From Noviherbaspirillum sedimenti (GTDB lineage Bacteria > Pseudomonadota > Gammaproteobacteria > Burkholderiales > Burkholderiaceae_D), in the NCBI RefSeq assembly GCF_003590835.1, contig NZ_QYUQ01000002.1, positions 1 through 64,000 of the forward strand: DNA of 64,000 bases. Reading direction: 5' to 3'. A program made the position numbers and the translations under genes. Every line of letters begins with the position of its first letter. Position 1 is the stretch's first letter. Positions 1 through 64,000 of this stretch are shown here, piece after piece. The notes beneath the pieces are model-generated. The model was given only the letters and a program-made list of their open reading frames with translations, ran no database searches and was not told where the DNA came from.

Positions 1-1584
1 GAGATTCGAGCTAGGCTAGAGGCGATGATTCTCAAGCGTAGGGGAGAAGTGCATGAAGCAAGGATTTCAGCCAAGTCACTGCATAAGGTATTCATTACAC
101 TTTGCGAGTCTGCCGGCATTTCCAGCAGCAACTATCCGTTCAATTCAAAGTCACTTGGACGTCGCTCATTGGAGCGATTCATGCACAAAGTAGCAAGCCA
201 GAATTTGGTTGAGAGTACTGCGTCGCGTTATGGAAAAGATGCAATTAAGCGCCTGGCTACTGGCACTGGATACAGCAAGCATATCTACTCTATGGCGCCA
301 TACGATCTTGTGGGACTTGATGCTCACAAGCTCCATTGTTTTGGCACCGTGCAAGTGAATGGCCCTGCCGGTTCGAAGAGGGTCGCCATCGAGCGACTTT
401 GGATCGTGCCAGTGTTGGAAGGGGATTGCGCAGCAATTCTCGGCTACAGCGTTGGTATCCGAACTGAATGCAATGCGGCCGTCATTGAGAATGCACTGAT
501 TTCGGCCATGTCCAAATGGAGTGCGAGAAAACCGAGCATTCCTGGGATGGAGTATCTGCCTGGGGCGGGGCTGCCGTCCGGAGTGTTTCCAGAACTCGCC
601 GGGCGCGGATGGGCAACCCTGATGGTTGATAATGCGGCACCACACTATGCCAAGGCGGTGGCAGAACGTGCCCGTCGGCGTATCGGATGCTTCCTGAATT
701 TCGGGCCAGTTGGCCACTGGGAACACCGGGGGGCATTGGAACGACTGATGGCAACCTTAGAAGCATACGGTTTTAGCCGCCTGCCATCATCGACAGGCTC
801 ATCCCCCGCAGATCCGAAACGTGACGACCCTGTAAGAAAGGCAATCGATCTGGGAATCGACTGGGAGCACCTTCTCGACTTGATCGATATTACGCTTGCG
901 AATTACAACGTTACACCGCATGCGGCCCTCGGAAATCGCAGTCCGCTTAGCGTATTGCGGGATAAATACCATGAAGCCGCATCTCAATTTCTACCACGCT
1001 CACTACCACCGCCTAGTGCAGCCCAACCCGAACTTGGGATCGCAATTGAAACGCGGTTTGTAAGAGGCAATAAAGCAGCGGGGCGCCGGCCTTATATCGA
1101 GGTCGACCGGGTGCGCTATACCAGTCCCGTGTTGGCCAATGCAATGAGCATGATTGGCAAGCAGATCCGGCTTCATATTCGTGAAAGCGACTTGAGTACG
1201 ATCGACGTCTACCTTGTGACCGGCGAATCCCTGGGCACGCTACGCGCCCAAGGCGTGTGGGGACGTTGCAAGCATTCACGCGAGCTGCGCAAGCAGTTTA
1301 ATGCATTGGACGATGCCGGTGAACTCCTCAATTTACCTGGCTCCGATCCCGTTCAAAAAATGCTGGCGTACTACGCGGGAGCCGCTCTCAAACAAACGGA
1401 AAAGAATCGACTCAAAGTATCCCGTGCTGGGACAAAACTTGCCCATACCGCCCACAGCACAGGGAAATCGCTAGAGGAAGTCAAAGCGATGGAGCCGGCG
1501 AGGGCAATCGATATGGTCAGCGCCCCAGAAAAACTCCCTGCACCGTTGATCCAACGCCCCCGCTGGAAAGCCATTAACTCTTAG
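1..1584 (+). CDS. tniA: TniA/TnsB-like DDE transposase (5' end outside the window)
   Basis: This is the strand-transfer subunit of a Tn7/Tn5053-type transposon, with a retroviral-integrase (rve) core and a Mu-transposase-type C-terminal part. Counting from the ATG at 25, the catalytic triad is D99 (VGLDAHK), D202 (LMVDNAAPH) and E239 (RGALER). The frame is open back to base 1, so the real start and the N-terminal DNA-binding domains probably lie upstream; family members are often longer than the 519 residues seen here. It is followed 28 bp later by the ATPase gene and then tniQ. The DDE residues and family are seen directly; activity is inferred. Confidence 0.9.
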   Translation, partial: EIRARLEAMILKRRGEVHEARISAKSLHKVFITLCESAGISSSNYPFNSKSLGRRSLERFMHKVASQNLVESTASRYGKDAIKRLATGTGYSKHIYSMAPYDLVGLDAHKLHCFGTVQVNGPAGSKRVAIERLWIVPVLEGDCAAILGYSVGIRTECNAAVIENALISAMSKWSARKPSIPGMEYLPGAGLPSGVFPELAGRGWATLMVDNAAPHYAKAVAERARRRIGCFLNFGPVGHWEHRGALERLMATLEAYGFSRLPSSTGSSPADPKRDDPVRKAIDLGIDWEHLLDLIDITLANYNVTPHAALGNRSPLSVLRDKYHEAASQFLPRSLPPPSAAQPELGIAIETRFVRGNKAAGRRPYIEVDRVRYTSPVLANAMSMIGKQIRLHIRESDLSTIDVYLVTGESLGTLRAQGVWGRCKHSRELRKQFNALDDAGELLNLPGSDPVQKMLAYYAGAALKQTEKNRLKVSRAGTKLAHTAHSTGKSLEEVKAMEPARAIDMVSAPEKLPAPLIQRPRWKAINS

Positions 1585-1612
1585 GCTTAAAAATGAATCT
1601 TAAGGCCCAAGA

Positions 1613-2695
1613 ATGGAGACTCCGACGCAAATGGCAAAAACGCAGGGAAGTACGAATAGGTCAGAGGCAAAGCCCGTGCTGAGCCGAGTTTTTGATGAGC
1701 ATCCAGTCATTCGCGATAGAGCGCGTCTACCGACGCCGCCAGTCAAGGCCGTGTTCGATGTAATCGAACGAACCATCTACCAGCGTGACCCCGGTTCCTC
1801 TTTCATTGCCCATCCAAGATTTGGAAAGACTTTTGCAATTCAGGTGCTCACCAAACAGGTTTGCGCCACATTCCCCCAAGTTCCTGTGATCATCATCAGT
1901 GCCAAAGGACACGCTCGCTTCTCTGAAGTCGCCTTCTATACCGAAATCTTGGAAAACTGTAAGCATTCCTTTTCTGGCGTGGGGAAGGTCTCTGCACGAC
2001 GTTCTCGCTTGATTAATTATCTTTGGACGCTGAGCCAGGCCCGTAATAGCGACAGAATCGTCCTGTTTATCGATGAAGCACAAAACTGGGCAGAAGCAGA
2101 ATTTTCTTGCCTGCGCGATCTATCAAATGACCTTGCGCTCAACGACGTCCGCGTGATTGCACTGCTTTTCGGACAAACAGAGCTTGCGTCGATCCGCACC
2201 GTGCTTTTGCAATCGAAGCGGACCGATCTAATCGGACGTTTCATGATGCAGCAGTTCGAATTTAAAGGCCTGACCTCGCTTTCTGACCTTGTTGAAACGA
2301 TGGAGTGTTATGACGATGTCGAGATGTCGGAATATCCGGAAGGAAGCGGTATTTGTTATTCCGAATATTTTTTGCCGGCCGCTTTTCAAGGCGGCTGGCG
2401 GCTTTCCAAGGAAGCAGGGCGCTTATGGGCGCAATTCGAGCACGCCGCGCGTGAACACGGAGGGCTAAAACAAGTAGGCATGCACTGGGTCGCGGCTTGT
2501 ATTCGCAGCTTCTTTGTTACCCATATCGGTGTCGACCATACTGGATTGACAGGCACTGATGCGGATTGGCGCCAGGCTGTCGCGGCGTCCTGTTTTGCCT
2601 TATCCCTGGGAGTGACCTATGACGCGGACCTACAGCTGCCCGTAAATGCATCGATCTTTCGTGAGGCGCGCCCAAATGATTACAGGTCAACCTAA
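1613..2695 (+). CDS. tniB: TniB/TnsC-like AAA+ ATPase
   Basis: This is the regulator ATPase that couples the target selector (TniQ) to the transposase (TniA). The P-loop at residues 66-73 is AHPRFGKT, so the first glycine of the usual GxxxxGKT is alanine while the lysine and threonine remain. Walker B is IVLFIDEAQNW with D154 and E155. The length of 360 residues is usual for the TnsC/TniB group. The gene lies between tniA and tniQ, overlaps the start of tniQ, and is probably in the same transcript. The P-loop change is noted because it might affect nucleotide binding. Confidence 0.88.
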   Translation: METPTQMAKTQGSTNRSEAKPVLSRVFDEHPVIRDRARLPTPPVKAVFDVIERTIYQRDPGSSFIAHPRFGKTFAIQVLTKQVCATFPQVPVIIISAKGHARFSEVAFYTEILENCKHSFSGVGKVSARRSRLINYLWTLSQARNSDRIVLFIDEAQNWAEAEFSCLRDLSNDLALNDVRVIALLFGQTELASIRTVLLQSKRTDLIGRFMMQQFEFKGLTSLSDLVETMECYDDVEMSEYPEGSGICYSEYFLPAAFQGGWRLSKEAGRLWAQFEHAAREHGGLKQVGMHWVAACIRSFFVTHIGVDHTGLTGTDADWRQAVAASCFALSLGVTYDADLQLPVNASIFREARPNDYRST

Positions 2696-4130
2696 CGATG
2701 CCGCTTGGCGTGACGAATGGCGCAATCCGTTTGAAAGCCCTTTGTCCTTGCTATGGAAGTTTGCATGGGCAAACTGCCTCACCGCAGGCGAAATTTGCAA
2801 AGCGTTATTCGGCCGCAACCTGACTTCAAGCCTTGGAATGGCGGTGCATGGCAGAACGTTGCTGACGCCGACTTGGATTCGCCACGAGTATCCGTACAGC
2901 GGACCAGTCGCTACTGCAGTGGCCAATGGAGGCCTGGAGGAGTATACGAGGTACTGGGCTACTGCATTGGCTTCGGATGCTGCGATTCGCTATTGCCCCA
3001 AATGCATGCAGCGCGGATATCAAACTATTTTTGCGCAGCTCGATGGTTTGCAGCAATGCCTGATCCATGCGGAACCTCTGCTTGCTCACTGTACAAACTG
3101 TACTGCAGCGACACCGCGTTTTGCATTGGTGCCAGAAACGATGGATGCGCCTTGGCGTTGTCCTTCCTGCTTGCATCCATTTGGTGGCGTGTTTCAGCCA
3201 AGCGAATGGGTTACGACGCCTTCCGAAAAGGCGTGCATTTACGACGCATTTGAACCTATCGACCACTGGCTACGAAATCTTGAGCACGCATCGCTTGAAT
3301 GGTCGGGGCAGAGGGAATGGCACGGTAGATGGCTGGCTGAACCATTGGGACACATGAAACGCATTATGACGTTTTCAGTATTACGTACCCTTGAACCTAT
3401 TGACCTGCCAGATTCGTTCCTCGCAAAGCCAGACCGCTCGATGGCCATCACCGTTGGTAGTTCCGTACCAGACATATTGCTCGAAAGTCGACTGATCGAA
3501 ACGCCTCCAGATAATCGGGGGCTAATAAGCATTTATAAATCAATACGGCGTTACCTTCGGAGGCGACTTGGACCATGTGCGCGTATTGACGATGGAATGA
3601 CTAATGAAGATATCTTTTGGAAAGATCAAATTCTGAACCTGTCACGTAAGTTGTGCCCGCGAAAACAAGCGATGCTGTTATGGCGTCTTCGGTTTGAAGA
3701 TATCGACCAATTTCAGCAGTCGCCACGTCGCCAAGCTCCAAGACTTCATTTACGCGAATCAGCCTTGAATTGGCCTTGGCAGGCCACGGCAAACCAGACG
3801 GCCTGGGCTGGTTTTGCCTTGACCAGCGCTCACGCGAGCTTTGAAGTGGTGGCGAATTGGTGGGAGAGGGCGAAGCAGCTTCAAGATGAAGATATTTATG
3901 GGCGCGATAGAGCCCATGCTCTCACCCTTTACCTGGAGTTTGCGCCCTTTCTGAGCCCTATTAAGACGCCGGTACTGCCTCAAATAACGATGTTGCTCAA
4001 CGTAGGAGTACATCAAAAGGGGGAGGCCATGGTCGTCGTTGGCCCTGGGCCGCGATTTGATGACCTGGAGCCTTGTCCGCACTGCGAGCTCCATGTCAAC
4101 CACCATTGCCGTACAGCGGTCTACTCATAA
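2676..4130 (+). CDS. tniQ: TniQ/TnsD-family target-selection protein
   Basis: TniQ proteins choose the target site and recruit the ATPase. With the start at 2676 (484 residues), zinc-binding pairs are visible at C107-C110, C128-H131, C139-C142 and C162-C165, in the N-terminal half as usual for TniQ. A further CPHC...HHC cluster sits at the extreme C-terminus. An ATG at 2646 is also in frame, but the one at 2676 is better placed behind an AGG-type site and overlaps tniB by only 20 bp. The long C-terminal part suggests a TnsD-like DNA reader, but the target sequence cannot be deduced here. Confidence 0.85.
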   Translation: MITGQPNDAAWRDEWRNPFESPLSLLWKFAWANCLTAGEICKALFGRNLTSSLGMAVHGRTLLTPTWIRHEYPYSGPVATAVANGGLEEYTRYWATALASDAAIRYCPKCMQRGYQTIFAQLDGLQQCLIHAEPLLAHCTNCTAATPRFALVPETMDAPWRCPSCLHPFGGVFQPSEWVTTPSEKACIYDAFEPIDHWLRNLEHASLEWSGQREWHGRWLAEPLGHMKRIMTFSVLRTLEPIDLPDSFLAKPDRSMAITVGSSVPDILLESRLIETPPDNRGLISIYKSIRRYLRRRLGPCARIDDGMTNEDIFWKDQILNLSRKLCPRKQAMLLWRLRFEDIDQFQQSPRRQAPRLHLRESALNWPWQATANQTAWAGFALTSAHASFEVVANWWERAKQLQDEDIYGRDRAHALTLYLEFAPFLSPIKTPVLPQITMLLNVGVHQKGEAMVVVGPGPRFDDLEPCPHCELHVNHHCRTAVYS

Positions 4131-4149
4131 TTTAGCCCATCAAAATTCG

Positions 4150-5388
4150 ATGCCTATGTCAGACCATCCTTCCGTAAGGATAGAGAAAACATTCTCCGTA
4201 GCTCCGATTGATTGGCTGGAATTGCCCGCTGAGCTGGATGGCAGTCGCAGTCATGTGGCTCTGCGTTCCAGTCAATGCGTACTTGGCGCCGTCAATGATC
4301 TTGAGGCAATCGATGCATGGCTTGCATTTACGGCAAAGGATGAAAACACCTTTCGACTCTATCGACACCAAGTGGAGAAATGTCTATTGTGGGCGACAAT
4401 CACTCGCGGCAAGGCATTGTCTTCCATAGACGAAGAAGATGCCGGTGCATTCGAAGCTTTTCTTTTAGATCCGCAGCCTTATCGCCAATGGATTAGCAAT
4501 GCGACGGTCCGCCGAGACAGTCCTGATTGGCGCCCCTTTCGTGGATTACCTTCACCTGCCAGGGCATGCCAGATCGTTGAAATTGTGTCGTTGCTTTTCG
4601 ATTGGTTAGTTAGCCATAGATATGTTCCCTGGAATCCTTGGTACGGAACAGCTCGTTCTAGACGTACTATTCGCCAGCGTGAAATGGCGCTTATGGCCGC
4701 GGATCAGTTTCAGAAATGCGTTTTGACGCTGCCTGAGTGGAAATACATCAATCGCTCACTGGTTAGCGTCAGCAATGATGAGCAGGGCGCCCGTGTAACT
4801 TTAGCAATTTACCTGGCTTACTATGCCGATCTGAAACCAGGTGAGATTTTGAAGCTACAGCGTGAGTCGTTTCGAATCGGGCCGTCCATTTACGGCGAAT
4901 CACCAATCTGCAGGCTCCACATAGCCAATCGCAAACCTATCCGCGCCTCCGTCGTTGTGCTCCCTCCAGTCCTCGCAGCACTTGAACGCTATCTCGTTCA
5001 TAGTGAAAAAAATAAATGTCTTGCCTTTGAAGAAGGTGGTCAACCTCTTTTCCGCTATATATACAAGCGCGTTCCAAAGGGATTTTTAAGCCTTAGCGAG
5101 TTGAATAGAATCTCAAAGGCGCAGCTGAGGCAGGCCGCTGAGATCGCGAGACATGAAAAGAATTTCATTTCCGCACAACGACTAGGTCAAGCCACGTTGG
5201 GTTGGGTTACTCACAGCTTCGAACTTCACTGTAGAGCGGCCAATATCGGCGGCGATCTTCCTTGGTATTTGTTGGGGGCGCGAAAGACTATCGCGGGTAC
5301 GACTTTGGAATATTGTCGTGATCGTCGCCTGATGTCCGATGAAGAAATCGTACATGGTATTGCCGATCTTGTGCCGATGTGGAGCTGA
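4150..5388 (+). CDS. Degenerate tyrosine-recombinase-like protein
   Basis: The 412-residue protein has the shape of a tyrosine recombinase: an N-terminal SAM-like core-binding region (about 55-180) and a C-terminal catalytic-type fold. The box I arginine position is K229 (ADLKPGEIL), the HxxR box reads H355-S-F-E358, and the tyrosine is kept as Y388 (GTTLEYC). Two of the conserved arginines are therefore absent, so cleavage activity is doubtful. It starts 20 bp after tniQ and ends about 70 bp before a cluster of inverted repeats. It could be a resolvase-like partner, a DNA-binding accessory factor, or a decaying gene. The start is uncertain because no strong ribosome-binding site is visible. 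Confidence 0.65.
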   Translation: MPMSDHPSVRIEKTFSVAPIDWLELPAELDGSRSHVALRSSQCVLGAVNDLEAIDAWLAFTAKDENTFRLYRHQVEKCLLWATITRGKALSSIDEEDAGAFEAFLLDPQPYRQWISNATVRRDSPDWRPFRGLPSPARACQIVEIVSLLFDWLVSHRYVPWNPWYGTARSRRTIRQREMALMAADQFQKCVLTLPEWKYINRSLVSVSNDEQGARVTLAIYLAYYADLKPGEILKLQRESFRIGPSIYGESPICRLHIANRKPIRASVVVLPPVLAALERYLVHSEKNKCLAFEEGGQPLFRYIYKRVPKGFLSLSELNRISKAQLRQAAEIARHEKNFISAQRLGQATLGWVTHSFELHCRAANIGGDLPWYLLGARKTIAGTTLEYCRDRRLMSDEEIVHGIADLVPMWS

Positions 5389-5457
5389 CTTTGGGCATTG
5401 CTTAAAGCCTTGTAGCTAGACTTTTTAGATGGCGGTAGCTTGCGTCAGGGTAAAGCG

Positions 5458-5585
5458 CGACAAAATTCTATAACTAAGCATGTCTCAGGTTTTTATGCGA
5501 CGCAAATCTATAACTTTTCGGACTAGTATTACTTTAGAGGCGAAAGTTATAGGTTTGTGTCGATGAGAGTTATACATTTCTGTCG
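5458..5585. repeat. Four copies of a ~20 bp motif in inverted arrangement (candidate transposon end or recombination site)
   Basis: Copies lie at 5458-5475 and 5498-5517 on the plus strand and at 5543-5562 and 5566-5585 on the minus strand. Read in one direction they share CGAC(A/G)nAAA followed by a TATAACTT-like core. Copies 2 and 3 form a near-perfect inverted repeat around a 20 bp spacer. The cluster follows the last gene of the Tni module and precedes core genes. It therefore fits TniA binding sites at a transposon end, or a recombination site for the neighbouring recombinase-like protein. The outer border and any target duplication cannot be fixed from this window. Confidence 0.6.
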
Positions 5586-5844
5586 GAGGACTAAAGTGCA
5601 TAAAAAACGGGCGGCAAAAACAATCATTAACAAGAGAAAATGACGCGTGCGTCTTTATTTTACATTCCATAGTGCATCGTTTGGGTCTTTCAGCGGGGAT
5701 GTCATCACGATAATTCCCTCGACCTGGGCTCGCACAGCTTGAAATTATTTTTAAAAGCCCACTGCGCCAGCAGCCAAATGGTCTGGCATCGCCGTGTGAC
5801 ACGGTACAATTTCGGCCAGCAGGCGCCTAAGCAATGGAGGAAAA
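5586..5844. other. Intergenic spacer after the Tni module
   Basis: I see no convincing gene here. The stretch must contain the junction between the Tni module and the core chromosome. A GGAGG ribosome-binding site for the DUF2164 gene sits at its right end. An open frame on the minus strand (5485-5802) runs through the repeat cluster and resembles no protein I know. Confidence 0.5.
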
Positions 5845-6114
5845 ATGGCAATCAAACTTAAAAAAGAGGCCGAGGAACAGTTGACCGGTTCGCTTCGCCG
5901 TTACTGGAAACAGGAAGAAGGCGAAGAATTGGGCGAACTTCGTGCTCAGATGTTCTTGAAGTTCATTTTGGAAGAGATTGGCCCGAGCGTTTATAACCAG
6001 GCGATTGTTGACGCGCAGGCATACATGCAGGAAAAGGTGACTGAGATGGAGATTTCCTGCTATGCGGAGGAATTTTCGTTCTGGGGAAAGCGTAGCACGA
6101 GTTCGCGCAAGTAA
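5845..6114 (+). CDS. DUF2164 family protein
   Basis: This is a small acidic protein of 89 residues that matches DUF2164 proteins in length and in its central features: an N-terminal helix with KKEAEEQL, LGELRAQMFLKF, EIGPSVYNQAI, and an AYMQEKV segment. Its function is unknown. A strong GGAGG site precedes the ATG. It is the first core-type gene after the transposition module. It reads towards the ybdD gene (convergent), with only 25 bp between the stop codons. Confidence 0.8.
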   Translation: MAIKLKKEAEEQLTGSLRRYWKQEEGEELGELRAQMFLKFILEEIGPSVYNQAIVDAQAYMQEKVTEMEISCYAEEFSFWGKRSTSSRK

Positions 6115-6139
6115 CTTAATTTCACTCAATTAATTTCAC

Positions 6140-6343
6140 TCAACAACAGCCACCAACTTTCCCGTTGCCGCTGCCGTAACGCGCGTCCTGACGCTCCCTG
6201 AAAAACTCTTCATAACTCATGACGGGTTGATCAGGGTGCGTCGTTTCCATGTGGGTGACATAGGTGCTGTATTCAGGCACGCCGACCATGAGCCGCATCG
6301 CCTGCCCGAGATAGCGTCCTGCTTCAGATAAGTTATCCAGCAT
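6140..6343 (-). CDS. ybdD: YbdD/YjiX family small protein
   Basis: This 67-residue protein belongs to the YbdD/YjiX (DUF466) family, which is almost always encoded directly after cstA-type transporters. Its start lies 3 bp after the transporter stop, so the two genes are surely co-transcribed. The motif [13 protein letters not shown] and the C-terminal GGCC tail are typical. The role of this family is not established; a link to carbon-starvation uptake of pyruvate or peptides is inferred from the constant pairing. Confidence 0.9.
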
Positions 6344-6346
6344 GGC

Positions 6347-8419
6347 TCAAGCCTGAGGAAGCGTGCCCGGCGGGAAGGACTCGGCGGGTGCCTCATCCAC
6401 GCTCGGTCGATCTTTTCGTCTGGCGGACAATATCGTGCGAATGCCGAAAAACAGGACGCTCACGACGACGAACATGAATAAAAATGCCAGCGATGCATCG
6501 ACGTAATCATTGAATATGATTTGCCGCATCTGATCGAACGACTTCGCCGGCGCCAGCAGCTTTCCTTGCTCAAGGGAGGTCTGATACCGGTCGGCATGCG
6601 CCAGGAAGCCGACCTTCGGATTGGTAGAGAATACTTTTTGCCAGCCTGCGGTGAGCGTGCATATCAGCAGCCAGATCGCCGGTACGATGGTGATCCATGC
6701 ATAGCGGTCGCGCTTCATCTTGAACAGGACAGCGGTCGCGAGGATGAGTGCGATGCCTGCGAGCATCTGGTTGGAAATGCCGAACAAGGGCCACAAGGTA
6801 TTGATGCCGCCCAGCGGATCCACCACCCCCTGGTACAGGAAATAACCCCATCCCGCGACGCAGATGGCGGTCGCCACAAAACTCGCCACCACCGACTCTG
6901 TTTTTCTCATTGACGGTACGATCGTGCCAAGCAAATCCTGCAGCATGAAACGACCGGCGCGTGTGCCCGCATCGACCGCCGTCAGGATAAACAGGGCTTC
7001 GAAGAGGATGGCGAAGTGATACCAGAAGGCCATCATTGCTTTTCCGCCGACGACGCCCGAGAGGATTTGCGCCATGCCGACCGCGAGTGTGGGCGCCCCC
7101 CCGGCACGCGAAAGAATCGTGTGTTCGCCGACATCCTTGGCCGTCTGGGTCAGCATCTCCGGCGTCAGCTGAAAGCCCCATTCCGAGATGACCTTGGCCG
7201 CGCCCTCGACGGTGCTGCCGATGATTGCAGGCGGACTGTTCATCGCGAAATACACGCCCGGTTCTATACAGGCCGCCGCCACCAGTGCCATGATCGCGAC
7301 AAACGATTCCATCAGCATTGCGCCATAGCCGATGAGCCGGACATGCGTCTCGTTCTCAAGCAGCTTGGGGGTGGTGCCGGATGAAATCAACGCATGGAAA
7401 CCCGAGACCGCGCCGCAGGCAATCGTGATGAACAGGAATGGGAACAGATCGCCGGACCATACCGGCCCCGTGCCATCGATGAAACGCGTGGTAGAAGGCA
7501 TCTTGAGCTCTGGCATCACCACCAGAATGCCAATTGCCAGCCCGACGATGGTACCGATTTTCAAAAAGGTGGACAGATAGTCGCGCGGTGCCAGCAGCAG
7601 CCAGATCGGCAGCACCGAGGCAACGAAGCCATAGCCGATCAGCAGCCATGTCAGTTGCGTGCCGGTGAAGGTGAACATCGGCCCAAAAGTGGGATGCTCC
7701 TGCACATACTGGCCGAATACGATCGACAGCATCAACAGCACGAATCCGATCACGGAGATTTCGCCGATGCGCCCGACCCTGATGTAGCGCATATACACGC
7801 CCATCAGCAACGCAATCGGTATGGTCGCCATCACGGTAAAGGTGCCCCAGGGGGATTCCGCCAGCGCTTTCACCACGATCAGGGCCAGCACCGCCAAGAT
7901 GATGACCATGATCAGAAAGGCGCCAATCAGTGTGATGACGCCGGCCACCGGGCCCAGCTCGGATTTGATCAGGTCACCGAGCGAGCGGCCATTGCGGCGC
8001 ATCGAAATGAACAGCACCATCGCGTCTTGCACTGCGCCGGCAAAGACAACGCCCACCAGAAGCCACAGCATGCCGGGAAGATAGCCCATTTGCGCGGCCA
8101 GCACCGGTCCGACCAGCGGGCCGGCACCGGCAATGGCCGCGAAATGATGACCGAATAAAACATATTTATTGGTCGGCACATAATCCAGTCCGTCATTGAA
8201 TCGGTATGCCGGCGTCATGCGTTTGGAATCGAGCCCCATTGCATGTTTTGCAATGAAGAGACTGTAATAACGATAAGCAATCAGATAGGTGCAGACTGCA
8301 GCGATCACGATCCAGACTGCACTGATCGCTTCACCGCGCTGCAGAGCAATCGTGCCGAACGAAAAAGCACCCACTATGGCAAGTGCAATCCAGGCGATAT
8401 GCTGTTTGAAATGGCGCAT
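6347..8419 (-). CDS. cstA: CstA/BtsT-family carbon starvation transporter
   Basis: This is an inner-membrane transporter of 690 residues with many hydrophobic segments, belonging to the CstA/BtsT family (peptide or pyruvate-proton uptake). Characteristic stretches such as FGHHFAAIAGAGPLVGPVLA are present. I chose the ATG at 8419 (MRHFKQHIAW) because GAGAGGA lies just upstream on the minus strand; the frame extends back to 8455 without such support. It is the first gene of a two-gene unit with ybdD, and is divergent from uspA. The exact substrate cannot be read from the sequence. Confidence 0.92.
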   Translation of the reverse strand: MRHFKQHIAWIALAIVGAFSFGTIALQRGEAISAVWIVIAAVCTYLIAYRYYSLFIAKHAMGLDSKRMTPAYRFNDGLDYVPTNKYVLFGHHFAAIAGAGPLVGPVLAAQMGYLPGMLWLLVGVVFAGAVQDAMVLFISMRRNGRSLGDLIKSELGPVAGVITLIGAFLIMVIILAVLALIVVKALAESPWGTFTVMATIPIALLMGVYMRYIRVGRIGEISVIGFVLLMLSIVFGQYVQEHPTFGPMFTFTGTQLTWLLIGYGFVASVLPIWLLLAPRDYLSTFLKIGTIVGLAIGILVVMPELKMPSTTRFIDGTGPVWSGDLFPFLFITIACGAVSGFHALISSGTTPKLLENETHVRLIGYGAMLMESFVAIMALVAAACIEPGVYFAMNSPPAIIGSTVEGAAKVISEWGFQLTPEMLTQTAKDVGEHTILSRAGGAPTLAVGMAQILSGVVGGKAMMAFWYHFAILFEALFILTAVDAGTRAGRFMLQDLLGTIVPSMRKTESVVASFVATAICVAGWGYFLYQGVVDPLGGINTLWPLFGISNQMLAGIALILATAVLFKMKRDRYAWITIVPAIWLLICTLTAGWQKVFSTNPKVGFLAHADRYQTSLEQGKLLAPAKSFDQMRQIIFNDYVDASLAFLFMFVVVSVLFFGIRTILSARRKDRPSVDEAPAESFPPGTLPQA

Positions 8420-8536
8420 GGATCCTCTCAAAGAGGCTGGGTAAGCGATCAACAATCATCATGGATCGTAGCAAAGCGGAATTCGGAATATTTCGGATTT
8501 GCTTCGTTCAAGATAAAAGAATGGCATCTTCCAAAT

Positions 8537-8550
8537 TTGATATTGATCAA
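8537..8550. promoter_or_regulatory. Perfect FNR/Anr box upstream of uspA
   Basis: The sequence TTGATATTGATCAA is an exact match to the FNR/Anr consensus TTGATNNNNATCAA. It sits about 100 bp before the uspA start in the 230 bp gap between divergent cstA and uspA. The position fits anaerobic or low-oxygen control of uspA, as known for universal stress proteins in several beta- and gammaproteobacteria. Control of cstA from the same site is possible. Confidence 0.75.
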
Positions 8551-8649
8551 TGGAGTTTGCGTGATTTAGACGATTGGTGTGCGCCTGGCGGCAGGCAGTT
8601 GGATAATGGCTGGACTGAGTCTCCATACATATCGCCATAGAGGCCTATC

Positions 8650-9087
8650 ATGTTCAAGACGATTCTGGTGCCGACGGATGGATCCCCCCGCTCGGAAAAA
8701 GCGGTCAACGCAGCGGTGAGATTCGCAAAGGAAATCAACGGAAAAATTATCGGAGTATCGATTGCCGAACCCCATCCATCCCCATTACTTTCCGATAGCG
8801 AGTTTTTTGGGACGACTCACAGCGTGGATAAAAATCCGCACGATCTGGCATTGGAACATGTTCAAAAGGTCGCCGATGCCGCCGCCGCTGAAGGCGTGCC
8901 CTGTGAAACCGTTTTCGTGCACTCCCACAACCCTCACGAAGAAATTCTGAAGACCGCAGGGAAATACAATTGCGATCTTATCTTCATGGCGCCATACGGA
9001 AAAAAAGGCTGGACCGGCTTGTTTCTGGATAGCGAAACGCAGCAAGTGCTACTGCACGCGACGATTCCGGTATTGGTATTCCACTGA
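8650..9087 (+). CDS. uspA: Universal stress protein, UspA family
   Basis: This 145-residue single-domain Usp begins with MFKTILVPTDGSPRSEKAV, where the early Asp is the usual nucleotide-contacting residue. The C-terminal part (IFMAPYGKKGW, then VLLHATIPVLVF) replaces the common GxxGxxGxxxS/T signature with a partly altered loop, so ATP binding is uncertain. The upstream perfect FNR box suggests induction at low oxygen. It is a single gene, followed by an imperfect hairpin and then a tRNA fragment. Confidence 0.9.
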   Translation: MFKTILVPTDGSPRSEKAVNAAVRFAKEINGKIIGVSIAEPHPSPLLSDSEFFGTTHSVDKNPHDLALEHVQKVADAAAAEGVPCETVFVHSHNPHEEILKTAGKYNCDLIFMAPYGKKGWTGLFLDSETQQVLLHATIPVLVFH

Positions 9088-9137
9088 GACTGGTCAATGA
9101 AAAGGGGGCAGCACGAAGCTGGTCCCTTGTGTGTTTC

Positions 9138-9188
9138 TGCTCCTCGACCTGGACTCGAACCAGGGCCTGTGGATTTATAGTCTGTGTG
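9138..9188 (-). pseudogene. 3' fragment of tRNA-Asn (candidate att site)
   Basis: On the minus strand this ~51 nt stretch matches the 3' part of the intact tRNA-Asn at 26041-26116, from the anticodon arm to the acceptor end. It includes an identical 21 bp block (9145-9165) covering the T-arm. Similarity stops abruptly at the anticodon arm, and the D-arm and 5' half are missing. Small differences in the anticodon loop and acceptor make it non-functional. Its orientation equals that of the intact gene, so the two form a direct repeat about 17 kb apart. A truncated, decayed tRNA duplicate is the alternative reading. Confidence 0.75.
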
Positions 9189-11111
9189 CCATTTTCAACG
9201 CAGCCATACTTTGAAGCGGGCGATACGTGCATTGCTGCACTTTCTTTAGCGCTAACGACTCTCTAAAAATAAACCTTATTTAAAGGCAAGCAGGAAAGAA
9301 ATTTAATGAAATCTTGGCATCGGCCTTTAACCTTAAGGCTGCGTTTGATACTCATTATATTTTTAGCGGCAATACCTGCTGTCGGCTTGCTTATTTATTC
9401 AAGCATCAATGAGTATGAGAATCGCTGGCAACACGCGAGCGATAATTTGCTCAGTCTTTCTGAACTTGCAGCTACCAGTCAAAGCAAGATTCTTCATGGT
9501 ATCCACAACTTGTTAATTGCGATCAGTAAAATTCCTGTTGTATATAAATTTGAATCGTCGGCATGCGACGCTTACCTCGCAAGCCTTCTTCCTGGTTATG
9601 TGCAATACCAATTTGAATCTTTCTCTGTTTACAATTCTGCCGGGATTCGCGAATGTGGGGCATTACCCTTTGCTTCCGGGCGCATTTCCATTCAAGACCG
9701 CCCTTATTTCCAAACAGCGCTTGCTGAAAGGCGCTTTGTAGTCTCAGGTTTCTTGATCAGCAAACTAACAGGATCGTCGACGATCGCTTTTGTCCTTCCG
9801 ATCATCCGTGACGAACAGGTCACTGGCATAGTGACGTCCACCGCAACACTGGAGACGCTTACTTCAATGGCAAGTGAAATCAAGCTTCCCGTTGGAGCGG
9901 ACTTTAGCATTATTGATCAACAGGGAATCGTGCTAGTGCGACAGCCCTATAACCCTGACATCCTTGGTAAGCCGATATCGCGGGACATAATTGCCAAAAG
10001 CTTGAATGGCGCCATACCAAGGTTGATTGAAAGCACAGGAGATGACGGCGTAGAGCGCTTGTACTCAATAGCGCCTGTTCTCTATGAAGGACATCCGATA
10101 TTTCATGTGATCATTGGACTAGACAAGGACAGACTTATTTCAGAAGCAAAGAAGTCTCTCGTTTTCAATCTCACTGCCGTCCTTTCCATTATCGGCCTGG
10201 TATTTTTAGGAACCTGGCTGCTCAGTAAAAAGCTCGTGATTACGCCAGCCTCCCAACTTATCCGTGCGGCGCAACAAGTCGGCGGAGGAAATCTGAAGAC
10301 ACGGACAAACATAGACTATGGCACCGGCGAGATAGGGCAACTTGCCCGTCAATTCGATGAAATGACGACTGCTTTGGAACAACGAGAGCAAGAATTCGAG
10401 GCGGCCTATCAACGTGCAGAGTATTTGGCCCTTCATGACGAGTTGACGCGCTTACCGAACAGACGAGCTCTTGGGAAAAAGTTAAGTGGATATCTTGATG
10501 AAGCCAAGAATACTGGCACTCAAGTTGCGGTTCTATTTTTCGACCTTGACCGCTTTAGGGTAATTAACGACTCGTTAGGCCACTTCTTTGGCGATCAGTT
10601 ATTGATTGCGGCGGCCGAGAGGCTGGTCAAGTGTTTAAGGCAGAATGACGTGGTCGCGCGGTTTGGAGGAGACGAGTATGTGGCTGTTCTCCCCGGACTT
10701 AAAACAAGCACCGAAGCATCGAGATTGGCGAAGGTCGCAGTCACATGCCTTTCCGAACCCTATGTTATTCAAACCGAACGGATCAATACCAGTGCAAGTG
10801 TCGGCATAAGCATTTACCCGACTGATAGCACTGACTCCGCCACGCTGATTAAATATGCCGAAGTTGCGATGCGGCGTGTAAAGGAATCGCATTCCAAGTA
10901 TCAATTCTTCTCTAAAGAGATGAATACCGAAGCAGTACAAAGGCTTGCATTGGAAAATGAGCTGCGGCGCGCCCTGGAGCAAGGAGAGCTGGCACTTTTT
11001 TATCAGCCGCAAGTTCGTTTAAAAGACAATCGCGTCAGTGGGGCAGAGGCGCTCATTCGCTGGCATCATCCGACCAAAGGAATAATTGGTCCCGCTGCGT
11101 TTATTCAGCTA

Positions 11112-12249
11112 AGCACGTTATCAAAAGTTTTTTGACAAAACTGGTTTCAACCAAAAATTCTCCGACAAGACGCCCGATGTTTGCAATGCTTCCCGATTCG
11201 ACAGGCCACTCAATTGCGCGACAAATGCTTTGACTTGTTCAGTCATCGTGGCGTATTGCCAGTTGACGCAAATGGCGTCCTTGGCTTGCCCCCACAGCGA
11301 CTCCATCGGGTTGAGCTCCGGCGACCGCTTGGGCAGCCAAAGCAACCGAATGCCCAGTCGGCGCGCCAAATCTTGCGAACTTTTGGCGGTATGACTGGTG
11401 TCGCCATCCACCAACATTGTCACATCCCGGCCGCGATAATGCCCATGCACTTCCCGCAAAAATGCCTGGAAGTCTTCCGCTCGCTGGCGGGTTCGCGCCA
11501 AAAACAGTCGATGGCCGCTCACTGGATTCATGCAGCCAAATACCACGCGGCGCTCATTGCGTCCGGAGAGCAGCACTCTGGCCGGCTCGCCTTTTTGCCA
11601 CCACATTGCCCGCAACGGCGGAAACAGCTGCAAATCCGTCTCATCCTCAACCAGCAAGACGCCACGCTTTGGCATTCTTCTCAGAGCGTGCAGAATTTCG
11701 CGTTTTTTTCTCTCGCTCCGGATCCGGAACCAACACGTAGCGTGGTCTCTTCCAAACGTAATCCAACCGTTGCAGGCCGCGGCGCACCGTGGAGGCGGAA
11801 TATTCCTCGCCAAAATTCCGCTTCAACTGGTCCCGCAATAACGGAACGGTCCAGCAATGGGCATGGTAGCCGAACCGCTGAGGCGGCAAGATCAACAACA
11901 CGCGCAAGACGGTGTCGAACGCTTCTCCTGCCTTTGCCGGTCGACCGGTGCGCGGCGCATCAAGCAAATCGCCAGGATCGCCATGCCGGCATGCTCGCTC
12001 AATCCAGTTGTAGACACTCTGCCGACTTACGCCAAGCAATTCTGCAATACTGCTTACCGGCTCGCCACGATCATATTCCAGCACCGCAAGCAGTCGCCGA
12101 AACTGGCGTGCGTCGCTTGTGTGTCGGAGTTGATTGCGCAACCGCCGCCGCTTGCCAGCGGCCAGCTTCATCTCGTTCATGGCAGCTTCCCCGCATCTCA
12201 TCCGAGCCCATGAACTCAGTCTATGTCAAAAAACTTTTGGCAAGGTGCT
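11112..12249 (-). mobile_element. IS630-family insertion sequence (1138 bp)
   Basis: The element is bounded by TA on both sides (11110-11111 and 12250-12251), the IS630 target duplication. Its ends are inverted repeats: AGCACGTTATCAAAAG on the left and, read inward, AGCACCTTGCCAAAAG on the right, both continuing with TTTTTTGACA. It carries one transposase on the minus strand, in two overlapping frames. It sits inside the EAL domain of a GGDEF-EAL gene. The near-identical ends and the restorable target suggest a fairly recent insertion. Confidence 0.93.
11121..12180 (-). CDS. IS630-family transposase in two frames
   Basis: The first frame (start 12180) encodes an N-terminal helix-turn-helix region (SSIAELLGVSRQSVYNW) and runs to 11647. 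The second frame encodes the DDE catalytic part, with VEDETDLQLFPP, MLVDGDTSHTAK and LNPMESLWGQ, and ends at 11121. The frames join at a run of seven A residues (plus-strand T at 11703-11709), where skipping one base gives one protein of about 353 residues. This may be programmed frameshifting or transcript slippage, as in several IS630 members, or an inactivating insertion of one base. Confidence 0.85.
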
Positions 12250-12919
12250 TAGCAGAAGAAGCCGGACTTATTGTACCGATTGGGGAATGGGTCCTGAGGA
12301 CCGCTTGTTTTCAAAATCAAGCATGGCAAGAAGCCGGCATGCGCCCCCTCCGTGTATCAGTTAATGTTTCGGCGACTCAGCTTCAACAAGTTGATTTCTT
12401 AAGTGTTGTAAGAAAGGCTTTAGAAGACAGTAGATTACTTCCAGAATATCTGGAGCTAGAGCTTACGGAAGGAATGCTCTTAAAAGATGTCGATACATTA
12501 TTGAGGCAGTTGAGAGAACTCGGCGTCGCATTATCTGTTGACGATTTTGGAACAGGGTATTCCAGCTTAAGTTATCTCAAACGTTTGCCGATTGAGAAGC
12601 TGAAAATCGATCAGTCCTTTATACAGGATAGCAGTACTGATTCCGATAGCCGTGAGATCATAAAAGCAATTATCAGTTTGGCGAAAGTCTTGAAGCTGAC
12701 AGTCATTGCGGAAGGTGCGGAAACTGAAGACACCTTCCGCTTTTTAAAAAATGTGGGCTGCGACAGTATTCAAGGCTACTTCTACAGCAAACCCGTTTCT
12801 GCCTACGATTTTGTTCGGTATCTTGAGGAAAGCGGAAATTTTCTCTAGACGAGCGCTTGTGTACTCGCGAACCATGCCATTCGGATGAAATCGCGCTGTT
12901 TTTAAACAGGGTATTTTTT

Positions 12920-13153
12920 TCAACCGATACTGATGCGCTTGAGTCGTTGACCGTAAATGCCCCAGACGCAATCAACGCCATCCACTGTGCCGCAGAGCGC
13001 CCAGCCGGTGCCGATCTTCTTGGCGACCACCGGGCTGCCGATTTCAGCTGCCAACCGTTGCGCCCATTGCGTTGCCGAGCCTTGCCCTTTGAAGAGTTCG
13101 TTGCCTTCGAAGATGACCGTCGCGTCAAAAACCGGGGTGGCGAAAAGTGTCAT
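12920..13153 (-). CDS. Small hypothetical protein
   Basis: The 77-residue protein is preceded by an AAAGGAA-type site and lies 14 bp after another small frame on the same strand. I do not recognise a family. It contains a mixed alpha/beta-like sequence with VVAKKIGTGWALCGTVDG near the C-terminus and no signal peptide or membrane segment. It sits between the disrupted GGDEF-EAL gene and the glutaredoxin-like gene inside the putative tRNA-Asn island. Confidence 0.45.
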   Translation of the reverse strand: MTLFATPVFDATVIFEGNELFKGQGSATQWAQRLAAEIGSPVVAKKIGTGWALCGTVDGVDCVWGIYGQRLKRISIG

Positions 13154-13167
13154 TACTGGTAATTCCT

Positions 13168-13386
13168 TTAATTTGGCTTGAATATGTAGGTATAGGCGTG
13201 GCCAGTGAAGCCGTCTGCACGCATGAAAAGCGACGGAATATCATCGCGAGTCGCCCAAGTATACGGCGGGATTGAATTGGCCACCACGGCCATTAACCTG
13301 GTCAGGTTGTTCGCAATGATTGAGCGGTCGCGGAACAAGAGCTTGCACTGAGGCGAAATCGAATTGTTACGGCAATTGAAAATCAC
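13168..13386 (-). CDS. Small hypothetical protein (GTG start)
   Basis: A 72-residue frame starting with GTG at 13386, behind a TAGGAT sequence, runs directly into the 77-residue frame downstream. No domain is recognised. Two cysteines occur in the first third and an aromatic-rich stretch at the C-terminus (GHAYTYIF). The two small frames may form one short operon divergent from the glutaredoxin-like gene, only 32 bp away. Coding status is uncertain. Confidence 0.35.
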   Translation of the reverse strand: MIFNCRNNSISPQCKLLFRDRSIIANNLTRLMAVVANSIPPYTWATRDDIPSLFMRADGFTGHAYTYIFKPN

Positions 13387-13418
13387 GATATCCTAAGCAA
13401 TTCAAACTGCCAGGAACC

Positions 13419-13796
13419 ATGATGAGCCGAAATATCCTCGATGAGGCCCATATCCATCCAGCCATTCGTACAACTATTTCCAATGAAAATGCGGATATTA
13501 TTGCTGAGGTAAAAGCGGCAATTGCATCCAATCCGGTCGTCGTCGTGGGGATGGCTCAAAACCCCTTTCCCAAAAAGGCCCGGACTGCTCTTTCAGCTGC
13601 CAAGCTTCCCTACACCTATCTGGAGTATGGCAGCTATCTCAGTGGCTGGCGGCGTCGCGCTGCACTCAAGATGTGGACCGGATGGTCGACCTTCCCGATG
13701 ATATTTGTTAAGGGAGTATTGATCGGCGGGGCAAGTGATTTGCAACGGCTTATTGCAAGTGGCGAGCTATCCAGTATGCTCAAAGCCGAGTCCTGA
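13419..13796 (+). CDS. Glutaredoxin-like protein lacking cysteine
   Basis: The 125-residue protein has the thioredoxin/glutaredoxin fold pattern: a first strand VVVVGMA at 40-46, the cis-proline TFP at 91-93, and the glutathione-binding-like GGASDL at 103-108. Where glutaredoxins have CPYC or CGFS it has NPFP (48-51), and there is no cysteine in the whole protein. It therefore cannot act by the normal dithiol or monothiol mechanism. A binding or chaperone-like role is possible. It stands alone, followed by a hairpin terminator that faces the opposite strand. Confidence 0.7.
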   Translation: MMSRNILDEAHIHPAIRTTISNENADIIAEVKAAIASNPVVVVGMAQNPFPKKARTALSAAKLPYTYLEYGSYLSGWRRRAALKMWTGWSTFPMIFVKGVLIGGASDLQRLIASGELSSMLKAES

Positions 13797-13849
13797 TATG
13801 TCTCCTTTCGGCATTGCAGGCGATGAAATCCCTGGGCGATGCGGACACA

Positions 13850-13889
13850 AAAAGAAAAACCTCACTAATCCCGAAGGATGGAAGTGAGG
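13850..13889 (-). terminator. Rho-independent terminator (minus strand)
   Basis: On the minus strand, CCTCACT and AGTGAGG form a stem, with an inner ATCC-TTCG-GGAT hairpin, and are followed by GTTTTTCTTTTTG. It is placed to end transcripts coming from the GntR gene and the broken frame downstream of it. Confidence 0.6.
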
Positions 13890-13961
13890 TTATGTGGCAG
13901 AGCAATTACGAGCGGGCCGGTACAGGTACAAGGCGCTTGATTTCATCCAGTGTGGTCAGCC

Positions 13962-14255
13962 TCAAATCAGCATCGACGGATCCTTCTCGATACCGTCAAT
14001 GCGTTCGACAGCGAGAAGCCGGCTTCCCCGCTTGAACATCACCGTCATACGATAGAGGCGGTACATGCCGCGGTCGAATGCCAGCGTCAGGGCAACTTCC
14101 TGGTTGAGGCCCGGGTCGACTCATTCCTTGCGTAGCTGGTACAAAGACTTCACGGGCAGGTAACGCATGTCCTGCGCAAGCTTTACCGAACCGTCCACAG
14201 CAGATGCCAGGAAACGGCCAATGTTGTCCGGCCGGCAAAAACTCGGTCGCACCAT
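13962..14255 (-). pseudogene. Possible small gene broken by an in-frame TGA
   Basis: On the minus strand, a protein-like frame of 44 codons (ending SLYQLRKE) stops at 14121-14123. The same frame then continues for about 52 codons (VDPGLNQEVALTLAFDRG, then MYRLYRMTVMFKRGS) to a stop at 13962. The two halves together read like one ~95-residue soluble protein with a single nonsense change. I do not recognise a family. It lies downstream of the GntR gene on the same strand and ends before a terminator. Coding potential is judged by eye only. Confidence 0.3.
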
Positions 14256-14323
14256 TGCGCCGCCCTGAAAAACGATATGTAGGGTAGGGGGCTCTTTCCA
14301 ATTTAAATTGCAGCGCGACTGAT

Positions 14324-15085
14324 TCAGTCGTCGGACCTCATTACATTCGGATAAGCCTTGTCATGGCTTTCGAGCAGATTGGATGGGATGGCGGAGACGA
14401 ATTCCGCAAATTCCTTGCCGCCGACAGAGATATGTTCAATCGCACGCTCATACGCCGCCGAAGCATCGCCTTGCAGTATGGCTTCGAGAATAAGTCTATG
14501 CTCTTCCACCGATTTAGAGACGCGCCATGGCGCCTGAAATGGATTCTGCCGATATGCCTGGGTGCGACGCCTGATATACAGAATCTGATCCATGAGAAAT
14601 GGATTGTGAGCGCCTAGATATAAAACATTATGAAAGTCCGCATTCAGGCGGGCATAGCCGTTGTGGTCACCATTTTTCAAACACTCGGCGCCGGCGGCAT
14701 GAGCCTGTTTGAGATCGGCACGCTCCTGTTCGGTCATGCGGCGCGCCGCCAGCTTGGCGCAGATACCTTCGAGTTCGGCCAGCACTTCAAACATCGCTAG
14801 CAACTCGCGCACCGACATGCGCGCCACGTAAATTCCCGATCGCGGAATGATTGCCACCATGCCCTGTGCGGCCAGTTGCAGCAGAGCTTCGCGCGCCGGT
14901 GTGCGCGACACGTTGAAACGGCGCGCGATTTCCGCCTCGTTCAAGGAATCTCCTGGTAATAGTGCACCGGAGATAATTTCGTTTTCGATGTTTTTTCGTA
15001 CCAGCTCAGTGGCATTCGGCTTGGACGATTCGGCGACGACGCTTTTGATGTTTGATTTTTCCATGCTGCGTATTTTAACCATCAT
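14324..15085 (-). CDS. GntR-family regulator, FadR/FCD subfamily
   Basis: The 253-residue protein has an N-terminal winged helix (NEAEIARRFNVSRTPAREAL) and a C-terminal helical FCD ligand-binding domain with the usual histidine/asparagine ligands (for example DFHNVLYLGAHN and EEHRLILEAI). It is divergent from the 3-hydroxyisobutyrate-dehydrogenase-like operon. The shared 157 bp gap holds a strong promoter, so it most likely controls that operon in response to an organic-acid intermediate. The ATG at 15064 is an alternative start. Confidence 0.88.
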   Translation of the reverse strand: MMVKIRSMEKSNIKSVVAESSKPNATELVRKNIENEIISGALLPGDSLNEAEIARRFNVSRTPAREALLQLAAQGMVAIIPRSGIYVARMSVRELLAMFEVLAELEGICAKLAARRMTEQERADLKQAHAAGAECLKNGDHNGYARLNADFHNVLYLGAHNPFLMDQILYIRRRTQAYRQNPFQAPWRVSKSVEEHRLILEAILQGDASAAYERAIEHISVGGKEFAEFVSAIPSNLLESHDKAYPNVMRSDD

Positions 15086-15149
15086 TGATTCGAAACGTCC
15101 GGTGGAAGAGCGATTTATTATTCAATCCTTGACATATAAAATAATTTTG

Positions 15150-15177
15150 TTGACATCAATTATATCTGTTTGATAAT
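15150..15177 (+). promoter_or_regulatory. Sigma-70-type promoter of the catabolic operon
   Basis: TTGACA at 15150-15155 and GATAAT at 15172-15177 are separated by 16 bp. They lie about 65 bp before the first gene of the operon and inside an AT-rich gap shared with the divergent GntR gene. A second TTGACA at 15129-15134 is a possible upstream element. The GntR operator is expected here, but I cannot point to a clear palindrome. Confidence 0.55.
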
Positions 15178-15242
15178 CTGATGTGCATTACTTGATTGTA
15201 CTTCGACAAACACTGCAGGATAAATTCATAAAGGATAGAGAC

Positions 15243-16130
15243 ATGGAGCTTGGATTCGTCGGTTTGGGAGCTATGGGGCTGCCAATGGTGCAGCGATTGC
15301 TGGCAGCAAAGCATTCCGTCGTAGTTTTCGACCTGAATCGCGACGCCGTCGCCACCGCCGTGGCGCAAGGCGCAATTGCAGCCGCATCGCCGCTGGAAGT
15401 CGCTTCATTGGTCGAGACGGTATTTGTCAGCCTACCAACTCCAGCAATAGTGCGGAATGTCGTTACCGCCACCGGTGGTCTGATCGACGGTACACGCATC
15501 CGGCACTACATCGACCTTTCCACCACCGGCGGTCAGACAGCGAAAGATATGGCAGAACGCCTCGCCGCGCGCGGTATCGCATCTCTCGATGCGCCCGTCA
15601 GCGGTGGTACCGAAGGTGCAAAAAACGGCACGCTGGCCATCATGATCTCCGGTGAGGAAGCGTTGTTTGAGTCGCTGCGACCTGTATTCGAAGTGATCGG
15701 AAAAAACCTGTTCCACGTTGGCAGAGACATCGGCCAGGCGCAAACCATGAAGCTGATCAACAACCTTTTGGCAGCCACCGCCGTCGCCGCATCCAGTGAA
15801 GCTTTGGTCATGGGCGCCAAGGCAGGACTGAGCGCCGAAACCATGCTGAACGTGATTAATGTCAGCAGCGGCCGCAACATGGCGACAGAAAAATATTTCC
15901 CTGCTGCGGTGCTGACGCGCCGTTTCGATTTCGGTTTCAAAACCGAGCTCATGTACAAGGACGTTCGTTTGTGCGTCGAAGAAGCCGAAGCGCTGGGCGT
16001 GCCAATGTGGATTGCCGGCACCGTCAAACAGGTATGGGGTTTTGCTACCAGTCAGAACGCCGGCAAGGAAGACATGACCGCCATCATCAAATTCACCGAA
16101 GGCTGGGCCGGCGTTGAAGTGAAAAGCTGA
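15243..16130 (+). CDS. 3-hydroxyisobutyrate dehydrogenase / tartronate semialdehyde reductase-like protein
   Basis: This beta-hydroxyacid dehydrogenase of 295 residues uses NAD(P) to oxidise a 3-hydroxy acid or reduce a semialdehyde. The Rossmann motif GLGAMG lies at the N-terminus. The substrate loop DAPVSGGTEGA and the catalytic lysine segment QTMKLINN are present. I chose the ATG at 15243 because AAGGA precedes it and the protein then begins with the nucleotide-binding strand. It is the first gene of the GntR-linked operon. The exact substrate is not known. Confidence 0.88.
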   Translation: MELGFVGLGAMGLPMVQRLLAAKHSVVVFDLNRDAVATAVAQGAIAAASPLEVASLVETVFVSLPTPAIVRNVVTATGGLIDGTRIRHYIDLSTTGGQTAKDMAERLAARGIASLDAPVSGGTEGAKNGTLAIMISGEEALFESLRPVFEVIGKNLFHVGRDIGQAQTMKLINNLLAATAVAASSEALVMGAKAGLSAETMLNVINVSSGRNMATEKYFPAAVLTRRFDFGFKTELMYKDVRLCVEEAEALGVPMWIAGTVKQVWGFATSQNAGKEDMTAIIKFTEGWAGVEVKS

Positions 16131-16240
16131 TCCGGCTAATTCGGTTGTTCGGTAAATCCAGGATTCCCGTATCCCCTGTTTGAGATTGTTAACTATTGCC
16201 GTTCCGGTCCGACCGAACGCACCTGTCGAAAGAGTAAGCA

Positions 16241-17740
16241 ATGAACATGATGGAACTCCACCCCAATCTCGATCCGGCCAAACTGGCCTTGGAATTGTCC
16301 GGTAAGCACCTAATCGACGGCGTATTCTGCGCCGCTGCGAGCGGTCGTAACTTCGATGTCGTCAATCCTGCTACCGGCAAGAAAATTGGCGAAGCCGCTG
16401 ACGGTAACGTGGAAGACGTCGACCGCGCAGTCAAGGCCGCGGTAACTGCGCAACGCGCTTGGGGCAAGGTCAATGCCCGTGATCGAGGAAAAATCCTTAG
16501 CGATGCTGCGCGCAAACTGAGCGATCACGCCGAGGAACTGGCGCTGCTGGTCGCACTGGAATCAGGCAAGGCACTGCGCACAGAATCTCGTCCAGAAGGT
16601 AATGCCACTGCCGACGTTTTCAATTTTTTCGCAGGTTTGGCCTCCGAACTCAAAGGAGAGACCGTGCCGCTCAAGAGCACAGCCCTGACCTATACGGTGC
16701 GCGAGCCGGTCGGAGTCGTGGCGGCAATCATTCCGTGGAATGCACCGATGCTGCTGATGGCTTTCAAGATCGCCCCTGCGCTGGTGGCCGGCAATGCCGT
16801 GGTGGTCAAGTCGGCGGAGGAAACACCGCTGGCCGTACTGCGCGTGATTCAGATCCTCAATGCATTTCTGCCTCCCGGCCTGCTCAGCATTGTCTCCGGC
16901 GATGGCCCTGGATGCGGCGGTCCGCTGGTGGCGCATCCGGCAGTACGTAAAGTGACCTTCACGGGTTCAGTCGAAACCGGCAAGATCATCTATCGTGCCG
17001 CAGCTGAAAAAATCATCAACGTCACGCTCGAACTGGGCGGCAAGAGCGCCATGATTGTCATGGCCGACGCCGATCTCGAACAGGCTGTCGAAGGTGCCGT
17101 GTCCGGCATGCGCTTCACGCGTCAAGGTCAGAGTTGCACGGCGGCCAGCCGCATGTTGGTGCATGCCAGCCTGCACGACGTTTTCGTCGAAAAACTCAAG
17201 GCCAGGGTCAATGCGCTGAAGATGGGCGATCCGCTAGATGAAAAGACTGACATCGGAACCGTGATTTCGCGTCCACAATATGCAAAAATTCTGTCCTACA
17301 TCGCTTCTGGCAAGGCTGAAAAAGGCGCGGTCGCGCACATCTGCGCGGCAATGCCAACTGATTCGAAACTGGCTGAAGGTCTGTTTATCCAGCCCGTCAT
17401 CTTCACGGGCGTGCCGACGACCAGCCGTCTGATTCGCGAAGAAATTTTCGGACCGGTCACTTGCGTGATTCCATTTTCCGACGTCGAAGAAGCCATCCGT
17501 ATTGCCAACGACAGCGATTTCGGACTGGCCGCAACGGTATGGACTAAGGATCTCAAGATTGCACTCAATGCGGCCAATACGCTGGAAGCAGGGCTGGTGC
17601 AAATCAATCAAAATCAGGTCGCAGGTCCGAATATTTCCTACGGCGGCGTCAAGCTATCGGGTGTCGGCAAAGAATTGTCGCTGGAGTCGATGCTGGAACA
17701 CTTTACCCACAAGAAGACGGTCATCGTCAATCTGGAGTGA
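16241..17740 (+). CDS. NAD(P)-dependent aldehyde dehydrogenase
   Basis: The 499-residue protein is a full-length class 3-type ALDH superfamily member. Visible motifs are IPWNAP (cofactor and oxyanion region), FTGSVETG (nucleotide binding), LELGGKSA (general base glutamate) and RQGQSCTAASR (catalytic cysteine). It lies in the operon between the hydroxyacid dehydrogenase and the enoyl-CoA hydratase. It would oxidise an aldehyde produced in the pathway; benzaldehyde-type or semialdehyde substrates are both possible. Confidence 0.9.
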   Translation: MNMMELHPNLDPAKLALELSGKHLIDGVFCAAASGRNFDVVNPATGKKIGEAADGNVEDVDRAVKAAVTAQRAWGKVNARDRGKILSDAARKLSDHAEELALLVALESGKALRTESRPEGNATADVFNFFAGLASELKGETVPLKSTALTYTVREPVGVVAAIIPWNAPMLLMAFKIAPALVAGNAVVVKSAEETPLAVLRVIQILNAFLPPGLLSIVSGDGPGCGGPLVAHPAVRKVTFTGSVETGKIIYRAAAEKIINVTLELGGKSAMIVMADADLEQAVEGAVSGMRFTRQGQSCTAASRMLVHASLHDVFVEKLKARVNALKMGDPLDEKTDIGTVISRPQYAKILSYIASGKAEKGAVAHICAAMPTDSKLAEGLFIQPVIFTGVPTTSRLIREEIFGPVTCVIPFSDVEEAIRIANDSDFGLAATVWTKDLKIALNAANTLEAGLVQINQNQVAGPNISYGGVKLSGVGKELSLESMLEHFTHKKTVIVNLE

Positions 17741-17783
17741 GCGCCGTGGCCAGTTTTCACCGCACCGTTTCGATGAGCGCGCC

Positions 17784-18593
17784 ATGAGCAATGTCGACCA
17801 GCAGGATCCAACTGCCGGCTCGTTGCCGGTACTGAGCATCGCAGGCGCACGCGCCGAGATCCGCCTCAACCGGCCGCGCCAACACAATCGCATCGAGCCG
17901 TGCGACCTCGCCGTCATCGACGGCTATCTCGACCGACTGGCTCAGGACAAGTCACTGCGGCTGGTCGTACTGACCGGCACTGGTGAGAAAACCTTCAGTT
18001 CCGGCTACTCCCTCAACGCGCTCGATGCGAATGCGCCGGGATCGGTGGGTAGACCGGCGATATCGCTAGAAACGGTTATCGACAAACTCGAAGATCTGCC
18101 CCAGCCGACCGTGTGTGCGATGAACGGCAGCATCTACGGCGCGGCAACCGATTTCGCACTGGCTTGCGACTTCCGCATCGGCGTTCGCGGCATAAGCATG
18201 GTGATGCCGGCGGCGAAGATCGGCATTCACTATTACGCGCAAGGCATGCGCCGCTATGTTGAGCGACTCGGTTTGACGACGGCCAAGCGGCTATTCATGA
18301 GCGCAGAAAAGATCGACAGCGATGAAATGCTGCGCATCGGATTTCTCGACGCAGCCGTGGAGCGCGCTGAACTGGCCGCCCGTATCGACGACATGCTGCG
18401 CACTTATGAACACCTCGCACCGAATGCCGTGCAAGGCATGAAGAGAGACCTTAATCTGATCGCACGCGGCCGCTTCGATGCCCAGGAAATGAATCGCAGC
18501 GGCTTCGAACGCAGTCTACTCTCGGCGGATTTGGCCGAAGGCCTGGCGGCCCATGAGGAAAAACGAGCGCCGAAATTTTCGTTGCCCGATTGA
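17784..18593 (+). CDS. Enoyl-CoA hydratase/isomerase family protein
   Basis: The 269-residue crotonase-fold protein contains oxyanion-hole segments (SSGYSLNAL and MNGSIYGAATDFALACD). The usual pair of catalytic glutamates of simple hydratases is not obvious, so the reaction may be a lyase or isomerase step. The frame is open further upstream into the ALDH gene, but the ATG at 17784 is the natural start. It is followed by the CoA ligase gene. A feruloyl-CoA hydratase/lyase-like role is one option given the ligase and ALDH neighbours. Confidence 0.85.
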   Translation: MSNVDQQDPTAGSLPVLSIAGARAEIRLNRPRQHNRIEPCDLAVIDGYLDRLAQDKSLRLVVLTGTGEKTFSSGYSLNALDANAPGSVGRPAISLETVIDKLEDLPQPTVCAMNGSIYGAATDFALACDFRIGVRGISMVMPAAKIGIHYYAQGMRRYVERLGLTTAKRLFMSAEKIDSDEMLRIGFLDAAVERAELAARIDDMLRTYEHLAPNAVQGMKRDLNLIARGRFDAQEMNRSGFERSLLSADLAEGLAAHEEKRAPKFSLPD

Positions 18594-18649
18594 CGGACAT
18601 CCTAACAAACGATGTGCTTCTGCCATTTCCCAATTTTTTCATCGAGCCT

Positions 18650-20158
18650 ATGAGCACTAATATTTTTTCAGTAGTCGAAGCGCGCTGCCGTCACGACGCA
18701 CCTTTGCTCTACACCGAAGATGGTACCACGATCAGCTATGGAGACATGCTGGCGCTGACCGCGCGTTACGCAAACCTGCTGGCTTCGCTTGGCGTAGTCA
18801 AGGGCGACCGCGTCGCGGCGCAGGTCGAAAAATCACCGGAAGCCCTTTTTCTTTACCTGGCTGTGATACGCATGGGCGCGATCTATCTACCTATGAACAC
18901 GGCGTACCAGTTACCGGAGATGGAGTATTTCTTCAAGGATGCCCAGCCAACTGTGTTCGTGCATGACCCCGCCAATGCGACTGCAAAGCAAGAACTGGCG
19001 ATGGCGTGCGGGATTCCGCATTGCCTTACGCTGGATGGGGCCGGCTTAGGTTCTCTGAGCGATCAATGCAGGGCGCAGTCCGCCAGCTTTGCAACAGTGG
19101 ATACGAGCAATGGTGAGGTCGCTGCCATTCTTTACACATCCGGCACGACTGGTCGCCCCAAGGGGGTGATGATCAGTCATGAAAATCTATTGGCCAATGG
19201 CGAGGCTCTAGTCAAACTATGGGGTTTTACCGGCGCGGATATCCAACTGCACGCATTACCTCTGTTTCATGCGCATGGACTTTTTCTCTCCACTCACTGT
19301 GCATTGCTAAGCGGTAGTAGCATGATTTTTTTAAAGAAATTTGTCGCTGCCAAAGTGGTTGAAATGTTGCCGCGTGCCACGGTGATGATGGGAGTCCCAA
19401 CATTTTACACGCGCTTGCTCGATACGCCCCAATTTGACTTGGTCGCATGTCATAACGTGCGCTTGTTCGTCAGCGGTTCAGCACCGCTGTTGCCGGAGAC
19501 TGCATTGTACATGCAGCAACGCACGGGCCATACAGTGCTGGAACGCTACGGTATGACGGAATCGCTGGTTATCACATCCAATCCCTTACACGGCGAACGA
19601 CGCATCGGATCCGTCGGCCTGCCAATAGAAGGTACAGAACTGCGCCTGGCAGACGAAGCCGTGAACGACAATCGGCCGCTACCGGCTGGCACCGTCGGTG
19701 CAATCCAGATTCGTGGCCCGGCTATCATGAAAGGCTACTGGCGTAATCCAGAAAAAACCGCCGAAGAGCTGACCAGCGATGGCTGGTTCAAAACCGGCGA
19801 TCTGGGCGTGCTGAGCGAAGACGGCTATCTGACCATCGTCGGGCGTTCCAAGGACCTGATCATCTCCGGCGGCTACAACATATATCCGAAAGAGGTGGAG
19901 TCGATACTCAATGCCATCCCGGGCGTGGTCGAATCGGCTGTAGTCGGCGTGGCACATCGCGATTTCGGCGAGGCAGTTACTGCTGTGCTGGTATGCAGTG
20001 AACCGGTGCCAAGTGCGGACGACATCATGGCCTCGCTAAAGGGACAGCTGGCCAATTACAAGTTACCGAAGAAAATATTTTTTGTCGCAGAATTCCCGCG
20101 CAACGCCATGGGTAAAGTGCTCAAGAACGAATTGCGCGCTATTTACGGCAAAGTTTGA
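18650..20158 (+). CDS. AMP-forming acyl-CoA synthetase (malonyl-CoA synthetase-like)
   Basis: The ANL-superfamily ligase activates a carboxylic acid with ATP and CoA. Visible motifs are ILYTSGTTGRPKGVMISH (P-loop), ERYGMTES (A5), WFKTGDLG (A7), GRSKDLIISGGYNIYP (A8 hinge), and a C-terminal lysine in NAMGKVLKN. The length of 502 residues resembles MatB-like ligases. The ATG at 18650 gives a normal N-terminus; a TTG at 18590 is possible but would add an unusual leader. It probably supplies the CoA ester used by the hydratase encoded just before it. Confidence 0.88.
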   Translation: MSTNIFSVVEARCRHDAPLLYTEDGTTISYGDMLALTARYANLLASLGVVKGDRVAAQVEKSPEALFLYLAVIRMGAIYLPMNTAYQLPEMEYFFKDAQPTVFVHDPANATAKQELAMACGIPHCLTLDGAGLGSLSDQCRAQSASFATVDTSNGEVAAILYTSGTTGRPKGVMISHENLLANGEALVKLWGFTGADIQLHALPLFHAHGLFLSTHCALLSGSSMIFLKKFVAAKVVEMLPRATVMMGVPTFYTRLLDTPQFDLVACHNVRLFVSGSAPLLPETALYMQQRTGHTVLERYGMTESLVITSNPLHGERRIGSVGLPIEGTELRLADEAVNDNRPLPAGTVGAIQIRGPAIMKGYWRNPEKTAEELTSDGWFKTGDLGVLSEDGYLTIVGRSKDLIISGGYNIYPKEVESILNAIPGVVESAVVGVAHRDFGEAVTAVLVCSEPVPSADDIMASLKGQLANYKLPKKIFFVAEFPRNAMGKVLKNELRAIYGKV

Positions 20159-20186
20159 CGCCAACCACATTCAATGGGGGAATGTC

Positions 20187-21167
20187 ATGAAAGCCATTGT
20201 CATCGTGCAGAAAGCCGGGCAGCCTTCCTCACTGGAATACCAAACCGTAGCCGATCCGGTGCTGCAACCGACTGAGTTGCTGGTGTCGGTCAAGGCTGCC
20301 GGTATCAACCGGATCGATTTGATGCGCTCGACCTCACATGGGACTGCGTCTGCCGGAGAGCCGCAGATCGCCGGTCTTGAGGTGGCGGGCGAAGTCATCG
20401 CTGTGGGTGCTGACGTGCATGGATTCGTCATTGGGGATCGCATCATGGCGATGACGCGCTCCGGCTACGCGGAATTGGCGGCGGTCGATTATCGCGTCGC
20501 CATGAAATTGCCGACCTCATTTTCTTATGATGAAGGGGCTGCCATTGCCACGGTCTATCCGACTGCACACGACGCGCTGGTCGTCAATGGCCGGTTCGCT
20601 GCAGGCAAGAGCGTGCTAATCCATGGCGTGTCCTCGGCCGTCGGCCTCGCGACGGTGCAGATAGCCAAAGCATTAGGTGCCGGCATCGTCATCGGTACTG
20701 CCCGATCGACCGGAAAGGCCGCGATGCTCGCGGGTTTTGGGCTGGAACATTTTGTCGATCTGGACAGTGGCGATCTCACCTCTGAAATCATGCGGCTGAC
20801 CTCGGGCAAGGGCGTGGATGTCGTGGTGGACATGGTGGGCAGTGGCGTGTTGGCTGCTAATCTGGCCTGCATGGCACTGGGCGGGTATCTCGTTTCGGTG
20901 GGGCGTATGGGTGGTACCAAGGACAGTATCGATCTCGACTTGTTGGCGCTGAAACGCCTGTCGCTGATCGGTGTTTCTTTCCGCATGCGTTCGGTGGAAG
21001 AGAAAGCCGCACTGTTTGCGCGCTTTCGCGAAGATATCTTTCCATTGTTCGATGCCGGCCTGTTACGCCCGCACATCGAGCGCGTATATCCGCTGGCACA
21101 AGCCGAGCAGGCGCAGGCAGACATGGCAAGTAATTGCCATTTCGGAAAACTGATTTTACAGCCTTAG
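20187..21167 (+). CDS. Zinc-independent MDR oxidoreductase (quinone reductase-like)
   Basis: The 326-residue medium-chain reductase has an N-terminal GroES-like domain and a nucleotide-binding domain with VLIHGVSSAVGLATVQIAKA, close to the AxxGxxG-type motif of NADPH:quinone oxidoreductases. No structural zinc cysteines are visible. A GGGGG sequence precedes the ATG at 20187. Its place at the end of the five-gene metabolic run suggests an enoyl or quinone-like reduction step, but the substrate is unknown. Confidence 0.85.
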   Translation: MKAIVIVQKAGQPSSLEYQTVADPVLQPTELLVSVKAAGINRIDLMRSTSHGTASAGEPQIAGLEVAGEVIAVGADVHGFVIGDRIMAMTRSGYAELAAVDYRVAMKLPTSFSYDEGAAIATVYPTAHDALVVNGRFAAGKSVLIHGVSSAVGLATVQIAKALGAGIVIGTARSTGKAAMLAGFGLEHFVDLDSGDLTSEIMRLTSGKGVDVVVDMVGSGVLAANLACMALGGYLVSVGRMGGTKDSIDLDLLALKRLSLIGVSFRMRSVEEKAALFARFREDIFPLFDAGLLRPHIERVYPLAQAEQAQADMASNCHFGKLILQP

Positions 21168-21336
21168 AAAATACGTCTGCCGGCCGCCTGCTACTGATGA
21201 TTTGCAGGCAGTTGTTTTGCACCCTTAGTTTTTTAGCCCTGAGTTCATCAATCATTCAATGAAGCCAGGAGCAGTTCCGTAATGGTCAATTTTAACGCAG
21301 CAAGCTAACCAACCGAGTTAACACAAAGGAGACACA

Positions 21337-22566
21337 ATGAAAACACAACGCTGGCAACATTCATGTCTGACCATCGCTATCGCCGCGCTGTCTACAGCGG
21401 CATACGCACAGCAATCCAAGATTTCTGATGAAGTCGTCAAAATCGGTGTCATCACCGATATGTCCGGTAATTATTCTGATTTCGCTGGCCAAGGCGCGGT
21501 GACGGCCGTAAAGATGGCGATTGAAGACTTTGGTGGCAAGGTGCTGGGCAAGCCGATCGAACTGATCGTCGCCGACCATCTGAACAAGGCTGACATAGGT
21601 GCTGCGAAAGCGCGCGAATGGTTCGATACGCAAAAAGTCGATGTGATCACCGAATTGACGAATTCGTCGGTTGCGCTGGCTGTGGTCAAGCTGGCCAAAG
21701 AAAAAAACCGCATTGCCATCGTCAACGGTGCACTGACCGCCAGAATCACCAATGAAGATTGCACGCCCAACAGCATCCATTACGTAGCCGATACCTATGG
21801 TCTGGCAAAAGGCACCGGGGAAGCAGTGGTCGCAGAGGGTGGCAATACCTGGTACCTGCTCGCGGCCGATTATGCTTTCGGCGCGCTAATGCAAGAGCAA
21901 CTGACTCAAGTGGTCACTGCCAGCGGTGGCAAGGTAGTGGGGGCGCTCAAGCATCCGCTGAGCACACCCGATTTCTCGTCGTTCCTGCTGCAGGCGCAGA
22001 ATTCAGGTGCGAAAGTCATCGGCCTTGCCAATGGAGGCGTCGATCTGGTCAATACGATGAAAACCGCCAATGAATTCGGTATTCCGCAATCTGGCAAGCA
22101 GACGCTAATCGGCTTGGCGACGGTGATCACCGACATCCATGGCATGGGACTGAAAACTGCGCAGGGACTTACGCTAACCACGGCCTTCTACTGGGATGCC
22201 GATGAGCAAACGCGCAAATTTTCCAAGCGGTATTTTGAGCGCATGAAGAAAATGCCCAATATGATTCATGCCGGAAATTATTCGTCGACGATGCATTATC
22301 TGAACGCCGTTAAGGCTGCAGGCACCGATGACGCACAGACCGTGATGGCCAAAATGCGCGAAATGCCGATCAACGACTTTTTCGCTAAAAACGGTCGCAT
22401 CCGCGAAGACGGTAAGATGGTTCACGATCTTTACCTGATGCAGGTCAAGACACCGGCTGAATCGAAATATCCTTGGGACTACTACAAGCTCAAGGCCGTG
22501 ATTCCTGCAAGTAGTGTGACGCTGCCGGCCGCGCAAAGCAAGTGTGCGCTGCTGCCGAAGTCGTAG
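21337..22566 (+). CDS. ABC transporter substrate-binding protein, branched-chain amino acid/aromatic acid type
   Basis: The protein has a signal peptide ending at AAYAQ and a type I periplasmic-binding fold (VKIGVITDMSG at the start, then TNSSVALAVVKLAKE). Its 409 residues match the LivK/Peripla_BP_6 family used for amino acids and aromatic or organic acids. No permease or ATPase gene is next to it, so it must use a transporter encoded elsewhere or is an orphan. It presumably delivers the substrate of the upstream operon, from which it is separated by about 170 bp. A terminator follows. Confidence 0.88.
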   Translation: MKTQRWQHSCLTIAIAALSTAAYAQQSKISDEVVKIGVITDMSGNYSDFAGQGAVTAVKMAIEDFGGKVLGKPIELIVADHLNKADIGAAKAREWFDTQKVDVITELTNSSVALAVVKLAKEKNRIAIVNGALTARITNEDCTPNSIHYVADTYGLAKGTGEAVVAEGGNTWYLLAADYAFGALMQEQLTQVVTASGGKVVGALKHPLSTPDFSSFLLQAQNSGAKVIGLANGGVDLVNTMKTANEFGIPQSGKQTLIGLATVITDIHGMGLKTAQGLTLTTAFYWDADEQTRKFSKRYFERMKKMPNMIHAGNYSSTMHYLNAVKAAGTDDAQTVMAKMREMPINDFFAKNGRIREDGKMVHDLYLMQVKTPAESKYPWDYYKLKAVIPASSVTLPAAQSKCALLPKS

Positions 22567-22596
22567 TCGTAGGCATAGTGAGATAAACGTAATGAG

Positions 22597-22619
22597 AGCC
22601 GCCTTCGGGTGGCTTTTTT
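22597..22619 (+). terminator. Rho-independent terminator
   Basis: AGCCGCC, a TTCG loop, and GGTGGCT followed by a T-run form a classical terminator 30 bp after the substrate-binding protein gene. Confidence 0.85.
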
Positions 22620-22653
22620 GATGGCGTCGATATACGACTGGATGTGTAAGGTT

Positions 22654-22821
22654 TGTTATCGGGTTGTACTGGACGGCGAGAGTTACCGCAGCCTGAAACC
22701 GACGCCAGAGAAATTCACGCCACCGGCCGCGAAAGGAAGTAAGGCCGGGGCACCGTGACCGGCGAATCCGGGCGAACGTGACCGGGCATTCCGGTCCATC
22801 GTGACCGATTTCGGGCAACTG
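22654..22821 (+). mobile_element. Remnant of an IS21-family element (istB 3' end plus end repeats)
   Basis: The frame from 22654 to the stop at 22756-22758 encodes YRVVLDGESYRSLKP and a KFTPPAAKG tail, which resembles the C-terminus of IstB ATPases. It runs into three direct repeats with an exact 23 bp period, marked by CGTGACCG at 22754, 22777 and 22800. Such repeats are typical of IS21 ends. The rest of istB and all of istA are missing, so this is a leftover of a lost or deleted insertion. Confidence 0.6.
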
Positions 22822-23327
22822 CCGAAACGCCACCGCCCGCAGTACGCGCCATGCTTTCCGCAGGCTACGGAGTTGCCGGACAAAAAACTGTCCGGCAAGG
22901 GCTACCACCCCGGCACCCACCGCCGAACTTCGCCATACGGCCGGCGAAGCCCGCTTCATGGCGCTCTGATCCTCCGCAGCTGCATTACCGCCTTGGCCCG
23001 GCAACATGGCGCTGATCCCGCCATACGCGCTAGAAAGCGCGCTCGCGAAATGCACGTAATTACAGCAAAAAGCGCTATTGCAAAAACATCCAAAATCGCG
23101 CATCCTTGCGCCCAGTTTGATCCCCTGAAATGGCAGGTAAAAGTGGCGCGATTACGCCGAAAATCGGTGGCGCCTTAATGCCGAAAGTTCACAGCCAATA
23201 ACGACGGTAAGGGTTGTGCCTTGGAATATCGCTCCTGGAATCGAACATTAGCTGATGACGGCGAGGCTGCCTGAATCGAAACTGGCATGTCACCGTTCGC
23301 GGGAATCCTAATCTGACAAAAATCCAA
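22822..23327. other. Non-coding stretch between IS21 remnant and Sir2 gene
   Basis: No convincing gene is present. A 10 bp perfect stem (22873-22882 with 22889-22898, TTGCCGGACA and its complement) surrounds a 6-base loop, without a T-run. The minus-strand frame through here runs into the antisense of the upstream gene and looks like a shadow. The stretch may be the flank of the degraded IS. Confidence 0.5.
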
Positions 23328-24190
23328 ATGACGGATGCGTCTTCAATCGACGCCGCCTGCTTCGAGGCAGCCGAACTGATTTCCCAGGCGGATAGTCTGC
23401 TCTTATTACTGCCGGCGCCGGCATCGGCATCGACTCCGGTTTGCCCGATTTCAGGGGCGACAACGGCTTCTGGAAAGCCTACCCGGCGCTGGGCGATCTC
23501 GGTATGCGGTTCTACGAAGTGGCCAATCCCAAGGCCTTCGAATCGATGCCTGCCATTGCCTGGGGCTTCTATGGCCACCGTCTCAATCTGTATCGGGACG
23601 CTGTTCCGCATGCGGGATTTGCCCGGCTGTTGAACCTGTCCCGGAAAATGCCCAACGGCGCTTTCGTCTTCACCAGCAACGTCGATGGCCAATTCCAGAA
23701 GGCGGGTTTCGATCCGGATCGCATCATTGAGTGTCATGGTTCGATCCACCATCTTCAATGCTTCAACGCGTGCGGCCAATCGACCTGGCCGGCGGATGAC
23801 TTTGTGCCTGTCATTGATATCGCGCATTGCAAATTGCAGTCTGCTTTGCCGACCTGCCCTGCCTGCGGTGGCCTTGCGCGCCCCAACATCATGATGTTCG
23901 GCGATTGGGATTGGAATGGGAAAAATGCCGAGCGTCAAAAAACCAGATTCGATGCCTGGATGGCACGGACGGAAAGGCCGATCGTAATCGAAATCGGCGC
24001 AGGCACGGCCATACCAACCGTACGCTACTTTGGCGAGGAGGCGGGATGTCCGCTGATCCGCATCAATCCAACCGAATATCAGGTGGGACTGGTGCGAGAC
24101 ATCGCCATTTCTCTGGGTGCCCTGGATGGCATTACCCGTATTACCAAGGTCTTAGAGAACATTGTGCCCATTTTTAGACCAATAATTTAA
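23328..24190 (+). pseudogene. Sir2-family NAD-dependent deacylase, frameshifted near the N-terminus
   Basis: The first frame gives AAELISQADSLL and would then need the NAD-binding TAGAGIGIDSGLPDF, but this lies in another frame after about 23400-23407. One base is missing or extra there. From 23423 on the second frame is complete to 24190, with TSNVDG, the catalytic histidine region ECHGSIH, and two cysteine pairs (CFNAC and CPAC) for zinc. Without the fix, the product lacks the essential GAGxS loop. A sequencing error cannot be excluded. The repaired protein would have about 287 residues, close to the stand-alone bacterial Sir2 size. Confidence 0.8.
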
Positions 24191-24280
24191 ATGGGCTACA
24201 TTCGGATTTGTTGTCAACGTTATCTGGGCAGGCGGCGTTTTTCAAGCAGGCATACCGCCTTATTCTGGAGGAATATCGCA

Positions 24281-24598
24281 ATGAAAAAACTTATCCTGGC
24301 TGCCGTCAGCCTTTTCTTTACTGCAGGCATTGCTTGTGCTCAAACACCAGCACCTTCATCTCCCGATAAGGCCGCAACGCCGCCCATGGCCAGTTGCGCA
24401 AGCAAAGCAGTGGACAAGAACGGCAAGCCACTGGCCGGTGCTGCAAAAGCGTCTTTTATGAAGAAATGCGAAGCAGGCGATAAAGGCGCAGTGGCTGCGA
24501 GTTGCGAAACGAAAGCAGTCGACAAGCATGGCAAGCATTTGGCCGGCGCGGCGAAGACGTCGTTCATGAAAAAGTGTGAAGCAGACGCCGGAAAATAA
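24281..24598 (+). CDS. psiF: PsiF-repeat periplasmic protein
   Basis: The 105-residue protein has a signal peptide (cleavage after ACA-Q) and two PsiF repeats of the type C-x-x-KAVDKxGKxLAGAAKxSFMKKC. The family name comes from phosphate-starvation induction of E. coli psiF, but its function is unknown. GGAGG precedes the ATG. A shared bidirectional terminator separates it from the convergent NUDIX gene. Confidence 0.9.
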   Translation: MKKLILAAVSLFFTAGIACAQTPAPSSPDKAATPPMASCASKAVDKNGKPLAGAAKASFMKKCEAGDKGAVAASCETKAVDKHGKHLAGAAKTSFMKKCEADAGK

Positions 24599-24615
24599 TT
24601 ACGCAAGACAAAGAA

Positions 24616-24641
24616 GAAAGCCGGCGCAAGCCGGTTTTCTT
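24616..24641. terminator. Bidirectional terminator between psiF and NUDIX gene
   Basis: GAAAGCCGGC and GCCGGTTTTC pair around a GCAA loop. T-rich sequence follows on the plus strand and A-rich sequence precedes it, so it can serve both convergent genes. Confidence 0.75.
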
Positions 24642-24660
24642 CTGCCAGGACGGGCTATCT

Positions 24661-25113
24661 CTACCAATCCAGGGAGAGCAATTGCTGCGCCATCGGCAGC
24701 AGGCACAACGATGGAATATCCTCACGCGTCGCCCAGGTATAGCCATCCATCTCCGGTGTCGGCGCACCCGTCTCGCGATGGGAAAAATGGCTGGTACAGA
24801 CAAGGTGGCCAAGGCATTCCAGATTTTCCGGCGCACGCACCTTGTACAGATGCAGTCTTTTGTGCTTTTGATAGGCGAAGCCACCGATTTCTTCAAATGC
24901 GGAATGGGCAAAATCGAGGCCGGTTTCTTCCATTAATTCCCGCTTTGCCGCTTCCAGCGTGGACTCGCCGGATTCTCGCATTCCCTTGGGAATATCCCAG
25001 TGACGGGTGCCAGTGACGTGGCAGACAAGTAGCTGTCCGCGCTGATTGAGAATGAGGGTGCCACAGGAAGTTGGCATTTCAATGGGTACTGTGGCATGAG
25101 CCAATGCTGTCAT
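24661..25113 (-). CDS. NUDIX hydrolase
   Basis: The 150-residue protein contains the NUDIX box from G44, with E50, REL, EE and G as in GX5EX7REUXEEXGU (GMRESGESTLEAAKREL, then MEETGL). The preceding HWDIPKG stretch resembles diadenosine-polyphosphate or ADP-ribose hydrolases of the MutT type. AAGGAG precedes the start. It is monocistronic and convergent with psiF. The substrate is not predictable. Confidence 0.9.
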   Translation of the reverse strand: MTALAHATVPIEMPTSCGTLILNQRGQLLVCHVTGTRHWDIPKGMRESGESTLEAAKRELMEETGLDFAHSAFEEIGGFAYQKHKRLHLYKVRAPENLECLGHLVCTSHFSHRETGAPTPEMDGYTWATREDIPSLCLLPMAQQLLSLDW

Positions 25114-25189
25114 GCAAACTCCTTAAAGGGAAAACAAGTGAAATGCTTCGATCGACTCTGCCAGGTCGGTGCGTTTCTCCGACATGGAA

Positions 25190-25690
25190 TTATCTCCTTG
25201 GGGTCAACGTGCCATTGCTCACCTTCACGCGTTGCCCGGAGTGCCAGCGGCTGTTCCCGGCTTCGGAAAATGAGCGCACCGAGCCGTTCGTCATTCTGAC
25301 GCGTACCTGGGTGACCGTAGTCGAATTCATTTTTTTCTCCACCACATTGCCGGCATAGCCGCCGCCGACGGCGCCGGCCACGGTCGCCAGTGCGCGGCCG
25401 CTGCCGCCACCAACCTGGTTGCCGAGCAGGCCGCCGATCACGGCGCCTGAAGCAATACCCACTCCACTGCCTTTTTCAGCCGGCTTTTGATGGGTATGGG
25501 TTGAGATCACCGTCCCGCAATTGCGGCAAGCTGACTGGGCATGAGGATTTGGTGGCGCTGCCTGTGCGGCAATCGGTGTCCCGACGCTGAGTGTGCCGAC
25601 GAGCAGCACGGCAGCTGTGGCGCGTGTCAGCAAAGACGGGATGAGGTGCGACAAGTGACCTGTTTTCATGGCAAATTGGGATGGTTTCAT
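25190..25690 (-). CDS. Glycine-zipper 2TM envelope protein
   Basis: The protein has a signal-type hydrophobic segment ending around AAQAAPP and a CRNCG pair. It then has a glycine-zipper pair (GAVIGGLLGNQVGGG and LATVAGAVGGGYAGN), followed by a small soluble tail (VRVRMTNGSVRSF). This is the SlyB/Rick_17kDa-like 2TM layout and is probably a periplasmic or outer-membrane associated protein. A closely related paralogue is encoded at 39563-40300. Two ATGs lie in almost repeated contexts at 25690 and 25669, and either may be used. Confidence 0.8.
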   Translation of the reverse strand: MKPSQFAMKTGHLSHLIPSLLTRATAAVLLVGTLSVGTPIAAQAAPPNPHAQSACRNCGTVISTHTHQKPAEKGSGVGIASGAVIGGLLGNQVGGGSGRALATVAGAVGGGYAGNVVEKKMNSTTVTQVRVRMTNGSVRSFSEAGNSRWHSGQRVKVSNGTLTPRR

Positions 25691-26003
25691 GGCAAATCAG
25701 AAAGGACGCCTTGGCGTTACATGCAAGCAGATTACGGCTTTTGCTTTGGAGGTGCTAGCCGGCAATGTGTTTCATATGTAAGGTTTTGTAAGGGCGCCTG
25801 GGGCGTAAGGAATTTTAAAATTCCCTGGATAAAAATGTGCGCGCGTCAGGGGCGTGGGTATTTCCCATGCCATCGACATGCGCGTATTCTCGGCAGCACA
25901 TAACATCGGTCCTGCGGAAAAGCGCTAGCGCCCGGCGGCATGAGCCGCGACTGGAATATTGCACGAAAACGTGAAATGGTATTGTTTTGCGTCGGAAATG
26001 AGA
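25691..26003. other. Intergenic region before tRNA-Asn terminator
   Basis: No gene, RNA or repeat is convincing here. Short open frames on both strands lack ribosome-binding sites and protein-like composition. It lies inside the putative island next to the intact tRNA, where an integrase would be expected, but none is seen. Confidence 0.5.
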
Positions 26004-26031
26004 AAGGGGCCACGTTTTCACGTGGCCCCTT
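26004..26031 (-). terminator. Strong hairpin downstream of tRNA-Asn
   Basis: An 11 bp perfect stem (AAGGGGCCACG with its complement) and a 6-base loop lie 10 bp after the 3' end of tRNA-Asn. Only a short T-run follows on the minus strand. Confidence 0.75.
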
Positions 26032-26040
26032 AATGAAGCT

Positions 26041-26116
26041 TGGCTCCCCGACCTGGACTCGAACCAGGGACCTGCGGATTAACAGTCCGTCGCTCTACCA
26101 ACTGAGCTATCAGGGA
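26041..26116 (-). tRNA. tRNA-Asn (GTT)
   Basis: The 76 nt gene on the minus strand begins TCCCTGATAGCTCAGTTGGT and ends with encoded GCCA. The acceptor stem pairs with one G-U, and the anticodon loop reads CTGTTAA with anticodon GTT. The T-arm GGTTCGAGTCC is standard. It lies downstream of tyrB on the same strand. Its 3' half is duplicated at 9138-9188. Confidence 0.97.
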
Positions 26117-26178
26117 AAGGAGACAAGATTATAGGGGCTATCTACGATCTTGTCAAAGCCTTGCGGCAATTTTGTTGA

Positions 26179-27393
26179 TTACAGCACCTTGGCGATGGCA
26201 TCGACCACATTGTCGATGTTGCGCGAGTTCAAGGCTGCCACGCAGATACGGCCGGTGTCGACTGCATAGATCGCAAATTCCTCGCGCAGGCGGCCGACCT
26301 GGTCCTTGGTCAGGCCGGAATACGAGAACATGCCGCGCTGCTGGATGACGAAGTCGAAATCCTGGCCAGGAGCCTTGGCTTTCAGTTTTTTCACCAGCTC
26401 GCCACGCATTTCCTTGATGCGCACGCGCATGCCGGCCAGCTCCTCTTCCCACAGCTTGCGCAGTTCCGGTGTCGACAGCACGGTGGCAACCACCTGGCCG
26501 CCATGGATCGGCGGGTTGGAATAGTTGGTGCGCACCACGCGCTTCAGTTGCGACAGCACGCGGGCGGCTTCCTCGGCGCTGGCGGCGACGATGGACAGGG
26601 CGCCGACGCGCTCGCCGTACAGCGAGAACGACTTCGAGAACGAATTCGAGACGAACAGCGGGCCGCCGGCGTCGGCGAAGCGGCGCACCACCTTGCCGTC
26701 GGCATCGATGCCGTCGCCAAAGCCCTGGTAAGCCATGTCGAGGAAGGGGATCAGGCCGCGCTGGGCAACCACTTCAATGACCTGGGTCCACTGCTCTTCG
26801 GTGAGGTCGGCGCCGGTCGGGTTGTGGCAGCAGGCGTGCAGCACGACGATGGCGCCGGCTGGCATGTCCTTCAGGGCGGCCAGCATGCCGCCAAAGTTCA
26901 CGCCACGGGTGGCGGCATCGTAGTACGGGTAGTTATTGACGACGAAGCCGGCCGATTCGAACAGGGCGCGGTGGTTTTCCCAGGACGGGTCGCTGATCCA
27001 GATTTGCGAATCCGGCGAAAAGCGCTTGAGGAAGTCGGCGCCCAGTTTCAATGCGCCGGTGCCGCCGATGGCTTGCGCGGTCACCGCGCGTTTTTCCGTG
27101 ATGACGGCGCTGTCGGCGCCGAACACCAGTTCCTGCACTGCCTTGTCGTACGCTGCCAGGCCTTCGATCGGCAGGTAGGTGCGCGGCGCCAGCTTTTCCA
27201 TCAACTGCGCTTCGGCCTTTTTCACGCATTCCAGCAACGGCACCTTGCCGTTGTCGTCGTAATAGACGCCGACACCCAGGTTGGTCTTGCCCGGGTTCTT
27301 GTCAGCATTGAATGCCTCGGTAATGCCGAGGATGGGGTCGCGCGGGGCCATTTCAATGGCGCCGAAAAGGGAGGCGGAAAGAGGTGCGGTCAT
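26179..27393 (-). CDS. tyrB: Aromatic amino acid/aspartate aminotransferase
   Basis: The PLP enzyme of 404 residues moves the amino group between aspartate or aromatic amino acids and 2-oxoglutarate. Family Ia motifs are clear: HACCHNPTGADLT, DMAYQGFGDG and SNSFSKSFSLYGERVG with the Schiff-base lysine. I chose the ATG at 27393 (MTAPLSASLFGAIEMAPRDP), which matches the usual N-terminus. It is divergent from uvrB, with 128 bp between the starts. TyrB and AspC cannot be separated with certainty from the sequence alone. Confidence 0.92.
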   Translation of the reverse strand: MTAPLSASLFGAIEMAPRDPILGITEAFNADKNPGKTNLGVGVYYDDNGKVPLLECVKKAEAQLMEKLAPRTYLPIEGLAAYDKAVQELVFGADSAVITEKRAVTAQAIGGTGALKLGADFLKRFSPDSQIWISDPSWENHRALFESAGFVVNNYPYYDAATRGVNFGGMLAALKDMPAGAIVVLHACCHNPTGADLTEEQWTQVIEVVAQRGLIPFLDMAYQGFGDGIDADGKVVRRFADAGGPLFVSNSFSKSFSLYGERVGALSIVAASAEEAARVLSQLKRVVRTNYSNPPIHGGQVVATVLSTPELRKLWEEELAGMRVRIKEMRGELVKKLKAKAPGQDFDFVIQQRGMFSYSGLTKDQVGRLREEFAIYAVDTGRICVAALNSRNIDNVVDAIAKVL

Positions 27394-27521
27394 CGTGATA
27401 ACATGAAAAGTTGGCTGCGTTGGTGATGGTGCAGCAGGGTTGTCCAATCGACAAAGCCACGGGTCTTGAACGGGTTTTGCACTGGATTGCAACCTAATAT
27501 TCTATCAAAGGTCGAACATTC

Positions 27522-29615
<2,094 letters not shown>

Positions 29616-29676
29616 CCAGGTGCCGGCGGCGGCGCACTGCCGCTACAATCGCTGTTTTTCGATTGAGGCGTTCGCC

Positions 29677-30480
29677 ATGTCCGTTACCATTCCTCCCGTC
29701 ATCCTCGAGATGCTGTCCCTGGCCGAGCCGTCGTGGCGGCCTGCCTTGCGCGCCGGACTGGAAGCGCTGGCCGCCGCTCATCCCGCCTATCTGGGCGAAC
29801 TGCTTGCCGACAGTTACCTGCCGACCGAAGGCCGGCTGTTCGCCGCCTTCGCCCAGCCATTGCCCGTAGTGCGTTACGTGCTGGTCGGCGAGGGGCCTTA
29901 TCCACGTCCGGAAAGTGCCACCGGCTTTTGCTTCATGGATGGCGCGGTGCAATCGCTGTGGTCGGCGGGTGGCTTGTCCAAACAGGTCAATCGCGCGACT
30001 TCGCTGCGCAACTTCATGAAGATGCTGCTGGTCGCCGATGGCCGCCTTGCGCCCGGGCATACCTCCGGCGACGCTTTGGCACATGTCGCTGCCGAGGCCA
30101 ACGCGCCTGCTTCGGGGCTGGTCCAGACCCTGGCGCAATTGCAGCAAAATCTGGGCGCGCATGGCTTTCTGTTGTTGAACGCGGCGCTGGTCTATCGTCC
30201 GCATGTGCCGCCGCTCAAGGAAGCCAAGGCATGGCAGCCTTTCCTGCAATGCGTGCTGGCCGCCCTGGCCGACCACGCGCGACAGGCCGGCGCGGCGGCG
30301 CCGACCCTGGTGTTGTGGGGAAAAATCGCGGAACAGTTGCAGTCGGTGCCTGCGCTGGCGCAGTTCCCGCAGGCGGTCTCGGAACATCCGTACAACCTCA
30401 GCTTCATCCTCAACCCGACGATGCAGGCCCTGTTCGCCCCCATGCATCTGCTGCAAGGCGCCCGCGCCCGGCAGGACTGA
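29677..30480 (+). CDS. Uracil-DNA glycosylase-fold protein without the standard catalytic residues
   Basis: The 267-residue protein follows the family 1 UDG plan: VRYVLVGEGPYPR (71-77) stands where UDG has GQDPYHG, then GFCFMD, LLLNAALVYRP, LVLWGKIA and EHPYNLS (236-242) where UDG has HPSPLS. The catalytic Asp of QDPYH is replaced by Gly and its His by Pro, so normal uracil excision is unlikely. It lies directly after uvrB, which suggests a DNA-related role. The match is by motif order and should be checked by structure prediction. Confidence 0.6.
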   Translation: MSVTIPPVILEMLSLAEPSWRPALRAGLEALAAAHPAYLGELLADSYLPTEGRLFAAFAQPLPVVRYVLVGEGPYPRPESATGFCFMDGAVQSLWSAGGLSKQVNRATSLRNFMKMLLVADGRLAPGHTSGDALAHVAAEANAPASGLVQTLAQLQQNLGAHGFLLLNAALVYRPHVPPLKEAKAWQPFLQCVLAALADHARQAGAAAPTLVLWGKIAEQLQSVPALAQFPQAVSEHPYNLSFILNPTMQALFAPMHLLQGARARQD

Positions 30481-30601
30481 CCGCCGTCAAGCCGGGGCTG
30501 GAACTTTGTGAGGTATCAAGGAACGGCGTTCGTTTGCGGTAACAATTCTTATGCTACCCGCCTCTAAGCATTGCCGGCAAATTCCAATGAGGGAGGCAGC
30601 G

Positions 30602-31546
30602 ATGAACGCGACGCGAGTGGCGGCATTGTCTTGTGGTTGTGTGTGTGCGTGGGCAGCTCAGGCGGCGGCCCAGGCAGCGCAAGCAGCTTCCTACAGCGAA
30701 GACTACGGCCAGGCTGCCGTAACGGAAGATGTGCCGTCAAGTCACGGTGCGGACGAGCTGGCGCAGGCAAGCGCAGACGCAGACGAGCCGTCCCTCTCCG
30801 GCGAGGCGGCGGTTCCCGTGCCGACCGGACTGCGCGTCCAGTTCGATTCCGGCACCATTGAAAATGTGAATCGGATCGTCGGTTTCTGGCCCAGCGTGCA
30901 CTGGCTCAATTCCCGCAACCGCGGCACCAGCATGGCGGCGCTGGGTTACACCTGGCGCAACCTCAAGCTCGAAGGTGCGCTGTTCAGGGAACGTGAATCC
31001 GACCAGTACCGCAATACCGAATGGCTGCGGATCCATTCGGCCTCCAGGCGCCTTGCCTACAAATTCGGCCCGCACTGGGCGCTGCAGTTCAGCCGTGGCT
31101 TCCTCCGCAGCCCGGACCAGTTCCGCCAGGACCAGAAAAGCCGCCGTAAGACCGCGTCGGTCACGTATCGCGGCGGTTTTAATGGCAATCCCTGGCACGC
31201 CACGCTGGCGTACGGACGCGGCAAAGGATCGTCCGGCAGCGAGGGTGGCGCCTATTTGCTGGATACCGCGTTGCGCCTCGGCCAGGAGCACTCCCTGTTC
31301 GGCCGCATCGAACGCGCCGGTCATGAAGAGTTGTTCCGCTACGAAGATGGTCCCAACAATCAAAGCTACCAGACCAACAAGATGAGCGTGGGCTATCTGT
31401 ATGAGCCAAAGACGCGCGGTCCGGCCACGCTGGGGGTCGGCGCGCTCGTCAGCCGGCGCACATTCCCGGCTGAACTCTTGCCGTATTACGGTGACAAAAA
31501 CACTGCTTACACCGTGTTTTTAAGGCTGCAGATGAAGTTCAATTAA
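30602..31546 (+). CDS. Outer-membrane beta-barrel-like protein, possibly copper-related
   Basis: The 314-residue protein has an Ala-rich signal peptide and alternating aromatic and polar strands ending in MKFN, typical of a small outer-membrane barrel. A good GGGAGG site precedes the ATG at 30602. It lies 11 bp before a copper-storage-like gene, and a CopB-like role in copper handling is inferred from that pairing only. No histidine- or methionine-rich copper motif is obvious. Confidence 0.65.
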   Translation: MNATRVAALSCGCVCAWAAQAAAQAAQAASYSEDYGQAAVTEDVPSSHGADELAQASADADEPSLSGEAAVPVPTGLRVQFDSGTIENVNRIVGFWPSVHWLNSRNRGTSMAALGYTWRNLKLEGALFRERESDQYRNTEWLRIHSASRRLAYKFGPHWALQFSRGFLRSPDQFRQDQKSRRKTASVTYRGGFNGNPWHATLAYGRGKGSSGSEGGAYLLDTALRLGQEHSLFGRIERAGHEELFRYEDGPNNQSYQTNKMSVGYLYEPKTRGPATLGVGALVSRRTFPAELLPYYGDKNTAYTVFLRLQMKFN

Positions 31547-31557
31547 AGGACGGCGCC

Positions 31558-31914
31558 ATGCATCATCCAGTCAGTGCAGAAATGAAAAAATGCATTGAGG
31601 CATGTCAAAAATGCCATAACAGTTGCCTGCAGATGGCGATGAGCCATAGCCAGGAGAGCGGCGGCCCGCATCTGGAGGCGGGACATTTCCGCCTCATGAT
31701 CGATTGCGCCGCAATTAGCCAGTTTTGCGCCGATTTCATGCTGCGCGGCTCGCACTTTCTCGATCAGACCTGCCAGCTGTGCGCAGCCATCTGCGATGTT
31801 TGCGCCCAGGGGTGCGAGCAGGCGGGCGGCATGGCCGACGCTGCTCAATCCTGCCGGCGCTGTGCCGAAAGTTGCCGCCAGGTGATCGAATCGATGGTGG
31901 TCAAGCTGCCTTAA
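31558..31914 (+). CDS. Cysteine-rich four-helix-bundle copper-storage-like protein (DUF326)
   Basis: The 118-residue protein has many cysteines in helical spacing (CIEACQKCHNSC, CAAISQFC, CQLCAAICDVCAQGC, CRRCAESC), as in Csp-type four-helix bundles that bind Cu(I) along their core. There is no signal peptide, which fits the cytosolic Csp3 group. It is translationally close to the outer-membrane protein gene upstream. A short GC-rich inverted repeat follows the stop. Confidence 0.88.
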   Translation: MHHPVSAEMKKCIEACQKCHNSCLQMAMSHSQESGGPHLEAGHFRLMIDCAAISQFCADFMLRGSHFLDQTCQLCAAICDVCAQGCEQAGGMADAAQSCRRCAESCRQVIESMVVKLP

Positions 31915-32242
31915 ATCGCTTTCCTGTCGACCTTCCTGCCGGCTTTCCGGCCGGCGCCAGGGCCCGGCTTGCGGGCCGGACTATCCTTGCCCGTCGTTCC
32001 GGAAGCGGAATGTTTTTCCGCTGAGCTTGCTGCGGCCGCCGCCGGACATTTCCGCCTGCGACGTATTCCTGACGGTTTTAGTCAACTTTGATATACTTGA
32101 ATTAAATACTCAACTAATCAGGGAATTCAGGAAATTTTCTGCAAGGTTGCTGCCGGAAGGCAATAAAATCCCGGCAACCGATATTGCAGGGTATTTACAG
32201 GCATTTACAGGGCATTTATTACGCATCGAAGGTGGACGACAA
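31915..32242. promoter_or_regulatory. iscR upstream region with candidate IscR box
   Basis: The 328 bp gap contains the isc operon promoter. An AT-rich stretch at 32093-32116 reads ATACTTGAATTAAATACTCA followed by ACTA, resembling a type 1 IscR site with an imperfect inverted repeat (ATACTTGA against TCAACTAA). Negative feedback by [2Fe-2S]-IscR is expected here from the family. The left part has GC-rich inverted repeats that may end the upstream transcript. The assignment of the exact -35 and -10 is not secure. Confidence 0.45.
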
Positions 32243-32716
32243 ATGAGATTGACGACCAAAGGCCGCTTTGCCGTGACCGCGATGATCGACCTGGCCATGC
32301 GGCAGGATAAGGGGCCAGTCACGCTGGCCGGCATCAGCCGGCGCCAGGAGATTTCCTTGTCTTACCTGGAACAGCTGTTTGGCAAGCTGCGTCGCCACGA
32401 GATCGTCGAGTCTGTGCGCGGTCCCGGAGGCGGCTATAATCTTGCCCGGCGTCCAGAAGATGTCACGGTGGCCGATATCATCATTGCCGTCGACGAGCCG
32501 CTGGATGCAACCCAATGCGGCGGCAAGGGCAATTGCCAGGGCGCCGACCATGAGGCCGGCCTGCAGTGCATGACGCATGACCTGTGGTCGACCCTGAATG
32601 CCAAGATGGTTGAATACCTGGATTCGGTTTCCCTGAAAGATTTGGTGGATCAGCAAAGGCATAAGGCCGCTGAACAGCGCGTGGTTTCCGTCGTGCGCCC
32701 CCACGTAGTGGTTTAA
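32243..32716 (+). CDS. iscR: Fe-S cluster regulator IscR
   Basis: The 157-residue Rrf2-family repressor starts [18 protein letters not shown] with a winged-helix domain. Cluster ligands are C92 and C98, and the third cysteine is at 109 followed by MTH, five residues later than in E. coli. The frame is open upstream, but the ATG at 32243 is the conserved start. It is the first gene of the isc operon and senses Fe-S status. Confidence 0.96.
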
Positions 32717-32732
32717 TTTGGAGTTAATTAGA

Positions 32733-33986
32733 ATGAACGCCCCCCTGGAAAAGAGCCTGCTGGATACCCTCAAGGCGCCGCACTTCCCGATCTACATGGA
32801 TTATTCGGCGACCACGCCGATCGACCCGCGCGTAGCCGACAAGATGATCCCGTTCCTGCGCGAGCAGTTCGGCAACCCCGCCTCGCGCAGCCACATGTAT
32901 GGCTGGACCGCCGAAAAGGCCGTCGAAGAGGCGCGCGAGCAGGTCGCCGCCCTGGTGAACGCCGATTCGCGCGAGATCATCTGGACTTCCGGCGCCACCG
33001 AGAGCAATAACCTGGCCATCAAGGGCGCCGCGCACTTCTACAAGACCAAGGGCAAGCACATCATCACGGTCAAGACCGAGCACAAGGCGGTGCTGGACAC
33101 CGTGCGCGAACTCGAGCGCGAGGGTTACGAGGCGACTTACCTGCAGCCGCAGGACAATGGCCTGATCACCATCGCCCAGCTGGAAGCAGCGATCCGCCCG
33201 GACACCATCCTGGTTTCGGTCATGCTGGTCAACAACGAAATCGGCGTGATCCAGCCGATCGACGAAATCGGCGAGCTGTGCCGCAGCAAGGGCATCATTT
33301 TCCACAGCGACGCCGCGCAGGCGACCGGCAAGGTCAAGATCGACCTGGAAAAGACCAAGGTCGACCTGATGTCCTTCTCCGCCCACAAGACTTACGGCCC
33401 CAAGGGCATTGGCGCCCTGTACGTGCGCCGCAAGCCGCGCGTGCGGATTGAAGCGCAGATGCACGGCGGCGGCCATGAGCGCGGCCTGCGTTCGGGCACC
33501 CTGGCGCCGCACCAGATCGTCGGCATGGGCGAAGCCTTCCGCATCGCCCGCGAGGAAATGGATGAGGAACTGACACGTATCCGCGCCTTGCGCGACCGCC
33601 TGGCCAAGGGCCTGATGGAAATCGAGGAAGTCTATGTCAACGGCGACATGGAGCACCGCGTGCCGCACAACCTCAACGTCAGCTTCAACTACGTCGAAGG
33701 CGAGTCGCTGATCATGGCGATCAAGGATATCGCCGTATCAAGCGGTTCGGCCTGCACCTCGGCCAGCCTGGAGCCGTCCTACGTGCTGCGCGCGCTGGGC
33801 CGCAGCGACGAACTGGCGCACAGCTCGATCCGCTTCACCATCGGCCGTTTCACCACCGAGGAAGACGTCGATTTCACGATCAAGCTGCTCAAGTCCAAGG
33901 TCGGCAAGCTGCGCGAACTCTCGCCGCTGTGGGACATGCACAAGGAAGGGATCGACATCAGCTCGATCCAGTGGGCAGCACATTGA
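32733..33986 (+). CDS. iscS: Cysteine desulfurase IscS
   Basis: This PLP enzyme supplies sulfur for Fe-S clusters and tRNA thiolation. The 417-residue protein contains the PLP lysine segment [12 protein letters not shown] and the flexible active-site loop [14 protein letters not shown] with the persulfide cysteine. The ATG at 32733 follows a TTGGAG site 16 bp after iscR. A REP-like palindrome separates it from iscU. Confidence 0.97.
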
Positions 33987-33991
33987 TTAAA

Positions 33992-34045
33992 TTGGGGAAA
34001 GAGTTTGCGAGGCGCCGCCGTGCGACGAGTTACTCTGTCCCCAAC
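33992..34045. repeat. REP-like palindromic element, copy 1 (iscS-iscU gap)
   Basis: The 54 bp element begins TTGGGGAAAGAGTTTGCGAGG and ends GAGTTACTCTGTCCCCAAC, so its outer arms pair imperfectly (GGGGA-AGAG with CTCTGTCCCC). The same arms occur in the opposite orientation at 34913-35032. Such GGGGACAGAGT-type repeats are common extragenic palindromes in this bacterial group. It may affect mRNA stability between iscS and iscU. Confidence 0.7.
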
Positions 34046-34062
34046 TAACTAGGAGATTTGAA

Positions 34063-34461
34063 ATGGCATATTCGGAAAAGGTCCTCGACCACTATGAAAA
34101 CCCGCGCAACGTCGGCGCCTTCGAAAAGGGCGACGACACGGTCGGCACCGGCATGGTCGGTGCGCCGGCTTGCGGCGACGTCATGAAGCTGCAGATCAAG
34201 GTCGGTGAAGACGGCGTGATCCAGGACGCGAAATTCAAGACCTACGGCTGCGGCTCGGCGATCGCATCAAGCTCGCTGGTGACCGAATGGGTCAAGGGCA
34301 AGACCCTCGACCAGGCTTTGTCGATCAAGAATACCCAGATCGCCGAAGAGCTGGCGCTGCCGCCGGTGAAGATCCACTGCTCGATCCTGGCGGAAGACGC
34401 CATCAAGGCGGCGGTGCAGGATTACCAGGCCAAGCACGGCGCGGCCAAGGAAGCCGCGTAA
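34063..34461 (+). CDS. iscU: Fe-S scaffold protein IscU
   Basis: The 132-residue scaffold has ligands C37 (PACGD), C63 (YGCGS) and C106, and the LPPVK motif at 99-103 that HscA recognises. AGGAG precedes the ATG. It receives sulfur from IscS and passes the cluster on with help from HscA and HscB, all encoded in this operon. Confidence 0.97.
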   Translation: MAYSEKVLDHYENPRNVGAFEKGDDTVGTGMVGAPACGDVMKLQIKVGEDGVIQDAKFKTYGCGSAIASSSLVTEWVKGKTLDQALSIKNTQIAEELALPPVKIHCSILAEDAIKAAVQDYQAKHGAAKEAA

Positions 34462-34560
34462 GTCGCAAGCGCAGGCAGAAAGTAAACTAGCAAGTTAGCC
34501 AGCAAATAAGCAGGTGCAGGATATCCTCGTCCGGAAAGGCGAGGCGTTGAGGAAAGCAAG

Positions 34561-34884
34561 ATGGCAATCACATTGACGGAAAAAGCGGCGAAGCATATCA
34601 GCCGTTACATCGAGCGGCGCGGCAAGGGCATCGGCCTGCGCTTCGGCGTGCGCACCACCGGCTGCTCCGGCATGGCTTACAAGCTGGAGTATGTCGACGA
34701 GAGCAGCGCCGATGACGAGGTGTACGAGTCGCATGGCGTGAAAGTCTTCGTCGATCCCAAGAGCCTGCCGTACATCGACGGCACCGAGCTGGATTTTGCG
34801 CGCGAAGGCTTGAATGAAGGCTTCAAGTTCCGCAATCCCAATATGAAGGATGAATGCGGCTGCGGCGAGAGCTTCCGCATTTAA
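34561..34884 (+). CDS. iscA: A-type Fe-S carrier IscA
   Basis: The 107-residue carrier has the three conserved cysteines C35, C99 and C101 (TTGCSG and CGCG). It transfers clusters to apo-proteins. It lies between iscU and the second REP-like element in the isc operon. Confidence 0.96.
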
Positions 34885-34912
34885 AGCCACCAAATCAAAA
34901 ACCTGAAAGTCA

Positions 34913-35032
34913 GTTGGGGACAGAGTAATTCGGCGAGGGGCGCGTAGGCACAAGCTTGTATGCTTGTGCCGCTACACCAGCAAGCCGCTTGCGGCTTGAA
35001 ACCCTGGCTCGCTTCAAACTCTTTCCCACAAT
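34913..35032. repeat. REP-like palindromic element, copy 2 (iscA-hscB gap)
   Basis: This copy is the reverse of copy 1 at its ends (GTTGGGGACAGAGTAA on the left, AAACTCTTTCCCACAA on the right). It carries an internal insert with two perfect hairpins: GGCACAAGC (34947-34955) with GCTTGTGCC (34962-34970), and CAAGCCGC with GCGGCTTG at 34981-34998. It ends just before the hscB start. The composite shape suggests a REP pair or a REP with an inserted second palindrome. Confidence 0.7.
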
Positions 35033-35033
35033 C

Positions 35034-35549
35034 ATGAAGACTCACTTCGACCTTTTTCAACTGCCGCAGCGCTTCGAGATCGACCTCGCAGCGCTGGACC
35101 GTGCCTACCACGAAGTGCAGAACCAGGCGCACCCGGACCGCTTCGCCAGTGCCAGCAGCGCTGAAAAGCGTGTGGCCATGCAATGGGCAACCCGCGCCAA
35201 CGAAGCCTATCAGACCCTGAAAAATCCGCTGGCGCGCGCAAAATACCTGTGCGAACTCAATGGCGTCGACCTGCAGGTCGAATCCAACACCGCCATGCCG
35301 CCGGCCTTCCTGATGCAGCAGATGGAATGGCGCGAAGCGCTGGAAGACGCCCATGCGGCCAAGGACATCGGCGCGCTGGAAAGCCTGGAAGGCGAGTTAC
35401 TGGCGGCGCGCAAGGCGGAAGTCGCAGGTCTTGCGGCGCAGCTTGATACCGGCGATTTCCATGCGGCGGCGCTTGGTGTGCGGCGCATGATGTTTGTCGA
35501 AAAATTCGAAGATGAAGTGGCCAGGGTGTTCGACCTGGTCAGCGATTAG
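35034..35549 (+). CDS. hscB: Co-chaperone HscB
   Basis: The 171-residue J-protein delivers IscU to HscA. The HPDRF motif lies in the N-terminal J domain, and the C-terminal three-helix part binds IscU. The ATG at 35034 (MKTHFDLFQLPQ) is the conserved start, although the frame is open upstream. No clear ribosome-binding site is visible because the REP-like element ends right before it. hscA follows after 13 bp. Confidence 0.95.
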   Translation: MKTHFDLFQLPQRFEIDLAALDRAYHEVQNQAHPDRFASASSAEKRVAMQWATRANEAYQTLKNPLARAKYLCELNGVDLQVESNTAMPPAFLMQQMEWREALEDAHAAKDIGALESLEGELLAARKAEVAGLAAQLDTGDFHAAALGVRRMMFVEKFEDEVARVFDLVSD

Positions 35550-35562
35550 GAATACATAGTTT

Positions 35563-37428
35563 ATGGCGCTTCTGCAAATCTCCGAGCCGGGCATGTCCAC
35601 CGCGCCGCACCAGCACCGGCTGGCGGTCGGGATCGACCTCGGTACCACCAATTCGCTGGTCGCCACCGTGCGCAGCAGCATCCCGGAAGTGCTGGCCGAC
35701 GACGAGGGCAGGACGTTGCTGCCGTCAGTGGTGCGCTACCTGGCCAACGGCCATGCTCACATCGGCTACAAGGCGCAGGCGGCGCAAGTGACCGACCCGA
35801 AAAACACCATCGTCTCGGTCAAGCGTTTCATGGGCCGCGGCCTGAAGGATATCGCCCACGCCGAGAACATGCCCTATGACTTCCTCGACACGCCGGGCAT
35901 GGTGCAGTTGAAGACGGTGGCCGGCGTGAAAAGCCCGGTCGAAGTGTCGGCGGAAATCCTTGCCACCCTGCGCCAGCATGCGGAAGATGCGCTCGGCGAC
36001 GAACTGGTCGGCGCGGTGATCACGGTGCCGGCCTATTTCGACGATGCCCAGCGCCAGGCCACCAAGGATGCGGCAAAACTGGCCGGCCTGAATGTGCTGC
36101 GCCTGCTGAACGAGCCGACCGCGGCGGCCATCGCCTATGGCCTCGACCACGACCCGCAGGGCATCTATGCCGTCTATGACCTCGGCGGCGGCACCTTCGA
36201 CATCTCGATCCTGAAACTGACCAAGGGCGTCTTCGAAGTGCTGGCCACCGGCGGCGATTCGGCGCTGGGCGGCGACGACTTCGACCATCGCCTGCTGTGC
36301 TGGATCACCGAGCAGGAAAAGCTGGCGCCGCTGTCGGACCAGGACACGCGCCTCTTGATGGTGAAGTCGCGCGAAGCCAAGGAACTGCTCTCCACCAAGT
36401 CCGAAACCCAGATCGACGCCGTGCTGCAAAGCGGCGAACAGGTGCACCTGACGCTTTCCGCGGCGACCTTCGCCGAGATCACCCAGCACCTGGTGAAAAA
36501 AACCATGGTGCCGTGCAAGAAGGCCATGCGCGACGCCGGTCTCTCGGAAGAAGATGTCGATGGCGTGGTGCTGGTCGGCGGCGCCACCCGCATGCCGAAC
36601 ATCCGCAAGGCGGTCGGTGAATTCTTCAAGACTACGCCGCTGGCCAACATCGACCCCGACAAGGTGGTCGCCCTTGGCGCGGCGATCCAGGCCAATCTTT
36701 TGGCCGGCAACCGCGCGCCGGGCGACGACTGGCTGCTGCTGGACGTGATCCCGCTGTCGCTCGGCATCGAAACCATGGGCGGCCTGGTCGAGAAAGTCAT
36801 CCCGCGCAATTCCACGATTCCCTGCGCGCGCGCGCAGGAATTCACCACCTTCAAGGATGGCCAGACCGCGCTGGCGATCCACGTGGTGCAGGGCGAACGC
36901 GAACTGGTGAGCGACTGCCGCTCGCTGGCGAAGTTCGAGCTGCATGGCATTCCGCCGATGGCGGCCGGCGCCGCCCGCATCCGCATCACCTACCAGGTCG
37001 ATGCCGATGGCTTGCTGTCGGTGTCGGCGCGCGAACTGCGCTCGGGTGTCGAATCCTCGATCACCGTCAAGCCATCCTATGGCCTGTCCGACGACGAGAT
37101 CGCCAGGATGCTGCAGGACTCCTTCACTTCGGCCGAGAGCGACATGCAGTCGCGCGCGCTGCGCGAAGAGCAGGTCGAGGCCGAGCGCATCCTGCTGGCG
37201 ACCGAAGCGGCGCTGGCAGTCGATGAAAGCCTGCTGGATGACGAGGAACGCGCGGCGATACTTGCCCTGATCGATAATCTGCGCCAGCTCGCGCAGGGCA
37301 GCGACCACGACGCCATCAAGGCGGCGGTGCAGGCACTCGCCAACGGCACCGAAGACTTCGCTGCCAGAAGGATGGACCGCAGCGTCCGTCAGGCCCTGTC
37401 CGGCAAGAAGCTCGACGAGATCGCCTGA
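35563..37428 (+). CDS. hscA: Fe-S assembly chaperone HscA
   Basis: This Hsp70-type ATPase of 621 residues is specialised for IscU. Visible features are the N-terminal [14 protein letters not shown] phosphate loop, [23 protein letters not shown], and the linker and substrate domain ([17 protein letters not shown]). The length is normal for HscA and shorter than DnaK. It is followed 44 bp later by fdx. Confidence 0.97.
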
Positions 37429-37472
37429 AGCGGCGACAGAATAAATTAAACCATTTGAACCCGAGGTAAGCC

Positions 37473-37811
37473 GTGCCACAGATCGTTGTCCTGCCCCATG
37501 CCACCCTCTGCCCGGAAGGCGCCGTCATCGACGCGCAAAAGGGCAAGACCGTGTGCGACACCCTGCTCGCGCATGATATCGAGATCGAACATGCCTGCGA
37601 AAAATCCTGCGCCTGCACCACCTGTCACGTGGTGGTGCGCGAAGGGTTCAATTCGCTCAACGAGGCGCAGGAAAAGGAAGAAGACCTGCTCGACATGGCC
37701 TGGGGCCTGGAAGCGCAATCGCGCCTGTCCTGCCAGGCGGTGGTCGGCGATGAAGACCTGGTGATCGAGATCCCCAAGTACACCATCAACCAGGTCAGCG
37801 AAAACCACTGA
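37473..37811 (+). CDS. fdx: ISC-type [2Fe-2S] ferredoxin
   Basis: The 112-residue adrenodoxin-type ferredoxin has the ligand pattern C-x5-C-x2-C ([11 protein letters not shown]) and a distal cysteine in LSCQAV. It gives electrons for cluster assembly. Translation begins with GTG at 37473. It lies 11 bp before iscX. Confidence 0.96.
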
Positions 37812-37822
37812 GGACAATAGTC

Positions 37823-38017
37823 ATGAAATGGACCGACATTACCCAGATCGCCGAAGACTTGCACGACAAGTATCCGGACATCGACCCGCTGACGGTGCGT
37901 TTTACCGACCTGTTTAACTGGGTCTGCGCGCTGGACGGCTTCGATGACGACCACCAGCGTTCCGGCGAAAAGATCCTCGAAGCGATCCAGGCCGCCTGGA
38001 TCGAGGAAGCGAAGTAG
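37823..38017 (+). CDS. iscX: IscX (YfhJ) regulator of IscS
   Basis: The 64-residue acidic protein starts [20 protein letters not shown] and has the DxxxLxF pattern and FDDD segment of IscX, which binds IscS and iron. It is the last gene of the isc operon. The convergent histidine kinase gene ends 22 bp later. Confidence 0.95.
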
Positions 38018-38039
38018 GCAGGCCGCGCGCCTGGTTTTT

Positions 38040-39275
38040 TCAGTCTGCCCCGGAGCTTTTCAGCGGCAGTGAAATGCTCAGGCAGGTGCCTTTGTCCTGG
38101 CAGCTGTCGATGTCCAGCCTGCCGTGCAGCGCATTGACGCGTTCGGTAATGCCCAGCAAGCCAAACGAATTCGCCTTGCGCCGGCAGCCCGGGAAAAAGC
38201 CGACGCCATTGTCGCCAATGGTCATGAAGATGCTGGCGCCGTCGCTGCGTACCTCGACGCGGACATGATCCGCATTGGCATGGCGCAGCACGTTGTTGAA
38301 CGATTCCTGCAGGATGCGAAATAGCGCAGTGGCGCGCTCGTCATCCAGCGCGAACTCCGTTTCATCCATGATCAGTGTGCAGCGGATGCCGTTGCGCTGC
38401 TGAAAATCCTTCACCAGCCACTCGATTGCCGCATTCAGGCCCAAGTCCAGCACGGTCGGTCGCAGGTTGTTGATGGCGGTGCGCACGGCTTTCAACGTGG
38501 TATCGATTTGCTCCAGTGCGGCAGCCGTTTTCCGGTGCAGGCGCGGATGGTGCTGGCTGGTGCGTTCATGCAGCATGGCGATGTCCAGGCGCAGGGCCAG
38601 CAGGTTCTGCCCCAGGTCGTCATGGATTTCGCGGGCAATGCGCTTGCGTTCGTCTTCCTTGACATGCTCCTGGTGTGACACCATGTGCCGCAGCATCTCG
38701 CGCGAGTAGCGCAGGGCTTCTTCGGTTTGTTTTCGCTCGGTAATGTCCAGCATCACCAGACGGCAGGCTTTTCCGCTGGCATCCATCGTGGCTTCGATGT
38801 GCGCAATCAGCGGCTCGTTCTCCGCATTCAGAAATCCCATTTCATGGATTTCCTTACCCTGTCCCAGCATGACTTTCCGCATGAAATTCCGAAATTCCGG
38901 CTGCCTCTCTGGCGCAATGAAATTGCTCAGGGGCTGCCCGGACAGCCTGCTACGCTCGGTGCGCAGCAGGGTCGCACCGGTAAGATTGACCTCCAGGATG
39001 CTGCCATCGCAATCGAGGGTGAAATAGCCGATCGGCGCAAAATCATAGAGATCGGTATAGCGTGCCAGATTCACATCGCTGTTGGTGCGGGCCTGTTGCA
39101 GCTCGGCGTTCTGCATTTCCAGTTCAATCTGGTGGACGTGCAGTTCTTGCAACTGTTTCTGGGCGTCCGATTCTATCGGGGCGCACTGTGCCCTGGCCGC
39201 TTGCTCATCCAGGTGATCCCGGGCGGGCTGGCGCAGATTTTTCGGACTGCCTGAAATTTCATTTTTAGGTTTCAT
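38040..39275 (-). CDS. PAS-domain sensor histidine kinase (NarX/HisKA_3 type)
   Basis: The 411-residue soluble kinase has an N-terminal coiled-coil-like region (QKQLQELHVHQIELEMQNAE), a PAS domain (about 70-185), and a HisKA_3 dimerisation box DERKRIAREIHDDLGQ with the phospho-acceptor histidine. It ends in an HATPase domain (ILQESFNNVLRHA, then GDNGVGF). No membrane segment is present, so it senses a cytoplasmic signal. No response regulator is encoded next to it. A remnant of a chemotaxis-type PAS protein lies just upstream. Confidence 0.9.
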   Translation of the reverse strand: MKPKNEISGSPKNLRQPARDHLDEQAARAQCAPIESDAQKQLQELHVHQIELEMQNAELQQARTNSDVNLARYTDLYDFAPIGYFTLDCDGSILEVNLTGATLLRTERSRLSGQPLSNFIAPERQPEFRNFMRKVMLGQGKEIHEMGFLNAENEPLIAHIEATMDASGKACRLVMLDITERKQTEEALRYSREMLRHMVSHQEHVKEDERKRIAREIHDDLGQNLLALRLDIAMLHERTSQHHPRLHRKTAAALEQIDTTLKAVRTAINNLRPTVLDLGLNAAIEWLVKDFQQRNGIRCTLIMDETEFALDDERATALFRILQESFNNVLRHANADHVRVEVRSDGASIFMTIGDNGVGFFPGCRRKANSFGLLGITERVNALHGRLDIDSCQDKGTCLSISLPLKSSGAD

Positions 39276-39287
39276 GGCGACCGTGGG

Positions 39288-39486
39288 CTATCCAATCAAT
39301 GGCATTTTGCGCATGGTGGAAGTTTCAATTTCCTGGCGCAACGGTTCTTCAAGCATCTTGGCGACGGTGATGCCGCTAAACGTGATCACCACGCCATTGA
39401 TGAGATTGTCGTGGCTGCAGTAGGGGATGGTGCGTACCTTGAAGCAGCGTCCGTCATGGGTGACAATATCCGTACTGTCGAGTTTG
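39288..39486 (-). pseudogene. C-terminal remnant of a CheR-PAS-type signalling protein
   Basis: A minus-strand frame encodes VTHDGRCFKVRTIPY, INGVVITFSGITVAKMLEE and a short tail before the stop at 39288-39290. This matches the last PAS domain of CheB/CheR-PAS fusion proteins (DGRWY-RxxPYR, DGVVxTFxDIT). No start and no upstream CheR part is present, so it is a truncated 3' end. It lies directly before the PAS kinase gene on the same strand, which suggests that the two once formed a signalling cluster. Confidence 0.65.
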
Positions 39487-39531
39487 TGATTTTATACCAA
39501 TGTTTGCGGCGAATCCTGCATTCTTCCAGAA

Positions 39532-39559
39532 CAAAAAAGGGACCGCACTGCGGCCCCTT
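39532..39559 (-). terminator. Terminator of the glycine-zipper gene
   Basis: On the minus strand AAGGGGCCGC and GCGGTCCCTT pair with one G-T, followed by a run of T. It lies 4 bp after the glycine-zipper stop. Confidence 0.75.
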
Positions 39560-39562
39560 GGC

Positions 39563-40300
39563 TCAACCCCGCAAGCTCAGCTCGCCGTTGACGATGCGTA
39601 CGCGGTCGCCGACACGCCAGTTGTCGGTAGTCTGCTTGAAGCTGCGCACCGCGCCGTCTTCCATGCGCACCTGTACCTGGTAGCTGCTGGTGGCGCGGCT
39701 GCGTTTCTCGACTTCATTGCCGGCAAAGCCGCCGCCCACTGCGCCGGCCACGGTCGCCAGCTTGCGGCCGCTGCCGCCGCCGACCTGGTTGCCCAGCACG
39801 CCACCCAATAGCGCACCGGCGACCACGCCGACGCCGCTGGCCTGACCCTGTTCCTGGATCGCCTGGACCGATTCCACCTTGCCGCAATCGTAGCAGATGG
39901 GGCGCGCTTGTGAAGTCTTTTGCGAATAATTGGTCGAGGCCGGGCGCGGGCTATGCTGCTGTGAGGTTTGTTTCGGGGCGGCTTTGGGTGCCGGCTTTTC
40001 GGCTTCCTCGGCTGCCAGCTGGGCCTTTGGCGCAGCGGTGGCGGAAGCGGCTGCATTGGCCTGCGCGGGATCCGCGGATGATCCGCCACCGACCTGTGCA
40101 GCAGCGCCTGTTGCCGCCGGCGCCATCAGGCTGGCGACCGCCGCCGCACTGCCAGGGCCGCTTTCGCCGTGCGAGGTCGGCAGCAGGCCGGTAATGGCGG
40201 CCACGCCGGTCAGGCTCAATACTGTGACGGCAACGGCGGCAGTCGCCACCAGAGGATGAATGCGGTTCGGCTTGTGATTGGCTTCCATGCGGGCTCCCAT
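39563..40300 (-). CDS. Glycine-zipper 2TM protein with membrane anchor
   Basis: The 245-residue protein has an N-terminal membrane segment (VATAAVAVTVLSLTGVAAI), a long Ala/Pro/Gln-rich linker and a CYDCG pair. It ends in a glycine-zipper double helix (LGNQVGGGSGRKLATVAGAV) and a small soluble domain. The C-terminal half is nearly the same as that of the protein at 25190-25690, so the two are paralogues. It may be an envelope-integrity protein; no function is proven. Confidence 0.8.
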   Translation of the reverse strand: MGARMEANHKPNRIHPLVATAAVAVTVLSLTGVAAITGLLPTSHGESGPGSAAAVASLMAPAATGAAAQVGGGSSADPAQANAAASATAAPKAQLAAEEAEKPAPKAAPKQTSQQHSPRPASTNYSQKTSQARPICYDCGKVESVQAIQEQGQASGVGVVAGALLGGVLGNQVGGGSGRKLATVAGAVGGGFAGNEVEKRSRATSSYQVQVRMEDGAVRSFKQTTDNWRVGDRVRIVNGELSLRG

Positions 40301-40420
40301 ACTTGATGAATTGAATGTTGTCTTCCTATGAACTGATTATCAAAGGAAAGTTTCATCAAACCTAGAGGCCAAACTGTGACAGGTGTAAGCGTATGTAACG
40401 AATGCCGGCGGGCGCAAACA

Positions 40421-40450
40421 AAAAGGGCCGCGAAAGCGGCCCCTCTTTTG
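40421..40450 (-). terminator. Terminator of lysS
   Basis: On the minus strand GGGGCCGC, a TTTC loop and GCGGCCC are followed by TTTTTGTTT, 19 bp downstream of the lysS stop. Confidence 0.85.
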
Positions 40451-40468
40451 CATGGTAAAAAAACCCGA

Positions 40469-42007
40469 TCAGTCTTCCCGGCGCAGGTGCGGGAACAGGA
40501 TGACGTCGCGGATATTCGGCGAATCGGTGATCAGCATCATCAGGCGGTCGATGCCGATGCCGCAGCCGCCGGTCGGCGGCAGGCCATATTCGAGCGCGCG
40601 GATGTAATCGGCGTCGTAATACATGGCTTCCTCGTCGCCGGCGTTCTTGGCGGCGACTTGCGCCTGGAAGCGCGCAGCCTGGTCTTCGGCGTCATTCAGC
40701 TCGGAAAAGCCGTTGGCGATCTCGCGGCCGGTGATGAACAGCTCGAAGCGCTCGGTAATGCCGGGCACGGTGTCGGAAGCGCGCGCCAGCGGCGAGACTT
40801 CCACCGGATAGTCGATGATGTAGGTCGGGTTCCACAGCTGCGCCTCGGCGGTTTCCTCGAACAGCGACAATTGCAGCGCGCCCAGGCCGGAAATGACGTG
40901 CGGCTTGACGCCAAACTTCTTCAGTTCCGCCCGCAGGAAGTCCGTATCGTGCAATTGCTCGTGGGTGTATTGCGGCGCGTACTTGTTGATGGCGCCGACG
41001 ATGGTCAGGCGCTCGAAGGGCTTGCTCAAATCGAGTTCGCGGCCCTGGTAGGTCAGGCTGGCGGTGCCGTGCGCATCGATGGCGGCCTGGCGGATCACCT
41101 GCTCGGTGAATTCCATCAGCCACTGGTAATCGACATACGCCGCATAGAATTCCATCATGGTGAATTCAGGATTGTGGCGCGGCGACACACCCTCGTTGCG
41201 GAAGTTGCGGTTGACTTCGAAGACGCGCTCGAAGCCGCCCACCACCAGGCGCTTCAGGTACAGCTCGGGCGCAATGCGCATGAACATTTCCATGTCGAGC
41301 GCATTGTGGTGGGTGATGAAAGGCTTGGCCGCGGCGCCGCCCGGGATCACGTGCAGCATCGGTGTCTCGACTTCCATGAAGTCGTTCTTTTCCATGAAGC
41401 GGCGGATCGACGACAGCGCGGCGGTGCGCGCCTTGAAGGTGCGGCGCGTGTCCTCGTTCATGATCAGGTCGACATAGCGCTGACGATACTTGGTTTCCTG
41501 GTCGGCGAGACCATGGAACTTGTCCGGCAGCGGGCGCAGCGACTTGGTCAAGAGGCGCAGCTTGGTCACCTTCACCGACAGTTCGCCGGTCTTGGTCTTG
41601 AACAGCGTGCCTTCGGCGCCGAGGATGTCGCCCAGGTCATAGTGCTTGAAGGCGGCGTAGTCTTCTTCGCCAAGCAAATCCTTCGTGATGAAGAGCTGGA
41701 TACGGCCATCGGCCCTGACGCCGGAAGCATCCTGCAGCGTAGCGAACGACGCCTTGCCCATCACGCGCTTCAACATCATGCGGCCGGCCACCGATACCTT
41801 GATGGCCTGCTCCTCCAGCGCTTCGGCAGCTGATTCGCCGTACTGCGCCTGCAGGTCGGCCGCCTTGTGCTGCGGGCGGAAGTCGTTGGGGAATGCGACG
41901 CCTTTCTCGCGGATCGCCGCCAGCTTGGCGCGGCGCTCGCCGATGATGGAGCCCTCGTCTAGCGGCTGCGCCGCATTATCGGGTTGTTGAGCAGTTTGCT
42001 GAGTCAT
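40469..42007 (-). CDS. lysS: Lysyl-tRNA synthetase, class II
   Basis: The enzyme charges tRNA-Lys. The 512-residue protein has the N-terminal OB-fold anticodon-binding part, class II motif 2 ([20 protein letters not shown]) and motif 3 ([18 protein letters not shown]). I chose the ATG at 42007 ([14 protein letters not shown]). It follows prfB on the same strand by 54 bp, the common prfB-lysS order. Confidence 0.97.
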
Positions 42008-42061
42008 GTTGGGAATGCGTGTTCTTATGATTGAAGGCCGGCGCCGCATGGCGCCGGTGGC

Positions 42062-43166
42062 TTAAACGCCCTGCTTGAGCGAAGCGCCGATGAAGTCGTC
42101 GAGGTCGCCGTCCAGCACGGCCTTGGTATTGCCGACTTCGTGACCGGTGCGCAAATCCTTGATGCGCGACTGGTCCAGCACGTAGGAGCGGATCTGGTGG
42201 CCCCAGCCGACATCGGTCTTGGAGTCTTCCAGCTTCTGCTGCTCGCTCATGCGGTTGCGCAGTTCCAGTTCGTACAGCTTCGACTTCAGCATGTCCCAGG
42301 CTTCGGCGCGGTTGCGGTGCTGGCTGCGGTCGTTCTGGCACTGCACCACAATGCCGGACGGCGCGTGCGTCAGGCGCACGGCGGAATCGGTTTTGTTGAT
42401 GTGCTGGCCGCCCGCGCCGGAAGCGCGGTAGGTATCCACCCGCACGTCGGCCGGGTTGATGTCGATGTCGATCGAGTCATCCACTTCCGGATAGACGAAC
42501 AGGCTGCAGAACGAGGTGTGGCGGCCGTTGGCCGAGTCGAACGGCGATTTGCGCACGAGGCGGTGCACACCGGTCTCGGTGCGCAAGAAGCCGTAGGCGT
42601 AGTCGCCCTCGACCTTGATCGAGGCGGTCTTGACGCCGGCGATTTCGCCGTCGGACTGTTCCAGGATTTCGGTCTTGAAGCCCTTGCGTTCGCAATAGCG
42701 CAGGTATTGCCGCATGATCATCGAAGCCCAGTCCTGCGCCTCGGTGCCGCCGGCGCCGGCCGTGATATCGATGAAGCAGTTGTTGGGGTCCATCGGATTG
42801 TTGAACATCCGGCGGAATTCCATGCCTTCGACGCGTTTGCGCAGTTCTTCGGCATCGGCTTCGATGGCGATGAGGGTGTCTTCATCGCCTTCTTCGCGCG
42901 CCATCTCGAACAGGTCGGCGGCGTCGCGCAGGCCGGATTCGATCTCGGTCAGCGAGGTGACGATGGCTTCGAGGGATTTCTTTTCACGGCCGAGGTCCTG
43001 GGCCCGCTTCTGGTCATTCCAGACGTTCGGGTCTTCCAGTTCGGCGTTGACTTGTTCTAGTTTCTCTGACTTGGCAGCGAAGTCAAAGATACCCCCGAAG
43101 TTCAACCTCACGGGTGGTGAGGTCCGCCAGCAGGGCGGAAAGGGCGTTGAGGCGTTCTGCTTCCAT
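42062..43166 (-). CDS. prfB: Peptide chain release factor 2 with programmed +1 frameshift
   Basis: RF2 ends translation at UGA and UAA. The zero frame starts at ATG 43166 ([16 protein letters not shown]) and meets an in-frame TGA at 43083-43085 in CTT TGA C, behind an AGGGGG stimulator. A +1 shift continues as L-D-F-A to 42062. Both hallmarks, the SPF stop-codon reader and the GGQ hydrolysis motif ([13 protein letters not shown]), are present. RF2 level regulates its own synthesis through this stop. The total length is about 367 residues. Confidence 0.97.
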
Positions 43167-43460
43167 GGTGGATTTTAGTGTGTGCGGTAAAACCGGACAT
43201 TATACCTGAGCGGGGAAGTGGGCTTGGCGCGTGACGCTTCGTCTGCCTGTTAGGTGGCTGATATATTAAAAATGAAAAATTGACTTAATTGCAATTATTG
43301 GCCTCTTGTCGATCGCTGAAAATTGCATTCCCGACTAATTTTGACGCTTGGTGGTCGTGGCTGTACTACAAGAAAGCAACAAATCATGAGGCAGTCTGTA
43401 CAATGCATTTTGTTAACTAAATCAGGCCGCACCGTTACGCTGCCGTCAATTAGCCTACGC
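43167..43460. other. Intergenic region between prfB and the multidomain helicase gene
   Basis: The 294 bp gap is divergent and must hold the promoters for prfB-lysS and for the large fusion gene. An AT-rich stretch at about 43260-43300 is a likely promoter zone. No RNA or repeat is evident. The frame of the fusion gene is open further upstream (TTG at 43323, ATG at 43386), so part of it may be coding. Confidence 0.45.
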
Positions 43461-46400
43461 ATGATCGACACGCTCGCTTACTACAACAACAACGCTGCAG
43501 ACTTTTTTTCGAATACTGTTTCCGTTGATATGTCGGTCCTGTATGACCGATTCCTTTCGGTGCTGAGTCCCGGCAGTCTGATCCTCGACGCTGGCTGCGG
43601 CTCTGGTCGCGATGCCAAAGCATTCATGCAACGCGGCTTTCGTGTCGCCGCTTTTGATGGTTCGGCTGAGTTGGCGCGTATGGCAACTGCGCATGCCGGA
43701 ATCGAAGTCGCCGTGCGCAGTTTCGCTGACGTGGGTGAGGTTTCTTGTTACGACGGCATATGGGCTTGTGCAAGCCTGCTCCATTTGCCGGCAACGGAAA
43801 TTTCTTCGGCCTTGCAGTCGCTGTGGGCGGCATTAAAGCCGGGCGGGGCTTTTTATCTCAGCTTTAAAATCGGTGTAGGCGAGCGGACGCAAGGCGGCCG
43901 CCATTTCACGGATATCAGTGAACCCCAACTTCGCGAATGGTTGGGCATACTGCCGGACCTCTTGAGTATTGAATGCTGGGAAACAGCCGACCAGCGTCCG
44001 GGGCGTTCGGAGCAATGGCTCAATGCGATCATCATGCGCGCCATGCCGGGGAAAAGTCGGCTTGTGACTGGTGGCGACGATCCGTTCTTGCCGCATCTGT
44101 GCGAGGCTATGAACAAGGCTTCGGAAGTCGATTTGGCGGTCGCCTTCATCAAAACGACCGGGCTTCGCTTGCTGCTGCCGGATTTGCAAAGCGCGCTTGT
44201 GAAAAAAGAAAACGGGAATTCTGCGCGAGTGCGCGTCAGAATATTGACCAGCGATTACCTCGATGTTACCGATCCGGAGGCGCTGCGTTTGTTGATGCTG
44301 CTGCAGGAGCAGGGGGCGCAAGTACGTGTGTATGAATCAGCGGGCAGCAGCTTCCATCTGAAAGCCTATTTGTTCGCGAGCATTCACGGCGAAGGCGGAT
44401 TGCAGGGCACCGCCTTCGTCGGCTCAAGCAATATCAGCAGGCAAGCCCTACAAAACGGCCTCGAATGGAATTACCGTGTCGATTATCCGGGAGATTCAGG
44501 GTTTTTAGAAGTTCGCGCCAGATTCGATGAGCTATTTTCTCATCCGCGCAGCCTGTCCCTGACCGATGCCTGGATTGATCGGTATGAGGCACGCCGTGTG
44601 CCGCTACCGCGCGCAGTGGAGGCGGGTAGTCAGGAACAAGAACCGCCGCCCGAGCCGACTGTCGTGCAATTCGATGCATTGCAGGCATTGGCTGATACAC
44701 GCCATGAGGGTTTTCGTCGGGGCTTGGTTGTATTGGCTACTGGCCTTGGCAAGACTTGGCTCGCAGCATTCGATGCTGAACAGGTAGGGGCGCGTCGGGT
44801 TTTGTTTGTAGCCCATCGTGAAGAGATATTAAATCAAGCTGCGCAAACATTCTTGCGCATCCGGCCTCGTTGCCGGGTTGGTTTCTACATGGGAAAAACT
44901 CGGGATGTTGAAGTTGATGTCCTGTGCGCTTCAGTGCAAACGCTCGGGCGCGATTGTCACCTGGAGCGCTTTTCGCCTCAGCATTTCGATTACATCGTCA
45001 TTGACGAGTTTCACCATGCGGCGGCTCCCACCTATCGACGTTTGCTCAGTTATTTTGCGCCGCGATTTTTGCTCGGGTTGACCGCCACGCCGGACCGCTC
45101 CGATCACTCGGATATCTTGTCGCTGTGTGATGACAATCTGGTATTCACTCGTGGCTTGTTTGACGGCATTCACTCTGGCCTGCTCGTGCCATTCCACTAT
45201 TTCGGCATTTATGACGATACGGTGGACTACTCGGAAATACCCTGGCGTAACGGGAGGTTTGATCCAGAAAAACTGTCCAATAAGCTAGCAACCTTGGGAC
45301 GCTCAAGACACGCGCTCAGGGAGTGGCGGAAGCGCAAGCAGCAGCGAACTCTGGCGTTTTGCGTTTCGATCGCGCACGCCGAATTCATGGCGAGCCAGTT
45401 TAGTAAAGAGGGTATTGCTTGTGCGGCAGTCTATGCTGGTTCGAGCCTGAGCCGTGCGGATGCTCTGGAGCGGCTACGGGATGGCCGGCTTGCTGTGATT
45501 TTTTCTGTTGACTTGTTCAACGAAGGTGTTGACTTGCCGGCCATCGACACGGTCATGATGCTGCGACCGACGGAATCCAAGATTCTCTTCCTTCAGCAGC
45601 TTGGTCGCGGCTTACGCAAGAGCGATGTCAAGGAAAAATTGGTAGTGCTCGATTTCATCGGCAATCACAAGAGCTTTTTGCATAAGCCACAGGCACTATT
45701 CGATGTCGGCAGTGGCTACAAGAAATTGGCTGAATTCGCGCGTAAAGCCGAACATGGCCGATTGGAATTGCCGGATGGTTGCTATGTGAATTATGACTTG
45801 CAATTGATTGACTTTCTAAAGTCGCTCGATGGCGATGGTATTCAAAAAGAATACGAGGCGCTGCGGGAAGGGCTTGGACGCAGGCCTTCGCTTGCCGAGT
45901 TTTATCGTGCTGGCGCGAGTTTGCAGACGATGCGCAAGCAGTACGGTGGCTGGTTTGAGTTGGTTGGCGCCATGAGTGACTTGACTTCGTCAGAGGCCGC
46001 TATTGTTGAGAAATATCGCGACTTCTTGAAGGAAGTCGAAGTCACTGCGATGACCAAAAGCTTCAAAATGGTTTTGCTGGAGGCTTTTCAAGAAATCGAT
46101 GGATGGCAGAAAGCACCGACGATAGATGATTTGGCCGCTCGTTCATGGGATGTGTTGCAGCGCCGCCGAGACTTGCTTACGGATTTGGACGGCGATGAAA
46201 GAAGTTTGCCAGATGGTTATAACCAAACATGGAAAAAATATTGGTCAAATAATCCAATTGTTGCTTGGATTAAGAGAAAAGACATAGTTAAAGGGAGTCC
46301 GTTTTTTGAAGTGGCTGGCGATTACTTTCAACCTGTGTTTGCTGTAATGCCAGAGCATCGAGATGTGTTTGAGCCGATGTTGCAGGAGCTTGTAGATTAC

Positions 46401-47330
46401 CGTCTTGCTGCCTATGAAATCCGTCGAACAAGTTCGGTCGAACAGAGCAATGTCTTGCCATTCCAGCGTACTGAAAATGCAGCAAGTCGGAATCGCACCG
46501 AGTTACCCTATTTCCCGAATTTAAAAATTGCTTGCGGTCATTTCAAGACCGGCTCTGCTGATGTCGAGGAGTATCGCGGGCTGGGAGGCGGATTTGGACG
46601 CTTGGACCCGCAACGCCACTTCATTGCGCGTGCTTCAGGAAATTCAATGAATGGCGGGAAAAGCCCGATTCATGACGACGATTATCTCTTGCTGGAACAT
46701 TTGTCGCCGACGAAGGCCGGTTCGATTACGGGGGCTGTCGTGGCCATCGAGCGTGATGATGGCGGAAGCGGAGACAGCCAGTACCTCTTGCGTGAAGTAT
46801 TGAAGTCTGCCGATGGTAGCTATATTCTTCATGCGCATAATCCGGATTATGAAGATATGCCAGCGACTGACGAGATGCGTACGCTGGCGCGTTTCAAGGC
46901 CGTCATTGACCCGCTGGACATCGCCCTTGGTCAATCCTTCATGCGCGAAGAGATTCCTGCGCTTTTCGGGGAAAGCTTCAACCCTGGTAATTGGAATGTC
47001 GGCCACGTCAATTTGAGCGACAAGAAAGCGCATGTATTGCTTGTCACGCTGAACAAGCAGGGTAAGTCGGAAGATCATCGCTATCTGGATCACTGGATCG
47101 ATGACACCCATTTTCATTGGCAAAGCCAAAATTCCACGACGCCGGCCAGCAAGCGCGGACAGGAAATTATCGAGCATGAGAAGTTGGGGATCGCCATTCA
47201 CCTGTTTGTACGAGAAGGCAAACTGGGAAATGGCAAGGCCGCACCATTCGTTTATTATGGACCGGTCCGGTATGGCAGTCATACGGGAAGCAGTCCGATG
47301 AGCGTGATTTTTGAACTCGTAAATTTTTGA
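43461..47330 (+). CDS. Methyltransferase - PLD nuclease - SF2 helicase - S24-like - DUF3427 fusion protein
   Basis: The 1289-residue protein joins several domains in order. A class I SAM-methyltransferase (1-195; ILDAGCGSGRD at 41-51) comes first. A PLD/HKD nuclease follows (about 205-370; H298-K300, S321-N323). Then comes an SF2 helicase (about 400-730; ATGLGKT 425-431, DEFHH 514-518, TATPDR 540-545, QLGRGLRKS 712-720). A linker follows, then an S24/LexA-like segment (SGNSMNGGKSP 1058-1068) and a DUF3427 tail (about 1165-1289; FHWQSQ, LFVRE). PLD-helicase-DUF3427 proteins are known as putative restriction or defence nucleases; the added methyltransferase is unusual. The start was chosen to match methyltransferase N-termini. 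The function is inferred. Confidence 0.85.
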   Translation: MIDTLAYYNNNAADFFSNTVSVDMSVLYDRFLSVLSPGSLILDAGCGSGRDAKAFMQRGFRVAAFDGSAELARMATAHAGIEVAVRSFADVGEVSCYDGIWACASLLHLPATEISSALQSLWAALKPGGAFYLSFKIGVGERTQGGRHFTDISEPQLREWLGILPDLLSIECWETADQRPGRSEQWLNAIIMRAMPGKSRLVTGGDDPFLPHLCEAMNKASEVDLAVAFIKTTGLRLLLPDLQSALVKKENGNSARVRVRILTSDYLDVTDPEALRLLMLLQEQGAQVRVYESAGSSFHLKAYLFASIHGEGGLQGTAFVGSSNISRQALQNGLEWNYRVDYPGDSGFLEVRARFDELFSHPRSLSLTDAWIDRYEARRVPLPRAVEAGSQEQEPPPEPTVVQFDALQALADTRHEGFRRGLVVLATGLGKTWLAAFDAEQVGARRVLFVAHREEILNQAAQTFLRIRPRCRVGFYMGKTRDVEVDVLCASVQTLGRDCHLERFSPQHFDYIVIDEFHHAAAPTYRRLLSYFAPRFLLGLTATPDRSDHSDILSLCDDNLVFTRGLFDGIHSGLLVPFHYFGIYDDTVDYSEIPWRNGRFDPEKLSNKLATLGRSRHALREWRKRKQQRTLAFCVSIAHAEFMASQFSKEGIACAAVYAGSSLSRADALERLRDGRLAVIFSVDLFNEGVDLPAIDTVMMLRPTESKILFLQQLGRGLRKSDVKEKLVVLDFIGNHKSFLHKPQALFDVGSGYKKLAEFARKAEHGRLELPDGCYVNYDLQLIDFLKSLDGDGIQKEYEALREGLGRRPSLAEFYRAGASLQTMRKQYGGWFELVGAMSDLTSSEAAIVEKYRDFLKEVEVTAMTKSFKMVLLEAFQEIDGWQKAPTIDDLAARSWDVLQRRRDLLTDLDGDERSLPDGYNQTWKKYWSNNPIVAWIKRKDIVKGSPFFEVAGDYFQPVFAVMPEHRDVFEPMLQELVDYRLAAYEIRRTSSVEQSNVLPFQRTENAASRNRTELPYFPNLKIACGHFKTGSADVEEYRGLGGGFGRLDPQRHFIARASGNSMNGGKSPIHDDDYLLLEHLSPTKAGSITGAVVAIERDDGGSGDSQYLLREVLKSADGSYILHAHNPDYEDMPATDEMRTLARFKAVIDPLDIALGQSFMREEIPALFGESFNPGNWNVGHVNLSDKKAHVLLVTLNKQGKSEDHRYLDHWIDDTHFHWQSQNSTTPASKRGQEIIEHEKLGIAIHLFVREGKLGNGKAAPFVYYGPVRYGSHTGSSPMSVIFELVNF

Positions 47331-47388
47331 TATTCCAACGCTTGGCGCTGCTTGTGATGCCTCCAATAACACCAACAATACCGGCACC

Positions 47389-47871
47389 ATGTTTATGAAG
47401 TCATTAGCATTCCTTCTAAGCCCACTTTTTTTAACTATTCAGCTGCTGGTACCTGCGTATGCCCAGAGCCTCCCCGTTCCTTCGCGCACCGTATTCAAGT
47501 GCGAGATCAATGGTAAAGTCGTCTATTCCGATTCCCCGTGTCTCGGGGCACAGCGACTGGATATTCAGCCTACCCGTGGAGTCGATAAGTCGACGGGAAA
47601 TGAGCGTATTGGTAAGGATGTGCGCCAAGAACGCAGTGATGAACAAATGGCCAAGGCATGGGAACCGATTTTTGCAGAAACGCCAGAGCAACGTGCCAAG
47701 CGCCATCGCCGTGCGGCACTCAAGCCCGAGGCGCGTACTCAGTGCAGTCGGTTGGATCAAGAAATCGCATTAGCCGAGCAGGCCGAACGCAGCGTTACCA
47801 AGGCAATGCTGTCGGACGTGCAGTCAGACCTAATGCGGTTGCGTCGGCAATATAGAGAGTCTCGATGCTGA
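47389..47871 (+). CDS. DUF4124-type secreted protein
   Basis: The 160-residue protein has a signal peptide (cleavage near AYAQ) and the DUF4124 start pattern (VFKCEINGKVVYSDSPC). A charged helical region follows (MAKAWEPIFAETPEQRAKRHRR). DUF4124 proteins are periplasmic and of unknown function. It follows the fusion gene by 58 bp on the same strand, but shares no obvious link with it. Confidence 0.75.
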   Translation: MFMKSLAFLLSPLFLTIQLLVPAYAQSLPVPSRTVFKCEINGKVVYSDSPCLGAQRLDIQPTRGVDKSTGNERIGKDVRQERSDEQMAKAWEPIFAETPEQRAKRHRRAALKPEARTQCSRLDQEIALAEQAERSVTKAMLSDVQSDLMRLRRQYRESRC

Positions 47872-47920
47872 TATGAATGAATTGAATATCCAGTCTACGA
47901 AATTGTGCTGTCCGAACGCG

Positions 47921-48724
47921 TCACTCGCTTAAAAAGACATGCGCATGGTGCCATTCGATGAACTCTTTATCTGGCTGAAATTTTTCAGGTAATGCAATCA
48001 GTTTCCCTTCGATTCCTGATAGCCATTCGGAAGAAAAAAGATTGCTTTCGCCAGTTTTAATTTCTTTGGATACCTTCACCCTGAATTCAGTGGTTAAGGT
48101 GATCAATCCTTGATCAAAGGCTCGGTCGTGCAATGCTGATAAACACAATCCGTTGCGGGGGTTCAGGCGATTGTTGGCGTCCCAACGCCATGGGACAATA
48201 TGACTCGCAACGAGCAAGCGAGAGTGTGACAACCCTGTGATGCAACATCGGTTTTGGTAAGCACTCATCACTGAGCGTCTAAAGAAATTCTGCCCGATAC
48301 GTATTTTCGCTTGGGTGATTTTTTCGGTGCCCACATAGTTTTCAGGCGATTCGCCATCGGCGGTGCCCAGCGGTTGCGATGTCAAATCGTTTTCCATTTC
48401 ATCAGCCGTCGGCAAAAGTGCATCTACCTCGGCTTGGCTTTCCAACGCGAAGTCTTCCCAACCGTGTTGCATTTCCTCCCACATTTTTTTGTCGGATGCG
48501 GAGGCGCTCGTGAGTCCCTTTCGGCCGGTGGATGTAATTGCAGGATCAAGACTCGCAATATTGGTGAGCTTCATCGCTAATGCAGAAGGAGTGCGTCCGA
48601 TTAGCGCCGCGAACTTAATAATGTCGCCATTCTTCGAATGCATTTTGCCGAATGGCATCTGGCAGTAGAGATAAAACGCGACTAAAAGTTGATTGCGTGT
48701 CCAGCCTTGGTGTTTTTCTGCCAT
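47921..48724 (-). CDS. HNH restriction-type endonuclease
   Basis: The 267-residue protein has a C-terminal HNH domain of the COG3440 type (CCITGLSHSRLLVASHIVPW, then NRLNPRNGLCLSALHDRAFD), with H in ASHI as the general base and N and H in the second half as metal ligands. The N-terminal part (TRNQLLVAFYLYCQMPFGKMH) is typical of stand-alone HNH nucleases linked to restriction. No methyltransferase is adjacent on this strand. It lies near the large fusion gene and a Fic gene, in a defence-like context. Confidence 0.85.
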   Translation of the reverse strand: MAEKHQGWTRNQLLVAFYLYCQMPFGKMHSKNGDIIKFAALIGRTPSALAMKLTNIASLDPAITSTGRKGLTSASASDKKMWEEMQHGWEDFALESQAEVDALLPTADEMENDLTSQPLGTADGESPENYVGTEKITQAKIRIGQNFFRRSVMSAYQNRCCITGLSHSRLLVASHIVPWRWDANNRLNPRNGLCLSALHDRAFDQGLITLTTEFRVKVSKEIKTGESNLFSSEWLSGIEGKLIALPEKFQPDKEFIEWHHAHVFLSE

Positions 48725-48735
48725 GTCGAAAGATC

Positions 48736-48913
48736 TCAGTCCGCCAATTCGTAAGCCGTACTACGCCCGCCCCCCGGCGCCTTGCGCAGCACACCAAATC
48801 CTATCATCTCATTGATGTCGCGCAGCGCCGTATCCGGCGAACACTTGGCGATGGCGCCCCATTTGCTGCTGGTGAGCTTGCCTTCGAAGCCGTCCAGCAG
48901 CCGGTTGAGCCGC
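48736..48913 (-). pseudogene. C-terminal remnant of a Fic protein (winged-helix tail)
   Basis: The minus-strand frame reads RLLDGFEGKLTSSKWGAIAK, CSPDTALRDINEMI, and GGGRSTAYELAD before the stop at 48736-48738. This is the C-terminal winged-helix end of DUF4172-type Fic proteins. The Fic core is missing. The last 40 bp recur almost identically at 58618-58657. It is probably the leftover of a second Fic gene, next to a full Fic gene upstream. Confidence 0.7.
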
Positions 48914-49012
48914 TTTGCCGAGCAAATGCACGGCCACTTCCTGGATGCAGAATCCCGCCGTTTTCATAGCCGGCGGAATCTCGCTGCTGCGCACGACGCA
49001 TGCGTGCCGCGC

Positions 49013-50371
49013 TCACTTGAATTGATTCTCCTTCCATGCCGCAAACTCGGACGGTCTCAGCCCGTAACGCGCCAGCACGCCCTCGTGCAATCGCCGCAAC
49101 TCTTCCACGATCAATGCCTGCATGCTGCCACGCTCGGCCTCGGGCACAGTGGTGTCCACGGCGCGCCGGATGATGGCGAGCGCATCGCCTCCCGGTTGCG
49201 TCACCACTTCCCGGATCGTTTGCTTGATGAGATCCCGCCAGGCAAGGCGAAGCGGATCGGGTTCCGCCAACTCCTGCCTGATGGCCCGATATTCCTGCGC
49301 CGAGCGTTCATAGGCCCAGACGTACAGGTCGCGCAATAGTTCCACCCTGGTCAATTCATACACGCCGAGGATGGCGCGGCTGTAGGCCTGCTCCGGCACA
49401 TCGAGGAAGGTCAGCGGGCACAGGTTGGCGCGAAAAAGCGGCAGATTGGCGGCGAGCCGCGAAGTACGTTTGTTGATGTCGGCAAAAGGCTGCAAATACG
49501 GCAGATGCACCATCATGAAGAAGGATTGTTCGAACGGGTCGACGATTCGGTTGGCCTTTTCAAGCAGTATATCCAACAGGTCGTCGAGTTGCTGGGGCGT
49601 CGACAGCGGCCGATAGACGCTCTTGCCGATATCCACGGCATGCTGGCGGATCCGGCCTTCGTCGGCCGGATTGGGCAGCAGGTTTTCCGCCAGCGCGCTG
49701 TGCAGGTTCATCACCGTGTAGCGGTTGAATTCGGCGGTGTCGATGTTGCCGACCAGCAGTTCGATTGCTGTCTTGTGGTTCAGGATCATCTGCGTTTCGA
49801 TGGTCGCCTTGCCTTGCGCCGCCTTGCCGTGTTCGATGAGTTCGCGGGTATCGATCCGGGAATAGGTATTTCCCTCCAGGTGACTCGACGCCCAGGACAG
49901 ATCGATCAGCAACCGGTTCAGGATGGCGCGGCTGTATGTGCCTGCCGGCGCCTCGGTCTGCGGCGTTTTCCCGATTTTATGCAGTTGCCGTCGCAGTGGC
50001 GCGGACAGATACCAGGTGTCGTTGGGTTGATAGGCGTCGAGAAATTCGCGCTGGTAGCCAACCGGCGTGCGCGCCTCGTGCGGCTGATCGATGTAGGCAA
50101 GAATGTCCCGGCTGTCGGCGGAAAGGGGAATGAAATTCGGGAAAGCATCGCCCCCGGAGCCCGACGTAATTTCAGGCGATGTGTGCGTTGCAAAATAGCG
50201 GCGGGCACGACCCGCGCCGCCAGGCCTTATTTTTCCTTCAGCAAGCAAACGACTGATCAGGCGCTGTGCCGTTCTGCGGGCCAAGCCGGGATGCAGCGGC
50301 AGCAACTCGGCGAGCGATAGCCCGGCAGGCGCTGCCTGAATATTTTGCAGGAGTTTGTCGATGGCTGACAT
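49013..50371 (-). CDS. Fic-domain protein with altered catalytic motif
   Basis: The 452-residue protein has an N-terminal winged-helix region (LSLAELLPLHPGLARRTAQR) and a Fic domain. The inhibitory helix motif is visible at S162-N168 (SHLEGN). The active loop reads Q294-P-F-A-D-I-N-K-R-T-S-R305, whereas active Fic AMP-transferases have H at the first position and G in place of I. The catalytic histidine is thus replaced by glutamine. AMPylation is doubtful and another role, such as regulation or a decayed toxin, is possible. Confidence 0.85.
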   Translation of the reverse strand: MSAIDKLLQNIQAAPAGLSLAELLPLHPGLARRTAQRLISRLLAEGKIRPGGAGRARRYFATHTSPEITSGSGGDAFPNFIPLSADSRDILAYIDQPHEARTPVGYQREFLDAYQPNDTWYLSAPLRRQLHKIGKTPQTEAPAGTYSRAILNRLLIDLSWASSHLEGNTYSRIDTRELIEHGKAAQGKATIETQMILNHKTAIELLVGNIDTAEFNRYTVMNLHSALAENLLPNPADEGRIRQHAVDIGKSVYRPLSTPQQLDDLLDILLEKANRIVDPFEQSFFMMVHLPYLQPFADINKRTSRLAANLPLFRANLCPLTFLDVPEQAYSRAILGVYELTRVELLRDLYVWAYERSAQEYRAIRQELAEPDPLRLAWRDLIKQTIREVVTQPGGDALAIIRRAVDTTVPEAERGSMQALIVEELRRLHEGVLARYGLRPSEFAAWKENQFK

Positions 50372-50553
50372 GGAGAGGGTGGCGCGATTTTATCGATAAT
50401 GGCGCGATTATGGCCTGATTTTCTAAATCGCGCCAAAATTTTGGCGCGATTTAGGCTGATTTCCTTGAACTGCGCCAAATTGCCGTCGTAGCGGCGTCCA
50501 TCCTTTTTCAGCAAGTTCTTCTGCTTCCAGCGTGAAAATGAGGGCATAAGTCA

Positions 50554-50733
50554 TTACGCTTTGGCAGGGGTTTTTTTGCCAGCAGTGGCTTTCTTGTGTT
50601 CGGCGGCGAGTCTGGAGCGCACCTGATCGACGGTAACGGCTCTTGATGGGTCTGCTTTCAGTGGGGTACTCGCCGGCTGCAACCTTGGATTTCACGACCT
50701 CGGCCATTTCAAGGTGATGTCGGCGCTGGGTTT
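50554..50733 (-). pseudogene. Frameshifted ParD-like antitoxin remnant
   Basis: The first frame gives HHLEMAEVVKSKVAAGEYP, a ribbon-helix-helix ParD-like start. After a frame change near 50660 the other frame continues ADPSRAVTVDQVRSRLAAEH and KKTPAKA to the stop at 50554-50556. This stop overlaps the ATG of a ParE-like start (MTYALIFTLEAEE) at 50552-50554. The parE frame loses its family resemblance after about 13 codons. This looks like a decayed parDE pair. Confidence 0.5.
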
Positions 50734-50737
50734 CAAA

Positions 50738-50800
50738 CTACCTGTTCCCTTGTGCGTGCTCCACCAGCAACACCTTCAAATGCTCGTTCTTGAGCGCGCG
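50738..50800 (-). pseudogene. Duplicated fragment of the recJ 3' end
   Basis: The minus-strand frame reads RALKNEHLKVLLVEHAQGNR and then a stop. It combines two parts of the RecJ C-terminus, LKEKHLKLLL and KVQLLVEHAQGE, with the segment between them deleted. The intact recJ end lies at 58664 in the same orientation, so this is a direct repeat about 7.9 kb away. A further short similarity to RecJ (LLKKDGRRYD) lies at about 50480-50520. Confidence 0.65.
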
Positions 50801-50924
50801 TAACTTTCCTATAGCAATTTTGGTTGTCTAATATGCAATTTTGGCGTAGCATGCCTTGTTGCAAATTGATCAACATTTGCTCTTAACTCTCGACATTAAA
50901 ACGAACGCGTCGCTAAAGGATGCC

Positions 50925-53669
50925 ATGGATCTCAAAGACATCATGCTGGCCAGGTCAGGATTGACCGAAACCAATCGTCCCATTCGATTGCGTCTATCTC
51001 ATGCAGATGGTGTCCTGGAGGACATGCTTCTGATCAAGCACGTGTCCGGCACGGAAACCATCAATGGCGGACTTGAGTATCGCTTGTTGTGCGTGTCTGC
51101 TCGCGGCGACCTGCCGCTCAAGGACTTCATGGCAATCCCGGTGGAAATCCAGTTCGTCACGGATAGGGGCGCCTTGCGCTCCGTGTGCGGCTTGATCAGC
51201 CAGGCTTTTGCCGGACACCATGATGGCGGGCTGGCATCGTATCAACTGGTCATTCGCGACGCCCTGGCTTTGATGGAACAGCGCGTCAATACCCGCGTGT
51301 TTCGCAACCTGAATGAACTGGATATTTCCAAAGTTATTCTGGACGAGTGGAAGCAAACCAGTCCGATCCTGGCCAATGCATTTGATATTGACTGGAACTG
51401 CCTTTCCGGAACTTATCCTGCCCGTGAATTCACGATGCAGCATAATGAATCTGACAGCCAGTTTCTGCGGCGGCTCTGGAAGCGACAGGGCATTGCATGG
51501 TTTATCCGGCCTGGCAAATCCGCAGAACCTGGGTCCAGCGATTTTCCATCGCATACCCTTGTGCTGGCTGACAATACGGAGGCCTATCAGCAGAATGCCG
51601 CCGGCACCGTTCGCTACCATCAGGATAGCAGCACGGAACAGCGCGATACGGTCACCAGCTGGAATGCCATGCGTTCCCTGCGCCCTGGCGTCGTTACCCG
51701 CCATAGCTGGGATTATGCCAAAGCTGGATTGATGGAGACTTCAGCGCCGTCCCGGATGCATCAGGGCAGCGCCGGCGACCAGATGGCGGCCAGTCTGGAA
51801 GACTATGCGATCGATGTTCCCCACGTCGCTGAAAACAGCGATGATTATGATCGTCTGGGCGAATTGCGCATGCTCCGCCATGAGCTTGAATCCAAGTGTT
51901 TTCATGGCGAAGGCAGCGTGCGTGACCTGTGCGTGGGGCAATGGATAGGACTGGCTGGTCATCCGGACATTGATGGTCATGCGCCACATGAGCGAGAGTT
52001 CGTCATTACCAGTATCGAGGTGGATGCCGATAACAATCTGCCCAAGGAGATTGCTGACCATGCGCAGCGCCTGTTCTCGCGTGAAGCGGGGTGGCTGCAG
52101 GACTTTCCCGGTGCGCTGGGCAAGGCCAGCGCCGAGCGGGGTGCGCGCTACACCAACCGTTTTTCCTGTGTGCGCCGGGGCATACCGATTGTGCCGGCAT
52201 TCGATCCTGCCATCGATTTGCCGCGGACGCGAATCCAGAGCGCCATTGTGGTGGGACCCGCAGACGAAGAGGTGCACTGCGACGAGTATGGCCGGGTCAA
52301 GATCCGGTTTCCCGGCACGCGCGCATCCAACCATGAGCACGCCCAAGGTGCCGGTGCCAGCAATTCCGGCCGCGACTCGGCATGGGTGCGGGTGGCCAGT
52401 ACCTGGGCAAGCAGTCAATGGGGCAGCTTCACCCTGCCAAGGATCGGTGACGAGGTGCTGGTGGATTTTCTGGGCGGCGATCCAGACAAACCCATCATCG
52501 TCGGCCAGGTCTATAACGGCAAAGCGCCCCCGCCAAACTTTACGCATACCGGAACCTTGCCGGAGAATCGGTATGTCTCGGGCATCAAGAGCAAAGAGGT
52601 GCGCGGTCGCCGCTACAACCAGTTGCGGCTGGACGATACGCCCGGCCAGATCAGTGCCCAGCTCGCTTCCGAGCATGGCCATACGCAACTGAACCTTGGC
52701 TATCTGACACAGCCGCGCGTCGATGGCGCGGGCGCGCCGAGAGGGGAGGGCGCAGAGTTGCGCACGGATGGGGCGCTGGCGCTGCGCTCCGCCAAACTGA
52801 TGCTGTTGTCCACACAAGCCATGCAGGAAGCGCAGGGCAGGCAGCTGGAACGTCAGGTGATGCTTACCGCGCTGGAAAGCTCGCATGGATTGCTTGAAGA
52901 GCTGGGCAAGTATGCGGCAGAACACCATGCATTGCCGTTCGACGTGGAAGCGCACGGCAAGATCAACCAGCGTCTGGAAAAAGCCGAGCAGGGCAACAAT
53001 ACCGATCCGCAAGGCGGGACTGGCGGTGATCCTCTCATGGCGCTGTATGCGTCAGGCGGCTTTGCATTTGCGACGCCGTATTCCTCCGTTACCTACAGTG
53101 GCAAGCACCAAGACCTGGTGGCGCAGCAAAACGTCCAGCTGACGGCCGGTGAAAACTTCAACGTCAATGCCGGCAAAGGAATTTCCCTTTTTGCGCATCG
53201 CCAGGGCGTCAAGCTGATTGCGCATCGCGAAGATGTCGATATCCAGTCTCATCGGGACAGCATCAACCTGGCTGCGCAAAAGGATGTCCGGGTAAGCGCC
53301 AGCAGTGGCGAGGTCACCATTGCCGCTGACAAGCGCATCATGCTGGTTTGCGGTGGCGGGTACATCAAGATCGAAGGCGGCAACATCGAGCTTGGCTGCC
53401 CGGGGACCTTTACTGTCAAGGCCAGCCAGCATGCCTGGGCGGGGCCTTCCAGTGCCTCGCGGGAGATGCAGAAGTTCTCGGAAGGGGCGCTTGAGTTCAA
53501 TGATCGGTTCGTGCTGGCTGACATGCTGGGCGATCCGGTGGCCAACCGCAAGTATGAAATCAAGCGCGGTGATGGCTCAATTATTCGCGGCGTGACCAAT
53601 GAGCAGGGGCAGATTGAGCAGCAACAGAGCTTATTGAATGAACAGATTGAAATCAGGATTTTGGGATAA
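50925..53669 (+). CDS. vgrG: Type VI secretion spike protein VgrG
   Basis: VgrG forms the trimeric tip of the T6SS needle and carries effectors. The 914-residue protein has the gp27-like domain (residues 1-400), the gp5-like OB region (VVGPADEEVHCDEYGRVKIR, WVRVASTWAS, RIGDEVLVDFLGGDPD), a DUF2345 needle (about 690-840), and a short C-terminal extension (RFVLADMLGDPVANRKYEIK) likely to bind the effector. I chose the ATG at 50925 behind AAGGA; the frame is open from TTG 50856. The lipase gene starts 2 bp after its stop. Confidence 0.93.
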   Translation: MDLKDIMLARSGLTETNRPIRLRLSHADGVLEDMLLIKHVSGTETINGGLEYRLLCVSARGDLPLKDFMAIPVEIQFVTDRGALRSVCGLISQAFAGHHDGGLASYQLVIRDALALMEQRVNTRVFRNLNELDISKVILDEWKQTSPILANAFDIDWNCLSGTYPAREFTMQHNESDSQFLRRLWKRQGIAWFIRPGKSAEPGSSDFPSHTLVLADNTEAYQQNAAGTVRYHQDSSTEQRDTVTSWNAMRSLRPGVVTRHSWDYAKAGLMETSAPSRMHQGSAGDQMAASLEDYAIDVPHVAENSDDYDRLGELRMLRHELESKCFHGEGSVRDLCVGQWIGLAGHPDIDGHAPHEREFVITSIEVDADNNLPKEIADHAQRLFSREAGWLQDFPGALGKASAERGARYTNRFSCVRRGIPIVPAFDPAIDLPRTRIQSAIVVGPADEEVHCDEYGRVKIRFPGTRASNHEHAQGAGASNSGRDSAWVRVASTWASSQWGSFTLPRIGDEVLVDFLGGDPDKPIIVGQVYNGKAPPPNFTHTGTLPENRYVSGIKSKEVRGRRYNQLRLDDTPGQISAQLASEHGHTQLNLGYLTQPRVDGAGAPRGEGAELRTDGALALRSAKLMLLSTQAMQEAQGRQLERQVMLTALESSHGLLEELGKYAAEHHALPFDVEAHGKINQRLEKAEQGNNTDPQGGTGGDPLMALYASGGFAFATPYSSVTYSGKHQDLVAQQNVQLTAGENFNVNAGKGISLFAHRQGVKLIAHREDVDIQSHRDSINLAAQKDVRVSASSGEVTIAADKRIMLVCGGGYIKIEGGNIELGCPGTFTVKASQHAWAGPSSASREMQKFSEGALEFNDRFVLADMLGDPVANRKYEIKRGDGSIIRGVTNEQGQIEQQQSLLNEQIEIRILG

Positions 53670-53671
53670 TT

Positions 53672-55348
53672 ATGAGCGATCACATTCCTTATAAAGATGA
53701 GAGATCAGACCCGTTGCGTCTTGTTGAAGTCAAGGATGAAGGAACCGGAAGCGATGTCGTTCGATGGTCTTTGACGAACCGGAATTTAAATGATCCGGTT
53801 GTCATTACGGTCAGGCCGACCACAGTCCTTCCCATTATTTTTGTCCCAGGCATCATGGGCTCCAACCTCGCATTGATTAATGCTGTGGGTAAAAAAAGCG
53901 CTGGCGCACCTGTGTGGGTATTCAATAGTGGTGGCGGTATGGCGTGGGACTGGACTTCCCTCAATCCGGCCGAGCGTCAGAGGCTCCTTGATCCAGCCAA
54001 TACCCGAGTTTATGCAGGCGGCGATGTGCCAGACAGCATGGATGCCATTGGAGATGCAAGTGCCATTCGCAACAATCGATTCTGGGGCGAGGTCGGCGCC
54101 GGAAGTTACGAAGAGTTTTTGGTCTGGCTTTCAGACGCACTGAACACCAAGCGAGGCATCCTTTTTACGCAAAAGCCATTGATTGATAAAAATTTCACGA
54201 AAGATTGGGGACCTGTAAGTGGCGGTTTTATCAAAACAGAGAAGGACGATGTCGATCACGCTACAAAAATCAGTTTCCCTGTTTATGCATGTGGTTATAA
54301 CTGGCTACAGTCCAATTTTGAATCTGCAAAAATCTTACAAAAGCGCATCGCTCATGTCATCAAGGTAAATAATGGTCCTTCAAGAAAATGTGAAAAGGTG
54401 ATTTTGGTCACCCACTCAATGGGCGGATTGGTAGCCCGGGCTTGTTCTGAATTGCTAGGCATGCAGGACAAGATTGCTGGCATTGTGCATGGTGTCATGC
54501 CCGCTACTGGCGCTGGCGTTGCATATAAACGTGTTCGAGCCGGCAGCGAAGGAACCGCGCAGTTGGTGCTGGGCAGGAATGCAGAAGCAGTCAGTGCAGT
54601 GTTTGCCAATGCGCCTGGAGCATTGCAGTTATTACCCAGTCACACTTATCCGTCAGAGTGGCTTCAGCTAGGCGTCAATACTGGCAAGAACTTCAAAAAG
54701 CTGCATGCAGTACCGGCAGCTGACAAAAACCCCTATGACGAGATTTACCTCAAGCGAGGCGAATGGTGGTCGCTGATGCGCGAGGAGCTGATTAATCCGG
54801 CTGGCGTCAGTACGCACCGCGGTTGGGCTGATTATGCAGGCAACGTTGAAACAGCCAGAAAGTTCCATAATAAACTGGCGCCGCCTGAACTTTTAAAGGG
54901 AAAGTATCACCCTGTTACCTATTCGCTGTATGGTTGTGGTGACGACGATAGTGACGAGAGGACTTGGGGTAATGTGCGATGGGAGTGCGAAGGCGCTTAT
55001 CGTATAGATCATGCTTACCGCATGGACAATCCGTTTTCGAACAAGGTACCAACCGATTTATCCAAAGCAAAGATGCTGAATGAATTGCGTGTTACGAACG
55101 ACGATGGAAATGGTGGAATAAGCATGGTGCAAGGTAAGATGATGTGGAATTTTGAATTATCCGGTAAGGATAGCGGTGGAGATGGCACAGTCCCTACATG
55201 TTCAGGATCGGCGGCTAATGCCGGTAGTTTGAAGTCTTATGCGTTGACCGGAATTGAACATGAGCCCGCCTACCGAAACAGCCATTTTCAGCTGGCTACA
55301 CTGCACTCCATTTTAAAAATCGCTCGTAGAGTTAGGGTTCTTGCATGA
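53672..55348 (+). CDS. T6SS phospholipase/lipase effector, Tle class
   Basis: The 558-residue alpha/beta hydrolase has the oxyanion-type VPGIMGSNL near the start and the nucleophile elbow THSMGGLVA (GxSxG type). A likely acid residue lies in SGGDGTVP and a histidine in GIEHEPAY or NSHFQLATLH. The LCAT-like layout and its place between vgrG and an immunity-like gene mark it as a membrane-attacking effector delivered by this VgrG. The downstream partner resembles Tli4, so a Tle4-like class is the best guess. Confidence 0.8.
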   Translation: MSDHIPYKDERSDPLRLVEVKDEGTGSDVVRWSLTNRNLNDPVVITVRPTTVLPIIFVPGIMGSNLALINAVGKKSAGAPVWVFNSGGGMAWDWTSLNPAERQRLLDPANTRVYAGGDVPDSMDAIGDASAIRNNRFWGEVGAGSYEEFLVWLSDALNTKRGILFTQKPLIDKNFTKDWGPVSGGFIKTEKDDVDHATKISFPVYACGYNWLQSNFESAKILQKRIAHVIKVNNGPSRKCEKVILVTHSMGGLVARACSELLGMQDKIAGIVHGVMPATGAGVAYKRVRAGSEGTAQLVLGRNAEAVSAVFANAPGALQLLPSHTYPSEWLQLGVNTGKNFKKLHAVPAADKNPYDEIYLKRGEWWSLMREELINPAGVSTHRGWADYAGNVETARKFHNKLAPPELLKGKYHPVTYSLYGCGDDDSDERTWGNVRWECEGAYRIDHAYRMDNPFSNKVPTDLSKAKMLNELRVTNDDGNGGISMVQGKMMWNFELSGKDSGGDGTVPTCSGSAANAGSLKSYALTGIEHEPAYRNSHFQLATLHSILKIARRVRVLA

Positions 55349-56382
55349 CGAAAATTTCAAGGAATGTGTTGATTATCTTCGGCGTACTCGCCGTTGTTAC
55401 GACAGTACTATTTCGCATTAATACTTTTTCAGCCACCGCAAACGCCCAAGAGAAAAAAAATATGGAACCGTATACCCAAAACATGAAGAAGCAATGTTAC
55501 GGCCGGTTTTTGGTCGACATCCCGCAGCAGAGTAAGGAGGGCGGAAAGGGGACTTACGAATTTGGATTTGCTAATATTTCTGTAGGGCGGCACGAAAAAA
55601 CCATGCCACATTTTCAGGCGTACGCTACCAGTATCAAGGAAAGCTATGCAGCGCAACGTACCTTGGAAAACGCGCCCAGACTGGTGCATGCCGAAACTAT
55701 ATCGGACGATGCTAGATTCATTGCCTACTATGATGATGACTTCGGCATCGTATTCAAAACGCTCGGTCTAGTAAAGAAAGAGAATATCCTTTTTAAGGTG
55801 GAGGCTCATGGATCGGAGAAGCCCGAGCTTGAGGCGTTCTCTCAGAACCTGCAGAATCTCATTCCCCACCTGAAGCCGCGTGCCAATAACGAGATTCCTA
55901 CTGGCCCAGGATTTTGTATGGATGGCGCCATCATTACAACGCAGCACAAGAAGGGCGAGTACTATTCTAGTGGATTCACGCTGCCGGAATTTCCTGAACT
56001 TTATTTCGGATTCAGCACCAACGTTAATGGTGACAAGGTTGACCCAGGAATTATTGACCGTGAAGCAAATATCATCAAAGACCTTGGCGGATTTATTACC
56101 CAAATTAAAACCATTAGAAAAGGTCGCCGGATGATCAATGGCATGGAAGCTCAGGAATGGCTTACCCGTCTGCCACCCGGCGATACCCATGAATACTCTT
56201 TTGAACTCGACATTGTAGGTAAGCCGAATTCCATTTCGGAATCGCGCATTTCTGTTGGCATGCGTTTGACAGGGAGTCAAGTGGGAAACAAGAGAGAACC
56301 TGTAAAGATGACCGAGGCCGAAGCTCTGCTGCTGTGGGATGCAGTCACTAGCACGATCCGCCCGCGGCCAGGAGCGGTCTGA
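55345..56382 (+). CDS. Tli4-like T6SS immunity protein
   Basis: The 345-residue protein overlaps the lipase stop by 4 bp (ATGA). It has an N-terminal membrane anchor (NVLIIFGVLAVVTTVLF) and faces the periplasm, as expected for immunity against lipase effectors. YGRFLVDIP in the N-terminal part and the later GFCMDGAIIT segment match the two-domain Tli4 pattern. Base composition is more AT-rich than that of the neighbouring core genes, which fits horizontal transfer with the effector. Confidence 0.75.
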   Translation: MTKISRNVLIIFGVLAVVTTVLFRINTFSATANAQEKKNMEPYTQNMKKQCYGRFLVDIPQQSKEGGKGTYEFGFANISVGRHEKTMPHFQAYATSIKESYAAQRTLENAPRLVHAETISDDARFIAYYDDDFGIVFKTLGLVKKENILFKVEAHGSEKPELEAFSQNLQNLIPHLKPRANNEIPTGPGFCMDGAIITTQHKKGEYYSSGFTLPEFPELYFGFSTNVNGDKVDPGIIDREANIIKDLGGFITQIKTIRKGRRMINGMEAQEWLTRLPPGDTHEYSFELDIVGKPNSISESRISVGMRLTGSQVGNKREPVKMTEAEALLLWDAVTSTIRPRPGAV

Positions 56383-56384
56383 GC

Positions 56385-56648
56385 ATGAAAGGTGTCATTC
56401 GCGTCGGCGATCCCACCAGCCATGGCGGCACGGTCGTCGCCGGCGCGCCGACAAAAACCGTCAACGGCATCCCGGTGGCGCGTGTCGGCGATGCCTGCAC
56501 CTGCCCCCGAAAAGGCCACTCGGGATGTGTTGTCGCGGAAGGCGATCCAACCGTGACGATCGACGGCATACCGGTGGCCTTCCATGGCCACAAAACGTCC
56601 TGTGGTGCCTCCCTGATTTCGACCATTCCAACATCCGGCAAGGGCTGA
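56385..56648 (+). CDS. PAAR-domain spike-tip protein
   Basis: The 87-residue PAAR protein sharpens the VgrG tip and binds zinc. PAAR motifs are visible (VIRVGDPTSHGGTVVAG and IPVARVGDACTCP), with later histidine and cysteine ligands (GHSGC and FHGHKTSCG). It starts 2 bp after the immunity gene. With vgrG, lipase and immunity genes it forms a complete cargo module lacking the sheath and baseplate genes. Confidence 0.93.
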   Translation: MKGVIRVGDPTSHGGTVVAGAPTKTVNGIPVARVGDACTCPRKGHSGCVVAEGDPTVTIDGIPVAFHGHKTSCGASLISTIPTSGKG

Positions 56649-56840
56649 TTCGCGTCCAGGCAAGTTGTCCAGGCCTGTGCATGGCGCTCGGTCAGCATCG
56701 CCTGCATGCGGCAGATATTTTCGACAGTAAGCTCGCGGTGCGCGCATTTGGCGTCATCGAGGTTGGGCAAGGATTACAGTAATGCGTAGAATCGCAGTGG
56801 TGTGTACACTTCCGGCCTATCGTTTTTATTTGCCTGAACC

Positions 56841-57650
56841 ATGACCATCACCATCAACGAAGACCTCCGTGCCTATATCGACCCGCTGACCGAAGACGAA
56901 TATGCTTCGCTGGAGCGCAGCCTGCTGGCGGAAGGCTGCCGCGATGCCCTGGTGCTATGGGGCGACCTGCTGGTGGACGGCCACAACCGCTACGGCATCT
57001 GCCAGAAGCACGGCATCCCTTTCAATACCATGCAGAACGAAACATTCAAGTCCATCGACGATGTGCACCTGTGGATGATCGACAATCATCTCGGGCGGCG
57101 CAGCGTGTCGGATTTTCAACGCGGCGTGCTGGCGTTGCGCAAGAAAGAAATCGTCTCGGCGCGCCTGGCAGAGGCACAAGCCCAGCAGCCACCCGCCAGG
57201 CCAGACGGTGCAGATACTGCCGCGAAGCCGCCAGTTGCGCCACCGTTGACACGCGAGGGCATTGCGCGCGCAGCCCGGGTGAGCAGCGCGACGCTGGGAC
57301 AGATCGAAAAAATCCAGAAAACGGCGACGCCCGAACTGGTCAACGCAGTCAAATCAGGCGATATTTCGATCAATGCTGCCGCTGTCGTCGCTTCCCTGCC
57401 GAGCGAGAAGCAGGTGGCGGCGGTTGCCGGCGGCAAGAAGGAACTGCGCCAGGTGGCGCGGCAGGTGCGCGAGAGCAGGTTGCCGCCCAAGCCGGAAGTC
57501 GAAGCCCCACCCAGCGATGCTACGCCAGAACAACTTGAAATTCATCGCCTGAAGCTGCAGGTGGCGGAACTTGCCGAAGAGCGCGATCAGTTGAAAAAGA
57601 AGGTGCAGCACTTGACCATTGCGCTGGCGGAGGCGCGTGGAGGGCAATAG
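56841..57650 (+). CDS. ParB-like/KorB-type DNA-binding protein
   Basis: The 269-residue protein has an N-terminal ParB-N/sulfiredoxin-like fold (DPLTEDEYASLERSLL, then GDLLVDGHNRYGICQKHG). A middle helix-turn-helix segment follows (TREGIARAARVSSATLGQIEK), and the C-terminus is a coiled coil (LEIHRLKLQVAELAEERDQLKKKV). It has no ParA partner nearby. Such orphan ParB-like proteins are common on plasmids and islands. It may mark a former mobile element or act as a regulator. Confidence 0.7.
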   Translation: MTITINEDLRAYIDPLTEDEYASLERSLLAEGCRDALVLWGDLLVDGHNRYGICQKHGIPFNTMQNETFKSIDDVHLWMIDNHLGRRSVSDFQRGVLALRKKEIVSARLAEAQAQQPPARPDGADTAAKPPVAPPLTREGIARAARVSSATLGQIEKIQKTATPELVNAVKSGDISINAAAVVASLPSEKQVAAVAGGKKELRQVARQVRESRLPPKPEVEAPPSDATPEQLEIHRLKLQVAELAEERDQLKKKVQHLTIALAEARGGQ

Positions 57651-57725
57651 TAGCCATGCGGGCATTCTCCGCATTTAATGCGGAGAATTGTGCCGTATTC
57701 GCCGCAGGCGCAACGCGGCCTTGGT

Positions 57726-57769
57726 AATGCAATTGCATTGACATGGTAATGCGATCGCATTACCATGTC
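57726..57769. promoter_or_regulatory. Two palindromic operators before prlF-yhaV
   Basis: A perfect 30 bp palindrome at 57740-57769 has the half-site GACATGGTAATGCGA. It is preceded directly by a perfect 14 bp palindrome at 57726-57739 (AATGCAATTGCATT). Both share the core AATGC-AT-GCATT pattern. They lie about 35-75 bp before the antitoxin ATG, where autorepression by the PrlF-YhaV complex is expected. Confidence 0.7.
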
Positions 57770-57801
57770 GGGTATTCTCTCCCATTTGTCCGGAGCCCCC
57801 C

Positions 57802-58131
57802 ATGGTTACCACTCTCGAAGTTGAATCTACCCTGACCGACCGTTACCAGACCACGGTGCCGGAGACTGTGCGCCGCGCCCTCCGGTTGGGCAAACGGGAC
57901 AGGATTCATTACTCCATTCGCTCCGGTGGCGAAGTCGTGCTGACGCGAGCCGCCGCATTCGAGGCAGACGACCCTGTGCTTGGACAATTCCTGGGCTTCC
58001 TTGCCCGTGACATCGTCAGCCATCCGGAGCGCGTGCAGGCAGTTGATGCCAGCCTGGTGCTGCGCCTTCAGTCGCTGGTTGGCGATATCGAGGTCGATTT
58101 CGATGCCCCCCTGTCGGCAGACGATGAATGA
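57802..58131 (+). CDS. prlF: PrlF-family antitoxin
   Basis: The 109-residue protein has an N-terminal AbrB/MazE-type swapped-hairpin DNA-binding region (ESTLTDRYQTTVPETVRRAL) and an acidic C-terminal tail (DIEVDFDAPLSADDE) that should bind the toxin. It matches the PrlF (SohA) group in length. Its stop overlaps the toxin start (ATGA), so the two are translationally coupled. Palindromic operators lie upstream. Confidence 0.88.
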   Translation: MVTTLEVESTLTDRYQTTVPETVRRALRLGKRDRIHYSIRSGGEVVLTRAAAFEADDPVLGQFLGFLARDIVSHPERVQAVDASLVLRLQSLVGDIEVDFDAPLSADDE

Positions 58132-58637
58132 GGGGCGGCAAGCCCGCGCCTTTGGTCGTCAATGGCTGGGCGATCTTTGCCCATCCCCTGTTTCTCGCGC
58201 AACTTGGTGCGCTGACACGGCAAGTTGAGGCGCTCAAGCAAAAAGACCCGGCCGGATATATGAAGAAAAATGTCAGCAAGCGGCTTGCCGCGATTTCCAG
58301 GTTGGCGTTCGAGGTGATTCCGCAGGATCCGGCGCGGCCGGAATACCGGCAGGGAAACGCCCTTGGCGAGGAACACAAGCATTGGTTCCGTGCTAAATTT
58401 TTTCAGCAGTACCGTCTCTTCTTCCGCTACCACGCATCAAGCAAGGTAATTGTCTTCGCCTGGGTCAATGACGAGGATACGAAGCGTGCCTACGAGAGCA
58501 GCGATGACGCTTACCGGGTGTTTCGCAGGATGCTGGAAAGCGGCCATCCGCCGGATGAATGGGATCGGCTGCTGGCTGAGTCGCGATCTTTGAAGGAAAA
58601 TTCACCCTCGCCGCTTTCTCAGTCCGCCAATTCATAA
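58128..58637 (+). CDS. yhaV: YhaV-family toxin
   Basis: YhaV is an RNase toxin neutralised by PrlF. The 169-residue protein contains typical segments (PLVVNGWAIFAHPLFLAQL, KRLAAISRLAFEVIPQDP, HKHWFRAKFFQQYRLFFRY, VFAWVNDEDTKRAYES). The last ~10 residues (SPLSQSANS) are read through the reverse of a Fic remnant, so the original C-terminus may have been replaced. The core residues look complete. Confidence 0.88.
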   Translation: MRGGKPAPLVVNGWAIFAHPLFLAQLGALTRQVEALKQKDPAGYMKKNVSKRLAAISRLAFEVIPQDPARPEYRQGNALGEEHKHWFRAKFFQQYRLFFRYHASSKVIVFAWVNDEDTKRAYESSDDAYRVFRRMLESGHPPDEWDRLLAESRSLKENSPSPLSQSANS

Positions 58638-58657
58638 GCCGTACTGCGCCCGCCCCC
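58618..58657 (-). repeat. Second copy of the Fic C-terminal end (40 bp)
   Basis: These 40 bp match 48735-48774 with two differences and encode, on the minus strand, GGGRSTAYELAD and a stop. They sit between the yhaV stop region and the recJ stop at 58664. The copy is a direct repeat of the one near the HNH gene, about 9.9 kb away. Confidence 0.8.
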
Positions 58658-58663
58658 AATGTT

Positions 58664-60361
58664 TCACTCCCCCTGTGCATGCTCCACCAGCAACTGCACC
58701 TTGGTCACCCCATTATATTCATTGTTATCCAGCCGGAATGCCACCACCGCCTTCTCCGGCAAGGCATCCGCATGCCCGAACCAGATGGCGTCGTAACGCC
58801 GGCCATCCTTTTCCAGCAACAGCTTCAGGTGCTTTTCCTTCAGCACGCGCTGGTTGACTACCCGGAAGCTGTCGCAAAACACCGGCGCACCGAAGCCCTG
58901 GCCCCACACCTGTTCATCCAGCAGGCTGACGAAGTGCGGCGTGAAGTAGGCGTCTTCCAGTGCGCCATCGGTGTCGATTACGCGCTCGAGTGCGCTGCCG
59001 CTGAGCCATTCGCGGCCGACATCCTCGAAGGCGTGCGTAAACGCATCGAGGCTGTCGGCGCGGATGGTGAGTCCGGCGGCCATGGCGTGGCCGCCGAATT
59101 TCTCGATCAGGCTGGGGGCGCGCTTGGACACCAGGTCGAGCGCGTCGCGCAAATGGAAGCCGGCGATCGAGCGGCCCGAGCCCTTGATGTTGACGCCGTC
59201 GCCGGCCGGCGCGAAGGTGATGGTGGGGCGGTAGAACTTGTCTTTCAGGCGCGAGGCGACGATGCCGATCACGCCCTGGTGCCAGCTTTCGTCGAACACG
59301 GTGATGGTGGCGCGGCTGGCCGGGTCGAAGTCGTCCAGCAGCGCCATGGCGGTATCCTGCATGCCGGACTCGATTTCGCGGCGGTCGCGATTGATGGTGT
59401 CGAGTTCGTGGGCGATGGCCCAGGCGCGGCCTTCGTCGTCGGTGGTCAGGCATTCGATGCCGAGCGACATGTCGGCCAGACGGCCGGCAGCGTTCAGGCG
59501 TGGACCGAGGCCAAAGCCGAGGTCGAAGGGCGAGGCGCGCCGCGCTTCGCGGCCGGCGGCGCGGAACAGCGCGGCAATGCCGGGCTGCATGCGGCCGGCG
59601 CGCATGCGCTTCAGGCCTTGCGCCACCAGGATGCGGTTGTTGGCGTCGAGCTTGACGACGTCGGCGACGGTTCCCAGCGCCACCAGGTCGAGCAGGGCGT
59701 CCAGGCGCGGCTGGCTGGCGGCATCGAAGGCGCCGCGTTTGCGCATCTCGGCGCGCAGCGCCAGCAATACATAAAACATCACGCCCACGCCGGCCAGGTT
59801 CTTGCTGGTGAAGCCGCAGTTTGGCTGGTTGGGGTTGACGATCACGCGCGCGTCCGGCAACTTGTCGCCCGGCAGGTGGTGGTCGGTGACGACCACGTCG
59901 ATGCCGCGGCGATTGGCCTCGGCCACGCCATCGATGCTGGCGATGCCGTTATCCACCGTGACGATGACGTCGGGCGACTTTTCGCGCACGGTCAGTGCGA
60001 CGATTTCCGGCGTCAGGCCATAGCCGTATTCGAAGCGGTTGGGGACGATATAGTCGACTTTTGCGCCCAGCATGCGCAGGCCGCGCAGGGCGACGGCGCA
60101 GGCGGTGGCGCCGTCGCAGTCGTAGTCGGCGACGATCACCAGCTTCTTGCCGGCGCCGATGGCGTCGGCAAGATAGACGGCGGCCGCTTCCACGTGGGTC
60201 AGGCTGGCCGGCGGGATCAGGGAGCTCAGTTCGCTCGCCAGTTCGCGGGCGTCGGTCAGGCCGCGCGATGCGAACAGACGCGCCAGCACCGGGTGGATGC
60301 CGCTCTGGCGCAGCATTTCAGCGGTGCGGAAATTGCAGGGACGGATGGCGATGCGGGTCAT
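58664..60361 (-). CDS. recJ: Single-strand-DNA exonuclease RecJ
   Basis: RecJ is the 5'-3' ssDNA exonuclease of recombination and mismatch repair. The 565-residue protein has the DHH-family metal motifs ADYDCDG and VTDHHLPG, and the DHHA1 part with SGRSIAGFHLRDAL and FGGHAMAAG. The ATG at 60361 overlaps the stop of the upstream gene by 4 bp (ATGA). Its 3' end has a truncated copy at 50738-50800. Confidence 0.96.
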   Translation of the reverse strand: MTRIAIRPCNFRTAEMLRQSGIHPVLARLFASRGLTDARELASELSSLIPPASLTHVEAAAVYLADAIGAGKKLVIVADYDCDGATACAVALRGLRMLGAKVDYIVPNRFEYGYGLTPEIVALTVREKSPDVIVTVDNGIASIDGVAEANRRGIDVVVTDHHLPGDKLPDARVIVNPNQPNCGFTSKNLAGVGVMFYVLLALRAEMRKRGAFDAASQPRLDALLDLVALGTVADVVKLDANNRILVAQGLKRMRAGRMQPGIAALFRAAGREARRASPFDLGFGLGPRLNAAGRLADMSLGIECLTTDDEGRAWAIAHELDTINRDRREIESGMQDTAMALLDDFDPASRATITVFDESWHQGVIGIVASRLKDKFYRPTITFAPAGDGVNIKGSGRSIAGFHLRDALDLVSKRAPSLIEKFGGHAMAAGLTIRADSLDAFTHAFEDVGREWLSGSALERVIDTDGALEDAYFTPHFVSLLDEQVWGQGFGAPVFCDSFRVVNQRVLKEKHLKLLLEKDGRRYDAIWFGHADALPEKAVVAFRLDNNEYNGVTKVQLLVEHAQGE

Positions 60362-61437
60362 GGCAGCAGTCGGTTCAGGCCGGGTTTGGTCCAGAATTTG
60401 CGCAGCGAAGCCTTGCGCACGCTGAATTCGGCCAGGCCGGTGTTGTGAGAGAGGATGAGGTTCATTTGCTGCAGCCGGCCGCCTTGCAGCGCGGACAACA
60501 GCGGCGCGAACCAGGCGGCTTCTAGCATTTGCAATTCCTGCAGCCAGCTGCCCCAGTCGGTGGCGAGCGCGGGCGCCAGCAAGGCGTCGAGCAGCAGCAG
60601 GCCGCGCTGCGGCGCGGCCAGGACCACGTCGATGGCATGGCAATCGTCCTGCCTTTTGTTGGTGGCGTTGGTGGCGCCGGCAGCGGCGCCAAGCGCTTCG
60701 ATCCAGCCGCTGAGTTTGAAGACGTCGGTGTAGGGCGCCGGCAGCGCGCCATTCGCCGCCGCCTGCGGCAGGCTGGCGCCGCCCCACAGCCATAGCGAAT
60801 TGACCGGCCGGGCGCCGCGCGCTTCGCGGGCCGCATTGACTTCATGCATGTGCCAGTGCATCTGCACTTCGTTTTGCAGCTTGCGCCAGGCGCGCTCCTG
60901 CGCACCTTGCGGCAGCCAGATATCGATATTGCGGCCGCAGGCGGCGTCCGGGGTGGCGGTATGCAGGTCCTGCCAGTCGTCGGCTTGCAGGAACCAGGTG
61001 CTGGCGTCGCCATACACCAGGGTCTTGCCGCTTTCCTCGAGCAGCGGTTGCGCGGCGTCGAACAGGGCGCGCGACTCGGTCTCGTCCAGCGCCAGTTGCC
61101 GCAGGTCGGTCAGCACCAGGTGGTCGCGGGCGATGTGGAAATGCACCGGTTGCAGCACGAACCAGGTGCCGGATTCGGCTTGCAGGCCGTGCAGGCGCAT
61201 CAGGGCATCGGCCAGCGGCGGACTGCTTTCTGGTAACAGGTTGCCGGGCAGCAGCTTGCGTGCCAGCCAGGTTTCATGCGGCAGGGCGCGCGCGAACGGG
61301 TCGAAGCATTCGGTTTGCGGGGCTTTGGCGCGGGCCAGCAGCATTGCCAGCGCTGGAGTTTTGCATTGTCGCAATAAATCTTTGGCTAGATCGGGCGGCG
61401 GCAAGCCGAACGGCAGCAGGATATCGAGTTGACTCAT
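60358..61437 (-). CDS. RpfE-type hypothetical protein
   Basis: The 359-residue protein corresponds to the conserved gene found directly upstream of recJ in betaproteobacteria and annotated as 'regulatory protein, RpfE type' or phosphoglycerate-mutase-like. Visible conserved points are the QPVHFHIARDHLVL block and the C-terminal LILSHNTGLAEFSV. There is no signal peptide. It is translationally coupled to recJ and divergent from lolC with a short gap. The biochemical role is unknown. Confidence 0.8.
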   Translation of the reverse strand: MSQLDILLPFGLPPPDLAKDLLRQCKTPALAMLLARAKAPQTECFDPFARALPHETWLARKLLPGNLLPESSPPLADALMRLHGLQAESGTWFVLQPVHFHIARDHLVLTDLRQLALDETESRALFDAAQPLLEESGKTLVYGDASTWFLQADDWQDLHTATPDAACGRNIDIWLPQGAQERAWRKLQNEVQMHWHMHEVNAAREARGARPVNSLWLWGGASLPQAAANGALPAPYTDVFKLSGWIEALGAAAGATNATNKRQDDCHAIDVVLAAPQRGLLLLDALLAPALATDWGSWLQELQMLEAAWFAPLLSALQGGRLQQMNLILSHNTGLAEFSVRKASLRKFWTKPGLNRLLP

Positions 61438-61509
61438 GCCATGATTATAGAATGTATGGCAAACTGCGGGCTGCCTCGGGCCTGGTACGCCCTTTCTGGA
61501 GTATTTCTT

Positions 61510-62775
61510 TTGAGTATCATAAAAAACTTACCATTCGAATGGCTGGTGGGCTTGCGCTATACCCGCGCCGGTCGCCGCAGCGGCCGCAACAGTTTCATTT
61601 CATTCATTTCCCTCATTTCCATGGCGGGCATTGCCCTCGGCGTGGCGGCCTTGATCGTCGTGTTGTCGGTGATGAACGGTTTTCAGAAAGAAGTGCGCGA
61701 CCGCATGCTGTCGGTGCTGTCGCACATCGAGGTCATGGATGCCTCCGGCGCCTTGCCGAACTGGCAGGAAACCGCGCGCGAAGCGTTCACCAACAAGGCC
61801 GTCAGGGGCGCCGCGCCGTATGTTGCCGGCCAAGCCATGATCACCCGTGACGACATCGTGCGCGGCGTGCTGGTGCGCGGCGTGCTGCCGCAGGAAGAGC
61901 CGAAGGTGTCCGACGTGGCGGCGCAGGTGCGCCAAGGCTCGTTTGATGATTTGCGGGCGGGCGAATTCAATATCGTGCTGGGCGGCGAGCTGGCGCGCTC
62001 GATCGGCGTCGGGCTCGGTGACCGCGTCACCCTGATCGCGCCGCAGGGGCAGGTAACGCCGGCCGGGGTGATCCCGCGCCTGAAGCAATTCAATGTGGTG
62101 GGCATTTTCGAGGCCGGCCATTACGAATTCGATTCCTCGCTGGCCTTCATCCATCTCGACGATGCCGAGAAGATGTTCAAGCTGGACGCGCCTTCCGGCC
62201 TGCGCCTGAAGATCGCCGACATGCAAAAGGCGCCCGAGGTGGCGGCGGAGCTGTCCACCACCCTGACCGGCAATGTGCTGATCCGCGACTGGTCGAGCCA
62301 GAACCGCAACTGGTTCGCCGCCGTGCAGACCGAAAAGCGCATGATGTTCATCATTCTTACGCTCATCATCGCGGTGGCCGCCTTCAACCTGGTCTCGACC
62401 CTGGTGATGACAGTCACCGACAAGCAGGCCGATATCGCCATCCTGCGCACCATCGGCGCCTCGCCGCGTTCGATCATGAAAATCTTCATGATCCAGGGTG
62501 CGGTGGTCGGCCTGATCGGCACGGCCATCGGCGTCGGTCTGGGCGTGCTGGTGGCGCTGAACGTGGATGTGATCGTACCCTTCATCGAGGGCATGCTGGG
62601 CGTGCAATTCCTGCCCAAGGATATTTACCTGATCAGTGCCTTGCCGTCCGACTTGCGCTGGTCGGATGTGTGGACCATCGGCGGCGTCGCCGTGGTGCTG
62701 GCCTTCGTGGCGACGCTGTATCCGAGCTGGTGGGCGGCGCGCGTCAAACCGGCGGAGGCTTTGCGCTATGAGTAA
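61510..62775 (+). CDS. lolC: Lipoprotein-releasing ABC transporter permease LolC
   Basis: LolC/E releases lipoproteins from the inner membrane. The 421-residue protein has an N-terminal membrane helix ([20 protein letters not shown]), a large periplasmic domain, and three C-terminal helices in the FtsX/MacB fold. The family start [20 protein letters not shown] corresponds to a TTG at 61510 behind a GGAG site; an ATG at 61429 is in frame but would give a non-family leader. lolD overlaps its end. Confidence 0.93.
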
Positions 62776-63499
62776 TGTGCGTCCGAATGAGAATGCGAAT
62801 GTGAGTGCGAATTTGAGTGGCACTGTGCTGTCCTGCCGCAACCTGGGCAAGACTTTTACCCAGGGAAAATATGCGGTCGAGGTCTTCCAGCATATCGACT
62901 TTTCCGTGTCGCGCGGCGAGCGCGTGGCCATCGTCGGCGCTTCCGGCTCCGGCAAGTCGACCCTGCTGCATCTGCTGGGCGGGCTGGACGTGCCCAGCAC
63001 CGGCAGCGTGAATTTACTGGGCAAGGATTTGTACAGCCTCAACGAGGCCGCGCGCGGCGACTTGCGCAATACCTCGCTTGGCTTTGTTTACCAGTTCCAC
63101 CACCTGCTGCCGGAGTTTTCCGCGCTCGACAACGTCGCCATGCCGCTGATGATCCGCCGCGTCAAGCGCGCCGATGCGCAGCAGGTCGCCGCCGGCATCC
63201 TCGAACGGGTCGGACTGGCCAAGCGTGTGTCGCACGTGCCGGGCGAGCTGTCCGGCGGCGAACGCCAGCGCGTGGCCCTGGCGCGCGCGCTGGTGACGCA
63301 GCCGGCCTGCGTGCTGGCCGATGAGCCCACCGGCAACCTCGACCGGCCCACCGCGCACAAGACCTTCGACCTGATGCTGGAACTGTCGAAGACGCTTGGT
63401 ACGGCCTTTGTCATCGTTACCCACGACGTCGAACTGGCGCGGCATTGCGACCGCATCCTGCGCCTGTCGGAAAACGGCTTGCAGCCGCATGTGGATTGA
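62768..63499 (+). CDS. lolD: Lipoprotein-releasing ABC transporter ATPase LolD
   Basis: The 243-residue ATPase drives LolC. Walker [11 protein letters not shown]-loop, signature [11 protein letters not shown] and Walker [13 protein letters not shown] are intact. The start at 62768 overlaps the lolC stop by 8 bp. tatD starts inside its last codons, so all three are coupled. Confidence 0.95.
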
Positions 63500-64000
63500 T
63501 ACCCATTGCCATCTGGATGCCAGTGAATTCGCCGGCGAGGCGGATCAGATAGCAATGCGCGCCGCGCAGCAGGGACTCGACTGGATCGTGATCCCGGCGG
63601 TGGCGCGCGACAATTTTGCTGCGGTGGCACAACTGGCGCGGCGCTTGCCGAATTGCGCCTATGCGCTGGGTATTCATCCGATGTATGTGCCGCAGGCGAA
63701 TGAAAACGATCTGCGCGTGCTGCGCGAGACGGTAGCCGCCGCCATGGATGACGGCCGCTTTGTCGGCATCGGCGAGATCGGCCTGGATTTCTTCGTGCCG
63801 GAACTGAAAGACGGCCCGCTGCGCGACAAGCAGGAATACTTTTACAGCGAACAATTGAAGATCGCCCGCGACTTCGGCTTGCCAGTCTTGCTGCACGTGC
63901 GCCATTCGGTCGACATCATCTTGAAATACCTGCGCCGCATCACCGTGCCGGGCGGTTTCGCCCATGCCTATAACGGCAGCTTCCAGCAAGCCGAGGCCTT
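63489..64000 (+). CDS. tatD: TatD-family metal-dependent DNase (3' end outside the window)
   Basis: The first 170 residues are present. The N-terminal WIDTHCHLD holds the HxH metal ligands, GIHPMYVP and [11 protein letters not shown] follow with the metal-bridging glutamate, and LLHVRHS gives a further ligand. The ATG at 63489 overlaps the end of lolD by 11 bp. TatD proteins are 3'-5' DNases or related hydrolases. Confidence 0.93.

Follow-up and report, generated by a model that had tools for sequence, protein, structure and literature searches.

An all-in-one nuclease gene in an accessory insertion

In the window, a 64,000-nucleotide stretch of DNA, positions 43461 to 47330 hold a real gene, one open frame of 1289 amino acids. 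The protein combines a class I methyltransferase (MTase), a PLD nuclease, an SF2 motor, a coupler, an S24-like domain of the LexA/lambda CI fold and an SRA-like DUF3427 target-recognition domain (TRD). A sequence-only reading had placed these parts, the coupler aside, in one chain, as the frame confirms. The features are as follows, with residue counts given as rows of the family alignments.

43461..47330, + strand: whole gene, MTase - PLD - SF2 - coupler - S24-like - SRA-like (DUF3427); 1289 aa plus stop
43461..44045, + strand: class I SAM-dependent MTase, residues 1-195; from conserved residues and predicted structure
44058..44630, + strand: PLD-family nuclease, residues 200-390; H299, K301, N324 and E335 in 125/125 rows
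44643..45740, + strand: SF2 DExH motor, residues 395-760; K431, D515, E516, R716 and R719 in 125/125 rows
45741..46475, + strand: coupler region, residues 761-1005; assigned by position, the SauUSI coupler lying at the same place
46482..46910, + strand: LexA/lambda-CI-fold S24-like domain, residues 1008-1150; from profile, predicted structure and alignment
46533..46538, + strand: C1025-G1026, aligned to the UmuD Cys-Gly; 125/125 rows
46644..46646, + strand: S1062, S24 nucleophile position; Ser in 199/200 rows
46791..46793, + strand: R1111, position of the S24 catalytic Lys; Arg in 198/198 ungapped rows, the other 2 being gaps
46911..47327, + strand: DUF3427, SRA-like TRD, residues 1151-1289; D1210 and W1220 correspond to SauUSI D858 and W868
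43220..58660, no strand: variable insertion from prfB to the next genus-conserved block; right edge about 56.8-58.7 kb

The gene sits in a low-GC insertion adjoining prfB and is missing from five genomes of the same genus. The locus is thus accessory, as had been proposed. The domain order recurs widely: all 119 other homologues among the matches listed align over at least 90% of the protein, and the key residues are retained across 125 rows. A phage origin of the protein was considered and is not supported. Viral contigs yielded no confirmed relative with P0001 and one with the S24 profile (L139), and phage records gave no match for the S24-like domain or for the HNH-S24 protein. BREX and ABC-3C genes were seen only as neighbours, in two relatives' loci (L204 and L161).

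The core resembles the restriction enzyme SauUSI

The nuclease, motor and reader form a known restriction-enzyme type; the sequence-only reading had already counted PLD-helicase-DUF3427 proteins as known. The SauUSI structure (PDB 7clg, 953 aa) matches this core with E 5e-90. SauUSI is a Staphylococcus aureus type IV restriction enzyme (PMC7913695, PMC3874153); according to PMC7913695, its layout includes a coupler and its DUF3427 reads modified DNA. The PLD HxK residues align to SauUSI H119 and K121. The SF2 DExH ATPase motifs (Walker A GK, DEFHH, T541/T543 and GRGLR) are invariant in 125/125 rows, and the SRA-like TRD is present at the C-terminus. The H(X)K(X)4E motif is without its acidic residue here, position 306 being Ala in 94, Thr in 19, Ser in 8 and Val in 2 of 123 rows. 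A Glu follows HxK in only one of the six S24-less SauUSI-like genes looked at. As the acidic residue is mostly absent there too, we treat it as variable rather than defining and call the core SauUSI-like.

The methyltransferase lacks the DNA-MTase motif

The MTase keeps D43, G45, G47, G49, R50, D51, D98, A104, H108, S134, R147 and W186 in 125/125 rows. Its predicted structure (pLDDT 95.8) best matches PDB 3e23, RPA2492 with SAM (TM 0.91, 33% identity). Across the 50 listed structural matches, the fold comes nearest to methyltransferases that act on small molecules, proteins and RNA. None of the 50 is named as a DNA methyltransferase, an absence from a list that is not proof. Motif IV of DNA methyltransferases ([DNS]PP[YFW] or PC) is absent: residues 1-195 are free of PP and PC pairs, and the corresponding region reads DGIWACASLLH. 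Domain analysis found no DNA-recognition part within the MTase. The protein's one TRD is the SRA-like domain, and nothing indicates that it also serves the MTase. The missing motif and the structural matches weigh against a DNA-MTase identity. The enzyme had been read as the modification arm of a restriction-modification system. These two results, together with the modified-DNA reading of the SauUSI DUF3427, speak against that role.

A LexA-like domain with Arg for the catalytic Lys

The S24 autoprotease fold is present. Among the structures to which the model aligns are CI and LexA entries that contain the cleavage region, RecA complexes included. The UmuD profile matches the domain weakly (E 0.029) and places C-G on C-G, so that C1025-G1026 matches the UmuD Cys-Gly, which we take to be the UmuD cleavage site. 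The Cys-Gly pair is also found in 10/10 HNH-S24 rows. The 200-row S24 alignment, on which the Ser count is based, includes 75 HNH rows picked by their ACG motif and so misses degenerate copies; because of that selection, these 75 were not counted for Cys-Gly conservation.

In the Ser-Lys dyad, Arg takes the position of Lys, whereas LexA and the UmuD-like proteins encoded in this genome keep Lys. R1111 was paired with their Lys by eye from the sequences, since HMMER alignments did not span the site cleanly. K1115 was considered as a substitute general base and rejected; by eye its counterpart in LexA lies four residues past the catalytic Lys, and it is Lys in 120/125 and 191/200 rows. A LexA variant with Arg for Lys156 retains cleavage at elevated pH. 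With Arg in place of Lys, autocleavage of the S24-like domain may be slowed or lost. Because every aligned relative has Arg at the Lys position, the self-cleavage suggested earlier is doubtful. The proposed restriction-like system in one protein is thus supported in part: the core and the accessory locus stand, the self-contained modification is not supported and the self-cleavage is questionable.

The methyltransferase and S24-like domain recur on other nucleases

Eighty loci were found by the S24-like domain alone. The MTase is fused or directly upstream in 72 of the 77 with enough flanking sequence, as detected by the MTase family's own two HMMs, which miss unrelated MTases; the counts leave out small copies of loci refetched larger and the window's own copies. 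The five loci that lack it despite having room comprise L070, which has a full-size core, and four partial frames. Near-identical S24-like domains were found on unrelated nucleases. The MTase family also heads HNH nucleases and other SF2 nucleases, and in two settings the MTase is constant while the adjoining nuclease differs. The MTase stands beside nucleases without an S24-like domain in 8/11 HNH-only loci and in L236, L239 and L242, so the two parts are not strictly one module. In the census of 27, the HNH matches of L238 and L241 lie below the Pfam cut-off (16.6 and 19.6 bits vs 21.4).

Some relatives carry further enzymes. NUDIX-MTase fusions occur in L192, L193 and L243, and a HIT gene replaces the MTase at L203. 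At L243, an SBD-HNH nuclease (NF045808, 358 bits vs a cut-off of 180), called phosphorothioate-binding by NCBI's model, lies 475 bp downstream of the NUDIX-MTase gene, which belongs to the same MTase family.

As a control, lower-scoring MTase matches were collected from 25 genomes of one family. Twenty places were found; removal of two strong matches and the G432 locus, all three already known, left 17 (E 3e-23 to 3e-9). Six of these are single-chain MTase-HNH frames, 572-605 aa long, and in each of them Pfam HNH_4 scores above its cut-off. Nine of the other 11 had no nuclease-side match within the 8 kb fetched. The remaining two gave a weak HNH match on another frame (L256, 22 bits) and a weak SF2 match (L257, 17 bits). 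Three of the HMMs used on the 17 places were built partly from the same loci. The six frames, set against the nuclease-poor remainder, indicate that the pairing with nucleases extends to more distant MTase relatives but not to the class I MTases farthest away.

A proposed portable control module for immune nucleases

We favor, with moderate confidence, a SauUSI-like DNA shredder that senses modification and is controlled by a portable MTase/LexA-like module. Judged from its homology to SauUSI, the protein would cut modified DNA, presumably in defence. The SRA-like domain would check DNA for modification or another target, the SF2 motor would translocate using ATP, and the PLD domains, paired across two protomers, would cut. 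The recurrence of the MTase and S24-like parts on other nucleases suggests that immune nucleases share an uncharacterised control module. Travelling with this nuclease and with others, the two parts would exert a control that does not depend on the nuclease. Instead of writing a DNA mark, the RPA2492-like enzyme may keep the nuclease safe or license it through methylation of the protein itself, of a partner or of a ligand. For the LexA/CI-like domain, docking or gating is the candidate role; RecA filaments on phage DNA that is damaged or being replicated may be what reads it.

The S24-like domain could instead be an SOS switch, in which RecA filaments trigger cleavage at C1025-G1026 and sever the SRA-like reader from the motor-nuclease, or free the nuclease. 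The conserved Cys-Gly and Ser and the alignments to UmuD and to the CI and LexA structures are what such a switch would lead one to expect. We nevertheless consider it unlikely, given Arg in place of the catalytic Lys in all 198 aligned rows. In addition, the S24-like domain comes last in L043/L044 and the HNH forms, so cleavage there would merely trim the end. A self-contained restriction-modification enzyme of type IIG or ISP style, whose MTase marks host DNA while PLD/SF2 cuts unmarked DNA, is more improbable still. A constant MTase with intact catalytic residues and a variable, often fused nuclease does recall restriction-modification systems. That reading has to contend with the absent motif IV, the failure to find a DNA-recognition part in the MTase, a fold closest to methyltransferases with other substrates, a TRD of the modified-DNA-reading kind and the phosphorothioate-binding nuclease headed by the same family at L243.

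There is a slim chance that the MTase, joined in some relatives by NUDIX or HIT partners, acts during infection on a nucleotide-like signal, which it would make, cap or clear, the nuclease being one of several interchangeable effectors. This would fit the NUDIX fusions, the HIT gene at the MTase's place, the small-molecule-type fold and the differing nucleases behind a constant enzyme. It is countered by the lack of any cyclase, receptor or known sensor domain found, by the core's own DNA reader and by the small number of loci in which NUDIX or HIT was seen. We give equally little credence to a bystander fusion, in which the parts added to a SauUSI-type enzyme contribute no common function. 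Domain shuffling is common in restriction enzymes and L070 has a full-size core without the MTase, but 125 sequences retain the MTase, PLD, SF2 and S24-like motifs without exception, and the MTase-S24 pairing recurs with unrelated nucleases.

The control-module reading can be extended, tentatively, to a new modular class of immune nuclease. Its members would have a constant small RPA2492-like MTase head (sometimes with NUDIX in front) and an exchangeable body. Many would also carry, at the C-terminus or close to it, a LexA/CI-like Ser-Arg domain. The bodies seen are SauUSI-like PLD-SF2, other SF2, several HNH kinds and SBD-HNH. Head and LexA-like domain would act as a nuclease-independent on/off control, bodies would be swapped by recombination between conserved flanks, and the protein described here would be the all-in-one-chain version.

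Enzymes of the SauUSI type curb gene transfer in many bacteria. If a portable enzyme and a LexA-like domain do control sets of such nucleases, they would represent a shared safety or trigger mechanism not found in the literature and libraries searched. They would also offer a sequence handle, the MTase motif together with ACGHF...GNSM...YLLR, with which new nucleases could be found through association. The question raised is what use an MTase without the DNA-MTase motif is to a DNA-cutting enzyme. The invariant Ser-Arg S24-like domain is a direct test case for the purpose of the Lys in the Ser-Lys dyad.

Comparison with known systems

No description of the domain order, with or without an assigned role, or of the MTase-S24 pairing was found in the open-access PMC literature. 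RPA2492, an uncharacterised class I methyltransferase, shares the whole MTase fold. It was solved alone, unlike the fused MTase here, and its record gives it no function. Among SBD-HNH phosphorothioate-dependent endonucleases (PMC7461809), one (L243) follows an MTase-family gene; their nuclease and reader differ from those of the protein described here, and the word methyltransferase is absent from the main text of that paper. The S24 domains of LexA, lambda CI and UmuD have in common with ours the fold, including the cleavage-site region, the Cys-Gly and the serine. They differ in the catalytic Lys, Arg here, and in setting: ours lies inside or ends nucleases, and no repressor DNA-binding domain was seen in this protein.

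SauUSI has the PLD nuclease, SF2 DExH motor, coupler and SRA-like DUF3427 TRD in identical order. Here A306 takes the place of its E126, the acidic residue after HxK, and H1182 that of Tyr831, which contacts the methyl group; specificity for 5mC is therefore not to be taken for granted. SauUSI has neither the S24-like domain nor the MTase, which places the latter outside the known form, as the sequence-only reading had it. The best PADLOC match, mREase_IV (PDLC03659, E 1e-115), has its best stretch at residues 216-777, excluding both parts. The core is therefore of a known type, and the new point is the extra MTase and S24-like parts that it shares with other nucleases.

Domain architecture of the fused protein

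The main gene is a single open frame in the window, running from an ATG at 43461 to a stop at 47330 and encoding 1289 residues. Its Pfam domains, all above their respective curated cut-offs, follow in the order Methyltransf_25, PLDc_2, ResIII/Helicase_C, Peptidase_S24, and DUF3427. In PADLOC, the protein scores best against a type IV methyl-directed restriction enzyme. The key residues named in the sequence-only reading are present, but their numbering was 1 to 3 off; the correct numbers are H299/K301, K431, and D515/E516.

On inspection, the N-terminal methyltransferase (MTase) part, METHYLTRANSFERASE, lacks a DNA-methyltransferase motif. Its predicted model (pLDDT 95.8) matches RPA2492, an uncharacterised class I methyltransferase with bound SAM, at a TM score of 0.91, followed by natural-product, N-terminal-protein, RNA, and similar methyltransferases. 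Across the fused family, the SAM loop and active-site region show little or no variation, and the same conservation is seen in stand-alone copies adjoining other nucleases.

The MTase and the S24-like domain travel together

Scanning GTDB species genomes with an S24 alignment identified 311 encoding stretches, and the 80 best were retained. Judged by titles, these 80 are mostly from Beta- and Gammaproteobacteria. Recovered by S24 patterns alone, they give the fairest pairing count: the MTase is fused or directly upstream in 72 of the 77 with room to tell, a figure that rests on HMMs built from the same family, loci nearest of their kind, and genome samples from a few clades. At least five of the nine upstream cases are fused genes broken by a stop or frameshift. 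Adding loci from other searches enlarges the set to 106; because L014 and L079 are identical, this amounts to 93 of 100 distinct loci with the MTase fused or upstream.

Position of the MTase at loci encoding the S24-like domain (80 S24-found loci; enlarged set of 106)
Fused: 63; 66
Directly upstream (same strand in the 80): 9; 28
Downstream, other strand: 1; 2
No MTase: 4; 5
No room to tell: 3; 5

Among 43 PLD-SF2 frames lacking the S24-like domain, 35 have no MTase, two have it only downstream (L055, L187), two have no room, and four (L096, L120, L129, L131) each represent the front half of an S24 gene that is interrupted. Within the 80, a stop or frameshift breaks the gene at L096, L120, L122, L129, and L131. 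Such interruptions are what costly genes might show.

Different nucleases stand behind a kept MTase

In f53, one family of the window's class (147 genomes), the MTase profile gives 27 strong matches in 26 genomes. Twenty-four are fused to, or at most 475 bp from, a nuclease or SF2 gene. One further MTase (L244) is joined to a part of unknown kind; the two weakest matches lack a nuclease or SF2 partner.

Partners of the f53 MTase
PLD-SF2, with or without S24
Second SF2 type, with or without S24 (L191, L194, L195; L236, L242)
HNH, with or without S24
Other HNH kinds, two resting on matches below the Pfam cut-off
SBD-HNH nuclease (L243), above the NCBI cut-off for phosphorothioate-binding enzymes

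At HNH loci of the first kind the MTase lies directly upstream in 12 of 15 and not so in three. A viral-collection contig (L139) also carries the MTase gene with an HNH-S24 protein. NUDIX is fused ahead of the MTase in L192, L193, and L243, and in L203 a stand-alone HIT gene is found where the MTase would be. A more distant MTase type adjoins L042, L133-L135, and L149, and forms a single chain with HNH in six frames of 572-605 residues (L252-L255, L260, L261), where it is N-terminal and the HNH domain lies near the C-terminus.

Genes for SRAP, an SOS-response-associated peptidase, adjoin HNH genes of this kind (L139:6356-7057, L203:6150-6782), which may be chance or may reflect a DNA-damage link. 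Separately, a second, S24-less SauUSI-like gene lies no more than a few kb from the MTase-nuclease unit at L117:9949-13134, L161:13697-16405, and L187:3052-6195, and another lies equally near an HNH gene of this kind at L201:6099-9368.

Three Pseudoalteromonas plasmids (L161, L200, L202) match one another at the DNA level in a flanking ABC-F gene (88-92% identity), across the MTase region (79-86%), and in short downstream stretches (about 80-82%). The nuclease differs: L161 encodes PLD-SF2-S24, whereas L200 and L202 encode HNH, with no DNA match between these two nuclease kinds at E 1e-10. Likewise, L193 and L243 have 1.9 kb of upstream DNA and the NUDIX-MTase gene in common (84-85%), followed by a PLD-SF2-S24 nuclease in L193 and the SBD-HNH nuclease in L243. 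In their S24-like domains, L161 and the HNH protein P0141 are 95.7% identical. Between P0193 and P0141, the S24-like part is 96.6% identical and the HNH part 56%.

A quick MTase tree was made from 58 rows, including 16 randomly drawn fused genes, and has weak support on many branches. Its ten partner labels require 22 changes (least possible, 9) and are still clustered (shuffled mean, 32.5).

Distribution and accessory locus

At E<=1e-3, 5692 of 7998 scored candidates match; the 120 listed homologues, the window's own included, each cover at least 90% of the query, with identity of 65% or higher. Across whole genomes the gene is patchy. Besides the window, the 399 genomes sampled from the order contain one full-length fused relative (L014), and the 398 sampled from the phylum contain one (L041). 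Five same-genus relatives contain no full-length match.

GC content drops from 62% to 49-56% over the main gene. Of the four same-genus relatives compared, three lose DNA identity with the window 5' of prfB at 43.21-43.22 kb and one at 43.17 kb. Identity returns at 56.8-58.7 kb in G002, G003, and G005; the G004 contig ends before this edge. The insertion also holds HNH_2, Fic, and VgrG genes:

47921-48724, minus: HNH_2 protein adjoining the main gene, whose C-terminal part has phosphorothioate-binding endonucleases as relatives (68.9 bits, under the cut-off of 180)
49013-50371, minus: Fic/DOC-family protein
50856-55348, plus: VgrG-like type VI secretion protein, then an alpha/beta-hydrolase protein that may be an antibacterial effector

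G003, one of the same-genus genomes, lacks the main gene and keeps the HNH_2 gene (89-95% DNA identity).

Comparison with known systems

The best-supported reading of the main protein is a shredder of the SauUSI type that carries a control module independent of the nuclease. The domains and their conservation, the MTase-S24 pairing, the differing nucleases beside a kept MTase, and the accessory setting are observed directly; we infer its target and defence role, the MTase substrate, and the binding partner of the LexA-like domain. In searches of open-access papers we found no record of an MTase at the head, of a LexA-like domain with the Ser-Arg pair (S1062, R1111), or of the change of body behind a constant MTase. 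The core of the protein is of a known kind, and its closest solved relative is SauUSI, the type IV restriction enzyme of Staphylococcus aureus (E 5e-90).
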